From NCBI RefSeq assembly GCF_038446525.1, contig NZ_CP151792.1, forward strand, positions 1,116,001 to 1,180,000: DNA of 64,000 bases, written 5' to 3'. Below the pieces are notes generated by a model. That model saw only the letters and a list, made by a program, of their open reading frames with translations, was not told the origin of the DNA and made no database searches. Each line of letters starts with the position of its first letter. Within the stretch, counting starts at the first letter, position 1. Both the position numbers and the translations under genes were made by a program. Of this stretch, positions 1-64,000 are shown one piece after another. The DNA comes from Methanolobus sp. ZRKC5 (GTDB taxonomy: Archaea > Halobacteriota > Methanosarcinia > Methanosarcinales > Methanosarcinaceae).

Positions 1-2
1 GG

Positions 3-719
3 TCAAACTTGTGGTATAAGGATAAACTGGACATAGTAAACAAGTATGTCAATGAGCATAGTGAAACTAAGAGACTATTAGATGTTGGTTGTGGAAATGG
101 ACTCTTACTTAAGTTTATGAATGATAATGGATGGGAAGCAACCGGAATAGAACCTTCATGTACAGCAAGTGAAAGAGCTAATTATTTAACCATCAATGTA
201 AACAATACAACGCTTGAAGATTTTGTTGAAGACAAGTGGCATGGATATTTTGATTTTATTAATTTGAAATGGGTTCTGGAACATGTACCAAACCCAACCG
301 AAATAATAAATATTTGTAAAGATTTGCTTAAAGAAGGAGGAATGATTTGTATAGAAGTTCCAAATGATTTCAATACACTTCAGCTAGAAACACAAAGATC
401 AAAACTGTGCAAATCCCATTATTGGTTGACAATACCTGATCACATTAACTACTTTGAGTTTTCCAGCTTAACTCAGTTATTAAAAAAATGCGGATTTGAC
501 ATTTATTTGCAGACTGCGGATTTTCCAATGGAATTCTTTCTGCTCATGGAAGATAACTATGTCGACAATAAGGAACTCGGAAGTAAATGTCATGAAAGAA
601 GAATGAATTTTGAAGTAAACATGAATGATGAAGTTCGAAGAAAAATATACAATTCAATGGCAAAATTAGGCATTGGAAGGACTTGCATAATATATGCGAC
701 ATTGAATCCAGATAAATAA
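3..719 (+). CDS. class I SAM-dependent methyltransferase, 5' end cut by window
   Basis: The protein is a SAM-dependent methyltransferase of the Methyltransf_23 type. The glycine-rich motif I (DVGCGNG) lies about 25 residues into the visible part, followed by an acidic strand end (GIEPS) and a later LKWVLEHVPNP stretch typical of these folds. The reading frame is open to the left edge of the window, so the true start is probably outside; a TTG at 9 has no ribosome-binding site. It precedes two glycosyltransferase-type genes and aglB on the same strand, so modification of a surface glycan or its lipid-linked precursor is a reasonable inference. The acceptor cannot be read from the sequence. Class confidence is high, substrate unknown. 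Confidence 0.8.
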   Translation, partial: SNLWYKDKLDIVNKYVNEHSETKRLLDVGCGNGLLLKFMNDNGWEATGIEPSCTASERANYLTINVNNTTLEDFVEDKWHGYFDFINLKWVLEHVPNPTEIINICKDLLKEGGMICIEVPNDFNTLQLETQRSKLCKSHYWLTIPDHINYFEFSSLTQLLKKCGFDIYLQTADFPMEFFLLMEDNYVDNKELGSKCHERRMNFEVNMNDEVRRKIYNSMAKLGIGRTCIIYATLNPDK

Positions 720-771
720 TAATGTATAATGATTATGTAATTTATATTTGTCATCACATTTTAAGGTTACT

Positions 772-2241
772 ATGAAAATACTTATCTACATGCCGTTTGC
801 CGATTGGGTACCCCATCTTGCAACCGATCTTGAAATAGCCATCAAGCACATTGAAGCAGGGGATGAGGTACACATTATACAGTGTTCTGGAGATTTACCG
901 GCTTGTGAACCAAACCCAAACCATCTTAAACTCACATGTTTTCTGTGCAAATCACGAAGAGATAAAGGGTTAGGTATTATAAAGCTCCCGGAAGAAAACC
1001 GACATGAGCTTGCTCTGGGTAGTTTTACAGAAAATATTGATATACCTGATTTTTCATCCATGGAAGAACTAAAGAGCTTTGAAGTTGATGGATTCGATGT
1101 TGGAATGGCAGTTGCTTCTTCACTTATCAGTATGGTGCGCGAACCTAGTCCTAATGTAATACAATACAAGCCATTTGTAAAAAAGAACCTGTTAATGGCA
1201 ATAGCCGTTTATAGAGCAACCAAACACCACCTTAAGCAAATAAATCCTGATGTATTCTACCTATTCAATGGAAGATATGCACCACTAAGACCTGCATTAA
1301 GAGCCGCACAGGATATGAAAATAAAAACGTATGTCCATGAGAGAGCAGGTGTTCTGAAAAAGTATTCACTAACTGAAGATACATATCCGCATGATATTGA
1401 ATACCAGAAGAAACAAATAGAGAAATATTGGGATAGAAATTCAGATAATACAAAAAAGAATGAAATTGCAATCAAATGGTTTGGAGACCGCAGAGGTGGA
1501 AAAGATCAAAGTTGGTATTCATTTACTAAATCTCAGGTAAAAGGAAATTTGCCAGAAGGTTTTGACCCCTCAAAAAGAAATATTGCAATTTACATTTCTT
1601 CCCAGGATGAATTTGAAGCCATAACTGGATGGAAAAACCAATTATATAGAAACCAGACAGAAGCACTAAAAGAACTTATTAATTTCAAAATCGATGATAA
1701 TATAATGTTCTATTTGAGAATACATCCTAATTTGAAAGGTTTGAAGAATACACAAACAAGAGAATTAACGGAATTAAGAGCTAAAAACCTGCATGTCATT
1801 CCTGCAGATTCTAAAATAGATTCATATGAATTAATGGACGCATGTGAAAAGATAATAACATTTGGGTCAACTGTTGGAATAGAAAGTGTATTCTGGGGCA
1901 AACCATCCATACTTATCGGTAGAGCAGTCTATGAGGACATAAAAGTATGCTATATACCATCTAACCATGAAGAACTTATTAATCTCATTAATCAAAAATT
2001 AGAGTCAATGGATAAAACAGGCGCAATCAAATTTGCATACTGGCAAGTATCTAACGGGCACGAATATACATATTACAAACCAGAGTCAGTAAGGCATGGT
2101 ATGTTCATGGGACAATATCTGAAAAATCCGCAAATTGAAAGACTTAAATCAAAACTTCTAGCAAAAAGTTGGATTTCAAAAATAATATTTAATGCAGCAT
2201 ACCTTATAAGAAAAATTAAGTGGAAGCTGCATCTTTCCTGA
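772..2241 (+). CDS. large glycan/capsule-type biosynthesis protein (GT-B-like)
   Basis: This 489-residue soluble protein resembles capsule-polysaccharide or CDP-glycerol-type transferases of the GT-B kind. The C-terminal half has the sugar-nucleotide-side pattern (YLRIHPN, then ITFGSTVGIESVFWGKPSI). The N-terminal half has a CxxC pair (C56, C59) of unknown role. I chose the ATG at 772 because AAGGT lies just upstream; the frame is open further upstream to a TTG at 748. It sits between a methyltransferase and a GT2 enzyme in a run ending with aglB, which suggests assembly of a surface or N-linked glycan. Donor and acceptor sugars cannot be read. Confidence 0.65.
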   Translation: MKILIYMPFADWVPHLATDLEIAIKHIEAGDEVHIIQCSGDLPACEPNPNHLKLTCFLCKSRRDKGLGIIKLPEENRHELALGSFTENIDIPDFSSMEELKSFEVDGFDVGMAVASSLISMVREPSPNVIQYKPFVKKNLLMAIAVYRATKHHLKQINPDVFYLFNGRYAPLRPALRAAQDMKIKTYVHERAGVLKKYSLTEDTYPHDIEYQKKQIEKYWDRNSDNTKKNEIAIKWFGDRRGGKDQSWYSFTKSQVKGNLPEGFDPSKRNIAIYISSQDEFEAITGWKNQLYRNQTEALKELINFKIDDNIMFYLRIHPNLKGLKNTQTRELTELRAKNLHVIPADSKIDSYELMDACEKIITFGSTVGIESVFWGKPSILIGRAVYEDIKVCYIPSNHEELINLINQKLESMDKTGAIKFAYWQVSNGHEYTYYKPESVRHGMFMGQYLKNPQIERLKSKLLAKSWISKIIFNAAYLIRKIKWKLHLS

Positions 2242-2322
2242 TAAAACGATTGCAACTATTATGAAATATAAATTAATTCAAAAAAAAACTAATTGTTGAA
2301 TAAATATAAATGGTTATAGCCA

Positions 2323-3462
2323 ATGTTACTACATATGATTGATCTGGTGTTAAGCTGGCAACTTTTGATACTGTTTGAAGTAGCTCTTTTTTCTTCATAT
2401 ACTTTTATAATGTATATCTATTCCAAAAAGGAAGAGGAACTCCCTATAGATGACAGGCTTCCAACGATAACATTGGTAATACCAATGTACAATGAAGAAA
2501 AAGTAATCAAGCAAAAAATTGAAAATACAGCTCTGCTCAATTATCCAGAGGAAAGACTGGAAGTTATATTATTAGACGATTACTCAACAGACGATTCTGA
2601 TGTGGTTTCAACGAATACCATCAATGAAAACTCCCTGAAAGCCAGAGTTGTTAAAAATGATGGTGGAAAAGGAAAGGCTAGGGGATTGAACTGGATATTT
2701 TCAAGAATCAACAATGATATTACAGTAATAACCGATGCAGATGCATTATTAAAAGAGGATGCTCTGTTGCAAGTAGCAAAGAATTTTGCTGACCCTAAAA
2801 TAGGGGGAGCTACAGGAAAAATAGTAATACTTTCTGATAAAGCCAGATTATCAAAATCACAGGAGGATTCTTATCGCTTTTATTTTGATGTCTGGAGACA
2901 GGGAGAAAGTAATATCTCATCTGTTTCTGTATGCAACGGTCCGTTAATGGCTTTCAGGACTGAACTGTTACATAAAATAAAGATAGATCAAAACGTCTAT
3001 GCAGATGATTCTGATATGCTTTACAAAATCATTCGACTGGGATACAGAGTGGTGTATGATAAGAAAACAGTGGTATACGAACGTGTTCCACTAACTGTTA
3101 AGGGGCGCACCATCCAGAAAATGAAAAGGATTAACGGTTTAAGAAGGGTTTATCTGAATAATCTCAGCTTTCTAGGAAAAGGAAGTTTTGGCAAAATAAT
3201 ATACCCCTATGCATTACTTACACATATTGTTTCTCCACTGATTGTTTTACTATTAACCCTTCTGTATCCATTTATAATTCTTAAAGAACCTTTGTATTTG
3301 GTACTTCTTATATTATTGATTATTCCAAAAATCGGAGGATTAATGCTATCTTTTGTTACAACTCAATTGATTATGAATTTTTCATTCCTGGTACCAACAG
3401 GTGGTTCTTGGGAAGCAGTAGAAGATGCAAGATATGACCTGAATTTAACAAACGATAAATAA
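2323..3462 (+). CDS. membrane glycosyltransferase family 2
   Basis: A GT2 glycosyltransferase of 379 residues transfers a sugar from a nucleotide- or lipid-linked donor at the cytoplasmic face of the membrane. An N-terminal membrane segment (about residues 8-30) is followed by the GT-A signature IPMYNEE, the DDYSTDD strand, and the metal-binding D138-A-D140. Two or three hydrophobic segments fill residues 290-360. The AT-rich upstream stretch has no clear ribosome-binding site, so the start is tentative. Position 70 bp before aglB suggests a role in building the N-glycan precursor. Confidence 0.8.
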   Translation: MLLHMIDLVLSWQLLILFEVALFSSYTFIMYIYSKKEEELPIDDRLPTITLVIPMYNEEKVIKQKIENTALLNYPEERLEVILLDDYSTDDSDVVSTNTINENSLKARVVKNDGGKGKARGLNWIFSRINNDITVITDADALLKEDALLQVAKNFADPKIGGATGKIVILSDKARLSKSQEDSYRFYFDVWRQGESNISSVSVCNGPLMAFRTELLHKIKIDQNVYADDSDMLYKIIRLGYRVVYDKKTVVYERVPLTVKGRTIQKMKRINGLRRVYLNNLSFLGKGSFGKIIYPYALLTHIVSPLIVLLLTLLYPFIILKEPLYLVLLILLIIPKIGGLMLSFVTTQLIMNFSFLVPTGGSWEAVEDARYDLNLTNDK

Positions 3463-3531
3463 AAAGCAGTTCATTGAAAATAATTAGTTTTATTGTGCTA
3501 AAGAATTAAAGTAATTTGAGAGAAAAAGCAA

Positions 3532-5991
3532 ATGACCACCGAAAGCAAACCACCAAAAATAATTGGAGACAAGTTGATACATCTGGGAGTAATAATACTT
3601 TCATTGCTTGTCTCTATCTACATTAGAACAATACCCAAAGCAGGCGTGTTTATCTCAGACACATTTGTACGTTTTGGAGGGAATGACCCTTGGTACCATT
3701 TAAGGAATGTCGAGTCAATAGTACAGAATTATCCAAACATGCTGTGGTTTGACGCTTATACTCAATATCCCAATGGTGGAAACCAGGTATTTGCTCCACT
3801 ATTTGACTATTTTCTCTCAACCGTAATATGGATAATCGGACTTGGCACTCCCAGTCAGGACTTGATTAATACATTGTGCGCTTATAATCCTGTCATTTTG
3901 GGTGCACTTGTCATTATCCCCACATACTTTTTCACAAAGAATATTTTTGGCAGTAGAGCAGCGCTATTAGCAGCATTTTTCATAGCAATAGCACCAGGAC
4001 AGTTCCTATCAAGGTCTATAATTGGATTCAACGATCACCACATTGCTGAAACGTTACTAACAACTATTATAGCAATGTTCATGGTAATAATGCTGAAAAA
4101 AGCAAGTGAACACGAAATAACGTTTGAAATGATCAAAAATAAGGATCTTTCTACCTTTAAAGTAGTACTGCCTTATATGTTGTTGACAGGGGTGGCACTT
4201 GGGGCATACTCACTTACATGGATTGGTGCTATATTCTTTAGCTTCGTGATCGGTGTCTATATAACCATACAATTTTGCATAGATCACATGCACAAAAGAT
4301 CCAATGATTATCTGGCAATCTCAGGAATGATAATCTTTGCTGTTGCACTTATAATGGTTTTAGCAACACCATATATAGGAAGTACAAAACCACTTGCAAT
4401 TAAAGGTCTGGTTGCCGGAATAATTGCATTCCCTGTCCTGAGTCTGATGTCAACGATGATGAACAAAAAAGCAATAAAAAAATCATATTATCCTCTTGCA
4501 ATTTCCATCTTTTTTGTAGTGGGAGTGGGAGTTGCTAAATTGGTATCTGAGTCTGCTTACGCCCTCATAACAAGTGTATTCAGTTTTTTCATGCGCACTG
4601 GTGGCGGACTTACCATTGCGGAAGCCTCCCCTCTTTTATCCATTGGAGGCCAATTCTCCTTCCAGCCAATCTGGTACAACTTCGGAGCAATGGGGTACAT
4701 TTCATTTATTGCACTGGCAATACTCACCTACAAAGCATTTACCCAGAAAAACACACCTGAAAACACGTTTCTTATTGTATGGACACTCATGATTATCTGG
4801 GCCATGCTCCAGCAGAACCGCTTCGCATACTACTATTCAGTCAATGCAGCAATACTCTGTGCATGGGTAAACATCAAAATTCTGAAACTTGCTGGATGGA
4901 AAAATCTGATGGATAGCATTAAATCAAAATCATTCAGCGCTAAAAACATAAAAGCTATGCACATACTTTCAGCTGCATTTATAATACTTGTTCTTGTATA
5001 CCCAAGCTACAGCCTGGCAATGCAGCAGACACAGGGAACCAGTGGCCCCAATGGTTACTGGATTGAGGCAACCACATGGCTCAGATACAACACTCCTGAT
5101 CCTGGACTTGATTACTATGAAAGCTACGAAATTCCTGCTGATGGTGAAAGTTACAAATACCCCGATGCAGCATACGGTGTAATGTCCTGGTGGGATTACG
5201 GACACTGGATAGAAGTCATAGGACATCGCATACCAAATGCTAATCCTTTCCAAAAGGGAATTGGCGGACGCACAAATAGTATCGATGAAGAGAACCTCCC
5301 AGGAGCCTCTACTTTCTTCACAGCTCCTTCTGAGGAAACTGCAACAGAAGTGCTTGAGGCCATACACCCTGATCCTGAGAAAGCAGGTGCACGTTACATT
5401 GTTTCAGATGTTGAAATGGCTACAGGAAAATTCTATGCTATGACTGCCTGGACACTGGACACTGACAACTACTACATACCAGTGCAAACTGATGTTGGCT
5501 ACCAGAATGTGCCTGGTCCAAGGTATTACGATTCAATGGAAGCAAGACTTCATATATTCGATGCTAGTGGACTAAAACAGTATCGTATGGTATATGAATC
5601 ACCTATTGGAAGCACACAGGAGCCAGGATATAAGAACGTCTACAATGTGCTCTATGGCGGGACATTGACCGAAGAAAACACAGGATATGTGAAGATATTC
5701 GAGTACGTTGAAGGTGCAACAATCACAGGAACAGCACCTGTTAATGAAACAGTAACAATCAGCAACAATATACTCACAAACCAGATGAGGACGTTTACTT
5801 ACACGCAGTCAACCACATCTGATGGCACATATTCTTTCACCGTACCTTATTCAACAACAGGCCCGATAGAAGGTGAAACACAATTTGATACTATGCCTGC
5901 AGGCCCTTATACAATAAGCTATGGAACTGTCACAGAACAAGTCAGCGTCAGTGAAACAGATGTCCTGAATGGGAACACGATAGAAGTGTGA
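3532..5991 (+). CDS. aglB: archaeal oligosaccharyltransferase AglB (STT3 family)
   Basis: AglB transfers a lipid-linked oligosaccharide to Asn in N-X-S/T sites of secreted proteins such as S-layer and archaellin, acting on the outer face of the membrane. The 819-residue protein has about a dozen hydrophobic segments in the first 500 residues. The acidic loop motif near GGNDPWYHLRN supplies metal ligands, TIAE (361-364) corresponds to the SVSE/TIXE loop, and the catalytic WWDYG is at 553-557. The last 85 residues look like a beta-sandwich outside the catalytic core. Neighbouring sugar-transfer genes upstream fit an agl-type cluster. Family assignment is secure; glycan composition is unknown. 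Confidence 0.95.
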   Translation: MTTESKPPKIIGDKLIHLGVIILSLLVSIYIRTIPKAGVFISDTFVRFGGNDPWYHLRNVESIVQNYPNMLWFDAYTQYPNGGNQVFAPLFDYFLSTVIWIIGLGTPSQDLINTLCAYNPVILGALVIIPTYFFTKNIFGSRAALLAAFFIAIAPGQFLSRSIIGFNDHHIAETLLTTIIAMFMVIMLKKASEHEITFEMIKNKDLSTFKVVLPYMLLTGVALGAYSLTWIGAIFFSFVIGVYITIQFCIDHMHKRSNDYLAISGMIIFAVALIMVLATPYIGSTKPLAIKGLVAGIIAFPVLSLMSTMMNKKAIKKSYYPLAISIFFVVGVGVAKLVSESAYALITSVFSFFMRTGGGLTIAEASPLLSIGGQFSFQPIWYNFGAMGYISFIALAILTYKAFTQKNTPENTFLIVWTLMIIWAMLQQNRFAYYYSVNAAILCAWVNIKILKLAGWKNLMDSIKSKSFSAKNIKAMHILSAAFIILVLVYPSYSLAMQQTQGTSGPNGYWIEATTWLRYNTPDPGLDYYESYEIPADGESYKYPDAAYGVMSWWDYGHWIEVIGHRIPNANPFQKGIGGRTNSIDEENLPGASTFFTAPSEETATEVLEAIHPDPEKAGARYIVSDVEMATGKFYAMTAWTLDTDNYYIPVQTDVGYQNVPGPRYYDSMEARLHIFDASGLKQYRMVYESPIGSTQEPGYKNVYNVLYGGTLTEENTGYVKIFEYVEGATITGTAPVNETVTISNNILTNQMRTFTYTQSTTSDGTYSFTVPYSTTGPIEGETQFDTMPAGPYTISYGTVTEQVSVSETDVLNGNTIEV

Positions 5992-6082
5992 GAACTTCTT
6001 TCCCATTCCATCTTTACTTTTTTTAATTATTTCCCGACACTTACAAATAACATCAGGCAGAAGCTAGCTCTAAGGTGATATA

Positions 6083-6571
6083 TTGGACAATATAATCAAG
6101 GGAAAAGCATGGACATTCGGCAGTGATATCGATACCGATGTCATAATTCCCGGAAAATACCTGCGCACAACAGACATGCAGGTCTTTGCAGATCATGCTA
6201 TGGAAGGAATAGACCCCGAGTTCTCAAAAAAGGTTGAAAAAGGAGACGTAATTGTTGCAGATGACAATTTTGGCTGTGGCTCGTCCAGAGAACAGGCAGC
6301 ATTAGCCCTGAAATATGCAGGTGTTGCATGTGTAGTGGCAAGGTCTTTTGGGAGAATATTCTTCAGGAACGCCATCAATGTAGGACTGCCACTCATGGAA
6401 GCAGATGTACAGTGCAGTGAAGGAGATGAAGTTGAAATTGATCTGCTTCAGGGAACTGTTAAAGTAAATGGCAAAGTATTTCATGGAAACAAACTTCCGG
6501 ACTTCCTTCTTGAAATGCTGACAAATGGCGGGCTTGTAGCCCAGCGTAAAGAAACGAAGAACTCACAGTAA
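6083..6571 (+). CDS. homoaconitase / 3-isopropylmalate dehydratase small subunit
   Basis: This is the swivelling small subunit (162 residues) of an aconitase-family hydro-lyase that works with an Fe-S large subunit not in this window. The start is TTG with a strong AAGGTGAT site 5 bases upstream. The loop that sets substrate choice reads YLRT (Y26-T29). In the characterised Methanocaldococcus jannaschii pair, an Arg at this place marks homoaconitase (coenzyme B pathway), whereas isopropylmalate isomerase lacks it. AksE-type function is therefore favoured over LeuD, though many archaeal proteins with this motif are annotated leuD. The catalytic GCGSSREQ loop is intact. The next two genes follow with 3-bp spacing and then overlap, indicating one operon. 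Confidence 0.85.
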
Positions 6572-6574
6572 CAT

Positions 6575-7444
6575 ATGATGAATATGATATTTCCCGATGA
6601 ATACAAACGTGTAGGCCACAGCAGGGAACTACATGACGGTGAAGATAAACGTATATACTTCCTTACGAAGTACATGATAGTCGAACACTGTAATGGTGAG
6701 AGAAACTACACTCTTTATGAAGTAAATCATCATGGAGACGATCTGCTAAGAGATGTTGAATCCCTAAAAGTACTGGCTTCAGGTGAAGAGATAAACCACT
6801 ATGATAAAGAACTGAATATCAAAGACAGGACACTCCTCATAGAAACTGCATCAAACATCTGCAAGGGAAATATCAATACAGTAATATTCACAGGTATCGA
6901 CAAACATCTGACCTTTGTACATAAGCCTGATCTTTCCGCAATTCTGGATATTGAAATAGTGGATGTAGTACCACCTGAACCTTCCTGGCTTTCAAGTGTT
7001 GTACGAAGACTGGAAAAAAGCGGGATATTCGGAGACCTTATGATCAGGTTCTCAGAGAACCTTACAGACCTTCGAAGATTTGAGGGTGAAAATACTGTAT
7101 TCCCATGTTCGTCTTCCGGCCTGAAAGGGAAATGTCTTGATTGTGACACGATTGAGGAAGATGGTGCATTGTTGGTTGGGTGTGAGATCTCAAAAACCCT
7201 TTTTGAATCAAGATTCCCGGAGCGCGAGTATTCATTTGTGAATATATGCCCTTTCAAATCCGATGTGTTCAAACCATCAAAACATTTCATAACGAGATGT
7301 TGCCGCTCAGAGAAATCAGGAATCGTCACTATTAATGGCATACGTGGAGCAATGGTCCACTGGGGATCATCGGAATTCGATGTTGCTAAAGCAATATGGG
7401 ATCTTGTTGAAGATATAAGAGGAAATAAAGAGGAACTAGCATGA
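6575..7444 (+). CDS. conserved methanogen protein of unknown function, Cys-rich C-terminal half
   Basis: I do not recognise a characterised family. The 289-residue soluble protein has no membrane segment. Its C-terminal half has a set of cysteines (CSSSGLKGKCLDC, then single Cys, then a CC pair) that could bind a metal or Fe-S cluster, followed by a glycine-rich segment (INGIRGAMVHWGSSEFD). It begins 3 bp after the dehydratase small subunit and its stop overlaps the dehydrogenase start (ATGA). Such coupling suggests a part in the same 2-oxoacid elongation pathway, for example as an assembly or regulatory factor. That role is inference only. Confidence 0.75.
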   Translation: MMNMIFPDEYKRVGHSRELHDGEDKRIYFLTKYMIVEHCNGERNYTLYEVNHHGDDLLRDVESLKVLASGEEINHYDKELNIKDRTLLIETASNICKGNINTVIFTGIDKHLTFVHKPDLSAILDIEIVDVVPPEPSWLSSVVRRLEKSGIFGDLMIRFSENLTDLRRFEGENTVFPCSSSGLKGKCLDCDTIEEDGALLVGCEISKTLFESRFPEREYSFVNICPFKSDVFKPSKHFITRCCRSEKSGIVTINGIRGAMVHWGSSEFDVAKAIWDLVEDIRGNKEELA

Positions 7445-8439
7445 AACTGGCAGTTGTCGAAGGTGATGGAGTCGGGAAAGAAGTAATTCCAGCAGCAATC
7501 GAGGTACTTGACGCACTATGCCTTGATGTTGAAAAAGTACCTGTGGAACTTGGTTATGGAAAATGGGAGAAGACAGGCTCTGCAATAACCGATGAAGATA
7601 TAGTGACACTGAAAGAGTGTGATTGTGTATTCTTCGGTGCTGTGACAACGCCACCAGACCCTAATTATAAAAGTGTACTCCTCACAATCCGAAAAGAACT
7701 GGACATGTATGCAAATGTCCGTCCAATTCGCCCTCTACCCTCAGTGAAAGGTATTCATGACCGCAATGATTTTAATTTTATCATTGTAAGGGAAAATACA
7801 GAAGGACTGTATTCGGGCATCGAGGAAATAGGGGACGATGCATCCTTCACTAAGAGAGTGATTACGAGAAAAGGATCAAAGAGAATTACTGATTACGCAT
7901 GCAAACTTGCCAAGAGCAGGATGAACAAACTGACAATAGTCCATAAATCCAACGTCATGAAGTCTGACAACCTATTTCTTGATGTTTCCCGTCAGGCTGC
8001 AATAGACGCAGGAGTAGTTCACCGGGATGAACTTGTGGATTCTTTTGCCTATAACCTCATTACATCTCCCTGGAATTATGATGTCATAGTTACAACCAAC
8101 CTCTTTGGAGACATCCTGAGCGATATGTCAGGTGCCCTGATTGGAGGACTCGGCCTTCTGCCCAGTGCTAACATCGGAGAAAAATATGCCTTCTTTGAAC
8201 CAGTACATGGCAGTGCCCCTGATATCGCTGGCAAGAACATTGCAAACCCTATTGCTGCCATACTCAGCCTGAAAATGCTCCTTGAATGGCATGGCAACCT
8301 CGCAGAGGCAGCCATTGTTGAGGAAGCTGTCGATGCCGCACTCAATATGGGCGTTTGTACGCCAGACCTTGGTGGCAAATACACTACTTCGGAAGTTGGC
8401 GATATTATTGCACAATACATAAAAACAAGAATAGAATAA
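7441..8439 (+). CDS. 3-isopropylmalate / homoisocitrate dehydrogenase
   Basis: An NAD(P)-dependent beta-decarboxylating dehydrogenase of 332 residues. It oxidises and decarboxylates 3-isopropylmalate (leucine) or homoisocitrate-type acids (2-oxosuberate for coenzyme B). Visible signatures are the N-terminal GDGVGKEV, the substrate-binding RENTEGLYSG and the metal-binding TNLFGDILSD, followed by the cofactor region EPVHGSAPDIAGKNIANP. The start overlaps the upstream stop in an ATGA junction. Because the partner dehydratase carries the homoaconitase-type loop, AksF is as likely as LeuB; sequence alone does not decide this. Confidence 0.85.
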   Translation: MKLAVVEGDGVGKEVIPAAIEVLDALCLDVEKVPVELGYGKWEKTGSAITDEDIVTLKECDCVFFGAVTTPPDPNYKSVLLTIRKELDMYANVRPIRPLPSVKGIHDRNDFNFIIVRENTEGLYSGIEEIGDDASFTKRVITRKGSKRITDYACKLAKSRMNKLTIVHKSNVMKSDNLFLDVSRQAAIDAGVVHRDELVDSFAYNLITSPWNYDVIVTTNLFGDILSDMSGALIGGLGLLPSANIGEKYAFFEPVHGSAPDIAGKNIANPIAAILSLKMLLEWHGNLAEAAIVEEAVDAALNMGVCTPDLGGKYTTSEVGDIIAQYIKTRIE

Positions 8440-8486
8440 AAACCATGACGGCTTTTTATTCTTTTGTATCTTTTTAATGTCTTTTT
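8440..8486. terminator. T-rich spacer between convergent genes
   Basis: The 47 bp between the dehydrogenase (plus strand) and arlJ (minus strand) hold several T runs on the plus strand (CTTTTTATTC, CTTTTTAATG, CTTTTTTC). Archaeal termination uses oligo-T tracts, so this is a likely terminator for the dehydrogenase operon. No clear hairpin is seen. Confidence 0.45.
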
Positions 8487-10142
8487 TCAACTTAGATTCA
8501 GCAACGAAGATACACCCGACATCGTGACTACTGCACTTGCACCGGATATCCAGACCATTATCACAAAATCAGTGGTAGCACTCAGCATATGTCCCCCATC
8601 CACTATCCTGATTAGAATAGCAGACATCAGGGAATGACCAACCATTATCAACATGACCATGTTTGAAAGTGTCTCGATGCTACCTACATTTGTATACAGT
8701 ACCATTCCCATGGACATTCCAGGAGGCATTTCCACAGCTGAGAACATATCCTGCATAAGTCCGACCACACCAAGTGAGATGTACATTGTAAAGCCTATAC
8801 CACCTGTCAGACCATACAGGACCCCAACAAGACTTCCGGCAGATTGAGATCTTTTTTTCCTGAGAGTTACAATCTTGTGGAAGTTGGTTGCTATTATATC
8901 CCCTATGACCTCTGGCTGACCACCCAGATTAGTGGACTGCACAAACATTACAGAAAAACGCTGTATGAGATTGCTGCCAGTGTTGGCTCCAAAATAGTCC
9001 CATGAACCAAATTTATCTATCCTGGTCACAAGCATCTTATAGAGATTGTTCACATCTTTTGTAAGAGGACCGAAATCATGTGCCCTCAAAGCTTTGAGCG
9101 CATCATCAATAACACCACCCCTTGCACCGGCAGAGCTTCCAAGAGAACGGATAAATGCAGGGAAGTTCTCATCTTTCCTTCTGATACTTCGTTCGATCTT
9201 CTTTGAAATATAACCAGTGTAAGCAAGTGGAGTTATGACCATAGCTACGGCAATTGAAGTTTCGATCTTTCCATAAAGAGCTACTGCAATAAACATAATA
9301 ATACAGCCAGCTATAGAAACTGGAATTGAACGGTATAATTTTAACTTGTTTTCCGTAAGATTAGAAGAACTACTCCATACCGGATCTTTTGGTATCTTAC
9401 TTTTTGTGAACAGCACCATAACAAGATCCGTTACAAGGAAAACAAGCACGACCATGCCCATCAATAACTCTGCATTCATACCTGTGATAACAGGCATAAT
9501 AACTGCAAAGGATGCCATGAATATCAAAGACATCACAAGAGATACGAATAGTTCCTTTATGATTTCAACGACATAAAGGGCACCCATATACATGGATTCA
9601 TACTCATTCATTACCACACCCTGCTCTGCGAAAAGGAAGGACTTTACATTTTCTCCTGACTGAAGGGCGTGTGCAAACCTATCAAGGAAGTCTTCAAATA
9701 TTATAGAAGGGGTTCTTTTAGAAACAAAACGACAGGCTTCAGCAAGGCTGAGATGCCATACCATAACAAGGTCATATATCTTTTTCGTTTCCTCTGCAAG
9801 TTCCTGATAATCCTCATTTTCCGACACTATGCGGACTATATCTATCCGTGGGGTCTCTGCTGTGGCAATAGACCCCATCTGGGTAATATAGTAGTGCATA
9901 TTATTGTCCATACGAGATGCTTTGGCATCAAGAATGGATAAAGGATAGGACAAAGCAAAGATGATGCATATGACAGGTATCAATACCGGTATGTACTTGG
10001 CCGGACCGGTAAAAAGTGTAGGAAAGACAATCAAGAGAAATATAGAAAAAATAAAACCGAATGATATTATAGGTAAGGCAAATTTTTTAGCATAGGCCTT
10101 GGGTTCCATTCCAATATTCTTGAATGCCTTTTCATAGCTCAT
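8487..10142 (-). CDS. arlJ: archaellum membrane platform protein ArlJ (FlaJ)
   Basis: ArlJ is the polytopic membrane platform that couples the ArlI motor ATPase to the growing archaellum filament. The protein (about 551 residues) is TadC/GspF-like, with hydrophobic segments near the N-terminus, in the middle (FVSLVMSLIFMASFAVIMP) and at the C-terminus. I chose the ATG at 10142 because AGGTGAG lies 4 bases upstream. A GTG at 10151 would begin inside that site. The last codon of arlI is TAG and directly abuts this frame, so arlI and arlJ are in the same reading frame. Last gene of the arl operon. Confidence 0.9.
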   Translation of the reverse strand: MSYEKAFKNIGMEPKAYAKKFALPIISFGFIFSIFLLIVFPTLFTGPAKYIPVLIPVICIIFALSYPLSILDAKASRMDNNMHYYITQMGSIATAETPRIDIVRIVSENEDYQELAEETKKIYDLVMVWHLSLAEACRFVSKRTPSIIFEDFLDRFAHALQSGENVKSFLFAEQGVVMNEYESMYMGALYVVEIIKELFVSLVMSLIFMASFAVIMPVITGMNAELLMGMVVLVFLVTDLVMVLFTKSKIPKDPVWSSSSNLTENKLKLYRSIPVSIAGCIIMFIAVALYGKIETSIAVAMVITPLAYTGYISKKIERSIRRKDENFPAFIRSLGSSAGARGGVIDDALKALRAHDFGPLTKDVNNLYKMLVTRIDKFGSWDYFGANTGSNLIQRFSVMFVQSTNLGGQPEVIGDIIATNFHKIVTLRKKRSQSAGSLVGVLYGLTGGIGFTMYISLGVVGLMQDMFSAVEMPPGMSMGMVLYTNVGSIETLSNMVMLIMVGHSLMSAILIRIVDGGHMLSATTDFVIMVWISGASAVVTMSGVSSLLNLS

Positions 10143-10151
10143 GAAACTCAC

Positions 10152-11810
10152 CTAAATTGAAAATGGAAGACCTTCTACACCATGTTTATAGAAATTGACT
10201 ATGATCTCAAGCACATCATAATAGTCTTCAATTCCTCTTGAACGCATTTCTTCAAGTATCTTCGCCCTGAGGAAAAGATCCTGATATATAGCCCTCTTAT
10301 CCTCATAACCAAGTTTTGTAGCTATCTTATCCTCAAGGATGTAACTGTTGTTCAGACCACGGAACTTATGCTTGTCAGTATCCGGCTCCCACTGGAAAAC
10401 AGCCCTTGTAGCAACACCACCGATCTCTTCGTAGTAACCTTCGATCTCTTCAACTGCAAGTGCACGCCTGAGGAACTTTCCCTTTCGGTATACTGCAGAT
10501 AATATCATTGCAATATTGAGATTATCAATGAACGTAACGGGAACATTGATAGGGTCAGCTGTGAGACGCTGGATCATCTTTGAAACTGCTGATGCGTGGA
10601 ATGTAGCAAGTACCGGGTGCCCTGTCTGCATACCCTGGAAAGCTACATTACCTTCTGCTCCTCGAATTTCACCAACAATGATGTAGTTTGGCCTTGAACG
10701 AAGTGCAGCCTTAAGCAGGGCGAAGGTATCTACCCTTGATTCAACAGGACCATCTTCACGAGTGATCAGCTGTTGCCATACAGGCTGAGGCGGCTGGACT
10801 TCTGCGGTGTCCTCTGCAGAGAATATCTTTGCTCTGGGATTTACAAAAGCAAGACATGCATTAAGCATTGTTGTCTTTCCACTAGCAGTTTCACCACTAA
10901 AGAATATACTCATACCATTTTCAAGGCACATCCACATATAGGCTGCCATTTCCGCATCCAGAGCACCCCAGTTAATGAGCTGGATAATACTTACAGGCAC
11001 CTCGCTAAACTTACGCATGGTAAAACTGCTACCACGCTTACTGACATCTATAGGGTAGATAATGTTAATACGTGAACCATCCGGAAGTGCTCCATCAGCA
11101 ATTGGTCTGGCATCACTTACAGGACGACCTATTCGCTCGCTCATACCACGAAGCCAGTTATCAAGACCCTGTTCATCCCCAAATGTGAGGTCGGTCTTTA
11201 TCATGTCGAATATTTTGTGAACAATGAAAACATTATCTACACCAATACTGCTGATATCTTCAAGATAGGGATCCCTGATAATAGGTTCAATTGGTCCGGA
11301 GCCAATAATATCCCTTTCTATGTGATAGAGAATCTTGTTGTACTCTCTTTGGGTCATCTGGACCTTTTGCTGCACAGGTATCAATTTTTGAAGTATACTG
11401 AACTTGCTACTTTCTTTTTCTTCAACGTTGCCACCTGAGCCAATCTCAATTGCTGCATTGAACAGTTTTGTAATAAGGTCCTTAAGCTCAGCCTCCGATT
11501 CAGGAACAGGTTCTTTGGCTGATCTTTCAAGGATTATATTCAAAACTACCTGGTATTTCTTTCTTTCAGTGCTGGTGAGTAATGGCTCTATTCCAAAATA
11601 TTTAACCTCTCCGAGTTCGGAAGTTCCATAAAGATGAATGAATACCGGATCCCCCACAGGCAGGATGACATTGACATTTTCGCTGTCGAGGTCTTTTGAA
11701 AGACTAACCATAAAGGTGGGTTCATCAGTTCCGGTTTCCTGCATGAATTTCTTTACGTATTCCCCAAGATGAGGATTTCTTTCTATAGCTTTTTGAAATT
11801 CCGGATCCAT
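10152..11810 (-). CDS. arlI: archaellum motor ATPase ArlI (FlaI)
   Basis: ArlI is the hexameric type II/IV secretion-like ATPase that drives archaellum assembly and rotation. The 552-residue protein has the Walker A box GETASGKTT, an Asp box region around FSAEDTAEVQPP, a Walker B-like IIVGEIRGAEG and a His-box ATFHASAV. An N-terminal domain of about 250 residues precedes the ATPase core, the usual layout. It begins 18 bp after arlH. The stop is TAG, immediately followed in frame by arlJ, which matters in an organism that may decode UAG as pyrrolysine. Confidence 0.95.
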   Translation of the reverse strand: MDPEFQKAIERNPHLGEYVKKFMQETGTDEPTFMVSLSKDLDSENVNVILPVGDPVFIHLYGTSELGEVKYFGIEPLLTSTERKKYQVVLNIILERSAKEPVPESEAELKDLITKLFNAAIEIGSGGNVEEKESSKFSILQKLIPVQQKVQMTQREYNKILYHIERDIIGSGPIEPIIRDPYLEDISSIGVDNVFIVHKIFDMIKTDLTFGDEQGLDNWLRGMSERIGRPVSDARPIADGALPDGSRINIIYPIDVSKRGSSFTMRKFSEVPVSIIQLINWGALDAEMAAYMWMCLENGMSIFFSGETASGKTTMLNACLAFVNPRAKIFSAEDTAEVQPPQPVWQQLITREDGPVESRVDTFALLKAALRSRPNYIIVGEIRGAEGNVAFQGMQTGHPVLATFHASAVSKMIQRLTADPINVPVTFIDNLNIAMILSAVYRKGKFLRRALAVEEIEGYYEEIGGVATRAVFQWEPDTDKHKFRGLNNSYILEDKIATKLGYEDKRAIYQDLFLRAKILEEMRSRGIEDYYDVLEIIVNFYKHGVEGLPFSI

Positions 11811-11828
11811 CTAACCACTCTTTTGATC

Positions 11829-12524
11829 TTATGATACTGAAGCGATCTCAACAACAAGACCTACTTTTGGTTCTACCCTGAAACCTACCATTTGTCCTAC
11901 CGGACCCTTGGCTCCCGTGAATTTATTCACAAGAATAGTCCGCTTGACCTCACTTCCCAGAGGTTTTGACTTGAGGGTGATGTAAACATCACATGAAGAA
12001 CGGAACATAGATGCAATATCCTCACCAAGCTGGTTAGGTTCTATTGTCAGTATGATCACTTTACCCATGCCGTTAAGTTTCTTGAAAAAAGATATCAGTT
12101 CAAGACTTTTTTCTGTGTTCACACTATATTTGATTAAAGAAGAAAGAGTATCGATAATTATCACGTTCTTCTCAAAAAGCTCTTCAGCCGCCATTAACCT
12201 TTCAATAAAATCGGAACGTGATTTTGCAGCTTGTACAAGTGGAATTACCGGAATATACAATAGTAAACCATTCAAAAGGAAAGGTGCTATAGGATAATCT
12301 ATTGAATACATTTGGTTGATAAAGCCTTTTGTTGTCATTTGTGTGGAAACAAAAGTAACACTTACATCATTCTCATTCAATCCATATGAAAGACGCTGAG
12401 TGATGGAACTCTTCCCACCACCACTACCTCCTTCTATCACTACAAGTGAACCGGCAGGAAATCCACCGCCTAATTTATCGTTCAAATCATCCCGTGGGAT
12501 ATCAAATCCATTGATTTTTGCCAT
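11829..12524 (-). CDS. arlH: archaellum ATPase-like regulator ArlH (FlaH)
   Basis: ArlH is a RecA/KaiC-fold protein that forms a ring beneath the archaellum motor, binds ATP and interacts with ArlI. The 231-residue protein has Walker A GGSGGGKSS near residue 32 and Walker B VIIIDTLSSL. Length and order (arlG-arlH-arlI) match other euryarchaeal operons. It starts 13 bp after arlG. This is one of five RecA/KaiC-like proteins in the window, but its operon context makes the assignment secure. Confidence 0.95.
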   Translation of the reverse strand: MAKINGFDIPRDDLNDKLGGGFPAGSLVVIEGGSGGGKSSITQRLSYGLNENDVSVTFVSTQMTTKGFINQMYSIDYPIAPFLLNGLLLYIPVIPLVQAAKSRSDFIERLMAAEELFEKNVIIIDTLSSLIKYSVNTEKSLELISFFKKLNGMGKVIILTIEPNQLGEDIASMFRSSCDVYITLKSKPLGSEVKRTILVNKFTGAKGPVGQMVGFRVEPKVGLVVEIASVS

Positions 12525-12537
12525 TTTTGCCTCTTAA

Positions 12538-13044
12538 TTACGTTTTAAAGCTCATGGCACCAGATTTACCATTTTCAGCTGCAACAAGTATTCTGTGGTC
12601 ACCGGAGTCCAGTGGTGAGGGAACGGTAGTGACATTAAGTGTAAGAATATCACCGGGCCTCCATATGACGTCACCATCCATCAGTCCAATATCAACATCT
12701 ATAGGGTCTATCATAATACCATCCACAAGAACCGTCACATACTCCGGTACTAATTCTGTTTTGCCTGTGTTCTTGGCGTAGAATATGTATTTACTGCTGA
12801 CATTATTGTAAGGAATTAATTCAGGATCGTTAACAACTGTAATATCAGTCCTCATCTGTTCTGAAAGCAGTTTACTGCTTGTACCTGATGAAGCTATCAT
12901 TGACTGGACATCTGCAGATATGAAGGCAATTGCACTAATAGCCAGCATTAATGCCGCTATGAAGAATATCATATGTGTGACAGCGGTTTCAGCGTCCGTG
13001 TCTTTCAGTAGACTATTGTTGTCTGTTGTTAGCATACTAATCAT
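12538..13044 (-). CDS. arlG: archaellum stator protein ArlG (FlaG)
   Basis: ArlG is a membrane-anchored pseudoperiplasmic stator component that works with ArlF. The protein has one hydrophobic segment (FFIAALMLAISAIAFISADV) close to the N-terminus followed by a beta-rich domain. I prefer the ATG at 13044 because it gives a shorter N-terminal tail; a TTG at 13062 in the same frame is possible. Neither start has a clear ribosome-binding site. A gap of about 75 bp separates it from arlF, the widest in the cluster. Confidence 0.85.
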   Translation of the reverse strand: MISMLTTDNNSLLKDTDAETAVTHMIFFIAALMLAISAIAFISADVQSMIASSGTSSKLLSEQMRTDITVVNDPELIPYNNVSSKYIFYAKNTGKTELVPEYVTVLVDGIMIDPIDVDIGLMDGDVIWRPGDILTLNVTTVPSPLDSGDHRILVAAENGKSGAMSFKT

Positions 13045-13120
13045 GTTTTTCTGCCAGTCCAAATATAATAAGAAGTAGAAATTAATATATTATTAATAGT
13101 ATATAAAACTACTATTTGCA

Positions 13121-13552
13121 TCAAACCAAATATGAATCATAGGCCGAAATACCATTTTCTGTTACAACTTTAACACGATGAATTCCCAGACCGGAGAGTT
13201 CTGTTATTGTCAGGTTCCTCGTTTCAGCAGGAGTCCATGTAGCTGCAATATCACTATATGTATAAGATTCCAGATTTCCATCCACCAGTACATTCAACTT
13301 ATCAAAATGAAGAGTCTCACTGCCGGTGTTAGAGAGAGTTACAGTTAAATTATAGTTGCCTGCAAAACTATCAGCCGTGGAGTATTCCACCTCGATGTCA
13401 GTTTGCAGAAGATTCCGCTGCATTTGATATTGCTCTGCCGAAGCATCATCAAGTATTTCATTGGAAGTACCTAGCATTGTATAAGAAAAGGTTCCCAGCA
13501 GCACTGCAGATATGAAAAAAATAATTGCTATGACTGGTAGCTCAAATCCCAT
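13121..13552 (-). CDS. arlF: archaellum stator protein ArlF (FlaF)
   Basis: ArlF anchors the archaellum motor to the S-layer. The 143-residue protein has an N-terminal hydrophobic helix (ELPVIAIIFFISAVLLGTFSY) followed by a compact beta-sandwich with an NLTVTLSNTGSETL stretch. Its start overlaps the end of arlCDE by 11 bp, showing translational coupling. Family, size and position all agree. Confidence 0.9.
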   Translation of the reverse strand: MGFELPVIAIIFFISAVLLGTFSYTMLGTSNEILDDASAEQYQMQRNLLQTDIEVEYSTADSFAGNYNLTVTLSNTGSETLHFDKLNVLVDGNLESYTYSDIAATWTPAETRNLTITELSGLGIHRVKVVTENGISAYDSYLV

Positions 13553-14840
13553 AGAGTTCCTCCAGACCGTGTTTCACTTTTGCCATTTCCCTATCTATGG
13601 AACTTAGCATGTTCCTGTCTATCTTACGGCCGGATAGCCTTTCTATGAATAGCAGGGATTTTGTATGATCTTCCGGAAGAAGTCGCCATGTGGGCTTTTC
13701 CACATAATAATCAATACCACGTGCATAAGCCATAATCTCTGACATAACATTCTCACTTATCCACCCGATATCCATGTAATAATCAAGAGCATCCATCAGG
13801 TTATTCCTCCCTACACGCTCCATTAAAAACTCGATCCAGTTAAGCAGAACAACGACACTTGTAGGATCACCTTTGATAGATTCAAGCCTTACCACAGAAC
13901 TCGAGACCTTATTTGAAACTACTGCAACTCCATCTTCTGTAACTCCGCCTTCTGCTACGTGTTCATTTTCTCCATCTATAGAAAGTGCATTTTCCACCAG
14001 AGTTACATTATTAGTTGATGAAGATTTATTCTCAAGCGTATCAAGGCGAGAAGATATATTGGCAGTTGTTTCAGCCAGGTCAACTATATTCTGGTCAAGG
14101 GTACCGGTTCTGGAAAATAGTTCTTCTGTTCTGGAAGATAACTTTTCAATGCCTTCATGCATCATAACCATTGCATCTGCAAATGCGTCCATCTTCGATT
14201 CAAAGTTCTGCATCCTGGAATCTGCTTCTGGTGAGACACCCTGGGGCACACTCATTTTCAGAGATGCGGCATCAAAATCGTTTTTCATCAGGACCAGCAT
14301 GTCACCCATTTCAGTGATCCTATTATCTGTTTTCTCAAATCTCTCTATGGTAGCACGAGAAGCAACATCATCCCCTACAAAAGGATTGACCTGATTGGAC
14401 ACTATCTCGTATAAGGAAAGTAATTCAAGAACACTCTGGTCTATCTTATCAACAGTCTTTTTGATCTCTTCATTTTCCCTCTTAACCATATTCAAAGTGA
14501 CATCTGATTTTGAAACCTTACTCTCAACATCTTTTATTTTTTTCCGGTTTTCCTCTAGCATTTCATCGCTTACAGATGATTGCTGAGGCACTTGTTGAGG
14601 CATACCCCCCGGTGGAGCCATGCCATGAGGAAATGGAGGATTTCCAGAAATATCCGGAGCATTTACGCCAGGGGGTACCGGTGGCAATCCTGCCGATAGA
14701 TCAGGAATAGAACCAAGATCTGGAGTACCCTGTAGAAAAGAAGGGGCGTCTGAATCAAATGGAGAATCAGCTCCCTTTTTTTTATCCTTCTTGGAGAGAA
14801 CAGAAGTTATCTTTTTTATCTTATCGCTAAATCCGGCCAT
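13542..14840 (-). CDS. arlCDE: archaellum chemotaxis-coupling protein ArlCDE (FlaC/D/E)
   Basis: ArlC, D and E form the cytosolic switch that receives CheY signals through CheF and sets the direction of archaellum rotation. This 432-residue protein has a short basic start, a Pro/Gly-rich linker (about residues 40-85), a long coiled-coil region (about 90-280) and a C-terminal FlaD/E domain (SVVRLESIKGDP through GIDYYVEKPTW and RLLPEDHTKSLLFIERL). One polypeptide probably does the work of separate ArlC/D/E. It is the first gene of the arl cluster; the archaellin genes usually found upstream are absent here. Confidence 0.9.
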   Translation of the reverse strand: MAGFSDKIKKITSVLSKKDKKKGADSPFDSDAPSFLQGTPDLGSIPDLSAGLPPVPPGVNAPDISGNPPFPHGMAPPGGMPQQVPQQSSVSDEMLEENRKKIKDVESKVSKSDVTLNMVKRENEEIKKTVDKIDQSVLELLSLYEIVSNQVNPFVGDDVASRATIERFEKTDNRITEMGDMLVLMKNDFDAASLKMSVPQGVSPEADSRMQNFESKMDAFADAMVMMHEGIEKLSSRTEELFSRTGTLDQNIVDLAETTANISSRLDTLENKSSSTNNVTLVENALSIDGENEHVAEGGVTEDGVAVVSNKVSSSVVRLESIKGDPTSVVVLLNWIEFLMERVGRNNLMDALDYYMDIGWISENVMSEIMAYARGIDYYVEKPTWRLLPEDHTKSLLFIERLSGRKIDRNMLSSIDREMAKVKHGLEELYGI

Positions 14841-14903
14841 GATTTCACTAGTAATAATTAATATAATGACAGAGATATGTATATGATACTCAATATACCA
14901 TCA

Positions 14904-14922
14904 ATATTATATATAAATTTTG
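14904..14922. promoter_or_regulatory. AT-rich divergent promoter region with TATA-like elements
   Basis: The 163 bp between arlCDE and the divergent methyltransferase is very AT-rich. A TATATAAAT/ATTTATATA element here can be read on both strands. On the minus strand it lies about 70 bp upstream of the arlCDE start, leaving a 5' leader of roughly 40-45 bases. It is the likely promoter of the archaellum operon and perhaps of the divergent gene. Confidence 0.45.
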
Positions 14923-15003
14923 AATAATACTTGATTTCAATATTATAGAAAATGTGTGCAGATGATTTTAAATCATTTATGAGACATTACATACCTGATA
15001 TAT

Positions 15004-16023
15004 TTGGCACGCAAAAAACAATTCAAGACAAAAATGATATCCGATAAGGATGGCATTAGATTCGCAACTCCTGAGCCTGTTGCGGAGTATAGGGCAAAGA
15101 GATTGCAATGCAAAGTGATAGCGGATATAAGTTGCGGTATCGGAGGACAGGCACTCTACTTTGCGAAATACTGCGATTTTGTATATGCAATAGAGATTGA
15201 TGAGAAAAAAATATCCTACGCAAAAAAGAATGCTGAGTTAATGGGCATCAGTAACATAGAGTTCATAACCGGAGATGCCCTTGCAACAGATGTAATAGCA
15301 GCCTTACCAACTCTTGATGTGGTATTCTCAGATCCTGCCAGACCCCCTACGGAAAAAGAAAGAAACATCGATAACCTGAGCCCACCCATTCCGGAAGTAA
15401 TGAAAGCATATGCCGATAAAACTTTGAATTTTGCTTTTGAGGCACCACCCCAGATCACACCTGAAAAAATAGCTTATGATTGTGAAAAGGAATACATGTC
15501 CCTTGATGGCAAACTTAATCGTTTGAATTTATACTTTGGTGAACTGAAAAAAGCTGATGTTTCTGCTATTGCGCTACCTGGTAGCACAATTATTAGGAAA
15601 GATGGCGAAACAATAAATGCCAATAGGACGGATAAACCCGGAACCTACGCATATGAACCAGAAGAATGTGTTACAAAAGCAGGTATTCTTGACCAACTGG
15701 CGATTTCTTTTAAGAAGAAGGCTGACATTAGCATATTCGAGATCGATGATAAAAGAGTATTAATAAGCTCTGATATTCCATTAGAATCTAAGTTGTTCAA
15801 AAACAGCTACAAAGTATTGCAGGTAATGGAATTCAATACCACGAAGATAAACTCATACCTGAAGCAGAACTCTTTTGGAAAGGTAATCATCAGGGCATCA
15901 ATAGAACCTGAAAGATACTGGGAAGCACGTAATGATCTGGAAAAGGAACTGAATGGTGAAAGGAAAGCTCATCTTTTTCTAAGGAAAAATGATGCTATCA
16001 TTTGTGAAGTGTTGCATCATTGA
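15004..16023 (+). CDS. class I methyltransferase with C-terminal THUMP-like domain (Trm5-like)
   Basis: The protein (339 residues) has a Rossmann methyltransferase core: motif I ISCGIGGQALYFA, acidic AIEIDEKKI and the catalytic-type motif SDPARPP. Its C-terminal half resembles the THUMP-like domain found in archaeal RNA methyltransferases. A tRNA or rRNA substrate is therefore likely, but the position modified is not known. The start is uncertain: the TTG at 15004 lacks a ribosome-binding site, and an ATG lies at 15034. Its end overlaps the convergent cheY-like gene by 7 bp. Confidence 0.75.
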   Translation: MARKKQFKTKMISDKDGIRFATPEPVAEYRAKRLQCKVIADISCGIGGQALYFAKYCDFVYAIEIDEKKISYAKKNAELMGISNIEFITGDALATDVIAALPTLDVVFSDPARPPTEKERNIDNLSPPIPEVMKAYADKTLNFAFEAPPQITPEKIAYDCEKEYMSLDGKLNRLNLYFGELKKADVSAIALPGSTIIRKDGETINANRTDKPGTYAYEPEECVTKAGILDQLAISFKKKADISIFEIDDKRVLISSDIPLESKLFKNSYKVLQVMEFNTTKINSYLKQNSFGKVIIRASIEPERYWEARNDLEKELNGERKAHLFLRKNDAIICEVLHH

Positions 16024-16391
16024 AGTTTCATTTCCAGAAGTTCCCTCGTTCTCTTTATGAGTTCCTTCCTGCTAAAAGGTTTGGTTATATAGTCATCTGC
16101 TTTTAACACATGCAAGCCAAGCATCTTATCGAATTCCTGGCTCTTCACAGTAAGCATGGCTACAGGCAAAGATGGCTCTTTTTCTTTTATCTTGTGGAAA
16201 GTTTCCCATCCATTCATGTCAGGCATCATGATGTCAAGCAAAATAGCGTCAGGTCTTTCCTTATCAATGGACTCAAGACATTCAAAACCACTTTTTGCCC
16301 CGATAACTTCTATCATTTCAGATTCCAGAATCAATTTTACAAGGTCTATGGTATCTTCTTCATCATCTACAACCATAATTTTGGGACACAT
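16017..16391 (-). CDS. single-domain response regulator (CheY-like)
   Basis: A stand-alone receiver domain of 124 residues. The acidic pocket (VVDDEED), phospho-acceptor Asp in LLDIMMPDMNG, switch Thr (MLTVK) and conserved Lys (ITKPF) are all present. No output domain is attached. It lies beside a second receiver protein and near the archaellum operon, so CheY-type signalling is possible. The ITKPFSRKELI pattern is more like generic regulators than CheY. No ribosome-binding site is seen upstream, which may mean a leaderless transcript. Confidence 0.85.
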   Translation of the reverse strand: MCPKIMVVDDEEDTIDLVKLILESEMIEVIGAKSGFECLESIDKERPDAILLDIMMPDMNGWETFHKIKEKEPSLPVAMLTVKSQEFDKMLGLHVLKADDYITKPFSRKELIKRTRELLEMKLQ

Positions 16392-16465
16392 AATTAATTA
16401 ACAGCTCCTGAAAAGAATTAATTATAATATTATCATCAAATTATATATATGTAGCCAATATATAG

Positions 16466-17521
16466 TTATTCCTCTTCAACCCAACCCAGACGTCTCATAA
16501 CCATCTTTATTCTTGCTTTGACCTCGCGTTTATCGAATGGTTTGGCAATGTAATCATCAATACCAAGTTCCATTCCCTTTACTTTATCCTCAATGGCTGT
16601 CTTAGCAGAGATCATTATTACAGGAATATCACTTGCAGCTTTACTTAATTTAAGATTCTCCACAACCTCGTAACCATCCATATCAGGCATCATGATATCA
16701 AGAAGGATAAGGTCAGGAAGTTCTTTGAGGGTAAGCTCTATAGCTTCTTCCCCATTGTGCGCCACTAAGAAATCATAGGGTTCACTTATAAGAGAAAGTT
16801 TCAACAATTCCGGGATATCCGGTTCATCATCGACAATGAGAATCTTGAGTCTTTCCCGTCTGATCTTCTTCTGCATCGGTTCGAATTCAATAGAACCGTC
16901 CCCAACCGAGTATCGGAAATCAAAATCCTTCAAACCAATCTCCGTGTGTATCTCACCCACATTACTAATCTCAATGACCACATCAAAGAATGATTTTATA
17001 AGGACTTCTGTTTCAGATGGCAGAATGTTCTTGGAAAGCATGGAGAGAATGCTTCCATTATTTTCAGCTACTTTCTTTTCGATGAACTTAATAAAATTCT
17101 CGACTACCTGCATTGTGTCGCTTGCCAGCACATTCATATTGTCTATGATAAGCAGGGTGCGCGAATTATTTTGAAAGATGTTAGATATATGTGAAGCCAT
17201 TTTTGTATAGTCGGCTACTGAACTGCAATAAAAAGTATCTTCATAATGCTGTTTACCGGGAGCATCGATGTCAATGAAGAACATCCTGCTGCTTGGCTCA
17301 AGATCAAAGCCAAAATCCTCAAACCGATTAAATATCTTATCCCGGGAAGCATTCAGACACAACCAGACTAGTGTCCGGTCAGTATCTTCCCTTAGTATAT
17401 TCGATACATAAAAATACACCAGGCGCTCTATGAAACTGTCAACTGGAGCAAAGAATAATGCATTCTTGTTGGACAATTCCTGCCTGAGGGTTGAAAGGAT
17501 TTCCTGCGTTTGAACATTCAT
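16466..17521 (-). CDS. RecA/KaiC-like domain fused to response-regulator receiver
   Basis: A two-domain protein of about 351 residues. The N-terminal 215 residues resemble a degenerate RecA/KaiC fold (LLIIDNMNVLASD corresponds to Walker B), but I see no Walker A box, so ATP hydrolysis is doubtful. Residues about 225-345 form a complete receiver domain (LIVDDEPD, phospho-Asp in LLDIMMPDMDG, Lys in IAKPFDKRE). I chose the ATG at 17521, with AAGGT 8 bases upstream. It lies with a stand-alone receiver and a GvpD-like ATPase, together suggesting a signal-transduction module. Confidence 0.8.
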   Translation of the reverse strand: MNVQTQEILSTLRQELSNKNALFFAPVDSFIERLVYFYVSNILREDTDRTLVWLCLNASRDKIFNRFEDFGFDLEPSSRMFFIDIDAPGKQHYEDTFYCSSVADYTKMASHISNIFQNNSRTLLIIDNMNVLASDTMQVVENFIKFIEKKVAENNGSILSMLSKNILPSETEVLIKSFFDVVIEISNVGEIHTEIGLKDFDFRYSVGDGSIEFEPMQKKIRRERLKILIVDDEPDIPELLKLSLISEPYDFLVAHNGEEAIELTLKELPDLILLDIMMPDMDGYEVVENLKLSKAASDIPVIMISAKTAIEDKVKGMELGIDDYIAKPFDKREVKARIKMVMRRLGWVEEE

Positions 17522-17615
17522 TGACAAGTACCTTTTAATTTTGTTTAGTAAATATTATTAGTTTTATTTTCTTATTAATGTTTGGGCAAAAAATGTACTT
17601 GCCGTACTAAAATAT

Positions 17616-18956
17616 TCATTTCATAGGAATTAAACGAACCTGAGGATATCCTTGAACGAATTCCATCTGGACCGCAAAAATACCGGTTTTAGGTACGACC
17701 CCATAAACAACAAGAGTCTTGTCAACGTTTTCAAATTTCCAATGAGTTGTGGCCATATGTGCCACTGTTTCACTTATCCTTTGTCCGTGTTTTGTAACTG
17801 CAAGGACGACATTCTCAGTGGTCTTTGTAATGGATGCCATTTGACCGATTATAGAACCAATATTCTCCCATCCATAGTTGTATTCCATGCTATCAAGACC
17901 AATATAATCAAGAATAGGCGAACCATACTGCCGCATCATGTCATTCTTAGCTTTATGGAATGTATCCATGTCTTTGAAAACGTTCCCCGAAAATGGTGCA
18001 ATGTATGCAGGCATTCTTCCTTTCAGGTCACGAATTTCAAATCCAACGAACTGGCCCTGGAAGTGATTATCACCTGTAAAAGAGACTATCATACGTTTTT
18101 CAGTTTCAACACTTGTACCTTCCGTAGGCATACTTAGAAGTCCGCGACCCATGTTCAGGTGATTGATGAAGGTTGGTAAAAGTAAACTGTAAAAAGAATC
18201 ACCCACACCGCTTGTGATCTCAAAAAGATTAAAACTTCCTTTCTGATAACCGCCCCCCAATATCTCATCAAAATCACGAATACCAGTCGAGATCTTACTT
18301 TCAATAGGGTCGGGGAAAGGTTTTGGAACCTGCGTTTGTTCGGGATACGATACCGTGAATGGTTCAAAGCTATTGAACTTACCACCATCAAGAGTAAAAG
18401 GATATCTTGATTGGGACAGTTCCACACCACGTATCTTCAGCAAATTGACTTTTCGGAGGTCATTATCTGATATATCAATTATTTCAAGGGAAACTACACC
18501 ATCTACCAGATAATCAAGAGAAGTTACACCCGTTTGCTCGGTAATCATAATGAGATCTGCATTTACCTTTCTGGAAAAATCAAATAGCAAACGTTCAAGT
18601 TCGAACTTGTTATCTTCCCAGTTTGCAGATCGTGTTGTGGCAATACTTAATGAATCAATAGAATCCACAACTATGATTGGTTTTGTTTCACTGGATTCCC
18701 ATATCACTTTTATGCGGGATGCAAGCATCCTGATGAAATCCTCATTGTTGTTGAAATCGCCCTCTATCCAGGGATATTTCCCATACTCTGAGGATTTATC
18801 GATACGTGGCGATATATAGATGCAATTGCCCTCTGAACAAACCTCATCGAGTATGCCAAAGACAAAAGTTGTCTTTCCTGTACCAGGTTTCCCTTTTACA
18901 AGAAGAGACTTGCCAAACTGGGATGAAAAGAACTCCTCGACCTCACCAGGTATCAT
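17616..18956 (-). CDS. GvpD/KaiC-like tandem RecA-fold ATPase
   Basis: The 446-residue protein has two RecA/KaiC-like domains. Domain 1 has an intact Walker A (GKPGTGKTT, near residue 22) and Walker B (IIVVDSIDSLS). Domain 2 begins near residue 225 (STGIRDFDEILGGG) and its P-loop is degenerate (ITSGVGDSFYS), so it may bind but not hydrolyse nucleotide. This layout resembles the regulator GvpD and related proteins in methanogens; no gas-vesicle genes are visible. It ends 26 bp before alaS on the same strand. Function unknown, probably regulatory. Confidence 0.7.
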   Translation of the reverse strand: MIPGEVEEFFSSQFGKSLLVKGKPGTGKTTFVFGILDEVCSEGNCIYISPRIDKSSEYGKYPWIEGDFNNNEDFIRMLASRIKVIWESSETKPIIVVDSIDSLSIATTRSANWEDNKFELERLLFDFSRKVNADLIMITEQTGVTSLDYLVDGVVSLEIIDISDNDLRKVNLLKIRGVELSQSRYPFTLDGGKFNSFEPFTVSYPEQTQVPKPFPDPIESKISTGIRDFDEILGGGYQKGSFNLFEITSGVGDSFYSLLLPTFINHLNMGRGLLSMPTEGTSVETEKRMIVSFTGDNHFQGQFVGFEIRDLKGRMPAYIAPFSGNVFKDMDTFHKAKNDMMRQYGSPILDYIGLDSMEYNYGWENIGSIIGQMASITKTTENVVLAVTKHGQRISETVAHMATTHWKFENVDKTLVVYGVVPKTGIFAVQMEFVQGYPQVRLIPMK

Positions 18957-18982
18957 TTCAATTCCTCATACTTATTGCTATA

Positions 18983-21757
18983 TCAATTGCTGATCTGTTC
19001 TGCAAGCATATTGCGGCCAGCTTCAAGAGCTGAATTTATCTTGCTGGCATCAATGCCGCCACCACGAGCCATACCGGGCTTACCGCCGCCGCCGCCACCA
19101 ACTACACCTGACATTTCCCTGACAATCTTGCCAGCATTTGCTCCGGCTGTCAGTGCATCATCCCCTGCAGCACCTACGATCTTGACACCTGCAGAATCAC
19201 TGGCCAAAAGCACGACCATGTCCTTGTTTATAGTCAGCTCACCGGCAATCTTCACGAGTTCATCAATATCAACGTTTGGAATGACCTTTGCCACGAGACG
19301 AATATTGCCTATATTTACTGCTTCATTGGCCATCTGGCTGACATGAACATGCGCAAGTTCGTCTTTCAATCTCTGGTTCTCTTTTTTGAACTCCTTCCAT
19401 TCATTGAAAAAACGTTCAATGGTGGATGGAAGATGTTCCGGCCTGACGCGCAGAGCCTCAGCTGCCTGGCTTAGATAAGACTCCATTTCCTGCATTGCCC
19501 TGACTGCTGCAAGACCTGCGGAATACTCAATACGTTCCACACCATCCTGAATGCGTTCGGTCTTCAACATCTTGATAGGACCGACAAGTCCGGTACTAAC
19601 ACAGTGAGTACCACCACATGCCTCTATATCATCGGCCACTTTCAGGACACGAATAATATTTCCAGGCGGAACGCCTCCCTGATAAAGACCAAAGCCATAT
19701 TTCTTCTCAGCTTCTACCCTTTCCATCCATTCAGCAGTCACTCGCTGGTTATCCATCACGGTACGATTAGCAATTAACTCTATACGATCCATTTCTTCCT
19801 GAGAGATGCGCTTATAATGAGATATATCAAGCCGGGCTTTGTTTACGAACTTCTGGGCTCCCGCCTGCCATACATGGTCACCAAGGACCTTACGTGCTGC
19901 ATCATTGACAATGTGAGTTGCGGTGTGATGACATGCATGGGACATACGACGTTCTTCATTTACTTCCCCTTGAACCATGTCACCCTTTCTGAGGTGGAGT
20001 TCGTCTTCCATGTCCTCTATAATATGTACGACTACATCACCAACAGACTGTACATCTATGACGTTAAGGACAATATCCTCAACAATGATGACACCATGGT
20101 CTGCAGGCTGTCCACCACCTTCAGGATAAAAGAGAGTACTATCAAGCACAATATGATTATCAAAGATATCCATGACCACTGCCTCAAAGTTCATTCTGGT
20201 AGGCTCGTCATAGAACAACTTCTTTGTCATTGGCAGCTTTTCAACCCTGTCTGAATAAGGAAATACCTTGACCTCTTTTGCCTCTGCCTTGCTATGTCCC
20301 TCAGCAACAAGAGAGTAGAAATTATCAGGAAGATCTACATCCACACCAACTTCAGAAGCTGCTTCTTTTGAAATCTCAGGAGGAATTCCATGGCTGTCAT
20401 ACATTTCAACCAGAGTTTCAAGAGGAATCTTTTCACCTGCATCCTTGTAATGTTTGGCAGACTTCTTGATCATACGTTTTCCACGTTCAAGTGTATCTGC
20501 AAACTTCTGCTCCTCATAATAGAGGATATCCTCAATGACATCGAATTTTTCCAGAAATTCAGGATACTCAGGAAGGTTGTTAATGTGCATTTTCACTATT
20601 TCTGACAGAGGAATGGATATTCCCATATCCTTCATCATCCTCAGAGTCCGGCGAAGTACCAGCCTGGCAAGATAACCTGCCTTCACATTAGAAGGAATTA
20701 TGCCATCTGCAAGCATGAATGTGAGACAGCGAGAGTGATCAGTTATAGCGTAGACACTCTCAACAGGTTCCATAATAGATGATAGTTTCTCAACCGTTGT
20801 TCCGATACTGGAGGCAACCTGTTTCCTTAGCTCGAAGAGATTGGCCTTTTCACTTACATCCATAAGACCTGCCAGACGGGCGTTCTGGGAAAGGATGTTG
20901 CTGTATTCGGAGTTATCAAGTTCATGTGTAACACCGGCCAGATCCATGAGTTCATTTACTATGCCCGGAAACACTGCGTCATATATTGTAGGTGAGCCAG
21001 TTGATGCCCACACCAATCTTTCAAGACCATACCCTGTGTCCACAATGTAATTGTCCATCTTGCGATAATTCTCACCCTTGATCACAATGTCGCCATCTTC
21101 TGACTGCTGCATGTTCATGAACACAAGGGTTCCAACTTCAAGGCCACCAATGAGCACCTCGACACATGGCCCTGCATTGCCGCCGCCTGCCCATGGTTCC
21201 TCTTTGTAAGTAACGGCCATTGGATCGGCACCAAGCGAATTAAGGAATTCATCACACAACTCCATTGTGCGGTCCTTCCAGTATATTTCATCTCCCTGCT
21301 TATTGAAAGCATGGTGAGCCATCATTTCAAAGGTTGTCAAATGACGACCGCTTCGCCCCACAGCATCAAGATCAGACAGGCGTATACATGGCTGAGAGAT
21401 CGTTAATGGATTTGCCGGCGGCTGGACTTCTCCCGAAGTGACGAATGGCTGAAAATCTGCAATCGAAGCAATTGTCAGATATATGTCATCCCTCCACCTT
21501 GCTACCACAGGATACCTTTCAAGTCTTGTGTGACTCCTTTCCTCGAAAAAATTAAGATAATATTCTCTCATTTCTGCAAGGTCGAACTTTTTCTTAAAAA
21601 CAGGATTGCCAATAAAAGAGTATGGATCACATGGAGCATCCCCACATGTTGCTCTTTCAAGATCACGGGTCCAGAAATGACTTCCACATTTGCAGCACTG
21701 TTTACGAACAAATCCGTTCTCAGAAAAAAAATCAAGTTGATACTCGTCTTCAAGCAT
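18983..21757 (-). CDS. alaS: alanyl-tRNA synthetase
   Basis: AlaRS attaches alanine to tRNA-Ala and edits mischarged Ser and Gly. The protein is 924 residues, the archaeal size. The N-terminal archaeal extension has a CCKCGSHFW zinc-like motif, and the class II core contains RWRDDIYLTIASIADFQP. The editing domain has HACHHTATH with a distal CGGTHC, both complete. The C-terminal part ends in a Gly-rich segment (GVVGGGGGGKPGMARGGG) typical of the C-Ala domain. ATG start at 21757. Confidence 0.97.
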   Translation of the reverse strand: MLEDEYQLDFFSENGFVRKQCCKCGSHFWTRDLERATCGDAPCDPYSFIGNPVFKKKFDLAEMREYYLNFFEERSHTRLERYPVVARWRDDIYLTIASIADFQPFVTSGEVQPPANPLTISQPCIRLSDLDAVGRSGRHLTTFEMMAHHAFNKQGDEIYWKDRTMELCDEFLNSLGADPMAVTYKEEPWAGGGNAGPCVEVLIGGLEVGTLVFMNMQQSEDGDIVIKGENYRKMDNYIVDTGYGLERLVWASTGSPTIYDAVFPGIVNELMDLAGVTHELDNSEYSNILSQNARLAGLMDVSEKANLFELRKQVASSIGTTVEKLSSIMEPVESVYAITDHSRCLTFMLADGIIPSNVKAGYLARLVLRRTLRMMKDMGISIPLSEIVKMHINNLPEYPEFLEKFDVIEDILYYEEQKFADTLERGKRMIKKSAKHYKDAGEKIPLETLVEMYDSHGIPPEISKEAASEVGVDVDLPDNFYSLVAEGHSKAEAKEVKVFPYSDRVEKLPMTKKLFYDEPTRMNFEAVVMDIFDNHIVLDSTLFYPEGGGQPADHGVIIVEDIVLNVIDVQSVGDVVVHIIEDMEDELHLRKGDMVQGEVNEERRMSHACHHTATHIVNDAARKVLGDHVWQAGAQKFVNKARLDISHYKRISQEEMDRIELIANRTVMDNQRVTAEWMERVEAEKKYGFGLYQGGVPPGNIIRVLKVADDIEACGGTHCVSTGLVGPIKMLKTERIQDGVERIEYSAGLAAVRAMQEMESYLSQAAEALRVRPEHLPSTIERFFNEWKEFKKENQRLKDELAHVHVSQMANEAVNIGNIRLVAKVIPNVDIDELVKIAGELTINKDMVVLLASDSAGVKIVGAAGDDALTAGANAGKIVREMSGVVGGGGGGKPGMARGGGIDASKINSALEAGRNMLAEQISN

Positions 21758-21906
21758 AAATATTCCAACTGGATGATTGTTTAAGTATAATTCGTTTTTA
21801 ATCTAATTCATTTTTAGTCTAATTTATTCTTCCAAGTATCGCCCCAATGATTAAAAACATTTCTTATCAAAGCAATAACATTTGAAAAATACATTATTAC
21901 TTATAG

Positions 21907-21916
21907 TATATAAACA
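21907..21916 (+). promoter_or_regulatory. TATA-like box for the 22089 gene
   Basis: TAGTATATAAAC matches an archaeal TATA box. Transcription would begin about 25 bases downstream (near 21940), giving a leader of about 150 bases that includes the palindromic element at 21959-22034. Confidence 0.45.
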
Positions 21917-21958
21917 CCCGCATAAATATACATAGAGCACCATGCCAACAGATAGTGA

Positions 21959-22034
21959 TTAATTCAAAAAACCCAGGATATCAGAACCGTTTGTGAACAT
22001 GGAATGACTAATTCCTGTACATTTTTTGAATTAA
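21959..22034. repeat. 76-bp element bounded by perfect 13-bp inverted repeats
   Basis: TTAATTCAAAAAA at 21959-21971 is the exact reverse complement of 21022+1000-series arm TTTTTTGAATTAA at 22022-22034. The 50-base interior has further complementarity (CAGGA with TCCTG, GGAAT with ATTCC). In RNA this makes a long stem in the predicted leader of the 22089 gene. It could be a regulatory leader, a processing signal, or a small inverted-repeat mobile remnant. No target duplication is evident. Confidence 0.65.
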
Positions 22035-22088
22035 CACGACATTACCTTTAAGTGTATGGTCACAAGAAGGAGGTATTGGTGATGATCG

Positions 22089-22370
22089 ATGGAATCAATG
22101 CGTTATATGTCATTAGTATTTAGAGGGATTGTAGAAGAGTATAGCAACACAGGCGTCAGACCGTCCGTATTCATGGATGCCAGAGGCGACCTTCAGGTAT
22201 ATCTTTGCGATTCGATAAACGATGAAATGGAAGAAGATTTTGGAATTGATACAGAAAGTGAATATGATGTGAATGGCGGACAGTTCGCTCAAGCTTACAT
22301 TATGAACAAGGCATTCCTCAACGAGACAGTAAAATACAATCTTGAAAGTGAAGCAAGTCTCAGCCAGTAA
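22089..22370 (+). CDS. small acidic protein of unknown function
   Basis: I do not recognise this 93-residue protein. It is acidic (runs such as DSINDEMEEDFGIDTESEYD), has no membrane segment and no Cys motif of note. A GGTGATG site lies 4 bases upstream of the ATG, and a second ATG follows three codons later. It is preceded by a palindromic leader element and followed by a structured spacer before another unknown gene, so the two small genes may share a transcript. Confidence 0.7.
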   Translation: MESMRYMSLVFRGIVEEYSNTGVRPSVFMDARGDLQVYLCDSINDEMEEDFGIDTESEYDVNGGQFAQAYIMNKAFLNETVKYNLESEASLSQ

Positions 22371-22383
22371 AACTTTTCAATTG

Positions 22384-22455
22384 ATCAGACTCGTAGGGCC
22401 TGTCGAGGGAATAAACGCACGGAAATGAGGTAACAGGTACCTACATACAGTCTTA
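22384..22455 (+). ncRNA. predicted structured leader RNA upstream of the 22468 gene
   Basis: The 97-bp spacer has nested complementary segments: GACT (22388) with AGTC (22449), GTAGG (22393) with CCTAC (22440), and CCTGT (22399) with ACAGG (22433). They enclose a purine-rich loop containing GAGGGAA and GGAAATGAGG. The structure ends just before a GGTGA ribosome-binding site and start codon, the position of a riboswitch or protein-binding leader. I cannot match it to a known class. Boundaries are approximate. Confidence 0.5.
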
Positions 22456-22467
22456 GGGTGAAATACA

Positions 22468-22884
22468 ATGGACTACAGGAAATTTTTGAAAGTTCTTAAA
22501 AATTCAAAGCATGTGTACAGAGAAGATTATATCAAGAAAATCTTTAGAAGTTCACATTATGATGTTGGATTATTCGAGGAACAGCTGAATGAGTTCAATG
22601 AAACCCTTAAAAGCAGCGATTCTGAGCTTGCAAAAGAATATATGGACAGGACCATACTGGCGCAGGTAATCGATGATGCATCTATACTGCTTGAAATAGT
22701 AAAGGACAGTCCATGCCTTACCAGTGAACAGAACGAGAATCTAATTCAAATGATACTCGATCTTGATGAAATGAGTGCGAATATCGAAGTACTTGAAAAA
22801 ATCAAAGCACTTGCAGACATGGGTGAACAGAAAAACTTTGCTACATCCACACGCCGGAAAGACAGGATATATGCAAACGTTTGA
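22468..22884 (+). CDS. helical protein of unknown function
   Basis: A 138-residue soluble protein rich in Glu, Asp, Leu and Lys, likely all helical; I do not recognise the family. A single Cys (DSPCLTSEQ) is present. The start has a good GGGTGA site. The upstream spacer forms a predicted stem structure, suggesting regulation after transcription begins. It is followed by surE 66 bp later on the same strand. Confidence 0.7.
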   Translation: MDYRKFLKVLKNSKHVYREDYIKKIFRSSHYDVGLFEEQLNEFNETLKSSDSELAKEYMDRTILAQVIDDASILLEIVKDSPCLTSEQNENLIQMILDLDEMSANIEVLEKIKALADMGEQKNFATSTRRKDRIYANV

Positions 22885-22932
22885 ATGCGCCCATTGAAAC
22901 CTACTTTTTTATCCATTAATTTTAAGGCATGA

Positions 22933-22950
22933 GCTTACAATGGTGTAAGC
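22933..22950 (+). promoter_or_regulatory. hairpin ending at the surE start codon
   Basis: GCTTAC (22933-22938) pairs with GTAAGC (22945-22950) across a six-base loop AATGGT. The likely ribosome-binding site GGTG lies in the loop and adjoining stem, and the ATG follows directly. If formed in mRNA this could limit translation of surE. Confidence 0.4.
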
Positions 22951-23739
22951 ATGTCAAAAAAGATATTAGTCACAAATGATGACGGTGTTTATTCTACAGG
23001 CATACATGCTGCCCATAAAAGTGTTGCTGACCTGGGAGATGTAACAGTCTCTGCCCCTATGATGCAGCAGAGTGGCGTTGGCCGCTCAATATCTATTTTT
23101 GAACCACTCAGGATAACAAAGACCACAATTAATGGAATTGAGGTCAATGCTGTTGCCGGTACACCCACTGATTCAGTCATACTTGGAATATTCTCAATCA
23201 TGAAGCAAATGCCTGATCTCATTCTTTCTGGATTCAATATCGGAGAAAACATTAGCACAGACACAATAACCACATCAGGCACAATAGGTGCTGCATTGGA
23301 AGGTGCGAGTTATGACATCCCAGCCATTGCTGCATCCATACAGGTTATGGAAGAAGGCGACAAGTTTGACGACAACAGGGAATTCAAGCACGACTATGAT
23401 GTGGCCATAAAAGTTGTCAATAAGATAGCAAAGAAAGTCCTGGAGCATGGACTCCCCGATAAAGTGGATTTGCTCAATGTCAATATACCACACCTTGTTG
23501 AAAATGACCCGGAGATAGAGATTACACGCCTTGCCAGGAAATTCTTCAAGACCGACGTGGAAGAACGACATGACCCCAGAGGAAGACCATATTACTGGAT
23601 AGCAGGAGAATTGATCGAGGACGAAGAAGAAGGTACCGATGTCCATGCTATAATGCAGAATGGAAACGTCTCAGTGACACCAATATCACTTGACGCAACT
23701 TCCCCAATAGACTTTTCAGAAATTGAGCACCTGCTGTAA
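22951..23739 (+). CDS. surE: 5'/3'-nucleotidase SurE
   Basis: SurE is a metal-dependent phosphatase acting on nucleoside monophosphates. The 262-residue protein begins with the catalytic acidic motif TNDDGVYS (Asp pair at about residues 9-10), has the conserved Ser/Asn region (LSGFNIGENI) and GTIGAALEGA. Length is normal. The IS66 element inserted only 22 bp after its stop, leaving the coding sequence intact. Confidence 0.95.
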   Translation: MSKKILVTNDDGVYSTGIHAAHKSVADLGDVTVSAPMMQQSGVGRSISIFEPLRITKTTINGIEVNAVAGTPTDSVILGIFSIMKQMPDLILSGFNIGENISTDTITTSGTIGAALEGASYDIPAIAASIQVMEEGDKFDDNREFKHDYDVAIKVVNKIAKKVLEHGLPDKVDLLNVNIPHLVENDPEIEITRLARKFFKTDVEERHDPRGRPYYWIAGELIEDEEEGTDVHAIMQNGNVSVTPISLDATSPIDFSEIEHLL

Positions 23740-23761
23740 AACAGGTTTTAAAACAAATAAA

Positions 23762-25383
23762 GTAACTATTCAGCCTAGCTCACTTCCACCAAGCTGATTT
23801 CTTCATCCACGATCAATTCTGCAACTTTGGAACAAATGAATTGCCATAAAATATTGCACTAATTGCATCGATAACAGATTCAGAATTCTTATTAACAGTA
23901 GACACGTATCCTCTTATACGGCAGAAATTTTTTGCACCCTGTTTACTGCGGAAAGTACCTGATATCTTCTGCTGTACTTTCGTCATTCTGATCTCTCTTT
24001 CAGCCTGATTGTTATCAAACGGAACGTTTTGGTCGTACATAAATCGCAAGATATCCTCTTTATGGCCAATAAACCTATCCAGCAAATTCTTTACCGTGGT
24101 CTGCTTCTTACGTCCTCGTTTTTTAGACCGCACATTTGATTCCGGATCAGGAGGATTTTCATTCACTCCTAAACAAGTTATGTGATCATAATCCTCACTG
24201 AACCTTTGAATTAGCTCAGTATCTAAAAGATCATTATCAACATGATGTTTAATGCATATCAAGAGATCACTCATTATCTTTGTCCACTGTTGATCACTGT
24301 TTTCGGAAGCTCCAGTTAACTCTCGTAATAAATGTGCATTACATAATGAATGTTGACATTCATATTTGTTGTACGGTTTCCAAAAATCATGTGTTGCAAC
24401 ACCAGTGTAACCTGGTAATATGCCCATAGCATCCATTGCTTCTGAGCCCCTTTTACGATGTGCAAAATAATAGGTCAGTTTGTCTGTACCTGCCACATGA
24501 AGCCAATTACGAACTGCATTTATTCTCATTCCTGTTTCATCCAGATTGATGACAGGAGATTCTTTCAGGAGATGTTTCACTGTATTTTCAAAAGCTCCAA
24601 GCTTCTCAAAACAACTACGTTCCGTGTTCACCAAAGTAGCAGGACTTATCTTGCATCCCAAAATATCAGAGAACAACTTGGTAACACGCTGATAAGGAAG
24701 TAATTGGTAAGTGTGCAAATAAACTGCAAATGACTTAACTCGATGACCGTATTGAGTCGGCTGAGTTACACCATCTGGAAAAAGAGCTTTGTTTACATGA
24801 GAACATTTGGGACATGTTTTAATCTCGCAACGATGTTCAATGCAATTGATAGTTATAGGAGGAATGTCAAAGACCTGTCTTCTTTCATAGTCAGAGGGAA
24901 CAGAAGCTAACGATCTCCCACAATTGACGCATTGATTAACAGGATGAACAATAACTTCATCCGGATCATCATTTATTCTTAATGTAGTACCAGGATGACC
25001 GTTTTGACCACCTACATGCTTATTGGTCTTTTTTCTTTGACTTTTAACGGTTGGTTTATTCCGTGCATAAGAATCAGTAGAAGGTGGTTTGCTACTGTTG
25101 CGACTATTCTTTTCAAGCATTTCTTCCAAATGCCTGACACGCTCTTCAAGTTGTGCAATTTGGAGAGATTGATGTTCAATTATCCCAAGTAATCGAGTTA
25201 CAAGTTCTACTACTGCTTCTGGACCAGCTTCATAAACTGCAAGTATTTCTTCGCGGTCTATACAAATCCCCTCAGATTGATAGACGTTTTTTATGATATT
25301 TTACTGAATATTTTTTAACACATAGAATGAAGCCATAGTATATTGTTTTTTGCATCATTAAAACAGTTAGGCTGAATAGTTAC
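23762..25383 (-). mobile_element. intact IS66-family insertion sequence (1622 bp) with 8-bp target duplication
   Basis: The ends are inverted repeats: GTAACTATTCAGCCTA at 23762-23777 is repeated in reverse at 25368-25383 with no mismatch over 16 bp. The flanks are identical 8-bp direct repeats CAAATAAA at 23754-23761 and 25384-25391, the duplication size of IS66 elements. One transposase gene fills most of the element; the small accessory genes tnpA/tnpB of classical IS66 are absent. The perfect flanks indicate a recent insertion between surE and the small gene downstream of moaA. Confidence 0.93.
23813..25267 (-). CDS. IS66-family transposase, lacking a standard start codon
   Basis: The DDE transposase is visible from residue SKPPSTDS onward: a zinc-ribbon-like part (CVNCG then CPKC), catalytic LDETGMRI, THDFWKPY and the final Glu region NNQAEREIRM. 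Upstream of a TTG at 25129 the frame stays open and encodes a clear N-terminal coiled coil (CIDREEILAVYEAGPEAV then EHQSLQIAQLEERV). The codon where translation should begin is ATT (25265-25267), with no ATG, GTG or TTG further upstream before a stop. The start may have mutated from ATG, use ATT, or use the internal TTG and lose the coiled coil. Confidence 0.85.
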   Translation of the reverse strand: MCIDREEILAVYEAGPEAVVELVTRLLGIIEHQSLQIAQLEERVRHLEEMLEKNSRNSSKPPSTDSYARNKPTVKSQRKKTNKHVGGQNGHPGTTLRINDDPDEVIVHPVNQCVNCGRSLASVPSDYERRQVFDIPPITINCIEHRCEIKTCPKCSHVNKALFPDGVTQPTQYGHRVKSFAVYLHTYQLLPYQRVTKLFSDILGCKISPATLVNTERSCFEKLGAFENTVKHLLKESPVINLDETGMRINAVRNWLHVAGTDKLTYYFAHRKRGSEAMDAMGILPGYTGVATHDFWKPYNKYECQHSLCNAHLLRELTGASENSDQQWTKIMSDLLICIKHHVDNDLLDTELIQRFSEDYDHITCLGVNENPPDPESNVRSKKRGRKKQTTVKNLLDRFIGHKEDILRFMYDQNVPFDNNQAEREIRMTKVQQKISGTFRSKQGAKNFCRIRGYVSTVNKNSESVIDAISAIFYGNSFVPKLQN

Positions 25384-25407
25384 CAAATAAAAAGAAAAAA
25401 ACTGAAA

Positions 25408-25557
25408 TTATTGCTTTACTTTGATAAGGATCTCTTTGCTATCCTTTTCAACACCATGCAAGGTTGTGGCGGCACCAAGTACCATGTTGCCCAGTATGGC
25501 CTTGACAAAGTGATTGATCTCGATATTTTTTCCATCTACTATTAATTCAACTTCCAT
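25408..25557 (-). CDS. 49-residue conserved-looking protein coupled to moaA
   Basis: A short frame begins 2 bp after the moaA stop and encodes 49 residues starting MEVELIVDGKNIEIN and ending EILIKVKQ. The sequence alternates short strands and a helix (HFVKAILGNMVLGAATTLHGV), reminiscent of small ubiquitin-fold or dimerising proteins, but it lacks a C-terminal GG. Tight spacing behind moaA suggests co-translation. I do not recognise a characterised family. The IS66 element sits just 24 bp past its stop. Confidence 0.7.
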   Translation of the reverse strand: MEVELIVDGKNIEINHFVKAILGNMVLGAATTLHGVEKDSKEILIKVKQ

Positions 25558-25559
25558 TT

Positions 25560-26486
25560 TTAAAACTCCTGTAAGTTCCTGCAAAAAGGCACACGTCTGC
25601 TTACTGCCAGCCTGAAAAGATCAGGTAATTCATCTTTGCTGGCATTTGAGACATCTACCAGATTGTCGTTTACCAGCAGGCATGGTTTGAGCTTACCATC
25701 TGCAGAGACCCTCAGTCTGTTGCAGTTTGCACAAAATTCCGTATTATCCACCGGTCTGACAAACTCAACTTCTGCACCATTAATGATATATTTTTTCCTC
25801 TTGTGTAATTCACGAACCTGGACATCCGAGGAAACAGAAAGCAAAGACCTTTCCACCTCATTAGCATCTATCTTGTATTGAGGAAGACCCCCGAAATCCA
25901 TAAGTTCGATTAACTGCAGTATCACATCACCATTGTAACTACGAGTGAATTCCAGCATATCTTTTATCTCATCGTCATTGAAATCTTTCAAAAGGACCAT
26001 GTTCAGTTTAACAGGAGTAAGGCCTGCATCAACTGCTTCGTGGATGCCATCAAGGACTTTGTCAAATGTACATTTGGTACAATTGGTTATCTCTCGATAT
26101 TTTTCAGGATCAAGGGAATCAAGGCTTATGTTCACTCTGTCAAGACCCGCATCTTTAAGGGATGATGCCCTGTCCCTTAACAAAGTGGCATTGGTGGTAA
26201 GGGATACATCTTTCATATCAGGAAGACGGACAAGTGCTTCTTCAAGATCTTTCCTTATAAGAGGCTCTCCTCCCGATAGTTTCAACCGATCTATCCCGAA
26301 TTGCGAACCGATCTCTACAATGTTGACGATAGTATCTACGGACATCTCAGGACTGTGGCCAACATGACCTTCGTTATGGCAGTAAATGCAATTAAGATTA
26401 CAACGATCGGTTATGGACATCCTCAGACTCCTGACCGTACGACCGTAAGAGTCTGTGAGAACTTCCCCTTTTCCTGCGGGAGACAT
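25560..26486 (-). CDS. moaA: GTP 3',8-cyclase MoaA
   Basis: MoaA is a radical SAM enzyme that rearranges GTP in the first step of molybdopterin/tungstopterin synthesis. The radical SAM cluster motif C29-x3-C33-x2-C36 follows DR, and the C-terminal GTP-site cluster motif is present (FCANCNRLRVSADGKLKPC). Length is 308 residues, typical of archaea. The usual bacterial C-terminal GG is missing. It is transcribed divergently from cbiA/cfbB, sharing a 90-bp promoter region. moaB-like, moeA and moaD genes lie elsewhere in the window. Confidence 0.93.
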   Translation of the reverse strand: MSPAGKGEVLTDSYGRTVRSLRMSITDRCNLNCIYCHNEGHVGHSPEMSVDTIVNIVEIGSQFGIDRLKLSGGEPLIRKDLEEALVRLPDMKDVSLTTNATLLRDRASSLKDAGLDRVNISLDSLDPEKYREITNCTKCTFDKVLDGIHEAVDAGLTPVKLNMVLLKDFNDDEIKDMLEFTRSYNGDVILQLIELMDFGGLPQYKIDANEVERSLLSVSSDVQVRELHKRKKYIINGAEVEFVRPVDNTEFCANCNRLRVSADGKLKPCLLVNDNLVDVSNASKDELPDLFRLAVSRRVPFCRNLQEF

Positions 26487-26575
26487 AGTACTTAGATAGA
26501 CGTTATTTATTTAAACATATTGAATACACACCAGGAAGAATAACACATATATAGAAACTGTACACAATTAACTCC

Positions 26576-27892
26576 ATGACAAAAGCGGTGTTACTCGCAG
26601 GAACAAACAGTGGTGTTGGAAAAACAACGGTATCCATGGGCATTATGGCAGCCCTGAAGAGAAGAGAAATGGAAGTACAGCCTTTCAAGGTTGGACCCGA
26701 TTATATCGATCCCACATACCACACAGCCATCTGCGGCAAGCCCTCAAGAAATTTGGATACATTCATGATGCAGGTAGAAGGAGTGAAAAATACTTTTTCA
26801 CAACACTCTGAAAATGCTGATATCAACGTTGTTGAAGGAGTAATGGGGCTTTTTGATGGAATGGGAGCAACCGAGATCGCAAGTTCCGCACACGTTGCAA
26901 AAACACTAGACATACCAGTCATACTTATTGTGAATGTACACGGGATGTCAAGAAGTGCTGCAGCCATTGTCAAGGGTTTTTCAGAATTTGATAAGGATGT
27001 GAACATTGCCGGAGTGATACTGAACAAGGTTGGAAGCCCAAGACATGCACAGATGATAATTGATTCAATACCTGACATCCCTGTTGTAGGAACCCTGCCA
27101 CGTAACAAGGATGTGACCGTTCCTTCACGCCATCTTGGACTTTATATGGCACATGAACAGGACTTCGATACCGAATCACTTGCATCTTTCATCGAGGAAA
27201 ATATCGATCTTGATGCTATAATATCACTTTCAGAAACAGCATCTGATGCAGACAAATATACAGGAGAGACAGAAAGAGAATCCGATGTGAAAATTGGTAT
27301 TGCATATGACAGTGCTTTTTGTTTCTACTACCAGGAAATGTTCGATGCTTTTAGAAGAGAAGGTGCTGAGCCAGTTTTCTTCAGTCCTTTGAAGAACGAA
27401 CTTCCCGAAGTTGACGGATTGTATTTTGGAGGTGGCTATCCTGAACTCTATATTTCAGAGCTTGAAAAATCAAAGACCACAAAATCCCTTAAAGATCTGT
27501 CTGCCGAGGGGATACCCATCTATGGAGAATGTGGTGGGTTGCAGTATCTTTCCACATCATATGAGATAGAAGGAACAGTCCACAAAATGGCAGACGTACT
27601 CCCTGCACAGACTGTGCTGACAAAGAAACTTCAGGCCCTGGGTTATACAGAGGGACACGCCAATGGAGACTTTATCAGGGGAACAATTAGAGGGCATGAA
27701 TTCCATTATTCTGCGACATACTGCGACAATGATGCAAAACTTGCATACGAAATGAAGAGAGGAAAAGGAATAGTGGATGGTAAGGACGGACTTACTGAAC
27801 ATAATGCACTTGCAAGCTATATGCATGCGCATCCGGCTTCTTTCCCGGTGAAGAGTTTTGTGGAAAAATGCAGAGAGTATAAGCGTTGCTAA
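26576..27892 (+). CDS. cobyrinate / Ni-sirohydrochlorin a,c-diamide synthase (CbiA/CfbB family)
   Basis: The enzyme uses ATP and glutamine to amidate the a and c acetate side chains of cobyrinate (cobalamin) or Ni-sirohydrochlorin (coenzyme F430). Its 438 residues hold an N-terminal P-loop of the BioD type (GTNSGVGKTT), the DYIDPTYH switch region, and a C-terminal class I glutaminase domain with nucleophile Cys in YGECGGLQYLS. No other cob/cbi or cfb gene is adjacent, so the choice between CbiA and CfbB is open. A TATA-like ACATATATAG lies about 30 bp upstream, giving a very short leader. Confidence 0.88.
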   Translation: MTKAVLLAGTNSGVGKTTVSMGIMAALKRREMEVQPFKVGPDYIDPTYHTAICGKPSRNLDTFMMQVEGVKNTFSQHSENADINVVEGVMGLFDGMGATEIASSAHVAKTLDIPVILIVNVHGMSRSAAAIVKGFSEFDKDVNIAGVILNKVGSPRHAQMIIDSIPDIPVVGTLPRNKDVTVPSRHLGLYMAHEQDFDTESLASFIEENIDLDAIISLSETASDADKYTGETERESDVKIGIAYDSAFCFYYQEMFDAFRREGAEPVFFSPLKNELPEVDGLYFGGGYPELYISELEKSKTTKSLKDLSAEGIPIYGECGGLQYLSTSYEIEGTVHKMADVLPAQTVLTKKLQALGYTEGHANGDFIRGTIRGHEFHYSATYCDNDAKLAYEMKRGKGIVDGKDGLTEHNALASYMHAHPASFPVKSFVEKCREYKRC

Positions 27893-27918
27893 GTATTTGT
27901 AGAGATTCAAGACGTCAC

Positions 27919-27928
27919 CTTTATATGC
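27919..27928 (+). promoter_or_regulatory. TATA-like box for a predicted RNA
   Basis: CTTTATATGC lies 27 bp after the cbiA/cfbB stop. Transcription would start near 27945, exactly where the stem-forming segment GTGCGTATTG begins. It supports an independent RNA or a long leader of the DUF167 gene. Confidence 0.45.
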
Positions 27929-27944
27929 GTCACGCGTTGTATTA

Positions 27945-28140
27945 AAAGTGCGTATTGTTAGGTCCTTGCATGAGAACATGGCAGAGCCTATCAGTGATTG
28001 TACAGACAACCTCAATACGCTACACTGGATAGTGCGATAAAGCCTGTCACGAGGGAAACTGGGATGGACAGCGGAAAATCCATAGGATGATATCCCGGAG
28101 TTAGTGCGTCAGACGACAGCATTATCCTATCCTCATTATC
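27945..28140 (+). ncRNA. predicted structured RNA upstream of DUF167 gene
   Basis: The spacer has long-range complementarity: GCGTATTG (27950-27957) with CAATACGC (28013-28020), extended inside by GGT with ACC. A second helix is GGATAG (28027-28032) with CTATCC (28127-28132). Inside it CCTGTC (28043-28048) pairs with GACA plus GG (28067-28074), enclosing GAGGGAAACTGGG. A TATA-like box is correctly placed upstream and a T-rich stretch (CTGTTTTAGG) follows. It could be a stand-alone RNA or a 5' leader. RNase P and SRP RNA consensus elements are not found. Confidence 0.5.
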
Positions 28141-28176
28141 TGTTTTAGGTTAATTGATTATTTGATGGTGCAATGA

Positions 28177-28497
28177 ATGTCTTTTGAGGATGCATTGAAA
28201 AAGGTTGATGCAGGAGTAATTATTGATATTGAAGTTACCCCTGGATCAAAAAAACTTTGCGTTCCAAGCGGCTATAATCTATGGAGAAAACGCATAGAAG
28301 TGCGTTTGTCACAAAATGCCCAGAAAGGCAAGGCCAATGAACAGCTTGTAGCCAGCCTCGTGGATCTTTTCCAACTAAGGTCAGCTGATATTTCCATTGT
28401 TAATGGTATGCATAATTCTAAAAAATCTCTTCTTTTAGAGAATGTTGAGTATAACACTGTCATTAACATTCTTGAAAAAAAACTACCGCAGCACTAG
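28177..28497 (+). CDS. DUF167 (YggU-like) protein
   Basis: A 106-residue small alpha/beta protein of the DUF167/YggU family, known from structures but without an established function. The family pattern is clear: VTPGSKK near the N-terminus, then RLSQNAQKGKANEQLVASLVDLF and DISIVNGMHNSKKSLLLE. The stop is TAG; if read through, 22 more codons follow before TGA. It is preceded by the predicted structured RNA. Confidence 0.88.
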   Translation: MSFEDALKKVDAGVIIDIEVTPGSKKLCVPSGYNLWRKRIEVRLSQNAQKGKANEQLVASLVDLFQLRSADISIVNGMHNSKKSLLLENVEYNTVINILEKKLPQH

Positions 28498-28594
28498 GAT
28501 AGATCATCTGCCCAGATGATTAAACCAATACTTTCACCCTACTTGCCTTTGCTTAATATATGCATATGACAATCTAGTACCTGAGGTGAAATAC

Positions 28595-28675
28595 ATGGAT
28601 GAATATTTCGAAAACCTGGTAGAAAGAGCCAGTCATTATGAACAATTTGAAGAATTCGTTCGTTATTACAAGTGA
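28595..28675 (+). CDS. 26-residue microprotein or leader peptide
   Basis: The frame runs ATG to TGA with 26 codons and starts 4 bases after GAGGTGAA, one of the best ribosome-binding sites in the window. A TATA-like box lies at about 28551. The peptide is acidic and aromatic (begins MDEYFENL, ends EEFVRYYK). Its last codons form one arm of an inverted repeat, so translation could affect folding of the downstream hairpins. It may be a real small protein or a leader peptide. Confidence 0.5.
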   Translation: MDEYFENLVERASHYEQFEEFVRYYK

Positions 28676-28751
28676 ATATTATCTCCTTGCCGTAAAAGAT
28701 CCTCCGATCCCGAAAGTTTGCTTTTCATTACGGCAGGGCATTTACTTGTAA
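28666..28751 (+). repeat. nested inverted repeats after the 26-codon ORF
   Basis: An outer pair TTACAAGT (28666-28673) / ACTTGTAA (28744-28751) encloses an inner pair TGCCGTAA (28688-28695) / TTACGGCA (28728-28735). Both arms are perfect. In RNA this gives a two-part stem-loop overlapping the stop codon of the small ORF. It may act as a terminator, stabiliser or attenuator; no U-run follows directly. Confidence 0.6.
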
Positions 28752-28875
28752 ATAACGATTTTACTTATGCACATTTTTTAAAACATGTTACGCCATGGAT
28801 TCAAAGGTCAGTTTTTAATCGGATGAAAAGTAACTCTAAAATCAGTATTTTAAAAGAATAGCCACGGATATTTTC

Positions 28876-29343
28876 ATGCAAAGAAGAAACACAAATTCAA
28901 AAAAACCATTAAAAGCACCTTTTGTTGTTTATCAGAAAAGACTGAAAATGATCGAAGAACTATTGGATGAATTACAGGAACTTGCTATTCAAGAGTCAAT
29001 AATTGTGGTTGAAGGGAAAAGAGATATTGTTGCCCTTAAGACATTGGGTCTGAAGGGAGATTTCCGTCTTGCCACCCATCACTCACTTATCAACTTCTGC
29101 GAGGAATTGGCAGAAAGTGGTCAAAGAATAGTCATTCTTACTGACTGGGACAGAAGAGGAAATATACTGGCTTCAAAACTTGTAGAAAATCTCCAATCAT
29201 TGGATTCAAACCCAGAAACGAGGATAAGAGATTTGATTATCAGCCTGGTCCAGAAAGAGATAAAAGATGTTGAAAGTCTTCCAAGCTACGTTAGAAAACT
29301 AAAAGATATAACCAAAGCTACAGACGTTACGGATTCTTTTTAA
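28876..29343 (+). CDS. Toprim-domain protein (UPF0292-like)
   Basis: A 155-residue protein consisting of little more than a Toprim fold, the nucleotidyl-transfer/hydrolysis domain of DnaG primases and topoisomerases. Catalytic residues are visible: Glu in IIVVEGKRD and the DxD motif in ILTDWDRRG. Archaeal single-domain Toprim proteins of this length are known but uncharacterised. The IS1-family element inserted 11 bp after its stop. Confidence 0.82.
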   Translation: MQRRNTNSKKPLKAPFVVYQKRLKMIEELLDELQELAIQESIIVVEGKRDIVALKTLGLKGDFRLATHHSLINFCEELAESGQRIVILTDWDRRGNILASKLVENLQSLDSNPETRIRDLIISLVQKEIKDVESLPSYVRKLKDITKATDVTDSF

Positions 29344-29354
29344 GATAAATTTAT

Positions 29355-30094
29355 GGCATTGTTAATTAAACATAGCTAGTTCTTTATTCCTATATTTCAT
29401 TAAGAGCAAAACGGAGATTTTTAGCATTTCAAGACTTTTAGTATAACACTTTGACTTTCTCCTTAGTCTTGCCAGGAAATGCCTAAATATGCTGTTGTAT
29501 CCTTCAACAGTATATGTTTCTGCTTTTGATCGAGTATGGATGTTTCTGGGGACTAACTTGGCATATGCCCTCCAATAATCCGTCATTACTTCCCCAACCT
29601 CTTTTGTCTTTAACTTTTTCCAGAGTTTTTGTCCTGTTTTTGTTCCTCTGCTGCCAAAAGAGCAATCGATGAATTTCTTCCCATATCTATCAACAGCAAT
29701 CCATATCCAGCAGTAGTTTTTTTATTCCCAATATAAGTATGCATCTCGTCCAATTCCACAACAGAAATCTCATTTTCACTTTTTAGATCCTCTAATTCAC
29801 TACCAAATTTTCGAATCCATTTTTGAACAGAAACATGACTAACGCCCAAAAAACGTCCAATTGAACGAAATCCCAACCCCTCCAGATAGAGTTGTAAAGC
29901 CTGTCGCTTAACAGATACGGGGCTAGCGGTGGATTTTATATCTACTGAATAGTTGTATCCACAATCATGGCATTTGTAGCGTTGTCGACCATCAATCCTA
30001 CCGTTCTTCTTATGACTGGAACTCTTACACTTTGGACAATTCATATATAAAAAGAGGCCATCATATTATATAACGATGTTTAATTACCAAAGCC
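29355..30094 (-). mobile_element. intact IS1-family insertion sequence (740 bp) with 8-bp target duplication
   Basis: The element is bounded by imperfect inverted repeats of about 24 bp, both beginning GGC and sharing TAATTAAACAT (left 29355-29378, right 30071-30094; 20 of 24 positions agree). Direct repeats AAATTTAT flank it at 29347-29354 and 30095-30102. GG ends, 8-bp duplication, 740-bp length and an InsA/InsB-type frameshifted transposase all fit the IS1 family. The perfect flanks suggest recent movement. Confidence 0.93.
29362..30044 (-). CDS. IS1-family transposase made by predicted -1 frameshifting
   Basis: The 0 frame (from 30044) encodes an InsA-like part: zinc finger CPKCKSSSHKKNGRIDGRQRYKCHDCG, then an HTH (GFRSIGRFLGVSHVSVQKWI) and VVELDEMHTYIGNKK. 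It would stop at 29610. At 29716-29723 (read on the minus strand) is A7C, and slipping back one base continues as NYCWIWIAVDRYGKKFIDC and on through MTDYWRAYAK to 29362. That restores a complete DDE-type IS1 transposase of 227 residues. The -1 frame has a TAA just upstream of the slip site. E. coli IS1 uses the same A-rich -1 mechanism. Confidence 0.88.
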
Positions 30095-30107
30095 AAATTT
30101 ATTACTC

Positions 30108-30476
30108 TCAATGGTGTTGAGGTTCAAAATTCCGCTCGAACTCAGGATATAGTTCGGACTTATCCATGAGTTCTTCATAAACCTCATGTCTTGGGCTTAC
30201 TATTACCACATGAGCAGGTGGATGTATCTTCCTTAACTTACTAATGGCAGCACCTGCATTGTTGTCGAGTTCCACCAATGCTGCAGAATTGCATTTTGCC
30301 CTAAGTGGCACACCTGCAACACTAACAAGAAGGTTATCAGCGTAAAGTGGTTCAATTCTTTTCGGTTTTGATGCAAACCTAATTCTTCCATAATGCTCAA
30401 GATCATGTAATGCTACATTGACCTTGTCAGCATTATCCCCGCGAATTACAGCAAAAGACTTAATGTCAATCCCCAT
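30108..30476 (-). CDS. DUF356 protein
   Basis: A 122-residue protein of the DUF356 family found in methanogens. It starts MGIDIKSFAVIRGDNADK and has a central SVAGVPLRAKCNSAALVELDNNAGAAI segment. No catalytic motif, membrane segment or metal site is evident. The IS1 target duplication begins 6 bp beyond its stop, so the insertion spared the gene. Function unknown. Confidence 0.8.
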   Translation of the reverse strand: MGIDIKSFAVIRGDNADKVNVALHDLEHYGRIRFASKPKRIEPLYADNLLVSVAGVPLRAKCNSAALVELDNNAGAAISKLRKIHPPAHVVIVSPRHEVYEELMDKSELYPEFERNFEPQHH

Positions 30477-30643
30477 CCCAAAAAATCCCCTTGTACAATT
30501 TTTCCATATGCATATCTCTTGAACTACGTTTTTACTTCCCGCACCTAATGTTTGGATTCCCTAGCTCTATTATAGTTAAAACTTTTTAATATAATAAACT
30601 TTTCTATTTTGAGAGATATACAATATGGTTTTATGGATAGGAA

Positions 30644-31459
30644 TTATTTGGCTAGTTCTTTTGAACGGTCTGATGACTCGATCACTGCCTTCATGAAAGC
30701 TGCCCTTACACCACATTCTTCCAGAACACGAACACCACGAATGGTCGTTCCTGCTGGCGAAGTCACCATGTCTTTGAGCTCACCGGGGTGCATGCCAGTA
30801 TCAAGTACCATTTTTGCAGCACCAATTACTGTCTGAGCTGCAAGAATCAGAGCACTGCTTCTGTCCAGTCCTTCGTATACAGCACCATCTGCCATTGCTT
30901 CTATTACCGGGAATATGTAGGCAGGACCACTGCCAGAAAGACCGGTCACGGCATCCATGAGATTCTCAGAAACCTGAATTGCACTCCCAACGGAACGGAA
31001 TATTGCAAGTGCATCCTCAGCATCTTCTTTTGATGCATTCTTTCCCTGAGTGATAGCTGAAGCAGCCTCTGCAACTGTTGCTGCTATGTTTGGCATAACC
31101 CTTACAACACGAGTTCCCTCGTTGAATTCTTTTTCAATATCATCCAGTTTGACACCGGCAGCAATAGAGATTATCAACTTGTCTTCAGTAATGTCATCCT
31201 TTATGGATGCTATCACTTTTCGGAGTATCTGTGGCTTGACTGCAAGTACAATTACGTCAGAGTTAACGACTGTAACTTTATTATCGGTGGAAACATTGAC
31301 ACCTGCATTTTGCTTCAACGCATCAAGAGATGGTTCATAAAGGTCACTTGCATATACATTGGAAGGGGAAAAGAGCCCGGCATTGCATATCCCATTTATT
31401 AATGCGCTGCCCATTTTCCCGGTTCCTATAAATCCCAGTTTTTTAGCGTCAAGACTCAT
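30644..31459 (-). CDS. proC: pyrroline-5-carboxylate reductase
   Basis: ProC reduces pyrroline-5-carboxylate to proline with NAD(P)H. The 271-residue protein has the N-terminal Rossmann motif GFIGTGKMGSALI, VLAVKPQ in the middle and the C-terminal signature VTGLSGSGPAYIF followed by SPAGTTIRGVRVLEE. All core features are present and the length is usual. It is followed upstream by the MBF1 gene with an 18-bp gap on the same strand. Confidence 0.95.
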   Translation of the reverse strand: MSLDAKKLGFIGTGKMGSALINGICNAGLFSPSNVYASDLYEPSLDALKQNAGVNVSTDNKVTVVNSDVIVLAVKPQILRKVIASIKDDITEDKLIISIAAGVKLDDIEKEFNEGTRVVRVMPNIAATVAEAASAITQGKNASKEDAEDALAIFRSVGSAIQVSENLMDAVTGLSGSGPAYIFPVIEAMADGAVYEGLDRSSALILAAQTVIGAAKMVLDTGMHPGELKDMVTSPAGTTIRGVRVLEECGVRAAFMKAVIESSDRSKELAK

Positions 31460-31476
31460 TTTATCACTAATTGTCC

Positions 31477-31965
31477 TTATTTACGTTTTATCTTCACAAT
31501 ATCACCAAGTGTGGTACCACGATTAAGGCGGTCGCCACTCCAGTCACTGTCACCGGTTTTTTCTGTAAGCCTGATGTCAAGGGCTTTTTCGATCTTGTGA
31601 AGAACATCATCCTCAGGGATAATTTCCTCACGCTCGATCTTCTTGAGCAACATTGCTTTTTCCTTGATCTTTGAAGCCAACTGATCATGTGACCATTTCT
31701 TACGTTCCCTGGCTTCCCGTATAGCCTGACCATAGTCGTCAATAAGCTCGTCGACTACCATTTCTGGAGCCTTACGGGGAGGTCTGCGGGTTCCTGAGGT
31801 CACAGGGCTGCGACTAACAGGTGCAACCTTCCTTGACACAGGAGCACGCTTGCCAGTTGACTTTCCATATTGCGAACATCTTCCACATACGGTAAGTTCA
31901 CTTCCATCAATGCTAACTTTAAAAGACTCGCCTCTTATTTCAGCGCCACATATTTCACACTGCAT
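31477..31965 (-). CDS. multiprotein bridging factor MBF1 homologue (zinc ribbon + HTH)
   Basis: The protein of about 162 residues has an N-terminal zinc ribbon (CEIC and CGRC), a basic Pro-rich linker (KRAPVSRKVAPVSR) and a C-terminal Cro/C1-type HTH (AIREARERKKWSHDQLASKIKEKAMLLKKIERE). This is the archaeal MBF1 layout; archaeal MBF1 associates with the ribosome and transcription factors. I chose the ATG at 31965 over a TTG at 31974 because homologues start MQCEICG. It is divergent from PAN with an 80-bp shared promoter region. Confidence 0.9.
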   Translation of the reverse strand: MQCEICGAEIRGESFKVSIDGSELTVCGRCSQYGKSTGKRAPVSRKVAPVSRSPVTSGTRRPPRKAPEMVVDELIDDYGQAIREARERKKWSHDQLASKIKEKAMLLKKIEREEIIPEDDVLHKIEKALDIRLTEKTGDSDWSGDRLNRGTTLGDIVKIKRK

Positions 31966-32047
31966 AGATCTCAACTCATAAAGGGTCTAAGCTCTTCTTT
32001 ACGAAAGGGCTATATACCGTTTGCACTTAAATAGTATTCGGAGACAC

Positions 32048-33337
32048 ATGAGCGAGACTACTGACAGTGACTTTGAGCACAGAAGGTATGATTTTACCTC
32101 TGTGAACAAGGCAGATTATGACTATGTCGGTTCAGATAATGAGGAAGATTTTTCCAAATATCTGCTAGACCGTATGAGACAGCTAGAATCCAGGAATAAT
32201 CTCCTGAAAGAACAATGTGACCAGGTAGAATCTGAAAAACGTTTTGTCGAGAGTCAAAAACTTAAATATGAACGTGAAGTACGCAGATTACAGGCAGAAG
32301 TCGACCGTCTGAAGACCGTACCTCTTGTAGTTGCAACCATAATGGATGTTATAAGTGAGGAAAAGGTCCTTGTAAGAAGTTCCACAGGACCGCAGTTCAT
32401 GGTAAACGTATCACAATACCTGAACGAGGACTCACTGGTCCCAGGTGTAAAAGTTGCATTGAACCAGCAAACACTTGCTATCGTGGAGGTTATCCCTGCT
32501 AGTGAAGACCCTGCCGTTTCAGCAATGGAGGTATTGGAGTCACAGGATGTTGACTATGAAGATATCGGAGGACTGGATGCTCAGATACAGGAACTGATCG
32601 AATCTGTTGAATTGCCATTAACAAAACCGGAATCTTTCACACGCATAGGTATCACCCCTCCAAAGGGTGTCCTCCTGTACGGCGAACCAGGCACAGGGAA
32701 GACATTACTGGCAAAAGCCGTTGCACACAGAACAGAAGCTACATACATAAGAGTAGTAGGTTCTGAACTGATACAGAAATATATCGGCGATGGTGCAAAA
32801 CTTGTCAGGGAACTCTTTGAAATGGCAAGGAAAAAATCTCCAAGTATCATCTTCATAGATGAACTGGATGCAATAGCTTCAAGGCGCCTTAATGACACCA
32901 ACGGTGCAGACCGTGAAGTCCAGAGAACCCTCATGCAACTGCTGGCAGAAATGGATGGTTTTGACAACAGGGGCGATGTAAGGATAGTAGCAGCTACCAA
33001 CAGGATCGATGTGCTTGACCCTGCAATACTCAGACCCGGAAGGTTTGACAGAATCGTAAATGTACCGATGCCGGATGAGGGAGCCCGTGAGAATATCTTT
33101 AAGATACACACCCGCTTCATGTCTGTTGCAGATGATATCGACTTTAAGAAACTGGCCAGACTTACAGAGAAGGCAAGTGGTGCAGACCTCAATGCAATTG
33201 CCATGGAGGCAGGTATGCTTGCTGTTCGGTTCGATAAAAAGACCATATGCATGGATGATTTCCTTGAATCCGTGCAGAAAGTAATGACAAAAAGAGAAAA
33301 CGAAACAGAAGTTCTGCCGGAAGGAATGTTCATTTAA
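32048..33337 (+). CDS. pan: proteasome-activating nucleotidase PAN
   Basis: PAN is the hexameric AAA+ ATPase that unfolds substrates and feeds them to the archaeal 20S proteasome. From the ATG at 32048 (GGAGAC just upstream) it is 429 residues: N-terminal coiled coil (about 35-85), OB domain (about 90-150), AAA core with Walker A GEPGTGKT at 212-219, Walker [11 protein letters not shown] and arginine-finger region. The C-terminus ends MFI; the HbYX motif that docks into the proteasome usually has Tyr in the middle, here Phe. Confidence 0.95.
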
Positions 33338-33386
33338 GCATTTCTGGTGGTAAGTTACTTCTATTACTTTTTTTATAATATTTTTT

Positions 33387-33977
33387 GTGAAAGCGCGTTT
33401 CCACATAAAAGATGAGATTCGTATATTGGGGATAGATGACTCTGCACTTATAGCGGATACTATCACAATAGTTGGGGCCTTCTTCCGTGGTGGCATGTGG
33501 CTTGATGGAGTACTACGCTCAGAAATAATCCGTGATGGTATGGATGCAACCAATCGTATCATTGAAATGGTACGTAAAAGCAAACATTTCCCGCAAATTC
33601 GGGCAATAATGCTTGATGGTGTTACCTACGGAGGCTTTAACCCTGTGGATATCGTTCACCTGAATCAAGAAACGAATATTCCAGTAATAGTACTCATGCG
33701 AGACCTTCCTAATCTTGAAAAAATGGAATCGGCCCTTACTCACCTGCCGGAAGGTGAAAAAAGAATGGAAATTATTAAAAAAGCTGGCAGCATCATTGAA
33801 GTTATCACAAAGGACACATCTAATCCCGTTTTCATACAATGTAGCGGAATAGGAATAAAAATGGCTGCCAGAATAGTTCAACTCTCTTCAACAAGAAGTA
33901 ATATTCCTGAGCCACTGAGAGTGGCTCACTTAATTGCAACGGGAATCGTTCTTGGAGAATCCAGAGGCAAGGCCTGA
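33387..33977 (+). CDS. DUF99 (endonuclease V-like) protein
   Basis: A 196-residue DUF99 protein, a family with an endonuclease V-like fold but without a proven function. The N-terminal RILGIDDSAL and central AIMLDGVTYGGFNPVDI correspond to the conserved acidic positions. The start is GTG, preceded by an AT/T-rich stretch (TTTATAATATTTTTT) without a ribosome-binding site, so translation may be leaderless or the promoter overlaps the start. It follows PAN on the same strand and meets glmM tail to tail with no gap. Confidence 0.82.
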   Translation: MKARFHIKDEIRILGIDDSALIADTITIVGAFFRGGMWLDGVLRSEIIRDGMDATNRIIEMVRKSKHFPQIRAIMLDGVTYGGFNPVDIVHLNQETNIPVIVLMRDLPNLEKMESALTHLPEGEKRMEIIKKAGSIIEVITKDTSNPVFIQCSGIGIKMAARIVQLSSTRSNIPEPLRVAHLIATGIVLGESRGKA

Positions 33978-35318
33978 TCACTTAGAACTGTTTACCAGTT
34001 CAATACCTTCGTTCATCAGGGCATCTGCCCTTTCCTTTGTTTTTGATTCTGCAAATATCCTGATTATTGGCTCGGTTCCGGATGGTCTGATAAGTACCCA
34101 CCCGTCATCATACCATACTTTTACACCATCTGTCGTATCAACTTCATTGTCTTTTGAGAGGACTTCCTTTTTGACATTCTCCATGGTACTCTGAAGGTTT
34201 TCTGCCCTGACCTTGGTCTTTGAGTTAAAGTACAGCGGTACACTACTTGCAAGTTCAGATAATTTCTGCCCGCTTGCGATAATCTCCAAAAACTTGGCAC
34301 ATGCCATAGCACCGTCACGGCAATACTGGTGTTCCGGGAAGATCAACCCTCCGTTGCCTTCCCCGCCAAAGACCCCGCCAATCTCCATCATCTTGCGTGC
34401 CACATTGATAGAACCTACAGCTGTCCACGTAAGTTCCACACCTGCTTCCCTGGCAACATCAAGCATACGTAATGATGAACTGACCGGAGTGACAACAGGA
34501 CCTTTTTTCCTTTCAAGAACATACTTTGCCATCATCGCAAGCAAGACTTCTTCCTCAATGAAATTTCCATTCTCGTCAAAGAACACTGCACGATCTGCAT
34601 CCCCGTCCTGCGCAACTCCCATGTTAGCACCTGATTTTTTGACGATGTACGCAAGCTCTGTTAGCACGTCAGGGGTCGGCTCGGGATTTCTCCACGGAAA
34701 TGTTCCATCTACCTGACCATTGATGGTTATGACCTCACAGCCAAGTTTCTGGAGAAGGAACGGGAGCGTAACTGATCCAGCGCCACAGCCCGTATCCACA
34801 GCAACTTTGAACCTTTTCCCGCGTATAAGCTCATGGTCCACGGAATTAATAATGCCCCTGAGGTAATACTCATTGGCATTGCTGTCGTGGCGCAGGTCTC
34901 CAGTCCTTTCCCAGGATGCCGCACTGAACTCTTTTGAATAATATATCTTTTCGATCTCACTTTCCCCTTCTCTTGAAAGTTCACTTCCGTCAGCAGCTAT
35001 CAATTTAATTCCATTGTACTCCCTTGGGTTGTGTGATGCAGTTATAACAATTCCCGCATCTGCATGGTCCTTCACATAGTACTGGACAGAAGGTGTAGGG
35101 CATATACCTACATCGATAACTGTGAGACCTGCTGAAAGTGCACCTGCAATTGCAGCTGATTTTAACATTTCACCTGAAGCTCTTGTATCCCTGCCAATAG
35201 CAACTGTACCACTTGACCCCATATACGTCCCCAGACTTCTTGCAACATCGATTGCCAGTTGAGGAGTTATATATTCGTTCGCTATTCCCCTTACACCATT
35301 AGTTCCGAAAAATGCCAT
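33978..35318 (-). CDS. glmM: phosphoglucosamine / phosphohexomutase (GlmM/ManB family)
   Basis: The enzyme isomerises hexosamine-6-phosphate and -1-phosphate, feeding UDP-GlcNAc and glycan synthesis. The 446-residue protein has all alpha-D-phosphohexomutase signatures: N-terminal GVRGIANE, phosphoserine loop TASHNPREYNG, metal loop DGDADRAVF, sugar loop GEGNGG and phosphate-binding RPSGTEP. Archaea have several paralogues, so phosphomannomutase activity is an alternative. The gene would supply precursors for glycosylation of the AglB type. Confidence 0.88.
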   Translation of the reverse strand: MAFFGTNGVRGIANEYITPQLAIDVARSLGTYMGSSGTVAIGRDTRASGEMLKSAAIAGALSAGLTVIDVGICPTPSVQYYVKDHADAGIVITASHNPREYNGIKLIAADGSELSREGESEIEKIYYSKEFSAASWERTGDLRHDSNANEYYLRGIINSVDHELIRGKRFKVAVDTGCGAGSVTLPFLLQKLGCEVITINGQVDGTFPWRNPEPTPDVLTELAYIVKKSGANMGVAQDGDADRAVFFDENGNFIEEEVLLAMMAKYVLERKKGPVVTPVSSSLRMLDVAREAGVELTWTAVGSINVARKMMEIGGVFGGEGNGGLIFPEHQYCRDGAMACAKFLEIIASGQKLSELASSVPLYFNSKTKVRAENLQSTMENVKKEVLSKDNEVDTTDGVKVWYDDGWVLIRPSGTEPIIRIFAESKTKERADALMNEGIELVNSSK

Positions 35319-35420
35319 CCATTATCACCATTGTTAAAAGTATAGCCTGTATATGTCAAAATCCTATTTTATGTTTTGTGAGAATATGCTATTATAAGAT
35401 ATTCTACATATTCCCAGTAA

Positions 35421-36221
35421 ATGCTGAATGGAAAACTTGAATTATTGAAAAGTGGCATCTCCAAAAAAGAGAGTGTCCTAATTGCCTTTTCCGGTGGAGT
35501 GGACAGTTCTGTCCTTGCGGCCATAGCTTATAGAACCCTGGGAAAAAATGCAGTGGCGGTAACTATCAAAAACCACTCATTTCCAAAAAGGGAATTGGAA
35601 TGTGCTAAAATGGTTGCTGAAGAAATAGGTATTGAACACATGATCATTTATTTGAATGAATTGAAGGTGCCACTGGTATCTGAAAATGGACCAAATAGAT
35701 GTTATCATTGCAAAAAAGAGATTCTCGGAGTATTAAATTCCGTAAAAGATGAACTGGATTTTAATGTCATTCTCGAGGGAAGTAATGCTTCGGATTCCAA
35801 TTCATACAGACCGGGAAAAAGAGCAATTGAAGAAGCAGGAGAGAAGGTATACTCCCCTTTCATTGAATTTAATGTGAATAAGGATGAAATCAGGCAGATT
35901 GCAAGACAACTAGGACTTTCTGTTGCAAGCAAACATCCATCACCCTGTCTTGCCTCCCGTTTTCCGTATGGAGATGCACTAACAGAGGAAGCCATCAAAA
36001 GAGTGGAAATGGCAGAGGATTTTCTCATCGAAAGGGGTTTTCAGGAATTAAGGGTTCGAGATCATCAGGGAAGTGCACGCATAGAAATTAATCCTGATGA
36101 AATGCATTTATTGTTGCAAATACGGAAAGATGTTGTTTTTTATTTAGAGAAAATCGGTTTTAGTTATGTCACCCTGGACATGAAAGGATTCAGAAGCGGA
36201 AGCATGGATGAAGTATTATGA
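35421..36221 (+). CDS. LarE-like PP-loop sulfur transferase
   Basis: LarE-type proteins adenylate a carboxylate through a PP-loop and transfer sulfur, as in nickel-pincer cofactor synthesis. The 266-residue protein has the PP-loop SGGVDSS at 24-30. It has a CxxC pair (C94, C97) and C176 in PCLASRFPYG, the same number as the sacrificial cysteine of Lactiplantibacillus LarE. The three-Cys set matches homologues reported to hold a [4Fe-4S] cluster, which recycle sulfur instead of sacrificing a Cys. No larA, larB or larC gene is nearby. Its stop overlaps the GNAT start (ATGA). Confidence 0.82.
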   Translation: MLNGKLELLKSGISKKESVLIAFSGGVDSSVLAAIAYRTLGKNAVAVTIKNHSFPKRELECAKMVAEEIGIEHMIIYLNELKVPLVSENGPNRCYHCKKEILGVLNSVKDELDFNVILEGSNASDSNSYRPGKRAIEEAGEKVYSPFIEFNVNKDEIRQIARQLGLSVASKHPSPCLASRFPYGDALTEEAIKRVEMAEDFLIERGFQELRVRDHQGSARIEINPDEMHLLLQIRKDVVFYLEKIGFSYVTLDMKGFRSGSMDEVL

Positions 36222-36648
36222 TTCCAGAAGTCACGATAAGAAAAGCAGAACCACAGGACAGAGCGGACATTGAAGTACTAATGTCCACTTGTTTCCATGG
36301 TATTGAAGTATCCCAATGGAGAATCTCAGGGTTGCTGTTATAGACAACAAAATCATTGGTGCAGCATGTCTGGAAACAGAAAACTTCCAGGAGCTTCACT
36401 CCATAGCCGTTTATCCGGATTATCGTGGAAAAGGAATTGGTAGACTACTTATGGATTCCTTTACTGTTGATATGAAGGAGGGGACCATTTTATTTACGAG
36501 AACTACTTCACCTGTCTTTTTTGAAAAAGTGGGTTTTATCAGACTTGATGATTCCGAAAAGAAAGAATTATGGGATGATTGTTCGAAGTGCAACAGGTTT
36601 AATAACTGTAAACAATCTGTGTTGCGTCTGGAAATTAATAAAAGGTGA
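36218..36648 (+). pseudogene. GNAT N-acetyltransferase split by a frameshift
   Basis: The ATG at 36218 opens a frame encoding MIPEVTIRKAEPQDRADIEV, a typical GNAT N-terminus, but it ends at a TAG about 41 codons on. The rest of the domain continues in the frame read from 36316 (ENLRVAVIDNKIIGAACLE, then the acetyl-CoA motif YPDYRGKGIGRLLM) to 36648. Joining the two needs one extra base near 36310-36318. It may be a pseudogene, a programmed event or a sequencing error. The C-terminal DCSKCNRFNNCKQ has three cysteines. It overlaps the LarE-like gene and is followed closely by DUF531. Confidence 0.75.
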
Positions 36649-36653
36649 TATCG

Positions 36654-37190
36654 TTGCTGACATTAGGAATCGTTAATACATATGATAAGATCAAAGTACT
36701 GGATGCTCATTATCGAGCAATAGCAAGGGCTGCACCTATATGTCATGCATTCGGATTTTCCCTTGCTCTTTTTGATTTTCCATTTAAGATGACCCCTGAT
36801 GAGCTGGTGGAGTATGTTGCGGACAAAACCACTATTGGAGAATCAGGTAAATATCTGAGGATGTTGCATGAAAAAAAGCACCTATTCGTTTTTGACCTGC
36901 CAAAGAAAGGATTCCAACCACAATTAGGTTCTGTGGTCGTGACAACTTCAAAACCGGAAAAGAAGTTTTCCATTACTACAGAAGCCATTGCAGACGAAAT
37001 AATGCATAATAAGTCTTTCCTGATACTGGTGGGACTTGGACGAAAAGGGCTACCAAAAGACCTTTTTAGCCTTGCCAGATACCATCTTGATATTACATCA
37101 CATGGCGTTTCCCTTGAAACATGTACGGCAATTGGATGCATACCTGCTTATCTCATGGGTATAGTCCATACGAAAAGTTCAGAAAAATAA
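36654..37190 (+). CDS. DUF531 protein (SPOUT-methyltransferase-like)
   Basis: A 178-residue archaeal DUF531 protein. The C-terminal segment (LVGLGRKGLPKDLF, then SHGVSLETCTAIGCIPAYLMGI) looks like the knot of SPOUT RNA methyltransferases, so an RNA methylation role is possible but unproven. I chose the TTG at 36654 because AGGTGAT lies 4 bases upstream; the GTG at 36645 is part of that site. It follows the GNAT and LarE-like genes in one run. Confidence 0.75.
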   Translation: MLTLGIVNTYDKIKVLDAHYRAIARAAPICHAFGFSLALFDFPFKMTPDELVEYVADKTTIGESGKYLRMLHEKKHLFVFDLPKKGFQPQLGSVVVTTSKPEKKFSITTEAIADEIMHNKSFLILVGLGRKGLPKDLFSLARYHLDITSHGVSLETCTAIGCIPAYLMGIVHTKSSEK

Positions 37191-37230
37191 GTAGGGAACT
37201 TTATTAAGTATCATATGTATACGCTTTTGC

Positions 37231-37971
37231 ATGCGTTTAAGCATTTTTTATTCCGGAGAGTTTGGGAAAAAGGTTGTTGGTAACCTTGTCAACTCGGATA
37301 GTTTTTGCGTTTCATGCGGAGACCTGTGTGACCACTGCCGTGAACCCAGGGCAAGTTTTGCACCTTTGATAGTTGGTCTTTTTGAATTACGTACAGACCT
37401 TCCTGATTTTGTCGAAGAACCCATAGAATATATCCCAGATAATTTGCCCCTATCAGACCTTATTATTGCCATAGACCTGCACCCGGACCTGTTGATGACG
37501 GTTCCCGATATTGCAGAAATGACAGGTGCAAAAGGCGTAATAATACCAGTAGATGATTCACGCCTGGTGCCTGCTGGCCTGACCGAACAGGTAAAAAACA
37601 AACTTGAGTCACAGGAAGTGGAATGCGAATGCCCAAAACCCTTCTGTTCACTTGATATTTCAGGAAAGCCAGTGATAGATGAATTCGTAAAAATGGGATT
37701 TGGCCGTCCATTGCTACATATCGAAACCGATCCTGTGAACGGACTTTTCACACACGTAGGAGTAATAAGGGATGCTCCATGTGGTGCAACATGGTTCGTT
37801 GCCAAGAAACTGAAATGGTCTGACCTGAAAGACTATAAAGAAACCATCTCGAGCGCTCACCACGCATACCCATGCACCGCAAGCATGGAAAAGGATGTAC
37901 AGATTGGTGATACTATCCTGCATGAAGCAGGTTACATCATCAGAAAAAGTGTAGAAGAAGCAATGGAATAA
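37231..37971 (+). CDS. DUF166 protein
   Basis: A 246-residue DUF166 protein, a family once suggested to be an archaeal thymidylate synthase but without secure activity. It has an N-terminal Cys cluster (FCVSCGDLCDHC), a further CECPKPFC segment and later APCGATWFVAKKL and HHAYPCTASM. The number of cysteines suggests metal or Fe-S binding. It ends 35 bp before the convergent PEF-CTERM gene with a shared hairpin between. Confidence 0.78.
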   Translation: MRLSIFYSGEFGKKVVGNLVNSDSFCVSCGDLCDHCREPRASFAPLIVGLFELRTDLPDFVEEPIEYIPDNLPLSDLIIAIDLHPDLLMTVPDIAEMTGAKGVIIPVDDSRLVPAGLTEQVKNKLESQEVECECPKPFCSLDISGKPVIDEFVKMGFGRPLLHIETDPVNGLFTHVGVIRDAPCGATWFVAKKLKWSDLKDYKETISSAHHAYPCTASMEKDVQIGDTILHEAGYIIRKSVEEAME

Positions 37972-37994
37972 GGTTGTTTTAAAATAGAAAAGTT

Positions 37995-38016
37995 AAAGGA
38001 GTAAGATTACTCCTTT
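37995..38016. terminator. bidirectional hairpin terminator
   Basis: AAAGGAGTAA (37995-38004) and TTACTCCTTT (38007-38016) form a perfect inverted repeat with a two-base centre. It lies between the convergent DUF166 and PEF-CTERM genes and includes the stop codon of the latter. The symmetry suits termination of both transcripts. Confidence 0.6.
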
Positions 38017-38468
38017 CTGCGCTGGAAGAAGAATGCCAGACCAAGTATTGCAGCTATTGGAAGTGCAATAGTTGAGAATTCTGGGATCTCATTGCCTGGA
38101 GTATAGCAGAATGAAAGATGGCTGATAAAGCGGCTATCTGGATCATTGATAGTTCCACCCATACCTCCTGGGTATCTATTTAGTGCAGTACCTGGTTTTG
38201 TCACTACTTCACAAACTGGTATATTAGACGACCATGTAAGATTATGCCCGTCGCCTTCTGTAATTATTATGGTAATTGGACCATCTGTGTAGGTTCCAAC
38301 TACGCTCTCACCCTTCTCGATAGTATCGCCCCACTCATTTAGCTTGATTACAGCAGTACCGCACTGGCAATCATCACCATCATTTTCAACTACTATTGGT
38401 GCTTCTGCAGCACTTGCCAGCATCAGTGCCACCATTGCCGCGAGCATTATTATTAATATTCTTTTCAT
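38007..38468 (-). CDS. exported PEF-CTERM surface protein
   Basis: A 153-residue secreted protein. It has an N-terminal signal peptide (basic MKRI, then a hydrophobic run ending ASAAEA) and a C-terminal PEF-CTERM tail: motif IPEFSTIALP, a hydrophobic segment and basic end RRKE (about residues 128-153). Such tails are cut by an archaeosortase and replaced by a lipid anchor. The mature part has a CQCG pair and two further Cys. GGTGG lies just upstream of the start. No archaeosortase gene is in the window. Confidence 0.85.
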   Translation of the reverse strand: MKRILIIMLAAMVALMLASAAEAPIVVENDGDDCQCGTAVIKLNEWGDTIEKGESVVGTYTDGPITIIITEGDGHNLTWSSNIPVCEVVTKPGTALNRYPGGMGGTINDPDSRFISHLSFCYTPGNEIPEFSTIALPIAAILGLAFFFQRRKE

Positions 38469-38681
38469 TGTTAACCACCTTCCACATATATAATTTTAAA
38501 CTGTGCACTCGGTAACAGTAACTATGTCTTTCTTAATTCATATACTTTCCTAAATTACTTTGCATGTCATTATTATTATACTGCTAATGAAATTATTTTG
38601 TTAAATTATCAATATAAAAGACAAAGCACCTGAGAACAAATATTCAATACGTATTTTTACCTACAATTCCTACATACAGGC

Positions 38682-39803
38682 ATGGGTAACAAAGTTTCCA
38701 TTGTAAAATGTGATGATTATTCTAAGTCTAAAGAGTGCATCAAAGAGGCGCTCAATCTGATAGGCGGACTTAAGTCTGTGGTTTCAGCAGGTGATCGTGT
38801 GCTTCTCAAACCAAATGTCCTTGCTGCCCATAAACCGGAGGATGCCGTAACAACCCATCCTTCCGTAGTTGCTGTTATGTGTGAACTTGTGCAGGAAGCT
38901 GGAGGTACACCTGTCATAGGTGATGGTTCTGGAATGACCCATCCGGGAGCAACGGCTGATGCATTCAAAATGTCAGGAATCGAGGAAGTCGCAAAGACCC
39001 ATAATGTTGAACTCATTAATTTTCAGACAGCAGGGTATGTGGAAATTAATGTCCCTGAAGCAATGCATTTTCCAAAGTTACACATGTCTAGGGCAGTTAT
39101 GGATGCAGATGTGATCATATCGCTTCCAAAAATGAAAACTCACGAACTGACCTACTACACAGGCGCCGTCAAGAATATGTTTGGGGCATTACCCCTTAGA
39201 ACCCAAAAGGAAATGCATCTGCTGGCTGACAGAAGAATATTTGGTGAAGCTGTTATCGACCTGTACTCAGTTGTAAAACCTCATCTAGCAGTCATGGATG
39301 CTGTGGTAGGCATGGAAGGCAATGGTCCCTCTCATGGCACTCCGGTGAAGACAGGTGTGATAATGGCATCCTATGATTGTGTTTCACTTGATGTAGTTGC
39401 TTCGGAACTCATTGGTTTTGATCCAATGCGAATTCCCACTACAAGTGCTGCAATTGAAAGAGGGTTTGGATCAAATGACCCGGTTATAGTTGGCACTTCA
39501 CTGGATGAAGTGAAGATGAGGTATAAACCTTCATCCGGAGGTATTACCTCCAGTTTTCCACCTGTCGTCACTCGTATGTTTGGCAGGTACTTTGAAATGA
39601 GACCGAAGATCAATACTTCAAGGTGTGTTCTTTGCGGTGCATGTGCCATGAACTGTTCAGCTCATGCAATAGAAGAAGTTGATGATCACCTTGTGGTCAA
39701 CAAAGAAAAATGCATACTATGTTATTGTTGCCGCGAACTTTGTCCTGCAGATGCAGTAGATATCGAAAAATCCCTGCTTGCAAAGATAATCACAAAAAGA
39801 TGA
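38682..39803 (+). CDS. DUF362 protein with C-terminal 2[4Fe-4S] ferredoxin domain
   Basis: The 373-residue protein has a DUF362 domain (about 1-300; LLKPNVLAAHKPEDAVTTHP, KMKTHELTYYTGAVKNMFG) and a ferredoxin domain with two cluster motifs, CVLCGACAMNCSAH and CILCYCCRELCPAD. DUF362-ferredoxin proteins are common in methanogens, but their reactions are not established; an electron-transfer or assembly role is the usual suggestion. No operon partner is visible. Confidence 0.85.
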   Translation: MGNKVSIVKCDDYSKSKECIKEALNLIGGLKSVVSAGDRVLLKPNVLAAHKPEDAVTTHPSVVAVMCELVQEAGGTPVIGDGSGMTHPGATADAFKMSGIEEVAKTHNVELINFQTAGYVEINVPEAMHFPKLHMSRAVMDADVIISLPKMKTHELTYYTGAVKNMFGALPLRTQKEMHLLADRRIFGEAVIDLYSVVKPHLAVMDAVVGMEGNGPSHGTPVKTGVIMASYDCVSLDVVASELIGFDPMRIPTTSAAIERGFGSNDPVIVGTSLDEVKMRYKPSSGGITSSFPPVVTRMFGRYFEMRPKINTSRCVLCGACAMNCSAHAIEEVDDHLVVNKEKCILCYCCRELCPADAVDIEKSLLAKIITKR

Positions 39804-39825
39804 AAATAAAATAATGGTTGCCAGT

Positions 39826-41304
39826 TCAAAGCTGGCATACCTCGCTCTTGCGGAGCCAGTCGATATCAGAATGGTATAACTGACGCAGGTCCTTAAGTCC
39901 CAGCTTCAACATAGCAAGACGGCTGACACCAAGTCCCCAGGCAAGTACCGGATATTTGATTCCCAGTGGATGTGTGACTTCTTTCCTGAAAACACCTGCC
40001 CCTCCAAGCTCAACCCATCCAAGACCATCTACGTATACTTCCGGTTCAACACTTGGTTCAGTGTATGGGAAATATCCAGGTCTGAAGCGAACATCTTCAA
40101 AGCCCATTCTGTGATAGAACTCAGAAAGGCATCCCAGAAGATTTGAGAATGACATATCCTTGTCCATTACAACGCCTTCAAGTTGCTCGAATTCCGGTGT
40201 GTGTGTCGGGTCGATGGTTTCCCTGCGGTAAGCCCTGTCTATTGAGAACGCCTTTATCGGAGGTTCCGGGTTATCTGCGAGGTATTTAATGGTTAATGCT
40301 GTGGTGTGTGTCCTCAGGACATCCTTACAGGCAATTTCTTCACTCCATTTGCTACCCCATCCTATTGATTCAGTCTCCCCTCCATGCTCATGCATAGCAC
40401 ATACCTGATTTTTGTATTCGTCAGGAAGTTCTGATGTACTGGAAAGATGGAATGTATCCTGCATCTCTCTTGCAGGATGGTCCTGTGGCTGGAACAGTGA
40501 ATCGAAGTTCCAGAAAGAACTTTGAATGGCCTCACCTTTGATCTCGGTGAATCCCATGTCCAGGAAAATACGCCTCATCTGATCGATCAGGCGCTGATAT
40601 GGGTGTATCTTTGCCCCATATATTGGTTTTGGAGCTGTATGAATATTATATGGTCTGAACTTCTTGTTCTTCCACTCACCACTTTTCAGGAGGTCAGAAG
40701 TAATCTGTGCAAATTCTTCCTCGATAACAATACCTGCTGCAACGATTTCCTCACCATCGGGAGTGATAATCAGCTTCCTTTGTTTATTCTCGCTCTTTAC
40801 CACAAGTTTGCGTTTTATCAGATCGTTGACGATATTCTTATCAGCGCCCAGCTCATCGAACGTCTTCTCCTCGCCAGCAAATATAGCCAGAACCTGTTCA
40901 TCTGCACCAATTTGAGCATCCCCTGTAGGAACTATCATTCCCTTTTCAATGCCTGCCCAGCCTTTACGACGTAGCCATCCAGTAGCGATACCAGCAACTG
41001 CAGGATTGAACTTCTTTTTAAGCTCATCCATAGCTATGGGTTCGGAAATGGAATTGATTATCTGTCTTTCAGGAAGTCCTTCTTCAGCGTATTTCTTCCC
41101 TTCATCGGTAAGTTCGAAGATCTCTGTTATTGTCTCCTCTACCTGTGCAAGTCCTTTTTCTTCAAGCAAAAAAGCAGCCTGCATTGCAGTTTCCATTTTC
41201 ATCTCTGATTTTTCAGCCAGCTCGCTGGGGCTTGCATCGTTTAGATTTTCCAATGCGATCAACACATTCTTCTCATTGGATGTAAGGTTGTACTGGGAGC
41301 TCAT
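39826..41304 (-). CDS. pheS: phenylalanyl-tRNA synthetase alpha subunit
   Basis: PheS carries the catalytic site of the heterotetrameric PheRS. The 492-residue archaeal-type protein starts with winged-helix DNA/RNA-binding repeats (about 1-190), followed by the class II core: motif 2 region [12 protein letters not shown] with [15 protein letters not shown], and motif 3 [10 protein letters not shown]. The pheT partner is not in the window. It follows trpS by 11 bp on the same strand. Confidence 0.95.
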
Positions 41305-41315
41305 TATTACACCTG

Positions 41316-42620
41316 TTAAATTGATAATCCATATTCATCAAGTCTGTCTTTGGCAACTTCACGTAATTCCTGATGTTCTTTTAGGAACTTTTCAGTCTTT
41401 TCAGCTGCAAGGACTTTACAGTTTCCACAAACCCGGCTTCCTTCACGACATTCTGTGTATATCTGTGCCAGTTCTTCATCATCATCCACAAGATGGAAAA
41501 GGAACATTTCATATACAGAACACTTGTCTGGTTCACCGCCAAGCTTCTTCTGCTCCTCAAGGGTCATTCTGCCTCCGGTCTTTGCCCTTTTGACCTTCTT
41601 AGCAGCACCCTTGGGATCTTCTGTTAGCGAAATATAACTATCCGGAACACTGCTTGACATTTTCCCGCCCTGCAATCCAGACATGAAACGGTGATATGTT
41701 GACGATGGCGGTACAAACGCATACCCCCCGAATTCAATTTCAACTTCCCTGACGGTCTTCAGAAGAAGTTCAAAAGTATCAGCATTGAAGACATCAACAT
41801 GTCCTTCAAAAAGCTTTGTCTTTCCGGGAATACGCGCATTCAGTTCTTTCAGGGCCTCTTGTGGAGCAGCCTTGCTACGGATACTGAAATATTTGTTTCC
41901 TTTCTTATCTTCCCGGCCCTCTATCTTGAACATGTTCATTTTGTGTCCAAGCCCCCTTGTCAGGCGGATGTGTGGGTCTTGATCAGCTCCTGCCGGGACA
42001 ACTATTGGTTTCGGTCCACCGTATTCTTCAAGCTGTGGGTGAAGTATGTCCGCACTTTGGGTGACTGCACTTAACATATGAGAGATACTGGTCTCGCCGG
42101 TGAATCCGTAGATTGCACTGAGTTCGGACAAATTAGCTTTAGAACCAAGTTCGAATGCAAGATCCTTCACCTGCTCTGAGCCTGACTGGAAATAAATATG
42201 CCCATTTGGTTCAAAACCAAGTGCTATGAGACTTATAATATACTCGTTTATCCCTATATCCCTGCATTTATCCCACGACATTCCTCTGACAGAATGTGCT
42301 TCACGGTCCGCTATACCAACAAAAGCATCTCCACCTTGCTGCTGGTGCCAGATGATCTCTTCCATAACCATTTTGTGTCCAAGATGGATCTTTCCTGAAG
42401 GCATGAATCCACTCATTACTGAGAATGGCTTATTATTCTTCATTGCATCAGTGATGAGGTCATAACTGCGGTGTCCAAAAATTATCTTGCGGTTCATGAA
42501 CTTGTGAGGATCCTCTATCTCCCGGACCATATCATCAAATGGCAGTATCCCGAATTCATCGAATAATTTGGAATAGTCGTCAATGTTCAATGCGCTCCAG
42601 GGATCGATCTTCATGTTCAT
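41316..42620 (-). CDS. trpS: tryptophanyl-tRNA synthetase
   Basis: TrpRS charges tRNA-Trp. The class I signatures are [13 protein letters not shown] (HIGH-type) and GGKMSSS (KMSKS-type), and the length (about 434 residues) is archaeal. A CGNCK motif lies near the C-terminus. I chose the ATG at 42620 because AGAGG lies 6 bases upstream; codons further upstream (42635) are possible. First gene of a two-gene run with pheS. Confidence 0.95.
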
Positions 42621-42867
42621 ATATTGCCTCTTCATCAAATTAAGTTAATATCCATGCTTTTTTTCAGATTGCTATCTGCACATGAAATTGTTAGTAAAAA
42701 TACCTAGTGATATGTAAATGTTCTTGTCGGGAACTTCTGCTCCTTTGAGTGATTCATCTTTATTGTGCAATTCAAAGTAATCTGCAGTTATCGTTCCACC
42801 CTAAAAACAGTCTTTCCGTAGCCATCATTGGGCGGTCATTAAATTGCAACCATTACATAATAAATAA

Positions 42868-42890
42868 ATTTATATATACTGTATATATAA
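42868..42890 (+). promoter_or_regulatory. palindromic TATA region of the chemoreceptor promoter
   Basis: TATATATAC-T-GTATATATA (42871-42889) is a perfect palindrome within an AT-rich stretch. As a TATA box it predicts a start near 42897-42905, right at the first of two palindromic repeats. Confidence 0.5.
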
Positions 42891-42900
42891 TATTAAACGT

Positions 42901-42956
42901 CCTGTGCATTTTGCACAGTTCATATTATACACCCTGTGCATTTTGCGCAGTTCACG
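42901..42956 (+). repeat. two tandem palindromic repeats, 32-bp period
   Basis: Copy 1 (42901-42922) and copy 2 (42933-42954) share CCTGTGCATTTTGC.CAGTTCA, differing at one base. Each contains the palindrome CTGTGCA-TTT-TGC(A/G)CAG. At 32-bp spacing (three helical turns) next to the predicted start of transcription they look like paired operator sites; alternatively they form two hairpins in the leader RNA. Confidence 0.6.
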
Positions 42957-43000
42957 TTAGCCAAAAAATCGAACATTTATATGAAAATGAGGAATATAAG

Positions 43001-45064
43001 ATGAATATTTTGAATAATATCAGCCTTAAAAGAAAACTCATCACTTTTGCACTTATATTTTCTATTATACCTGTTGTATTAATGGGTGCATATGCATATC
43101 AACAGGCAGAGCAAGCAATCAACGGGGAGATACAAGAAAATCTGGAAAAACAACTAGTTATTGAAAAAACTTATATTGTGAGTACCTTCGAGAGCGCCCA
43201 GAACAAAGTCAATGATGACCTCAAAGCTGCTCAGATGCTAATGGAAACAAAAGGTACTCCATCGATAATAGATGGGCAATTAGTCTTTGGTGAGGATTAT
43301 GTTGTAAATGGAAACCATGAAGTAGTAGACAACATCAATTCCATGCTTGGAGATTCTGCCACCATTTTCCAGGTCATGGATGGAGAGGCCATAAGAGTTT
43401 CCACTACCAATGTAAAAGATGACGGCAACCGCGCCACAGGAACTGCAGTATCACAAAAAATATATGATACCGTAGTCGTGGATGGAGATGTATATTATGG
43501 AAGAGCATGGGTAGTGAATGAATGGCACAGGTCAGCCTATGCGCCCATGAAGGATAATTCAGGGAATATAGTAGGAATCCTTGGTATAGGTGTTGATGAA
43601 GACCCATTCTGGCAGGAAATGGAAGAGCAGCTACTAGGCTTGACAGTAGGTGAAAGTGGATACTTCTATGTAATGGATTCACAGGGTAATTTGCTAATCC
43701 ACCCTAACAGTAAAGGCGAAAGCGTATACAACAATGACTTTATTCAGGAGATCCTCTTGAATAAAGAAGGGTATGTGGAATATGAATGGGAAGGCGGGGA
43801 AAAGGTTTCAGCATATACTTACTACGAACCTACTGACTGGCATATTGCATCAACAGCATACAAAGAAGAATTCACAGGGCCTCTGGATGCTATCAGAAAT
43901 GGCCTGATTGCAGCTGTGTTGATCTTTGCGGTTGTGGGCTTAGTGATTGGTCTTACATTTTCAAGATCCATAACAAAACCTCTGGGTCAGGTAGTGGACG
44001 TTGCAAACAGTGTATCTGAAGGCAACCTTGCAGTAACGATAAACAATGATTCAACCGATGAGTTAGGGATCCTTTCAAATTCCATGAGCAAAATGGTATC
44101 AAATCTCGGAAAGTTAGTTGAAGAAGTCCAGCATGGTTCAATAAGTGTGTCTTCTGCCGCCGAGGAAATGGCAGCCACTTCACAGGAGGTAACTGCCTCA
44201 GCCAGCCAGATATCCTCTGCGATCAACAGAATCACAGAAGGTGCTCAGGGCCAATCTGTCAAAAGTGATGAGATTGCATTAGCTATGGCTGATATGACCA
44301 ATAATACCCAGAGTATAGCAGAAAATGCTCAACTTGCAGCAGAGACTGCAACTACTGCAAGCAATCTAATTCAGGATGTCGGCAATCAGTCGGAAAACCT
44401 GATCTCACAGATGGATGAGATACAAACATCATCAATGACTTCAGCTGAAGTTATTAGAAATCTGGATGAAAAATCAGCCAAAATTAGTGAGATAGTCAGC
44501 ATAATCACTGGCATTGCAGATTAGACTAACCTTCTTGCACTTAATGCAGCTATCGAAGCTGCACGGGCAGGAGAACATGGAAGAGGGTTTGCAGTAGTAG
44601 CCGATGAAGTTAGAAAACTTGCAGAAGACTCAGGAGATGCTGCTCATCAGATATCAGACCTCATTGGGGAAATACAGGAAGGTACTCACAAGGCTGTTGA
44701 ATCCGTGGAGAGCAGTGTCAGTTCTGTAGGCACAGGTGTAATTGCACTGAACGAAACGGTAGCTGCAGTCAAGAGAATAGTAGAAGGCGGAGGAAAGGTT
44801 GCAAGAATGGCTGAGGATATTGCTGCGGCTGCACAGGAACAATCAGCATCTATTGAAGAGATCACGACTTCCGTTGAAGAGGTCTCTACGATATCACAGC
44901 AATCTGCAGCAGAAACGCAGGAAACATCTGCAGCTATCGAACAGCAGACTGCTTCTATGGAAGAGATTGCAACATCGGCACAGAAACTTGCAAGCCTGGC
45001 TGAGGATCTACAGGACGCTATTAAGATGTTCAAACTGGGTTCAAACGAAGCTATTGATAGTTAG
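43001..45064 (+). CDS. methyl-accepting chemotaxis protein with in-frame UAG (possible pyrrolysine 508)
   Basis: The chemoreceptor has a first membrane helix (about 12-33), an extracellular Cache-type sensor, a second helix (about 300-325), HAMP and the cytoplasmic signalling coiled coil: 687 codons in all. ATG at 43001 with GAGG 8 bases upstream. Codon 508 (44522-44524) is TAG and falls between IADand [34 protein letters not shown], exactly the place of the conserved Gln of the hairpin tip. The frame stays perfectly conserved to 45064. Methanosarcinaceae read UAG as pyrrolysine; a CAG-to-TAG mutation is the simple origin. Otherwise the gene is truncated and cannot signal. The final stop is also TAG, with TGA five codons later. 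Confidence 0.85.
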
Positions 45065-45080
45065 ATAACCTCGTCCTGAA

Positions 45081-45122
45081 AAGAAGGATTCATGGTACAA
45101 TCCTTCCTTTCTTTTTTTATTT
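45081..45122 (+). terminator. hairpin terminator of the chemoreceptor gene
   Basis: GAAGGATT (45083-45090) pairs with AATCCTTC (45099-45106) around an 8-base loop and is followed by CTTTCTTTTTTTATTT. Its position just after the distal stop supports transcription of the full frame through the internal TAG. Confidence 0.65.
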
Positions 45123-45318
45123 AGAACAATCTTACATGCCAGTTCAGCAGATTCTATTCGTTTTTTGATTTTTCTACAAGTGTCACCAAAGATAAGATTA
45201 ATTTTGACAGCCACATTTTAATTTTAATTGAATATGACATAAATATTTTATGCTGTCCGAACCAACTGTTACCATTCAATTTTAGTCATTGGTGGTGGAG
45301 TTACATGGGGATTCAACA

Positions 45319-45873
45319 ATGGATATAACTATTTTTTATCTTGGAGCATTATTCTTTGGTTCAGTGGCCATATTTAATGCATATTCAACTCATAAGTATG
45401 GAGAAAGTTATCTGCCTGCAATTGTGAGCATCATGGTGTTCTTTTCTCTGTTATTGCTCATAATCCTTCCATGGCAATACGGTTATGTTGCTTTCATGCT
45501 CACTATGATCTTCTCAATTGTCAATTACAGAAAATCCTACAGGATCAACAAAGGAAAAATGAGGCAATATATTGAGGATTCTCGGAGTACAGAGTCATTG
45601 AAATTAACAGATTATTTCACAGGATGGAAACTGATCCATCATTTGAACAGGAGATATGGCCCCAATAAAGCTTCGCTGATTTACTCGCTTTTCATGTGGT
45701 TATTTGGTATCCTTCTAATCATCTTAGTCAGTCATTTGTGGCCTGATATTTTTTCAAATATCTGGTACGTGGCATTTATTATGACTACAGTAATGTTTGG
45801 ATTTTACTGGCAGAACAAAAAGTTGCTGGAAAGCCTCAATAAAGGTGATTTCCGGCAAGCAAAAAATAAGTAA
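45319..45873 (+). CDS. integral membrane protein of unknown function
   Basis: A protein of about 184 residues with five hydrophobic segments: two near the start (FYLGALFFGSVAIF; IVSIMVFFSLLLLIIL), one following (YVAFMLTMIFSIV), and two after a basic cytoplasmic loop (MWLFGILLIILVSHLW; VAFIMTTVMFGFYW). I do not recognise the family. I chose the ATG at 45319; a GTG at 45289 is in frame. It lies between the chemoreceptor and a convergent radical SAM gene. Confidence 0.7.
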   Translation: MDITIFYLGALFFGSVAIFNAYSTHKYGESYLPAIVSIMVFFSLLLLIILPWQYGYVAFMLTMIFSIVNYRKSYRINKGKMRQYIEDSRSTESLKLTDYFTGWKLIHHLNRRYGPNKASLIYSLFMWLFGILLIILVSHLWPDIFSNIWYVAFIMTTVMFGFYWQNKKLLESLNKGDFRQAKNK

Positions 45874-45879
45874 AAATGT

Positions 45880-47082
45880 TTAGGATTCTATCTTATCAAT
45901 ATCATAGGGTTTTGATGCATCTTCAGGTATCTTGTCCACCAGTTTCAGGAAGTCCTTTTCCTGCATCAGACATGTACCACGCTGTCCCCTAAAGTGCTTG
46001 TCCTTTCGCATCTTTGTCCAGATGTCCTTTATGGAAATATCTTGTATGTTTCCATAGCTGAATGGGACGTATGGACATGCTGTTACCAGACCGTCAACGC
46101 AGACATGCATCCACCTCTGACCTGCCATGCATCCAAGCATTTCTCCCTCAAAGTACGAGTTGGCAAAGATACGAGGCCCACCTTTAGTAGAATTGATACG
46201 ATGATACATTTCAAGCACTTTTTGCCTGTCATCTTCAGTGATAATAGGGTCATCCTTTTTCTTTGGAACGGATTCCCACAAGGAGAATTCATGGACTCCA
46301 AGTTCCTTTGCAAATTCATACATTGCAGGGAGTTCATCAATGTTCTTTGGTGATACATGAGTTGCCATGGTCACAAGTAATCCTGCCTCTAGCCCCATTC
46401 TTATGGCATTTGTGGCCATTTCAAAAGCACCATCCAGACGACGTACTGCATCATGTTTTGAAGGTTCCGTAGAATATATACTGACCAGCATATTGTGTAA
46501 TCCTGCTTCCTTGAGTTGTCTTGCATTCTCTGGCGTCATCTCAGTACCAGGAGTATACATATTGACAATGGCACGCTCCTTATCTACATACTCAATGAGT
46601 TCATAGATCTCTTCACGCATCATTGGATCTCCTTCTGTGAAGACAATGACCATTGCACCCATGTCGAGCACATCATCTATAGCACGTTTTATTGTCTCGA
46701 TTTCCAGATCCCCTTCCCCTCCGCTAACCACGCAATGTTCGCAATTGCATTTGCAGTTGCGTGTTATTTCAAAGGAAACAGTTTCAGGGATGTACCTGCC
46801 AAGTGCAATCTGAGTTTCAGCCAATAGCAATCGATTGAAAGCTTTACTGGGTATAGGTGGTAGCCATGTGGAAGCTATCACTTTATCGTCATCAACAAAA
46901 GCAGGTTTTTCTTCCTTTAGCCTCTCATTGATCTTTTTCAAAAAAGGGTCACAGGCCTTGCGCAAAGGTCCATGCGCCTTAAGCTGAACAAAATCAGCTT
47001 TTTTATCCATTTTGATTGAAAGTCCGGGTATTGAAACCAATACAATATCTTTGTTATCTGAATTTTTCGAATCGGTTTTCAT
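45880..47082 (-). CDS. radical SAM protein with SPASM-like C-terminus
   Basis: The 400-residue protein has a radical SAM cluster motif C-x3-C-x2-C inside EITRNCKCNCEHCVVSGGE, the GGE-like motif EGDPMM, and a C-terminal Cys set (GCMAGQRWMHVCVDGLVTACPYV, then GTCLMQ) like SPASM/twitch auxiliary cluster domains. About 90 residues precede the core. SPASM proteins often modify peptides or proteins, but the substrate here is unknown. It starts 3 bp after a KaiC-like gene, so the two are almost certainly co-translated. Confidence 0.82.
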   Translation of the reverse strand: MKTDSKNSDNKDIVLVSIPGLSIKMDKKADFVQLKAHGPLRKACDPFLKKINERLKEEKPAFVDDDKVIASTWLPPIPSKAFNRLLLAETQIALGRYIPETVSFEITRNCKCNCEHCVVSGGEGDLEIETIKRAIDDVLDMGAMVIVFTEGDPMMREEIYELIEYVDKERAIVNMYTPGTEMTPENARQLKEAGLHNMLVSIYSTEPSKHDAVRRLDGAFEMATNAIRMGLEAGLLVTMATHVSPKNIDELPAMYEFAKELGVHEFSLWESVPKKKDDPIITEDDRQKVLEMYHRINSTKGGPRIFANSYFEGEMLGCMAGQRWMHVCVDGLVTACPYVPFSYGNIQDISIKDIWTKMRKDKHFRGQRGTCLMQEKDFLKLVDKIPEDASKPYDIDKIES

Positions 47083-47085
47083 TTA

Positions 47086-47871
47086 CTATTCTTCCCCTAA
47101 GATCGAACATCTTTCAAGGGAGAATACATCAGCTTCCTTGCCTATAACAGATTCGGATGAATAAACAACAATGCCTTTGTCAGCAATTACATACGGGCGA
47201 AGTACTTCATCATGCTTTACGCCCCGCATTTTTAAGATCTCAAGGGATCTGATCCTTTCTCCATCAATCCTGAATACCTTAAGGCAGATAACTCCTTCGG
47301 CAAGGTATTCCTCGACACTGAAATTTTCAGGATCCTTATTTATTTCACTCGTAATGAGAGTAGTGCAATCAAAACTCTCAATATTTTTAATGAACTCAAG
47401 GACAATATGCCTCACATTCACAGGATCTGGAGATATCTTCAGTGATGTCATTGAATCAATGAACAAACGTTTTGCATCAATTTCCATGACGCTTGAGTAA
47501 ATCTGTTTCAGTACGGTTTCCAATGTTGCATTTTCATGGTCGCCTTGATTATCTGGCTCCATTGTCTTTTTTATGTAGCGATCATATGCAATTGGATCAA
47601 CCCGTATTATGCGGAGTTTATTTTCCTTTACGAGACGTTCCATGTCCCATCCATGCCTCCACATATTTCTCATTATACGTGCAGGTGTCTCTTCAAATGT
47701 AACATAGACTCCCGGTTCATTGTAGTTGATGATTCCTGAATACAGGTATTGTGAACCAAAAGTTGATTTTCCTGCACCAGGCCCTCCTGTCAGGAGAATT
47801 ACATCGTTTTCGATGAACCCGCCTTCTATAAGTTCATCAAATCCAGGTATTCCTGTTGCTATTCGTGCCAT
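47086..47871 (-). CDS. single-domain KaiC/RAD55-like ATPase
   Basis: The 261-residue RecA-fold protein opens with the KaiC signature ATGIPGFDELIEGGF, Walker A GGPGAGKST and TFEETPARI, then Walker B RLFIDSMTSL. Unlike other KaiC-like proteins in the window both nucleotide-binding motifs look intact. Single-domain KaiC proteins in archaea mostly have regulatory roles. It precedes the radical SAM gene with a 3-bp gap, suggesting one functional unit. Confidence 0.82.
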   Translation of the reverse strand: MARIATGIPGFDELIEGGFIENDVILLTGGPGAGKSTFGSQYLYSGIINYNEPGVYVTFEETPARIMRNMWRHGWDMERLVKENKLRIIRVDPIAYDRYIKKTMEPDNQGDHENATLETVLKQIYSSVMEIDAKRLFIDSMTSLKISPDPVNVRHIVLEFIKNIESFDCTTLITSEINKDPENFSVEEYLAEGVICLKVFRIDGERIRSLEILKMRGVKHDEVLRPYVIADKGIVVYSSESVIGKEADVFSLERCSILGEE

Positions 47872-47984
47872 ATGTTTCCTCGGAGAATTACTTTCAAGTA
47901 ACCCATCACATTTATAGCACTATTAATATATAACTATATCTTGAAGATTAAAAAAGAAAGAGTTGATACCTGCTTAATCAGGCA

Positions 47985-48593
47985 TCATACTTTTTCGGCA
48001 AATGCAAGGGTTCCGCTGATTCTCTTGATCCTTATCTTGAGAGTGTCACCCTTTGCAGCACCTGGTACGAAGATGGTGAACCTATCCATCTTTGCAATCC
48101 CGTCACCCTTGGACCCAACAGCATCGATACGAACATCGTATTCTTTGCCTTCTTCAATGGCGTCCTGTTTGACAGGTGCACTGGCTCGTCTTTTCTTCAC
48201 AGGTCTGTGTGCTCCACAAGCTGCACATTTCAAAACCATGATACGATCCATTTTCATAAGTTGAGTGTCAGGTCTTCCACATTCTGAACACATGACAAAT
48301 TCTTCAACATATGCTTCGATGTTAGCCTTGATCTGGTCCTTTGAGAACCTTCCCTGGAATATCGCCCTCATTCCATCGATCTTGCCGGCAGTACCCATTT
48401 CACGCGTGAGGTACTTCATCACATGATCAGGAGCCCTGTTCATGACATCTGCAATGTTATTGAAATTATCAAGGATCGTAGTCTTACCTTCCATCATGAT
48501 TTTAGGTTCAGGGATTACGAAACGGGCATCCGTAGTCTCCATGTCGGGTAAGTTTGCTATTGCACGATCCAGAAGCGCTTCGTAATCTTCCAT
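47985..48593 (-). CDS. translation initiation factor aIF2 beta with C-terminal TRAM domain
   Basis: aIF2-beta is part of the trimer that brings initiator tRNA to the ribosome. Residues 1-135 match the family, with the zinc ribbon CSECGRPD and CAACGAH. After a short basic linker, residues about 145-202 form a TRAM RNA-binding domain ([32 protein letters not shown]). The fusion is seen in some methanogens. It ends the run downstream of L10e on the minus strand. Confidence 0.93.
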
Positions 48594-48622
48594 CTTAGAT
48601 CCCTCGTTGTTATTTTAGTCAC

Positions 48623-49141
48623 TTATTGCACAAGTTCCTGGCCCTGATCAACTACGATCCGGATAGGAGTTGGCAGTTTCTGGCCTGCTTTTCGAAGTGC
48701 ATCCTTTGCCACTGCAAAGTGCTCTTTGTTTACAGAGATGGTAAATATCTTCTGGCCTGCTGAAACTCTTGCTGCAGTTCCGACATTCTTCCCATATGCT
48801 CCACGCATACCACTTGATACACGGTCTGCACCTGCCCCTGTAGCCTGCTTGTTCTCCCTTAGAACTTCGTGTGGGTAAACTCTCAGTTTGATGTGGAACC
48901 CTGATCGTCCTGCAGCATTTGTCATTGCACGGTTTGAAGTGATACGTGCAGCTTCAAGTGACTTGTGAGTGAGTTGGCATCTCTCTTTTGCTATGAGCGT
49001 GACCTTTACCGGAAACTCGGCACTCTTGTTACCCATGTCGTAGTGAATTACCTGACTGCCCGGGACACCACCCATGTACTTCTTTCTGGTGAATGAGCGC
49101 TGTCTTACGTTCCTGTACATACTTGCTGGTTTTCTTACCAT
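48623..49141 (-). CDS. rpl10e: ribosomal protein L10e (uL16)
   Basis: A 172-residue large-subunit ribosomal protein. [10 protein letters not shown] at the start, [15 protein letters not shown]-like central segment and [13 protein letters not shown] near the P-site loop identify the uL16/L10e family. Length is standard. It is followed by aIF2-beta on the same strand with a 29-bp gap, a translation-gene pair. Confidence 0.96.
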
Positions 49142-49335
49142 GAATTAAAATCTCCTTGAGTTGATTATTGCAATAAACCATGATACTATAAATAGTACTG
49201 CTGATTTTTTTGTACCTTAATTGATATGTATATATTTGTATTTGTTGATGTTGCCCACCAACATAATAGATTAATCTCGATGGCTGTCCTCATACTACCT
49301 TGGAGTTTATAAGCCTTATCGCTGATTTTGCCATA

Positions 49336-50391
49336 CTACTCCAGTTGAGGCATCAGTAGCCCATAGCAACCAGAGAGCATCATATTCCCAAAAGGTGCAG
49401 CAAAATGAAGTTTGCCCCAGAGAGTCTCATCTTTGTCTTCATCATCCATGTTCTGCAGGATGTTGCGTCTGGGACCTGTGATCATCACAGATTTTATCGC
49501 ATCGGGACCCAGAATTTCCTTTATGTAGCACCCATGTCCACCTTCATCGAAAACATCCTGAAACCCAAGTGTTCCGCATGAAAAATCAATGATATGTTGT
49601 TGCAACTTATTCCCGTCAAGAGCAGAGGTATGATGTTCAAACAGAGCTAACACCCTGTCATCTTTTACTATCGCTGCAAGAGTGTGACCGTTGCCTATGT
49701 TCACCACAAGGGCAGGCTGTATAGCCTTTGGATCAAGAAGTGAACCAAATATCGCTGCAGGGCCTGTATCCATTATAACAACATCCTTTTTACCAAGTGT
49801 GCGTGCTACTGAGGCCATACGGGTGAATTCTTCAGGAACAGTATCTCCCCCGTAAGCAAATTGACTGAACTCCCCACCCTCATCAATAAGCCTCTCGAAT
49901 ATCCTGAATCTATAAACACGATTGCTGATGCCAGGTGAATTACCATGATCCTGTACCGCCACAGCGATCTTATCAGGCATAGACACTCCAAAGCTACCCA
50001 ATGCATTTTCAATTGAATTAAGGTCTATATCCTGTAGAATAATCTCTTCCAGACCTTTGGGTATAGCATCACTATCATTTACTATGTCGATACCCATTGA
50101 CCTTACTTTTTCAAGGTCGTCCTTTATTGTCAGGGCTGCATTTTCAGTGGCATACACTTTATAGCCCCTTTCAATATGGCCGCGGATAGCCTTTACAGAA
50201 GGCCCACCACCCATGACATCCCCTTTGAGGAAGATATCCTGACCTTTTTCGGTTGCCTTTTTTATCCTTTCACCAATAATAACAGTGGGAGATGGCATAA
50301 CCATCACAAGACTGTTTTCGACTTCTTTCTCCGTATCGTGCAGAAGTATATCCTGGGTACCTGTGCCAACATCAATTGCAAGTATTTTCAT
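49336..50391 (-). CDS. DUF1786 actin/FGGY-like ATPase protein
   Basis: A 351-residue protein of DUF1786, with ASKHA-type phosphate loops: KILAIDVGTGTQDILL at the start and VVNIGNGHTLAAIV later. This suggests an ATP-binding sugar-kinase or activator fold. Members have been annotated as pyruvate-formate-lyase-activating-like without evidence. I chose the ATG at 50391 because the fold begins there; the frame is open for 24 more codons upstream. It is divergent from the moaB-like gene. Confidence 0.78.
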   Translation of the reverse strand: MKILAIDVGTGTQDILLHDTEKEVENSLVMVMPSPTVIIGERIKKATEKGQDIFLKGDVMGGGPSVKAIRGHIERGYKVYATENAALTIKDDLEKVRSMGIDIVNDSDAIPKGLEEIILQDIDLNSIENALGSFGVSMPDKIAVAVQDHGNSPGISNRVYRFRIFERLIDEGGEFSQFAYGGDTVPEEFTRMASVARTLGKKDVVIMDTGPAAIFGSLLDPKAIQPALVVNIGNGHTLAAIVKDDRVLALFEHHTSALDGNKLQQHIIDFSCGTLGFQDVFDEGGHGCYIKEILGPDAIKSVMITGPRRNILQNMDDEDKDETLWGKLHFAAPFGNMMLSGCYGLLMPQLE

Positions 50392-50436
50392 GCATATCGA
50401 GCCATTCTTATACTTATTAAGGTATAAACACTTTGT

Positions 50437-50976
50437 ATGAGTAGCCCGACAACAAGAGAACACAAGAGAGATGCTGATAATTCATACTCATTTTACTTGA
50501 TCACGATCTCAACTTCAAGGTATGAGAAATATGGCAACGTCATATCCCCGGATGATGCAGAAGATCTTTCTGGAAAAAAGATGATGGAACTTGTTCTTTC
50601 TAAAGGGCATAGTATCTCAAACTACGAGCTTGTTTCCGATAATCCTTCTATGATTATAGAATCTGTCAATCATGCCCTTGACTCAAATGCCGATATCATA
50701 ATAACAAGTGGTGGCACCGGCCTGGCTTCAAAAGACATAACCATAGAATCACTTGTTCCGCTGTTTGAGAAAGAAATGCCAGGATTTGGAGAACTATTCA
50801 GATACAAAAGTATAGAACAAATTGGAAGCTCCATTATTCTGACACGAGCATCAGCAGGAATTTTGAAAGGAAAAGTACTCTTCTGCATACCAGGCTCTCC
50901 AGCAGCAGTTGAACTGGCATTGAGTGAAATAATTCTTCCTGAAACCGGCCATGTCATTAAACATGCCCGCCAGTAA
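50437..50976 (+). CDS. moaB: molybdopterin adenylyltransferase-like MoaB/MogA
   Basis: The protein (179 residues) belongs to the MoaB/MogA family that adenylates molybdopterin before metal insertion. The MPT-binding motif is visible (IIITSGGTGLASKDITIES), with LFCIPGSPAAVELALSE near the end. A 20-residue polar extension precedes the fold. Together with moeA, moaD and moaA elsewhere in this window it gives most of a Mo/W cofactor pathway, although the genes are dispersed. Confidence 0.88.
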   Translation: MSSPTTREHKRDADNSYSFYLITISTSRYEKYGNVISPDDAEDLSGKKMMELVLSKGHSISNYELVSDNPSMIIESVNHALDSNADIIITSGGTGLASKDITIESLVPLFEKEMPGFGELFRYKSIEQIGSSIILTRASAGILKGKVLFCIPGSPAAVELALSEIILPETGHVIKHARQ

Positions 50977-51149
50977 GAAAAAAAGGTTTATAGCCATATT
51001 AAAATTTAGCAGGGTGTGTGAAAGGCACATTTATATATGTTAAAATTTATATATAGGATAGAATCAGATATTATTAATAGCACTTTAATGGAAAACAGGA
51101 ACGGCATTAAAGGGCAAATCCTATATACAATCCCAATGAAGAGGGTAAC

Positions 51150-51848
51150 ATGTCCGGCTACTCTTTAGGCATCAAGGAACTGGATGAAATACTTGGCAAC
51201 ATCCGGGAAGGAACCAATCTAATGATGATAGGTCCACCTATGAGCCGAAAAGACGAACTGTTGGATGTAATCATTTTTAAGAGCCAGGATCCAGATGATT
51301 CAGCCATAATAGTATCAACACGTGAACCAGGAGAACGTGTACTTGGCTGGTTTGAAGATAATGGAATGGATATTCCAAATGCTGACATGGGTATCGTTGA
51401 TTGTGTAACCAAAACACTTGGTTTGAGTGCAGCAGACACCGATAAGATCAAGAGGACATCAAGTCCTGTAGACCTGACAGGAATTGGAGTCAAGATCAGC
51501 CAGTTCTTTGAAGAAATGCTTGTTAAAAAGCAGAAGAAGAAAATTCATTTATGCATCAATTCACTGTCTACCATCCTCATGTATTCTAACATACAGACTG
51601 TTTTCAGATTCCTCCATGTGTTTACCGGAAGGGTTAAGGCAGCCAATGGTTTTGGAATCTATGTTGTAGAAGACGGAATGCATGATACGCAGACCATAGC
51701 CACACTGAAGCAGCTTTTTGATGGTATGATCGAGATCAAGGCAGTAGGAGATTCTTACGCAATGAGAGTCGTAGGAATGACATCAAAACCGACCCCATGG
51801 TTCGAGTACAGTATTGATGGGACGGAGATATCCCTTAAGAGAACATAA
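51150..51848 (+). CDS. KaiC/RecA-like protein without a Walker A box
   Basis: A 232-residue protein with the opening YSLGIKELDEILGNIREG of KaiC-like proteins. The P-loop position reads GPPMSRKDELL and lacks the GKS/T signature. The Walker B region is HLCINSLSTIL, without Asp. It resembles the N-terminal domain of the 16466-17521 protein and probably binds partners instead of hydrolysing ATP. Related proteins occur in methanogens and haloarchaea. GAGGGT precedes the start. Function unknown. Confidence 0.7.
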   Translation: MSGYSLGIKELDEILGNIREGTNLMMIGPPMSRKDELLDVIIFKSQDPDDSAIIVSTREPGERVLGWFEDNGMDIPNADMGIVDCVTKTLGLSAADTDKIKRTSSPVDLTGIGVKISQFFEEMLVKKQKKKIHLCINSLSTILMYSNIQTVFRFLHVFTGRVKAANGFGIYVVEDGMHDTQTIATLKQLFDGMIEIKAVGDSYAMRVVGMTSKPTPWFEYSIDGTEISLKRT

Positions 51849-51982
51849 TACTCTTTTTCAATATACCAGGATTTATAGAATATTTCCCGGAATATTACCA
51901 AGTTTATCTGTGAATGGACATACTTTTTATACTATATTATAATTGAATCATTTATATCGAACTACTTATCAGGTGTATCATA

Positions 51983-52243
51983 ATGGAAAAAGATAAAATA
52001 TATCAACTAAGAACCGAGGCTACAAAGATCAAACCAATCCTCAATATCGGGAAGAACGGAATTACCGATTCTGTTATGGAAGAGATAAAAAAACAGCTGA
52101 AAGCAAATCGTCTTATCAAGATAAAGATGCTAAAGACCAGTGCTGAAGGAGAGGACATCAAAGCATCTGCAGAAAAACTTGCAGAGGCAACCAAGACTAC
52201 CCTTATAGATGTTAGGGGAAGTACAGTGGTGCTCTATAGATAA
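51983..52243 (+). CDS. YhbY/CRM-domain RNA-binding protein
   Basis: An 86-residue single CRM domain. The family pattern includes LRTEATKIKPILNIGKNGITDSVMEEI, with the GKNG loop used for RNA contact, and a C-terminal DVRGSTVVLYR. YhbY proteins associate with pre-50S ribosomal particles in bacteria; archaeal stand-alone CRM proteins are thought to act likewise. AGGTGT is 9 bases upstream of the start. Confidence 0.9.
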   Translation: MEKDKIYQLRTEATKIKPILNIGKNGITDSVMEEIKKQLKANRLIKIKMLKTSAEGEDIKASAEKLAEATKTTLIDVRGSTVVLYR

Positions 52244-52252
52244 GCAATATAT

Positions 52253-52585
52253 CTAAATATTGTCTTTAAAACCTTCTCCCGAAACGACTTCCACGTCCTG
52301 AACGATCATAAGTTCCGTAGGCAGTAGTTCCTTGAGTTTCGGAATAAGGTCCCTTATTTTTTCTTCCAGGTCCACAGCCTGTACTATTACCGGGAGATCG
52401 GTCCCAAGCCTTAAAACACTTGCAGTGTGTATCTTATGATGCATACCATATCCCTCTATACAGTGATGGACCGTAGCACCTGCGATTCCATTCTCTTTGA
52501 GGAACTCTATGACAGCATGGTGCGCAGTTTTTCCTTTATATTTGTCATTTTCACTAAGATATATCCGCAAAAGCAATGTTTTCAT
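52253..52585 (-). CDS. DUF190 protein
   Basis: A 110-residue DUF190 protein with a PII-like ferredoxin fold: LRIYLSENDKYKGKTAHHAVIEFLKENGIAGATVHHCIEGYG. DUF190 genes are often next to or fused with crcB fluoride-channel genes. Here two crcB genes lie about 1.7 kb away on the same strand, but separated by plus-strand genes. A role in sensing or regulating fluoride export is inference from that association. Confidence 0.85.
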   Translation of the reverse strand: MKTLLLRIYLSENDKYKGKTAHHAVIEFLKENGIAGATVHHCIEGYGMHHKIHTASVLRLGTDLPVIVQAVDLEEKIRDLIPKLKELLPTELMIVQDVEVVSGEGFKDNI

Positions 52586-52734
52586 GGCTGTTATCCTCTG
52601 ATATCACGCATTGTATCTTTATTTAATAATTCTACATTTGTCCCCTGGCTATAAATAGCAAAGCCATTATCACTTATGTATCGTACATTCTATTTAGCAA
52701 CATTTATAGCATAAATGCGATTACAATAATACAT

Positions 52735-53160
52735 ATGGAAAAAAATAAACCCATATTTATCGTAGCTCTGGCTGTTATAGCCTGTGCTGGTATTGTGGGC
52801 GCATACATCTTAATTGGCCCAGGAACCAAAGACCCTGGAATAAATGCATCCCATGCAATAGAGATAGTGATGAATGACCCTGATGCAGCTGCATACTATT
52901 CATCGAATTTCGAGGTAGAGGACTGGAGAGTCACATCTACTTCGCTTATTGAGAATGCCCCAGATTACACTGCCCTGGAAGGCAGGGTCTGGAAGGTCGA
53001 GATAATGGAACGTAGTTGTGCATGTTCAACTATAAAGGACCTCTATGTGATAGAGGGATATGTTTCCGCTAGCAACGGTGAGCTTCTGGAAGTTAGCACT
53101 AAATCCGTCCTGGAAAGTGAATATGATAAAAAAACCTGTTCTTCGACCTCCTGTCACTAA
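52735..53160 (+). CDS. membrane-anchored extracytoplasmic protein with C-terminal cysteines
   Basis: A 141-residue protein with a single N-terminal hydrophobic helix (IFIVALAVIACAGIVGAYILI) and a small exported domain. It has CACS in the middle and CSSTSC at the very end. I do not recognise a family. Its 3' end overlaps the next gene, a thioredoxin-CcdA fusion, by 38 bp, so a thiol-redox partnership is likely. A TATA-like TTTATAGCATAAA lies about 35 bp upstream, implying a very short leader. Confidence 0.75.
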   Translation: MEKNKPIFIVALAVIACAGIVGAYILIGPGTKDPGINASHAIEIVMNDPDAAAYYSSNFEVEDWRVTSTSLIENAPDYTALEGRVWKVEIMERSCACSTIKDLYVIEGYVSASNGELLEVSTKSVLESEYDKKTCSSTSCH

Positions 53161-54241
53161 AAGACCAATTGGCAGAACTGTCTTAATTTTAGTGATATTG
53201 TTAGTGTTTACGGCAGGAATATCCCAGGCAGCGGATACATCAGTAGAATACTTTTATGAGAGCGGATGTCTTAAGTGTGAACAGGCTTCACCTGTAATTG
53301 AAAAAGTAATTTCCCAAAATCCCAACATAAATTTCTCTGAATATGAGATAACAGCTTTTTTCAGCCTGGCAAAGCAATACGGAGTAAGTACAGTTCCTGC
53401 TGTTGTCATTAACAAAAGCATTGTCATAAATTATGAAGAATATAAAGGTGACATTACTCTACTTGAAACACTGCTTTTAGAAGGCATTGAAACAGCGCCA
53501 CCAATTTCAGACATTACAAGCCCGGACCTTTCAAACTATTCAGCAGGCTGGAACACAGATACACAAACGCCTCTTGTCATATTCGTCGCAGGCCTGCTTG
53601 CAGGATTCAATCCATGTCTTATTGCAGTAATGGCTTTCCTGGCATCGGCCATAGTCTCATCAGGCGGTTCACGCAAAGACATGCTTGTTCTTGTCACAGG
53701 TTTCTGTTCCGGCATATTTGTGACCTATATGGTTGTTGGTTTTGGAATCATGAACACCATCAGTTATTTCCCATGGATAAGGGAATTCATCACAACTTTG
53801 ATGGTCCTGCTGGTAACTTTCCTTGGATTGTGGCATCTTTACGATGCATACTACATAAAAAAGTACTCTAAATCATCATTTAAAACACCTCGCTCGTTCG
53901 TGGAACTCATGAGTAAGGCAGAAGGCAGGAATATTTTGTTAATATCGTTTGTAGGAGGAGGACTCTTTTCACTGGTAAAAGCTCCCTGCGTAGGTGCGGT
54001 CTACCTGATGATCCTTGAGATGCTTATATCAGGTGACGACATCATGGAAGGCACACTGTATATGGCACTCTATAATCTGGGCGTCATTTTACCAATATTG
54101 ATTCTTGGAGCTCTTCTTGCATTTGGCCTTGATCCAAAAAAGGTCAATGAGATCAGGGAAAAAAAGCGCGTAGAGATACGCCTCATAACAGGTGTGATCC
54201 TTATACTGCTGGCACTAATGCTTAATTATAATATAATCTAA
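53123..54241 (+). CDS. thioredoxin-like domain fused to CcdA/DsbD-type membrane domain
   Basis: The 372-residue protein carries electrons across the membrane to extracytoplasmic thiols. An N-terminal membrane helix precedes a thioredoxin-like domain with C49-x-x-C52 (SGCLKCEQ) and cis-Pro in VSTVPAV. A six-helix CcdA-type domain follows, with the two conserved cysteines C165 (FNPCLIAV) and C289 (KAPCVGAV). The domain order is reversed relative to DsbD. I chose the ATG at 53123 with GTGA upstream; it overlaps the previous gene. Confidence 0.85.
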   Translation: MIKKPVLRPPVTKRPIGRTVLILVILLVFTAGISQAADTSVEYFYESGCLKCEQASPVIEKVISQNPNINFSEYEITAFFSLAKQYGVSTVPAVVINKSIVINYEEYKGDITLLETLLLEGIETAPPISDITSPDLSNYSAGWNTDTQTPLVIFVAGLLAGFNPCLIAVMAFLASAIVSSGGSRKDMLVLVTGFCSGIFVTYMVVGFGIMNTISYFPWIREFITTLMVLLVTFLGLWHLYDAYYIKKYSKSSFKTPRSFVELMSKAEGRNILLISFVGGGLFSLVKAPCVGAVYLMILEMLISGDDIMEGTLYMALYNLGVILPILILGALLAFGLDPKKVNEIREKKRVEIRLITGVILILLALMLNYNII

Positions 54242-54276
54242 GTGCGCATTTGATTTTGAAGGAAGAGGAAGCATGC

Positions 54277-54630
54277 CTATGGAATAGTTATCCCATATGC
54301 TAGAAATGCTGCACAGAGACATACACTTACATTGAGAAGCACATTCATTAAAAAATACTTGTTTTCCCCCTCTTCAAGCAACTTGAAACTTTCGTATGCA
54401 AAGGTCGAAAAGGTAGTGAAAGAACCAAGCATTCCGATGCTAACAAAGAACCTGAGGGAAGCTTCAACAGATGAGAATGTCATTGCTGCCAGCACAAAAC
54501 TGCCAATTGCGTTTACAGCAAGGGTTCCAGAAGGAATATCATTAATTCGGGGAATTGCACCAGATACAAGATATCGCAACATTGCACCGATGAACCCACC
54601 TGTACCTACAAGCAGGATTTCAGAGACCAC
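54277..54630 (-). CDS. crcB: fluoride channel subunit CrcB/Fluc
   Basis: A 117-residue membrane protein of the Fluc family that exports fluoride. It has four hydrophobic segments and the conserved GTGGFIGAMLRYLVSG start, the pore/Na+-site segment GTLAVNAIGSF and the TTFSTFAYE motif with the Phe box. It overlaps the second crcB gene by 11 bp, the usual arrangement for heterodimeric channels. Confidence 0.92.
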   Translation of the reverse strand: MVSEILLVGTGGFIGAMLRYLVSGAIPRINDIPSGTLAVNAIGSFVLAAMTFSSVEASLRFFVSIGMLGSFTTFSTFAYESFKLLEEGENKYFLMNVLLNVSVCLCAAFLAYGITIP

Positions 54631-55021
54631 TGCTCCCTTCCCTCCTTTTTACAATATATACAATGATACCCCTTCCTGTGAACACTCCACCAAGTGTCAG
54701 GAGTAGATTTGCAAGGACATTGAATGCCGCTTCAATAAAGGACATCTGGAATGTCTGAACTGTAAATGTGGAAAATGTAGTCAATGAACCTAAAAAACCA
54801 ATACCGAAGAAGAGTCTGATTCTTGGGGACACATAACCAAGATATTCGGAGTTGTACATCAGAAAACCAAGCAATATGCTCCCCAGAACATTGACAACAA
54901 GAGTACCTGATGCAGGCTCTAACTGACCTGCAATCATAAATCGTGAAATTGCCCCAAAAAATCCTCCTGCACCTATTGTCAGAAGTTCAAGGACCCGGCT
55001 TAGGGAAGAATTATTATTCAA
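54620..55021 (-). CDS. crcB: second fluoride channel subunit CrcB/Fluc
   Basis: The partner Fluc subunit, 133 residues, with GAGGFFGAISRFMIAG, SGTLVVNVLGS and TTFSTFTVQT. Two subunits form an antiparallel dual-topology pair. Its start overlaps the moeA stop by 8 bp, so it is translated from the moeA message; there is no room for a fluoride riboswitch directly upstream. Confidence 0.92.
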   Translation of the reverse strand: MNNNSSLSRVLELLTIGAGGFFGAISRFMIAGQLEPASGTLVVNVLGSILLGFLMYNSEYLGYVSPRIRLFFGIGFLGSLTTFSTFTVQTFQMSFIEAAFNVLANLLLTLGGVFTGRGIIVYIVKRREGSSGL

Positions 55022-56198
55022 TCAGTACAACTTCCACTTTGCTTCCTTCTTCGCATCCTTCCACGTTTTCCGGAATTATAACGAATCCATCAGATTTTGC
55101 AATGGAACTTAATATACCGGCACCTGCTGTCATGAGCGGATGAGCAATATTACCCTCGAGAATGACCCTTGCATAACTGACGTATCCTTCTCGTGACATT
55201 ATTTTACCGCTTAAAGTTGCTTTTACTTTTGTATCAGGGATATCAGGGATATTTCCTGCCTTTCTCAGCGCAGGTTTCCCAAATGCAAAGAGTGCTACAA
55301 GACCTGCCGCAGGATATCCTGGCATACAGAGTATCGGTACATTGTCTGCAATACCCAATGCAGTGGGTTTTCCAGGGCTAAGTCCAACCCCATGAACAAG
55401 TTTCGTTCCCAGTTTTTCAACTACTACCGGAACATAATCCTTCTCCCCGACTGAAGTTCCGCCGGATATGACTATCATATCGGTGTCGAGATTGGTTTTG
55501 ATTGCATCCTCTATGAGTTGTTTGTCCTCAGGGACAATGTCACAGTATCGCGCAATTCCGCCCCATTTCTCAACATATTTCCCAATCATGAGGCTATTGA
55601 TGTCCAGTGTCTTCCCGGGTGCCGGAACATCATCCCCGGGCAGAGGCAGCAGGTCGTTACCTGTAGGAATGATTGCAACAACAGGTTTGACATACACCTT
55701 CACATCAATAATTCCAAGAGATGCAAGCACAGCAACATCGCATGGCCTTAGAAGATGGCTTTTGTTGAATATGAGCTCGTTCTTCCTGACATCTTCCCCA
55801 ATCTCACCCACGTTCTTTCCGGGATGTACCTGTGCCCGAATCTCGATCATGTCTCCAATGGAGATTGTATCTTCCATCATAAGCACAGCATCAGAATCAT
55901 CGGGAACATAATCACCAGTATTCACAGGAACGCATGTGCCTTCCATAATCTCGTCTGATACGTTCAGAATTACTGGATTTGTAGGTGATGCCCCCATAAG
56001 ATCAACTGATCTGACTGCAAAGCCGTCCATGGCGGAACGGCGGTAATGTGGCACGTTACGTGGTGCAAGTATACTTGTTGAAAGCACCCTGCCTATAGAT
56101 GATATTGCAGGAAGTGCCTCTGTTTTTTCTGTCCCTGTTATCTGCCCAAGGAACATCTCTTTTGCTTTACCGACATCGGTACGTTCTCTGAATATCAT
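55014..56198 (-). CDS. moeA: molybdopterin molybdenumtransferase MoeA
   Basis: MoeA inserts molybdate (or tungstate) into adenylated molybdopterin. The 394-residue protein shows the domain I pattern APRNVPHYRRSAMDGFAV, domain III ISGGTSVGEKDY with KPTALG and LPGYPAAG-like CMPGYPAAGLVA, and a C-terminal beta domain. It heads a run moaD-moeA-crcB-crcB on the minus strand. Confidence 0.95.
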   Translation of the reverse strand: MIFRERTDVGKAKEMFLGQITGTEKTEALPAISSIGRVLSTSILAPRNVPHYRRSAMDGFAVRSVDLMGASPTNPVILNVSDEIMEGTCVPVNTGDYVPDDSDAVLMMEDTISIGDMIEIRAQVHPGKNVGEIGEDVRKNELIFNKSHLLRPCDVAVLASLGIIDVKVYVKPVVAIIPTGNDLLPLPGDDVPAPGKTLDINSLMIGKYVEKWGGIARYCDIVPEDKQLIEDAIKTNLDTDMIVISGGTSVGEKDYVPVVVEKLGTKLVHGVGLSPGKPTALGIADNVPILCMPGYPAAGLVALFAFGKPALRKAGNIPDIPDTKVKATLSGKIMSREGYVSYARVILEGNIAHPLMTAGAGILSSIAKSDGFVIIPENVEGCEEGSKVEVVLIE

Positions 56199-56219
56199 TC
56201 TTGTTCCATCCGGTGTAAT

Positions 56220-56501
56220 TCATCCGCCTGATACGGGAGGGAAAACCCCCAGCTCGTCATCGTCATTGAGGATAGTAGCCAGTCCTTCCATGTGTTTGAT
56301 GTTGTTTCCATTAAGGAACACATTGATGTAACCGCAAAGTTTCACGTCTTCACCTGTTTCAAATATGAGTTCATTCAAAGGAGGATATTGCTCTGTAAGG
56401 GTAAACAGAACGTCCTTTACAGTATCCCCTGTAAATGTTAATGAGGATGTTTGTGCAATCTCTCTTAAGTTTGCAAAAAGTTTCACCTTAACGTTTGCCA
56501 T
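56220..56501 (-). CDS. moaD: MoaD/ThiS-type ubiquitin-like sulfur carrier
   Basis: A 93-residue beta-grasp protein ending in GG (FPPVSGG), the C-terminus that is adenylated and thiocarboxylated. It may serve molybdopterin synthase or, as a SAMP, be conjugated to proteins or used for tRNA thiolation. I chose the ATG at 56501 (MANVKVKLFANLREIA); a GTG at 56516 is in frame. Position 21 bp ahead of moeA favours molybdopterin synthesis. Confidence 0.88.
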   Translation of the reverse strand: MANVKVKLFANLREIAQTSSLTFTGDTVKDVLFTLTEQYPPLNELIFETGEDVKLCGYINVFLNGNNIKHMEGLATILNDDDELGVFPPVSGG

Positions 56502-56597
56502 GGGGACATTATTCACTACGGATATGTTATAAAACTAATCCATGCGAAAATCTACAAAATATTGAAAATCAGCATAATAAACAATTAAAAAAAGTTT

Positions 56598-56675
56598 TGG
56601 TGGGATAGCGCGGATTTGAACCGCAGTCCAAGCGTCCCAAACGCTCGAGGATGGACCAAGCTACCCTACTATCCC
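56598..56675 (-). tRNA. tRNA-Pro (anticodon TGG)
   Basis: On the minus strand the gene begins GGGATAG and ends CTATCCC followed by encoded ACCA. The anticodon stem GAGCG/CGCTT encloses the loop TTTGGGA, giving anticodon TGG for proline. The T arm has TTCAAAT between TGCGG and CCGCG. No intron is present. Confidence 0.96.
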
Positions 56676-56701
56676 AATCAGAAGGGGTAGCTTTGAAATG
56701 G

Positions 56702-56718
56702 CATATATTATATAAAAA
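56702..56718. promoter_or_regulatory. TATA region of tRNA-Pro, nearly symmetrical
   Basis: ATATATTATATAAAAAGG lies about 28-40 bp upstream of the tRNA 5' end on the minus strand. Because TATTATATAA reads as a TATA box in either direction, it might also drive the short plus-strand ORF at 56742. Confidence 0.55.
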
Positions 56719-56741
56719 GGTTTCGTGAGAATGAGGATACC

Positions 56742-56825
56742 ATGGACAAAAATGAAGAAAAAACCAATGAAAAAAGCATTATGATAAGAGAAATGGGTGT
56801 TGTAAGGATTCCCATTAGTCTCTAA
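56742..56825 (+). CDS. possible 27-residue microprotein
   Basis: An ATG-TAA frame of 27 codons encodes a peptide beginning MDKNEEKTNEKS and ending RIPISL. GAGGAT lies 4 bases upstream and a TATA-like element about 25-35 bp upstream. It is short and unverified; coding status is uncertain. Confidence 0.3.
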   Translation: MDKNEEKTNEKSIMIREMGVVRIPISL

Positions 56826-56874
56826 AAAGTATTTTATTGAAATATATCTTCTGAAACGACAGGATTAAGCCCTA

Positions 56875-57426
56875 TCACTTCCAGCGTTTGTATACTTCAT
56901 TGTCAATGCCCATCAGGTCAAGGGCGCGTCCTGCCATTGAATTCACCAAATCATCAATTGTTTGAGGTCTTGAATAGAATCCAGGGGATGCAGGAAGAAT
57001 TATTCCGCCAGCCCTTTCAAGCCTTAGCATATTTTCAAGGTGTATCTGGCTCAAGGGAGTTTCCCGTGGCATCAGAACGAGTTTCCTTCTCTCTTTCAAA
57101 CACACATCTGCAACCCTTCCAAGCAGATTGTCCGACATCCCTCCTGAGATCTCACCAAGGGTTTTCATACTGCATGGTGCAACTATCATTCCATCGAACT
57201 TGTGAGAACCACTTGCAATAGGAGCAGTGAAATCACTTTCATCATATAGTGCATCTGCAAGCCCTTCGACGTAACTTAGCTCATAGTCTGTTTCTATCTC
57301 GATTATCTGCTTTGCAGCCCTTGTTATGACTAGATGAGCCATAATGTCTGTTTTAGAAAGAACCTCCAGCAAACGAATCCCATAAGCAGAACCAGATGCC
57401 CCGCTGATACCTATTACTATTTCCAT
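56875..57426 (-). CDS. ubiX: flavin prenyltransferase UbiX
   Basis: UbiX prenylates FMN to give the cofactor of UbiD-type decarboxylases. The 183-residue protein shows GISGASGSAYGIRLLE at the start, APCSMKTLGEISGG, and the MPRETPLSQIHLENMLRLERAGGIILPASP signature of the active site. Its start overlaps the stop of the LpdD-like gene by one base (TAATG). No ubiD gene is in the window. Confidence 0.95.
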   Translation of the reverse strand: MEIVIGISGASGSAYGIRLLEVLSKTDIMAHLVITRAAKQIIEIETDYELSYVEGLADALYDESDFTAPIASGSHKFDGMIVAPCSMKTLGEISGGMSDNLLGRVADVCLKERRKLVLMPRETPLSQIHLENMLRLERAGGIILPASPGFYSRPQTIDDLVNSMAGRALDLMGIDNEVYKRWK

Positions 57427-57785
57427 TAGAAACCCTCATGAATAATTACAGATAGTTCGTCAATCATTTTTTCTGAAACTGAGACAATTTCCACTATCTC
57501 TTTTTTCGTAATGTTGTCAAGATGAATACCAACTATAAAGACCGACGTAGATTTGCTGGCTTCACTGAATACCTTTGCTCCAAGTAACGCAATATCCATT
57601 TCCCTGTGTCCTGGGTTCGTTATCACCGAAGATGATGCCCTGCCAGAAGATCCATCATAAAAACCCACGGCTACCGCCCCAACATGTTCTTCCCCACCTG
57701 TAAGGCAGGCAATATAATCGTCTCCTGCCTTTTTCCATTCAAGTGTAAGACTTATCCTGCCCACCACCTTTCTTATCTGATACAT
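57426..57785 (-). CDS. LpdD-like prenylated-flavin-associated protein
   Basis: A 119-residue protein resembling LpdD, the small subunit or chaperone linked with prenyl-FMN decarboxylases. The central region reads VGAVAVGFYDGSSGRASSSVITNPGHRE. I chose the ATG at 57785 because GGAGGTG lies 5 bases upstream. It is coupled to ubiX and overlaps the end region of the HD-domain gene. The association with UbiX supports a cofactor-handling role; evidence is contextual. Confidence 0.72.
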   Translation of the reverse strand: MYQIRKVVGRISLTLEWKKAGDDYIACLTGGEEHVGAVAVGFYDGSSGRASSSVITNPGHREMDIALLGAKVFSEASKSTSVFIVGIHLDNITKKEIVEIVSVSEKMIDELSVIIHEGF

Positions 57786-57786
57786 C

Positions 57787-58989
57787 TTACACCTCCATCT
57801 CATTCAGACGGAACTGTTTTGTTGTCCTCTTTACATCAAAGAAGACTTTCGCAGCCTTAGTCACTTCATCTCTGTATTCTTTTGGAGTGTAGACTCCCAT
57901 TTTCCAGTTATCGTGGTGGGCCTGTTCAAGTGTTGCCACAATATTTGAAGCTTCATCCAGGTGCAACATCCTGTTATTTACCTTCACAAGCGCTTTCATT
58001 TCAGCTATCTCAGGACTCTTAGGAATATCTATAAGAACATTTTTAGGCTCAATACCAACATCTTCTGCGATCTCTATTTCTATTCTTTCGATGTGCTTTC
58101 GATGTTTGAGCACCCCTTCACCAACCTCATCAAACCCTACATATAAGGCCCTCTTGTGGAGCTTCCTGTTATCCAGTTTAGCTGCCAGTTCCCCGGCATA
58201 GCCATCGTCATTACGTATCATTTCAAACAGTCTGGAATCATCCATTTTTCGCAGATCAAAAGCATTTAATGAATCCTTTTGAATGAGATCATCCACTGCT
58301 CTTGTGAACATGGTCTCCCCTATTCGGGAAACATGGTGATAATAAACAGAAGGATGCATCAGGAACCTGGAAACAAGAAGGGACTCGGCTGCCTTGACAC
58401 CACCTGCACTTACAACAAGTTTGTTCTCATAGAACGTCATCTCATTTATGAGCCTGACGTGGTCCACAAGACCAAACGCCACTCCAGTATAGTAAGAATC
58501 CCTAACAAGGTAATCCATTCGGTCTACATCTATCTCACTGTTGAGTATCTTTCCAAGGTCTGTCTTTCCCTGAATGTGGTCCTCGATTGTTGCGGGGTTT
58601 AAACCATTTTCACTTAATATATCCCCTATCTCACCCTTTTTCAGCATTTCCCTGACATCCTCATGCCGTTGTCTTGTATAGTGTTTGGTAAGACCTTCAG
58701 TAACATGCGAAAATGGACCATGTCCGACATCATGAAGAAGGGCTGCAACCTTTAATTCCTCTTTTTCATCATCGGCTACAGAATCTATTTTCCCAATTAG
58801 CATGCTTGCAAGATGCATCACGCCAAGGGAATGTTCAAAACGAGTATGATTCGCTCCAGGATACACAAGGTTTGACAGCCCAAGCTGGCTTATCCTTCTA
58901 AGACGTTGGACCTGAGGGGAATCTATAAGTGATAACGTGAGCGTGTCAAGCTCAATATAACCATGAATCGGGTCACGGATGACTTTCAT
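57787..58989 (-). CDS. HD-domain phosphohydrolase (dNTPase-like)
   Basis: A 400-residue HD-superfamily protein of the SAMHD1/dGTPase-like group. It starts MKVIRDPIHGYIEL and shows the metal motif H...HD: TRFEHSLGVMHLA then AALLHDVGHGPFSHVTE, with distal SEIDVDRMDYLVRDSYYTGV. The likely reaction is hydrolysis of (d)NTPs or another phosphoester. The start at 58989 is favoured by the family; a TTG at 58998 is possible. It is followed by the lpdD-like and ubiX genes. Confidence 0.88.
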   Translation of the reverse strand: MKVIRDPIHGYIELDTLTLSLIDSPQVQRLRRISQLGLSNLVYPGANHTRFEHSLGVMHLASMLIGKIDSVADDEKEELKVAALLHDVGHGPFSHVTEGLTKHYTRQRHEDVREMLKKGEIGDILSENGLNPATIEDHIQGKTDLGKILNSEIDVDRMDYLVRDSYYTGVAFGLVDHVRLINEMTFYENKLVVSAGGVKAAESLLVSRFLMHPSVYYHHVSRIGETMFTRAVDDLIQKDSLNAFDLRKMDDSRLFEMIRNDDGYAGELAAKLDNRKLHKRALYVGFDEVGEGVLKHRKHIERIEIEIAEDVGIEPKNVLIDIPKSPEIAEMKALVKVNNRMLHLDEASNIVATLEQAHHDNWKMGVYTPKEYRDEVTKAAKVFFDVKRTTKQFRLNEMEV

Positions 58990-59047
58990 ATATTTCAAAT
59001 ATGCGTCATCTTATAATGATATTCCGATAAACAGGAAGAAAGTAAAC

Positions 59048-59968
59048 ATGATAATTTTCTCAGGCGGCACCGGTACTCCCAAACTATTGAACGGCCTTCG
59101 CGAAGTAATCCCTGAAGAAGAGATCACGGTCGTGGTCAATACGGCAGAGGACATATGGCTGTCAGGAAACCTGATAACTCCTGATATTGACACTGTGCTC
59201 TACCTGTTATCGGGCAGACTGGACACCACCCGTTGGTGGGGAGTTAAAGATGACACCTACAGAACCCATGAAGTCATGAAAACACTGGGACACAATGAGT
59301 TTATGATGCTTGGTGATCTTGACCGTGCTACCCATATAATGCGCTCGGACCTCATTCGTAGTGGAATGACACTTACAGAAGCCATAACTCAGCTTTGCCG
59401 ATCCTTTGGAGTGAAAGCAAAGGTGTTACCCATGTCCAATGATCCGGTATCTTCCATGATAAGCACACCAGAAGGAAAAATGCATTTCCAGGATTTCTGG
59501 GTTGGAAAGCACGGAGAACCTGATGTTCTTGAAATATGCCAGGAAGGCATCGAAAATGCTTCCATATCCCCAGCTGTTTTGGAGGCACTTGAGAATGAAG
59601 ACGAGGTCCTCATTGGCCCTAGCAACCCAATAACAAGCATCGGCCCTATAATCGAACTTCCAGGCATGCGGGATATTCTCAAAAATAAAAAGGTCATTGC
59701 AGTAAGTCCCATAATTGGAACAGAACCTGTGAGTGGACCTGCAACTAAGCTAATGGCTGCAAGAGGAATTGAAGTATCATCCACTGGCGTTGCTTCATAT
59801 TATTCTGATTTCCTTGAGCACATGGTGCTCGATAAACGTGATACAGCTGATGAGAAAAGGTTTACTGATCTCGCCTGTGATGTGTCCAGAACTGATACTT
59901 TGATGAAGTCCGTGAGCGTAAGTAGTAATCTGTCCAGACATATACTCGAACAGTTCAGAATAATGTAG
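59048..59968 (+). CDS. cofD: 2-phospho-L-lactate transferase CofD
   Basis: CofD joins the lactate-derived phospho moiety to the deazaflavin Fo in coenzyme F420 synthesis. From the ATG at 59048 it is 306 residues: IIFSGGTGTPKLLNGL at the start, NTAEDIWLSGNLITPDIDTVLY, and IGPSNPITSIGPI. These are signature segments of the family. F420 is needed by methanogens. The start of the open frame (58979) overlaps the divergent HD gene and is rejected in favour of 59048. Confidence 0.95.
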   Translation: MIIFSGGTGTPKLLNGLREVIPEEEITVVVNTAEDIWLSGNLITPDIDTVLYLLSGRLDTTRWWGVKDDTYRTHEVMKTLGHNEFMMLGDLDRATHIMRSDLIRSGMTLTEAITQLCRSFGVKAKVLPMSNDPVSSMISTPEGKMHFQDFWVGKHGEPDVLEICQEGIENASISPAVLEALENEDEVLIGPSNPITSIGPIIELPGMRDILKNKKVIAVSPIIGTEPVSGPATKLMAARGIEVSSTGVASYYSDFLEHMVLDKRDTADEKRFTDLACDVSRTDTLMKSVSVSSNLSRHILEQFRIM

Positions 59969-60117
59969 AACTCTGCAATAGTTCTGCTGTTTTTTCTTTT
60001 TATTGCCCTTGACACCACTAAATATTTTAATACATATATTTTTATTATTTTAATGCATATACTGGCTATCTTCAATTAGAGGGAATACCATACAAAACAG
60101 ACTCTCAAGGTGAAACT

Positions 60118-60525
60118 GTGGGTGATGAATGGAAAATCGATATTAAAATCCCTGACATAGGGATGATGGTTACGCTTATGACAACTGCGATCTGCTCAGT
60201 AATAATGGGCGCCGCAGAAATTGCATACACCATGTTATGGATCACGGCTTCGTATGTGAGACATGGGAAAGACTTTTTTCTTGATCTTTTGAATGCAAAG
60301 GCTCTTACATGGACAGCAGAGTACATCCTCGTAGCAGGGTCACTGTTACTGTTGTCATCGATTCTTTTCCTGCTAAGTTCTTCATTCTCGTTGTATGAAC
60401 TTAATGGACTTGCAAAGAATGCAGAAAAGAAAGTGCATATCAGAATAGTGTTTAGTTTTTTTGTAGGAGGCCTTATACTCTTGTTCCTGGCCCTGATTTC
60501 TGCGATAATTCTAAGGTATCTGTAA
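60118..60525 (+). CDS. small integral membrane protein of unknown function
   Basis: A 135-residue protein with about three hydrophobic segments (VTLMTTAICSVIMGAAEIAY; YILVAGSLLLLSSILFLLS; FSFFVGGLILLFLALISAII). The start is GTG with AGGTGA 5 bases upstream. I do not recognise a family. It lies between cofD and the chelatase genes. Confidence 0.7.
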   Translation: MGDEWKIDIKIPDIGMMVTLMTTAICSVIMGAAEIAYTMLWITASYVRHGKDFFLDLLNAKALTWTAEYILVAGSLLLLSSILFLLSSSFSLYELNGLAKNAEKKVHIRIVFSFFVGGLILLFLALISAIILRYL

Positions 60526-60585
60526 ATTCAACTGACAAACAACAAGTGACAATATGTAAGATTTTATGCTGAAAAAGGCGATAAT

Positions 60586-61707
60586 ATGAGTTCAAACATT
60601 ACCGGAACAATAAAAGAAGTTCCAAAAACCGTGGAAGGCCCTTCACAATATCTGGATGATATTGCCCGCAAGGCCACAAAGACAGAAAGGGTGCTCTATC
60701 CAATATCAGCCATCGTCGGGCAGGAAAAAATGCTCAGGGCACTTATATTGAATACAATAAATCCTTCAATTGGAGGAGTGCTTATACGCGGACAGAAGGG
60801 TACAGCTAAATCTACTGCTGTAAGAGGTCTGGCAGAGGTACTTCCAGAGATAGAAGTTGTAGAGGGATGTAAATTCAACTGTGACCCGAAAGACCCCGAG
60901 AAATTCTGCTGGGAGTGCGTTGAAAAGAAAAGAAAAGCCACACTTCATGCCAATAAACGGCAGATGAAAGTCGTCGATCTCCCGGTAGGTGCTACTGAAG
61001 ACAGAGTCGTAGGCAGTCTGGACATTGAAAAAGCGGTTCGTCAGGGTGTGCAGGCATTTGACCCAGGCATTCTTGCCCAGGCAAACCGTGGCATCCTCTA
61101 TGTTGATGAGATCAACCTGCTGGATGACTTTGTCGTTGATGCACTTCTTGATGCTGCAGCAATGAATGTGAATACCGTTGAGCGTGAAGGAGTAAGTGTC
61201 AGCCATCCTGCAAATTTCATTATTGTAGGTAGTATGAACCCGGAGGAAGGAGAACTTCGTCCGCAACTGCTTGACAGGATAGCATTGCAGGTAGAGGTCA
61301 CCGGCATCTATGATGTTGAGCAACGTATCGAGATCGTAGAAAGGCGAAACCGATTCAATGACGATCAAAAACAGTTCATTCGCGAATTTGAAGCTGAACA
61401 AGAGAAACTGCGTTCAAAGATTGTAAAGGCCATGCAGATGCTTCCAAGGGTAACTGCTACAAGAGAGAATCTGCGTACAATTGCAGAGATCTGCATAGCT
61501 TTTAATGTGGATGGACACCGTGCAGACATTATGATAGAGCGTGCCGCCCGCACAAATGCAGCCTATGAGAGTAGGGAACGTATAACCAATGATGACATTA
61601 TCGAAGCCTCAGAAATGGTTCTGCCGCACAGGATGCGCAAAAAGCCATTTGAGGAAGAGGAGTTCAGCGTTGACCAGCTAAGGGCAGTTGTAGACGGGAA
61701 GGTATAA
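60586..61707 (+). CDS. AAA+ metal-chelatase subunit (ChlI/BchI type)
   Basis: The AAA+ motor subunit of a metal chelatase (373 residues). Walker A is GQKGTAKST at 69-77, Walker [13 protein letters not shown], with [13 protein letters not shown] as sensor/arginine region. Cysteines C95, C99, C108 and C111 form a likely zinc site absent from plant ChlI. In methanogens ChlI/ChlD pairs are thought to assist CobN-type cobalt insertion; chlorophyll is not made. It is 13 bp before the ChlD-like gene. Confidence 0.9.
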
Positions 61708-61720
61708 ACGGGGTGTGGGG

Positions 61721-63301
61721 ATGAGCGAGAGTGAACTTGTTCAGCGCCTGCGCAGGAATCTTCCTCGCAATTACGGCATAAAAGTGATGCACATAGGTGC
61801 ACCTGTACTCGGCCTGCGTATCCCCAGAAACTCCGTTTCTGAATTATCAAAGGAAGACACTGAGACTCTGTATGATAACCTGTATTCAAATATGGAGCAA
61901 ATAAGGCCTGCTGAGATAGAGGATGTTTACATTGTGAGTGATTCGGATCACATGGCAATGACTCCGGAGGTATTCTTTAAGCCCCTTATAGGTACATCAG
62001 ATACTGCAGTAGTAGCAGCATTCAAAAATCAACAGGATAATGCACCGCAAAATTATGCAGTTGTACTACCTGCTGAGATGGCTGACCCGGACAGTTCATT
62101 GGTTGCTGATGTGTTACCTGCGGATACTTTTGTTCAGTCTGCGAAAAAGGAATCTTATGAAGATGAACGCAATAAATCAGTTTTTGATGATCTGCTAAAA
62201 CCCGAGGCAAATGAAACTGATGAACCAACGAAGGAATTTACTTTTGAGGGACCCCATCAAGCAGTATTTGAAGAAAGTATCTTTGAGTCATATTCCCCCG
62301 TTTGCCTGCATGAACCTGAAGTGTTTGTAGAGCTGACCCCAAAGGAATACGTCCCTATCCTCAGTCATGATGAACTGGAAGCAGAATTTGGAAGTGGATC
62401 AACGTCAAGTTGTGAAAAATCAAGCTCAGAAAAATTGCTTGAAGACCTGAAAGATGACAAGACAGTTGGTAAGATCCTAAATGATTTTGCCCGTGGTTCT
62501 CAGAAGAAAAGACTTGCTACAGGAAGATTAAAATCGGGAAGGCGGGCAGAGGTGCTGACCAAAAGCAAACGTGGGCGCTATGTGAGATACAGGATGCCTG
62601 GTGAGAAGATCACCGACATTGCCATTGCCCCAACGGTACGCGCAGCAGCACAGCATGCAAAGGACGGGAAGATAGAGATTAAAAAAAGCGATATTCGGGA
62701 AAAGGTTAGAAGGAGGCGTATTTCCAGTCTTATAAATATCGTTTTTGACACATCCGGTTCAATGGATGAGCATGAAAAGATCCAAATTACTACAAGTGTG
62801 GTACTCGCCCTGCTGAAGGATGCATACCAACGCAGGGACAGGGTTTCACTTGTCACATACAGCGGACGTTCCGGTGAACTGGTGCTTCCCTTCACTTCAT
62901 CAGTGGAGGCTGCAAAGCGTTATCTTGAGAAAGTACCTTTCGGAGGTACTACCCCGATGGCTTCAGGACTGTTGAGGGGACTGGACACCCTCATCAGGGA
63001 AGTGAAAAAAGAACCATCTGCGGTGCCTATTATGATATTGGTCACTGACGGAACTGCAAACTCCCCCCTTCATCTTGGAGGGAATATAAGAAGAGAGATC
63101 ATGCAGATCTGCAAACAAATATCCGACCATCACGTCAACATTCTCGTGGTGGACATAAGCAATACCGGTTCCGGCCTTTCCAGAGAAGTTGCCATGCAAA
63201 GCAACGGAAGCTATTATCATCCAAAGTCACTGAGCAAAGAAGCCCTGTATTCTGCCATAAGGCAGGAAAGAGATGAAAAAACAGCTTTTGTGGCAGTATA
63301 A
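61721..63301 (+). CDS. VWA-domain metal-chelatase subunit (ChlD/BchD type)
   Basis: The chelatase partner, 526 residues, lacks the AAA part seen in plant ChlD. It has a divergent acidic N-terminal region (about 1-270), a basic stretch (KSGRRAEVLTKSKRGRYVRYRMP) and a C-terminal VWA domain with MIDAS residues DTSGS at 343-347. The MIDAS site binds an integrin-like motif in the partner. ATG at 61721 follows GGGGTGTGGGG. The pair probably powers metal insertion into a corrinoid; no cobN is in the window. Confidence 0.88.
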   Translation: MSESELVQRLRRNLPRNYGIKVMHIGAPVLGLRIPRNSVSELSKEDTETLYDNLYSNMEQIRPAEIEDVYIVSDSDHMAMTPEVFFKPLIGTSDTAVVAAFKNQQDNAPQNYAVVLPAEMADPDSSLVADVLPADTFVQSAKKESYEDERNKSVFDDLLKPEANETDEPTKEFTFEGPHQAVFEESIFESYSPVCLHEPEVFVELTPKEYVPILSHDELEAEFGSGSTSSCEKSSSEKLLEDLKDDKTVGKILNDFARGSQKKRLATGRLKSGRRAEVLTKSKRGRYVRYRMPGEKITDIAIAPTVRAAAQHAKDGKIEIKKSDIREKVRRRRISSLINIVFDTSGSMDEHEKIQITTSVVLALLKDAYQRRDRVSLVTYSGRSGELVLPFTSSVEAAKRYLEKVPFGGTTPMASGLLRGLDTLIREVKKEPSAVPIMILVTDGTANSPLHLGGNIRREIMQICKQISDHHVNILVVDISNTGSGLSREVAMQSNGSYYHPKSLSKEALYSAIRQERDEKTAFVAV

Positions 63302-63360
63302 CCATGGAGTTTTAATTTAACGGTCTGTTTTTATATATTGGCAGGTAGTAAGCGGTAACT

Positions 63361-63924
63361 ATGCTAAAGATACTTCGTGAATCCCTGTTAAATGCACCTA
63401 TTGTGCAAAGGGGAGAGTATTATTATTTTATCCATCCTATCTCAGATGGAGTTCCGCAGCTTAAACCTGAGCTTCTAGAGGAGATCACAGAACACATATT
63501 AGGAATGGTCAGCAAAGATTTTGATAAGATACTTGCTATAGAAGCCATGGGTATCCCACTTGCCACAGCAATATCCATGAAAACAGGCATTCCATTCACA
63601 ATTATCAGAAAAAGGCCGTATGAACTTGAAGGCGAGATCAAGCTTTCACAGGAAACGGGTTACTCAAAAGGCGAGCTTTATGTAAATGATGTCAAAAAAG
63701 GAGACAAGGTGCTTATCGTTGATGATGTCATAAGCACAGGTGGCACTCTTGAATCATTAATGAAAGCTCTTGAAGGCATTGGCGCCGTTGTCACAGACAC
63801 CATCGTTATTATTGAACGCGGTGATGGCCTTTCAAGATTAAAGAATATGGGAATCAATGTTAAGACTCTGGTACGTATCGATGTAACTGAAAAAGGTGTT
63901 TCCATAGAGGATGCTCATGAGTGA
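63361..63924 (+). CDS. hpt: hypoxanthine/adenine phosphoribosyltransferase, archaeal Hpt
   Basis: A purine-salvage enzyme of 187 residues. The PRPP-binding motif [14 protein letters not shown] is near residue 118, and the [27 protein letters not shown] region gives the family. Archaeal enzymes of this kind act on hypoxanthine and guanine, some on adenine. Its end overlaps the dph2 start by 8 bp. Confidence 0.9.
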
Positions 63925-64000
63925 AGGAGAAGCTTTTGATTTTCAGCTTGACCGTATCATCTCTGTCATTAAGGATACAGATGCGAAGGTCATAGGATTA
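63917..64000 (+). CDS. dph2: diphthamide synthesis protein Dph2, 5' part only
   Basis: The first 28 codons are visible before the window ends, starting [20 protein letters not shown] and ending AKVIGL. FDF(E/Q)LDRI followed by an I-K-AK-GL pattern is the N-terminus of archaeal Dph2, the radical SAM-like enzyme that begins diphthamide formation on EF-2. The overlap with hpt (ATGAG) suggests coupling. Assignment rests on a short segment. Confidence 0.6.

Follow-up and report, generated by a model that had tools for sequence, protein, structure and literature searches.

The locus and its neighbors

The window, i.e., the whole 64,000-nt stretch of DNA analyzed here, comes from the chromosome of the methane-producing archaeon Methanolobus sp. 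ZRKC5 (genome 3.05 Mb). Comparison with relatives gives good support for a structured RNA gene in the gap between a cfbB-like gene (with CbiA and GATase_3 domains) and a DUF167 gene (PF02594). This gene would span about 178 nt, has a promoter-like site of its own, and is found at one place in the genome. The features of the locus are collected in Table 1; window positions equal RNA positions plus 27949. A conserved gap that carried no annotation thereby becomes a gene with named, testable targets.

Table 1. Features of the predicted guide RNA gene and its surroundings (window positions; counts refer to 63 loci).
Feature	Position	Strand	Remark
TATA-like box TTTATAT	27920..27926	+	box start 30 nt 5' of RNA start
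Two-hairpin box H/ACA guide RNA (predicted)	27950..28127	+	predicted extent 178 nt, from sequence comparison
Hairpin 1 (HP1) with ACA box	27950..28024	+	lower stem 27950-27957/28013-28020 covaries
HP1 pocket, 5' guide strand UAGGUC	27959..27964	+	complementary to 23S 3' of U2555 (also U2586)
Putative kink-turn 1, first strand GAG	27972..27974	+	G 62, A 63, G 55 of 63
Putative kink-turn 1, second strand (C, 3-nt bulge NRU, GA)	27992..27997	+	U46 G47 A48 invariant 63/63
HP1 pocket, 3' guide strand ACAACCUC	28006..28013	+	complementary to GAGGUUGU of 23S A-loop
ANA box 1 (ACA)	28022..28024	+	A73, A75 invariant 63/63
Clamp helix P4, 5' arm	28027..28035	+	pairs with 28119-28127
Hairpin 2 (HP2) with ACA box	28042..28118	+	lower stem covaries (helices 7 and 8, alignment A2)
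HP2 pocket, 5' guide strand GAGGGAAA	28051..28058	+	GAGGG complementary to CCCUC of 23S helix 69
Putative kink-turn 2, first strand GAC	28067..28069	+	G118 60, A119 60, C 55 of 63
Putative kink-turn 2, second strand (G, 3-nt bulge, GA)	28085..28090	+	U139 G140 A141 invariant 63/63
HP2 pocket, 3' guide strand AGUUA	28099..28103	+	GUU invariant 63/63; complementary to UAAC before U1915
ANA box 2 (ACA)	28116..28118	+	A167, A169 invariant 63/63
Clamp helix P4, 3' arm	28119..28127	+	pairs with 28027-28035
DUF167 (YggU) gene	28177..28497	+	Pfam PF02594; conserved neighbor, outside RNA

An earlier reading made from the letters of the window (hereafter the sequence-only reading) had pointed to a well-placed TATA-like box, and this box is present. 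A TATA-like match 28–33 nt 5' of the RNA start occurs in 29 of the 31 Methanosarcinaceae loci, L036 and L220 being the exceptions; please note that the motif list was drawn up after the sequences had been inspected. The DUF167 gene starts 50 nt 3' of the RNA. Of the 31 Methanosarcinaceae loci, 29 have such a gene on the strand of the RNA and no more than 250 nt 3' of it, as do 16 of 47 other loci; some loci have short flanks.

The gene order RNA, DUF167, Toprim-domain protein (PF01751; window 28177–29343 for the two genes) is common to many loci. At L198, L087, L194, L197, and L199, no more than 70 nt separate the RNA from a Toprim relative downstream of it, and DUF167 was not found in the available flanks. 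Transposase sequences are also seen in the window: an IS66-family transposase gene at 23813–25129 (minus strand) and, next to the Toprim gene, two adjoining reading frames at 29362–30044 (minus strand), one (29365–29586) with an IS1 transposase domain and the other (29613–30044) with a helix-turn-helix domain, perhaps together a single IS1-type element.

Folding and covariation

From one sequence alone the case for a structured RNA is weak, since the fold of the locus is ordinary (z −0.40; 65 of 200 shuffles at least as stable); neither strand gave a signal when folded by itself. Two alignments were kept apart by how they were made: A1 contains 43 sequences that were not fitted to the model, with a structure of 47 pairs set by hand, and A2 contains 63 loci aligned by fitting to the covariance model and is thus biased towards it. 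In A1, standard pairs fill 93.0% of the pair cells versus 34–42% for slid controls; both-sided changes are found in 22 of the 47 pairs (shuffle mean 12.6; none of 500 shuffles reaches 22), with 141 both-sided-change cells where the shuffles average 38.1. The corresponding values for the model-fitted A2 are 92.3% of cells paired and both-sided changes in 41 of 47 pairs. The structured RNA proposed by the sequence-only reading, which had named covariance in relatives as a check, is borne out by this comparison, i.e., by conservation and by covariation on A1 over both shuffled and slid controls. One could argue from the plain single-sequence fold that the conservation is a matter of chance or an artefact of coding sequence; with covariation this far above the controls and one copy in nearly every matching genome across the phylum sample, we give that explanation a negligible probability and dropped it.

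The 8-bp perfect helix seen earlier (GCGTATTG with CAATACGC) and a second long helix (GGATAGTGC with GCATTATCC, nine pairs, one of them G-U) are both there and correspond to the lower stem of hairpin 1 and the clamp helix, respectively; the GAGGGAA element is located at 28051–28057. What the sequence-only reading did not contain is the core, i.e., two pockets, two kink-turns, and two ACA boxes. It was right that the locus is neither RNase P nor SRP RNA: both RNAs are sited elsewhere in the genome, which rules out either assignment, and neither gave an Rfam match at the locus.

Anatomy of the two hairpins

HP1 occupies RNA positions 1–71 and is followed by U-ACA; HP2 occupies positions 93–165 and is followed by G-ACA. 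In each hairpin a pocket lies between the lower and the upper stem, and the sequence points to a kink-turn as well. Kink-turn 1 would be closed by the pair G25-C43 (GC in 55, UA in seven, and CG in one of the 63 loci of the model-fitted alignment), with a bulge at 44–46 and G-A pairs of 23/24 with 47/48; kink-turn 2 would comprise the pair C120-G136, a bulge at 137–139, and G-A pairs of 118/119 with 140/141. An ANA box thus stands after each hairpin, with all four A's kept in 63 of 63 loci, and a putative kink-turn lies in the upper stem of both.

According to PMC2584109, the pocket of an H/ACA RNA is complementary to rRNA flanking UN and lies 13–16 nt from the ANA box. Counted on the sequence, the spacing is 14 nt in HP1 (A59 to U72) and 16 nt in HP2 (G151 to G166), and both pockets are complementary to rRNA, HP1 well and HP2 with two unpaired middle bases in Methanolobus. 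Counted from the pocket up to the second G-A pair, the HP2 stem has 10 layers, inside the range of 8–11 given in PMC4652768. Please note that the pocket boundaries were chosen after the alignment had been inspected. The HP1 pocket strands were at one stage paired as GGU/ACC, a pairing that is kept in the model; there is no compensatory change between them among the 63 loci, so the strands are now read as guides. The last base of the 3' guide strand ACAACCUC doubles as a pairing base of the lower stem.

We are close to certain that the gene encodes a two-hairpin box H/ACA guide RNA whose pockets are directed to 23S rRNA. This identification draws on the conserved anatomy, the covariation, the homology to HgcG seen through relatives, the complementarity to rRNA, and the presence of Cbf5, Nop10, and L7Ae genes, which score above the cut-off in this genome (457.8, 72.9, and 166.2 bits, respectively). 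The gene would be transcribed into the guide RNA; L7Ae would bind the kink-turn of each hairpin, and Cbf5-Nop10-Gar1 the stem and the ACA box; the open pocket of each hairpin would pair with 23S rRNA on both flanks of one uridine, which Cbf5 would then convert to pseudouridine.

With DUF167 following after 50 nt in the same orientation, and this order widely kept, the RNA might also be taken for a cis-acting, riboswitch-like leader of that gene. However, the RNA is kept without DUF167 found within 250 nt in 31 of the 47 loci outside Methanosarcinaceae (some with short flanks), its pockets match rRNA, and its anatomy is of the H/ACA type; on these grounds we consider a leader highly improbable and dropped it in favor of the guide RNA.

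Predicted targets in 23S rRNA

Uridine positions are given in E. coli numbering. The 23S rRNA of this genome contains UAACUAUGACCCUC (helix 69), GAGGUUGUUCGCCUA (A-loop), and GGGUUUAGACC. A scan with the HP1 pocket and no preset site, made over 6 kb surrounding the 23S gene (1449 uridines), ranked U2555 first (11.5), followed by U2554 (9.5) and by U2586 together with two other sites (8.5 each). Of a panel of 24 genomes with 23S fragments, 22 have this A-loop; U2555 takes first place in 16 of these, sharing it with U2554 in two. HP1 is predicted from these scans to direct modification of U2555 in the A-loop and, less strongly, of U2586 next to the peptidyl-transferase center.

HP1 had first been assigned to U2586 only, an assignment we rejected since the scan without a preset site ranks the A-loop U2555 first. 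In its remaining form, this alternative holds that the RNA is an H/ACA RNA with HP1 serving U2586 only, the A-loop fit being a relic. It agrees with the proposal of the Haloferax HP1 as a candidate for Psi2621, which is E. coli U2586 (PMC2584109), and with the pairing of U2586 in Methanolobus, at rank 3 of 709 in the panel. The panel scores for Methanolobus speak against it, i.e., 12.5 for U2555 versus 8.5 for U2586, with pocket shuffles as good in 0 of 300 versus 12 of 300 cases. In the haloarchaeal-type guides of genomes G493, G344, G390, and G524, U2586 ranks 1, 1, 3, and 1 and U2555 falls to ranks 20–97 (G390 is tied to haloarchaea by 23S identity; the other three carry the label by pocket type). 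Unlike in Methanolobus, the A-loop fit is lost in these four, yet it is kept in 16 others. A U2586-only HP1 thus seems unlikely to us, and we prefer an HP1 directed to U2555 and, less strongly, to U2586.

The predicted target of HP2 is U1915 of helix 69, with U1917 as a possible second one. In 21 of the 24 panel genomes no uridine scores above U1915; the exceptions are G334, G314, and G028, in which it ranks 34, 16, and 4. The fit is less tight in Methanolobus, where the 5' guide strand is GAGGGAAA, which leaves the two middle bases unpaired with helix 69: U1915 scores 8 versus 11.5 in relatives with GAGGGUUA, and in the 6-kb scan of its own 23S region it is among the best six, tied with at least five other sites.

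Relation to HgcG, Afu4, and Haloferax guides

Rfam gave nothing useful on the window: one scan was empty, there was no HgcG match even at E 10, and a loose scan returned, on the opposite strand, a single match to snoZ161 (18 bits, E 1). The HgcG model RF00064, run on the whole genome, found nothing at the locus and a place of 8.5 bits elsewhere only. Relatives give another picture at the homologous place. RF00064 scores over its cut-off at three of the 18 loci scanned, and these matches overlap the positions found by our covariance model (L205, 4001–4146; L211, 1542–1692; L223, 3313–3457); the other 15 were without a match at the threshold used. In a lenient scan of five loci, three matched below the cut-off (L194, E 4.3e-8; L198, E 7e-8; L192, E 1.6e-6) and L196 and L047 gave no match at the threshold used; L197 also matches below the cut-off (E 1.6e-7). 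The Rfam HgcG model thus misses the window copy together with those 15 loci.

The sequence-only reading had called the RNA novel and had suggested an Rfam search, naming a match to a known class as counting against novelty. Such a match has turned up, through relatives only; the window copy stays without one. A novel class, either a regulatory sRNA or a ribozyme and unrelated to known families, would suit this lack of a useful Rfam match in the window, the RNA's own promoter-like site, and the strong conservation. With ANA boxes, kink-turns, and rRNA-complementary pockets present, and with HgcG matches on relatives, we regard a new class as very improbable, and "novel" is not supported. As far as the searches show, the RNA is new to Methanolobus and of a known kind, built of two hairpins and a long clamp. 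On the comparisons made here it is homologous to HgcG/Pab40/Pf7 of Pyrococcus, Afu4 of Archaeoglobus, and Hvo1-Hvo2 of Haloferax. We take the Hvo1-Hvo2 RNA of Haloferax volcanii to be sR-h45.

Each of these relatives resembles the Methanolobus RNA in part. The Haloferax HP1 and HP2 are homologs of Pf7 stems II and III, and the Haloferax HP2 is a candidate for Psi1956/1958, i.e., E. coli 1915/1917 (PMC2584109); HP1 and HP2 described here would correspond to the same Pf7 stems by way of the Haloferax hairpins. In contrast to the three-hairpin Pf7, the Methanosarcinaceae RNA has a long P4 and is without hairpin I, the promoter-like site standing directly 5' of HP1. Hvo1-Hvo2 likewise has two hairpins, with HP2 for helix 69 and HP1 for U2586, but a long spacer separates them (PMC2584109). 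In Afu4 of Archaeoglobus fulgidus, Af4.2b is assigned to 23S L2601 and Af4.3 to L1970, which fit U2555 and U1915, whereas a further motif, Af4.1, with target S1167 in 16S (PMC4652768), has no counterpart that we found here. U1915 and U2555 lie 630 nt apart in the Methanolobus genome, and L1970 and L2601 lie 631 apart, which makes Af4.2 a fit for the equivalent of U2555. In the literature covered, which includes PMC2584109, PMC4652768, PMC6138745, and PMC7991803, we found no description of the RNA in Methanolobus or Methanosarcina; a supplement or another paper may list it.

The clamp helix and hairpin I

P4 is a helix of 9 bp (RNA positions 78–86/170–178) that encloses HP2 plus its ACA box. 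In A1, 28 of the 30 Methanosarcinaceae rows form at least seven of the nine pairs, compared with one to four in the 13 other rows, and both-sided changes occur within Methanosarcinaceae. Across the 63 loci, the homologous place carries a run of 7–11 bp in 13 of the 16 Methanosarcinaceae loci and in one of the 47 others. The Methanosarcinaceae exceptions are L033 and L220, with runs of 4–5 bp at chance level, and L049, with an 8-bp run of other sequence. The one case outside is L216, whose 7-bp run is equalled by 67 of 500 shuffles; elsewhere among the 47 the runs are of 1–6 bp. We had considered the clamp strictly absent outside Methanosarcinaceae, and this was dropped in view of these runs. 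The haloarchaeal-type loci (L207, L208, L209, L210, L215, L216, and L224) differ in having no clamp clearly above chance. The innermost one or two clamp pairs are spread more widely, e.g., GGUG/CACC in L051 and L052, which 117 and 95 of 500 shuffles equal. A long clamp helix is, by these comparisons, typical of Methanosarcinaceae, and it may serve in end protection or processing. We know of no described H/ACA RNA in which a clamp closes over a hairpin and its ACA box.

Reading of the sequences upstream of 28 loci (27 outside Methanosarcinaceae plus L220) gave a further hairpin just upstream in 21 of them, which, judged in this way, is the counterpart of HgcG hairpin I. In Methanosarcinaceae the TATA-like box stands where other loci have this hairpin (29 of 31). 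Of the 21 upstream hairpins, 18 were aligned. A hairpin-I model, searched down to E 1, had no match in the Methanolobus genome. Among 38 genomes, 20 have a match at this level: eight are strong, all of them training sequences, 11 genomes have matches at E 0.02–0.85 only, and one match is weak. The weak one (G036:C1:1036811-1036881; 26.7 bits, E 2.3e-4) is free-standing; it may represent a hairpin I that has moved to another site in this Methanosarcinaceae genome.

It is conceivable, though we put it forward tentatively, that the guide was rebuilt in Methanosarcinaceae: hairpin I would have been dropped, a promoter gained at HP1, and a clamp of 7–11 bp closed over HP2 and its ACA box, with HP1 serving both U2555 and U2586, so that one RNA would modify helix 69, the A-loop, and the peptidyl-transferase center, and haloarchaea would have narrowed HP1 to U2586. 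The short or chance-level clamp pairing in some other lineages makes this somewhat less probable than we had held before. If it holds, the RNA would be a case of guide-RNA evolution that combines hairpin loss, target narrowing, and a longer clamp helix and bears on three functional centers of the ribosome. The additions to what is known of the family are its reach, the lack of HgcG hairpin I, and a clamp of 7–11 bp that covaries and is typical of Methanosarcinaceae.

Distribution among genomes

A DNA-level search matched 51 of 60 genomes, Methanolobus included, at one place each. The covariance model matched 217 of the 237 genomes of the class, and 147 of 150 among the good-quality ones; genomes used in training match by construction. 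Of the 58 genomes in families that contributed nothing to the training, 51 match (5 of 6, 1 of 2, and 45 of 50 in f4, f6, and f7, respectively). In the phylum sample, where the search filters drop weak matches, 213 of 392 genomes match, including 121 of the 298 outside the class.

The 23S rRNA of G390, the genome of locus L207, is 99.7% identical to that of Natrialba magadii over 1779 bases, which places haloarchaea in the range of the RNA. At this locus about 2 kb separate the RNA (4001–4166) from the 23S-5S rRNA genes (1–2030), and the two are on opposite strands. Two matches are seen in a few genomes (G175, G222, G237, G332, and G515); G237 carries two diverged full-length copies (L193 and L212), each with a DUF167 gene after it.
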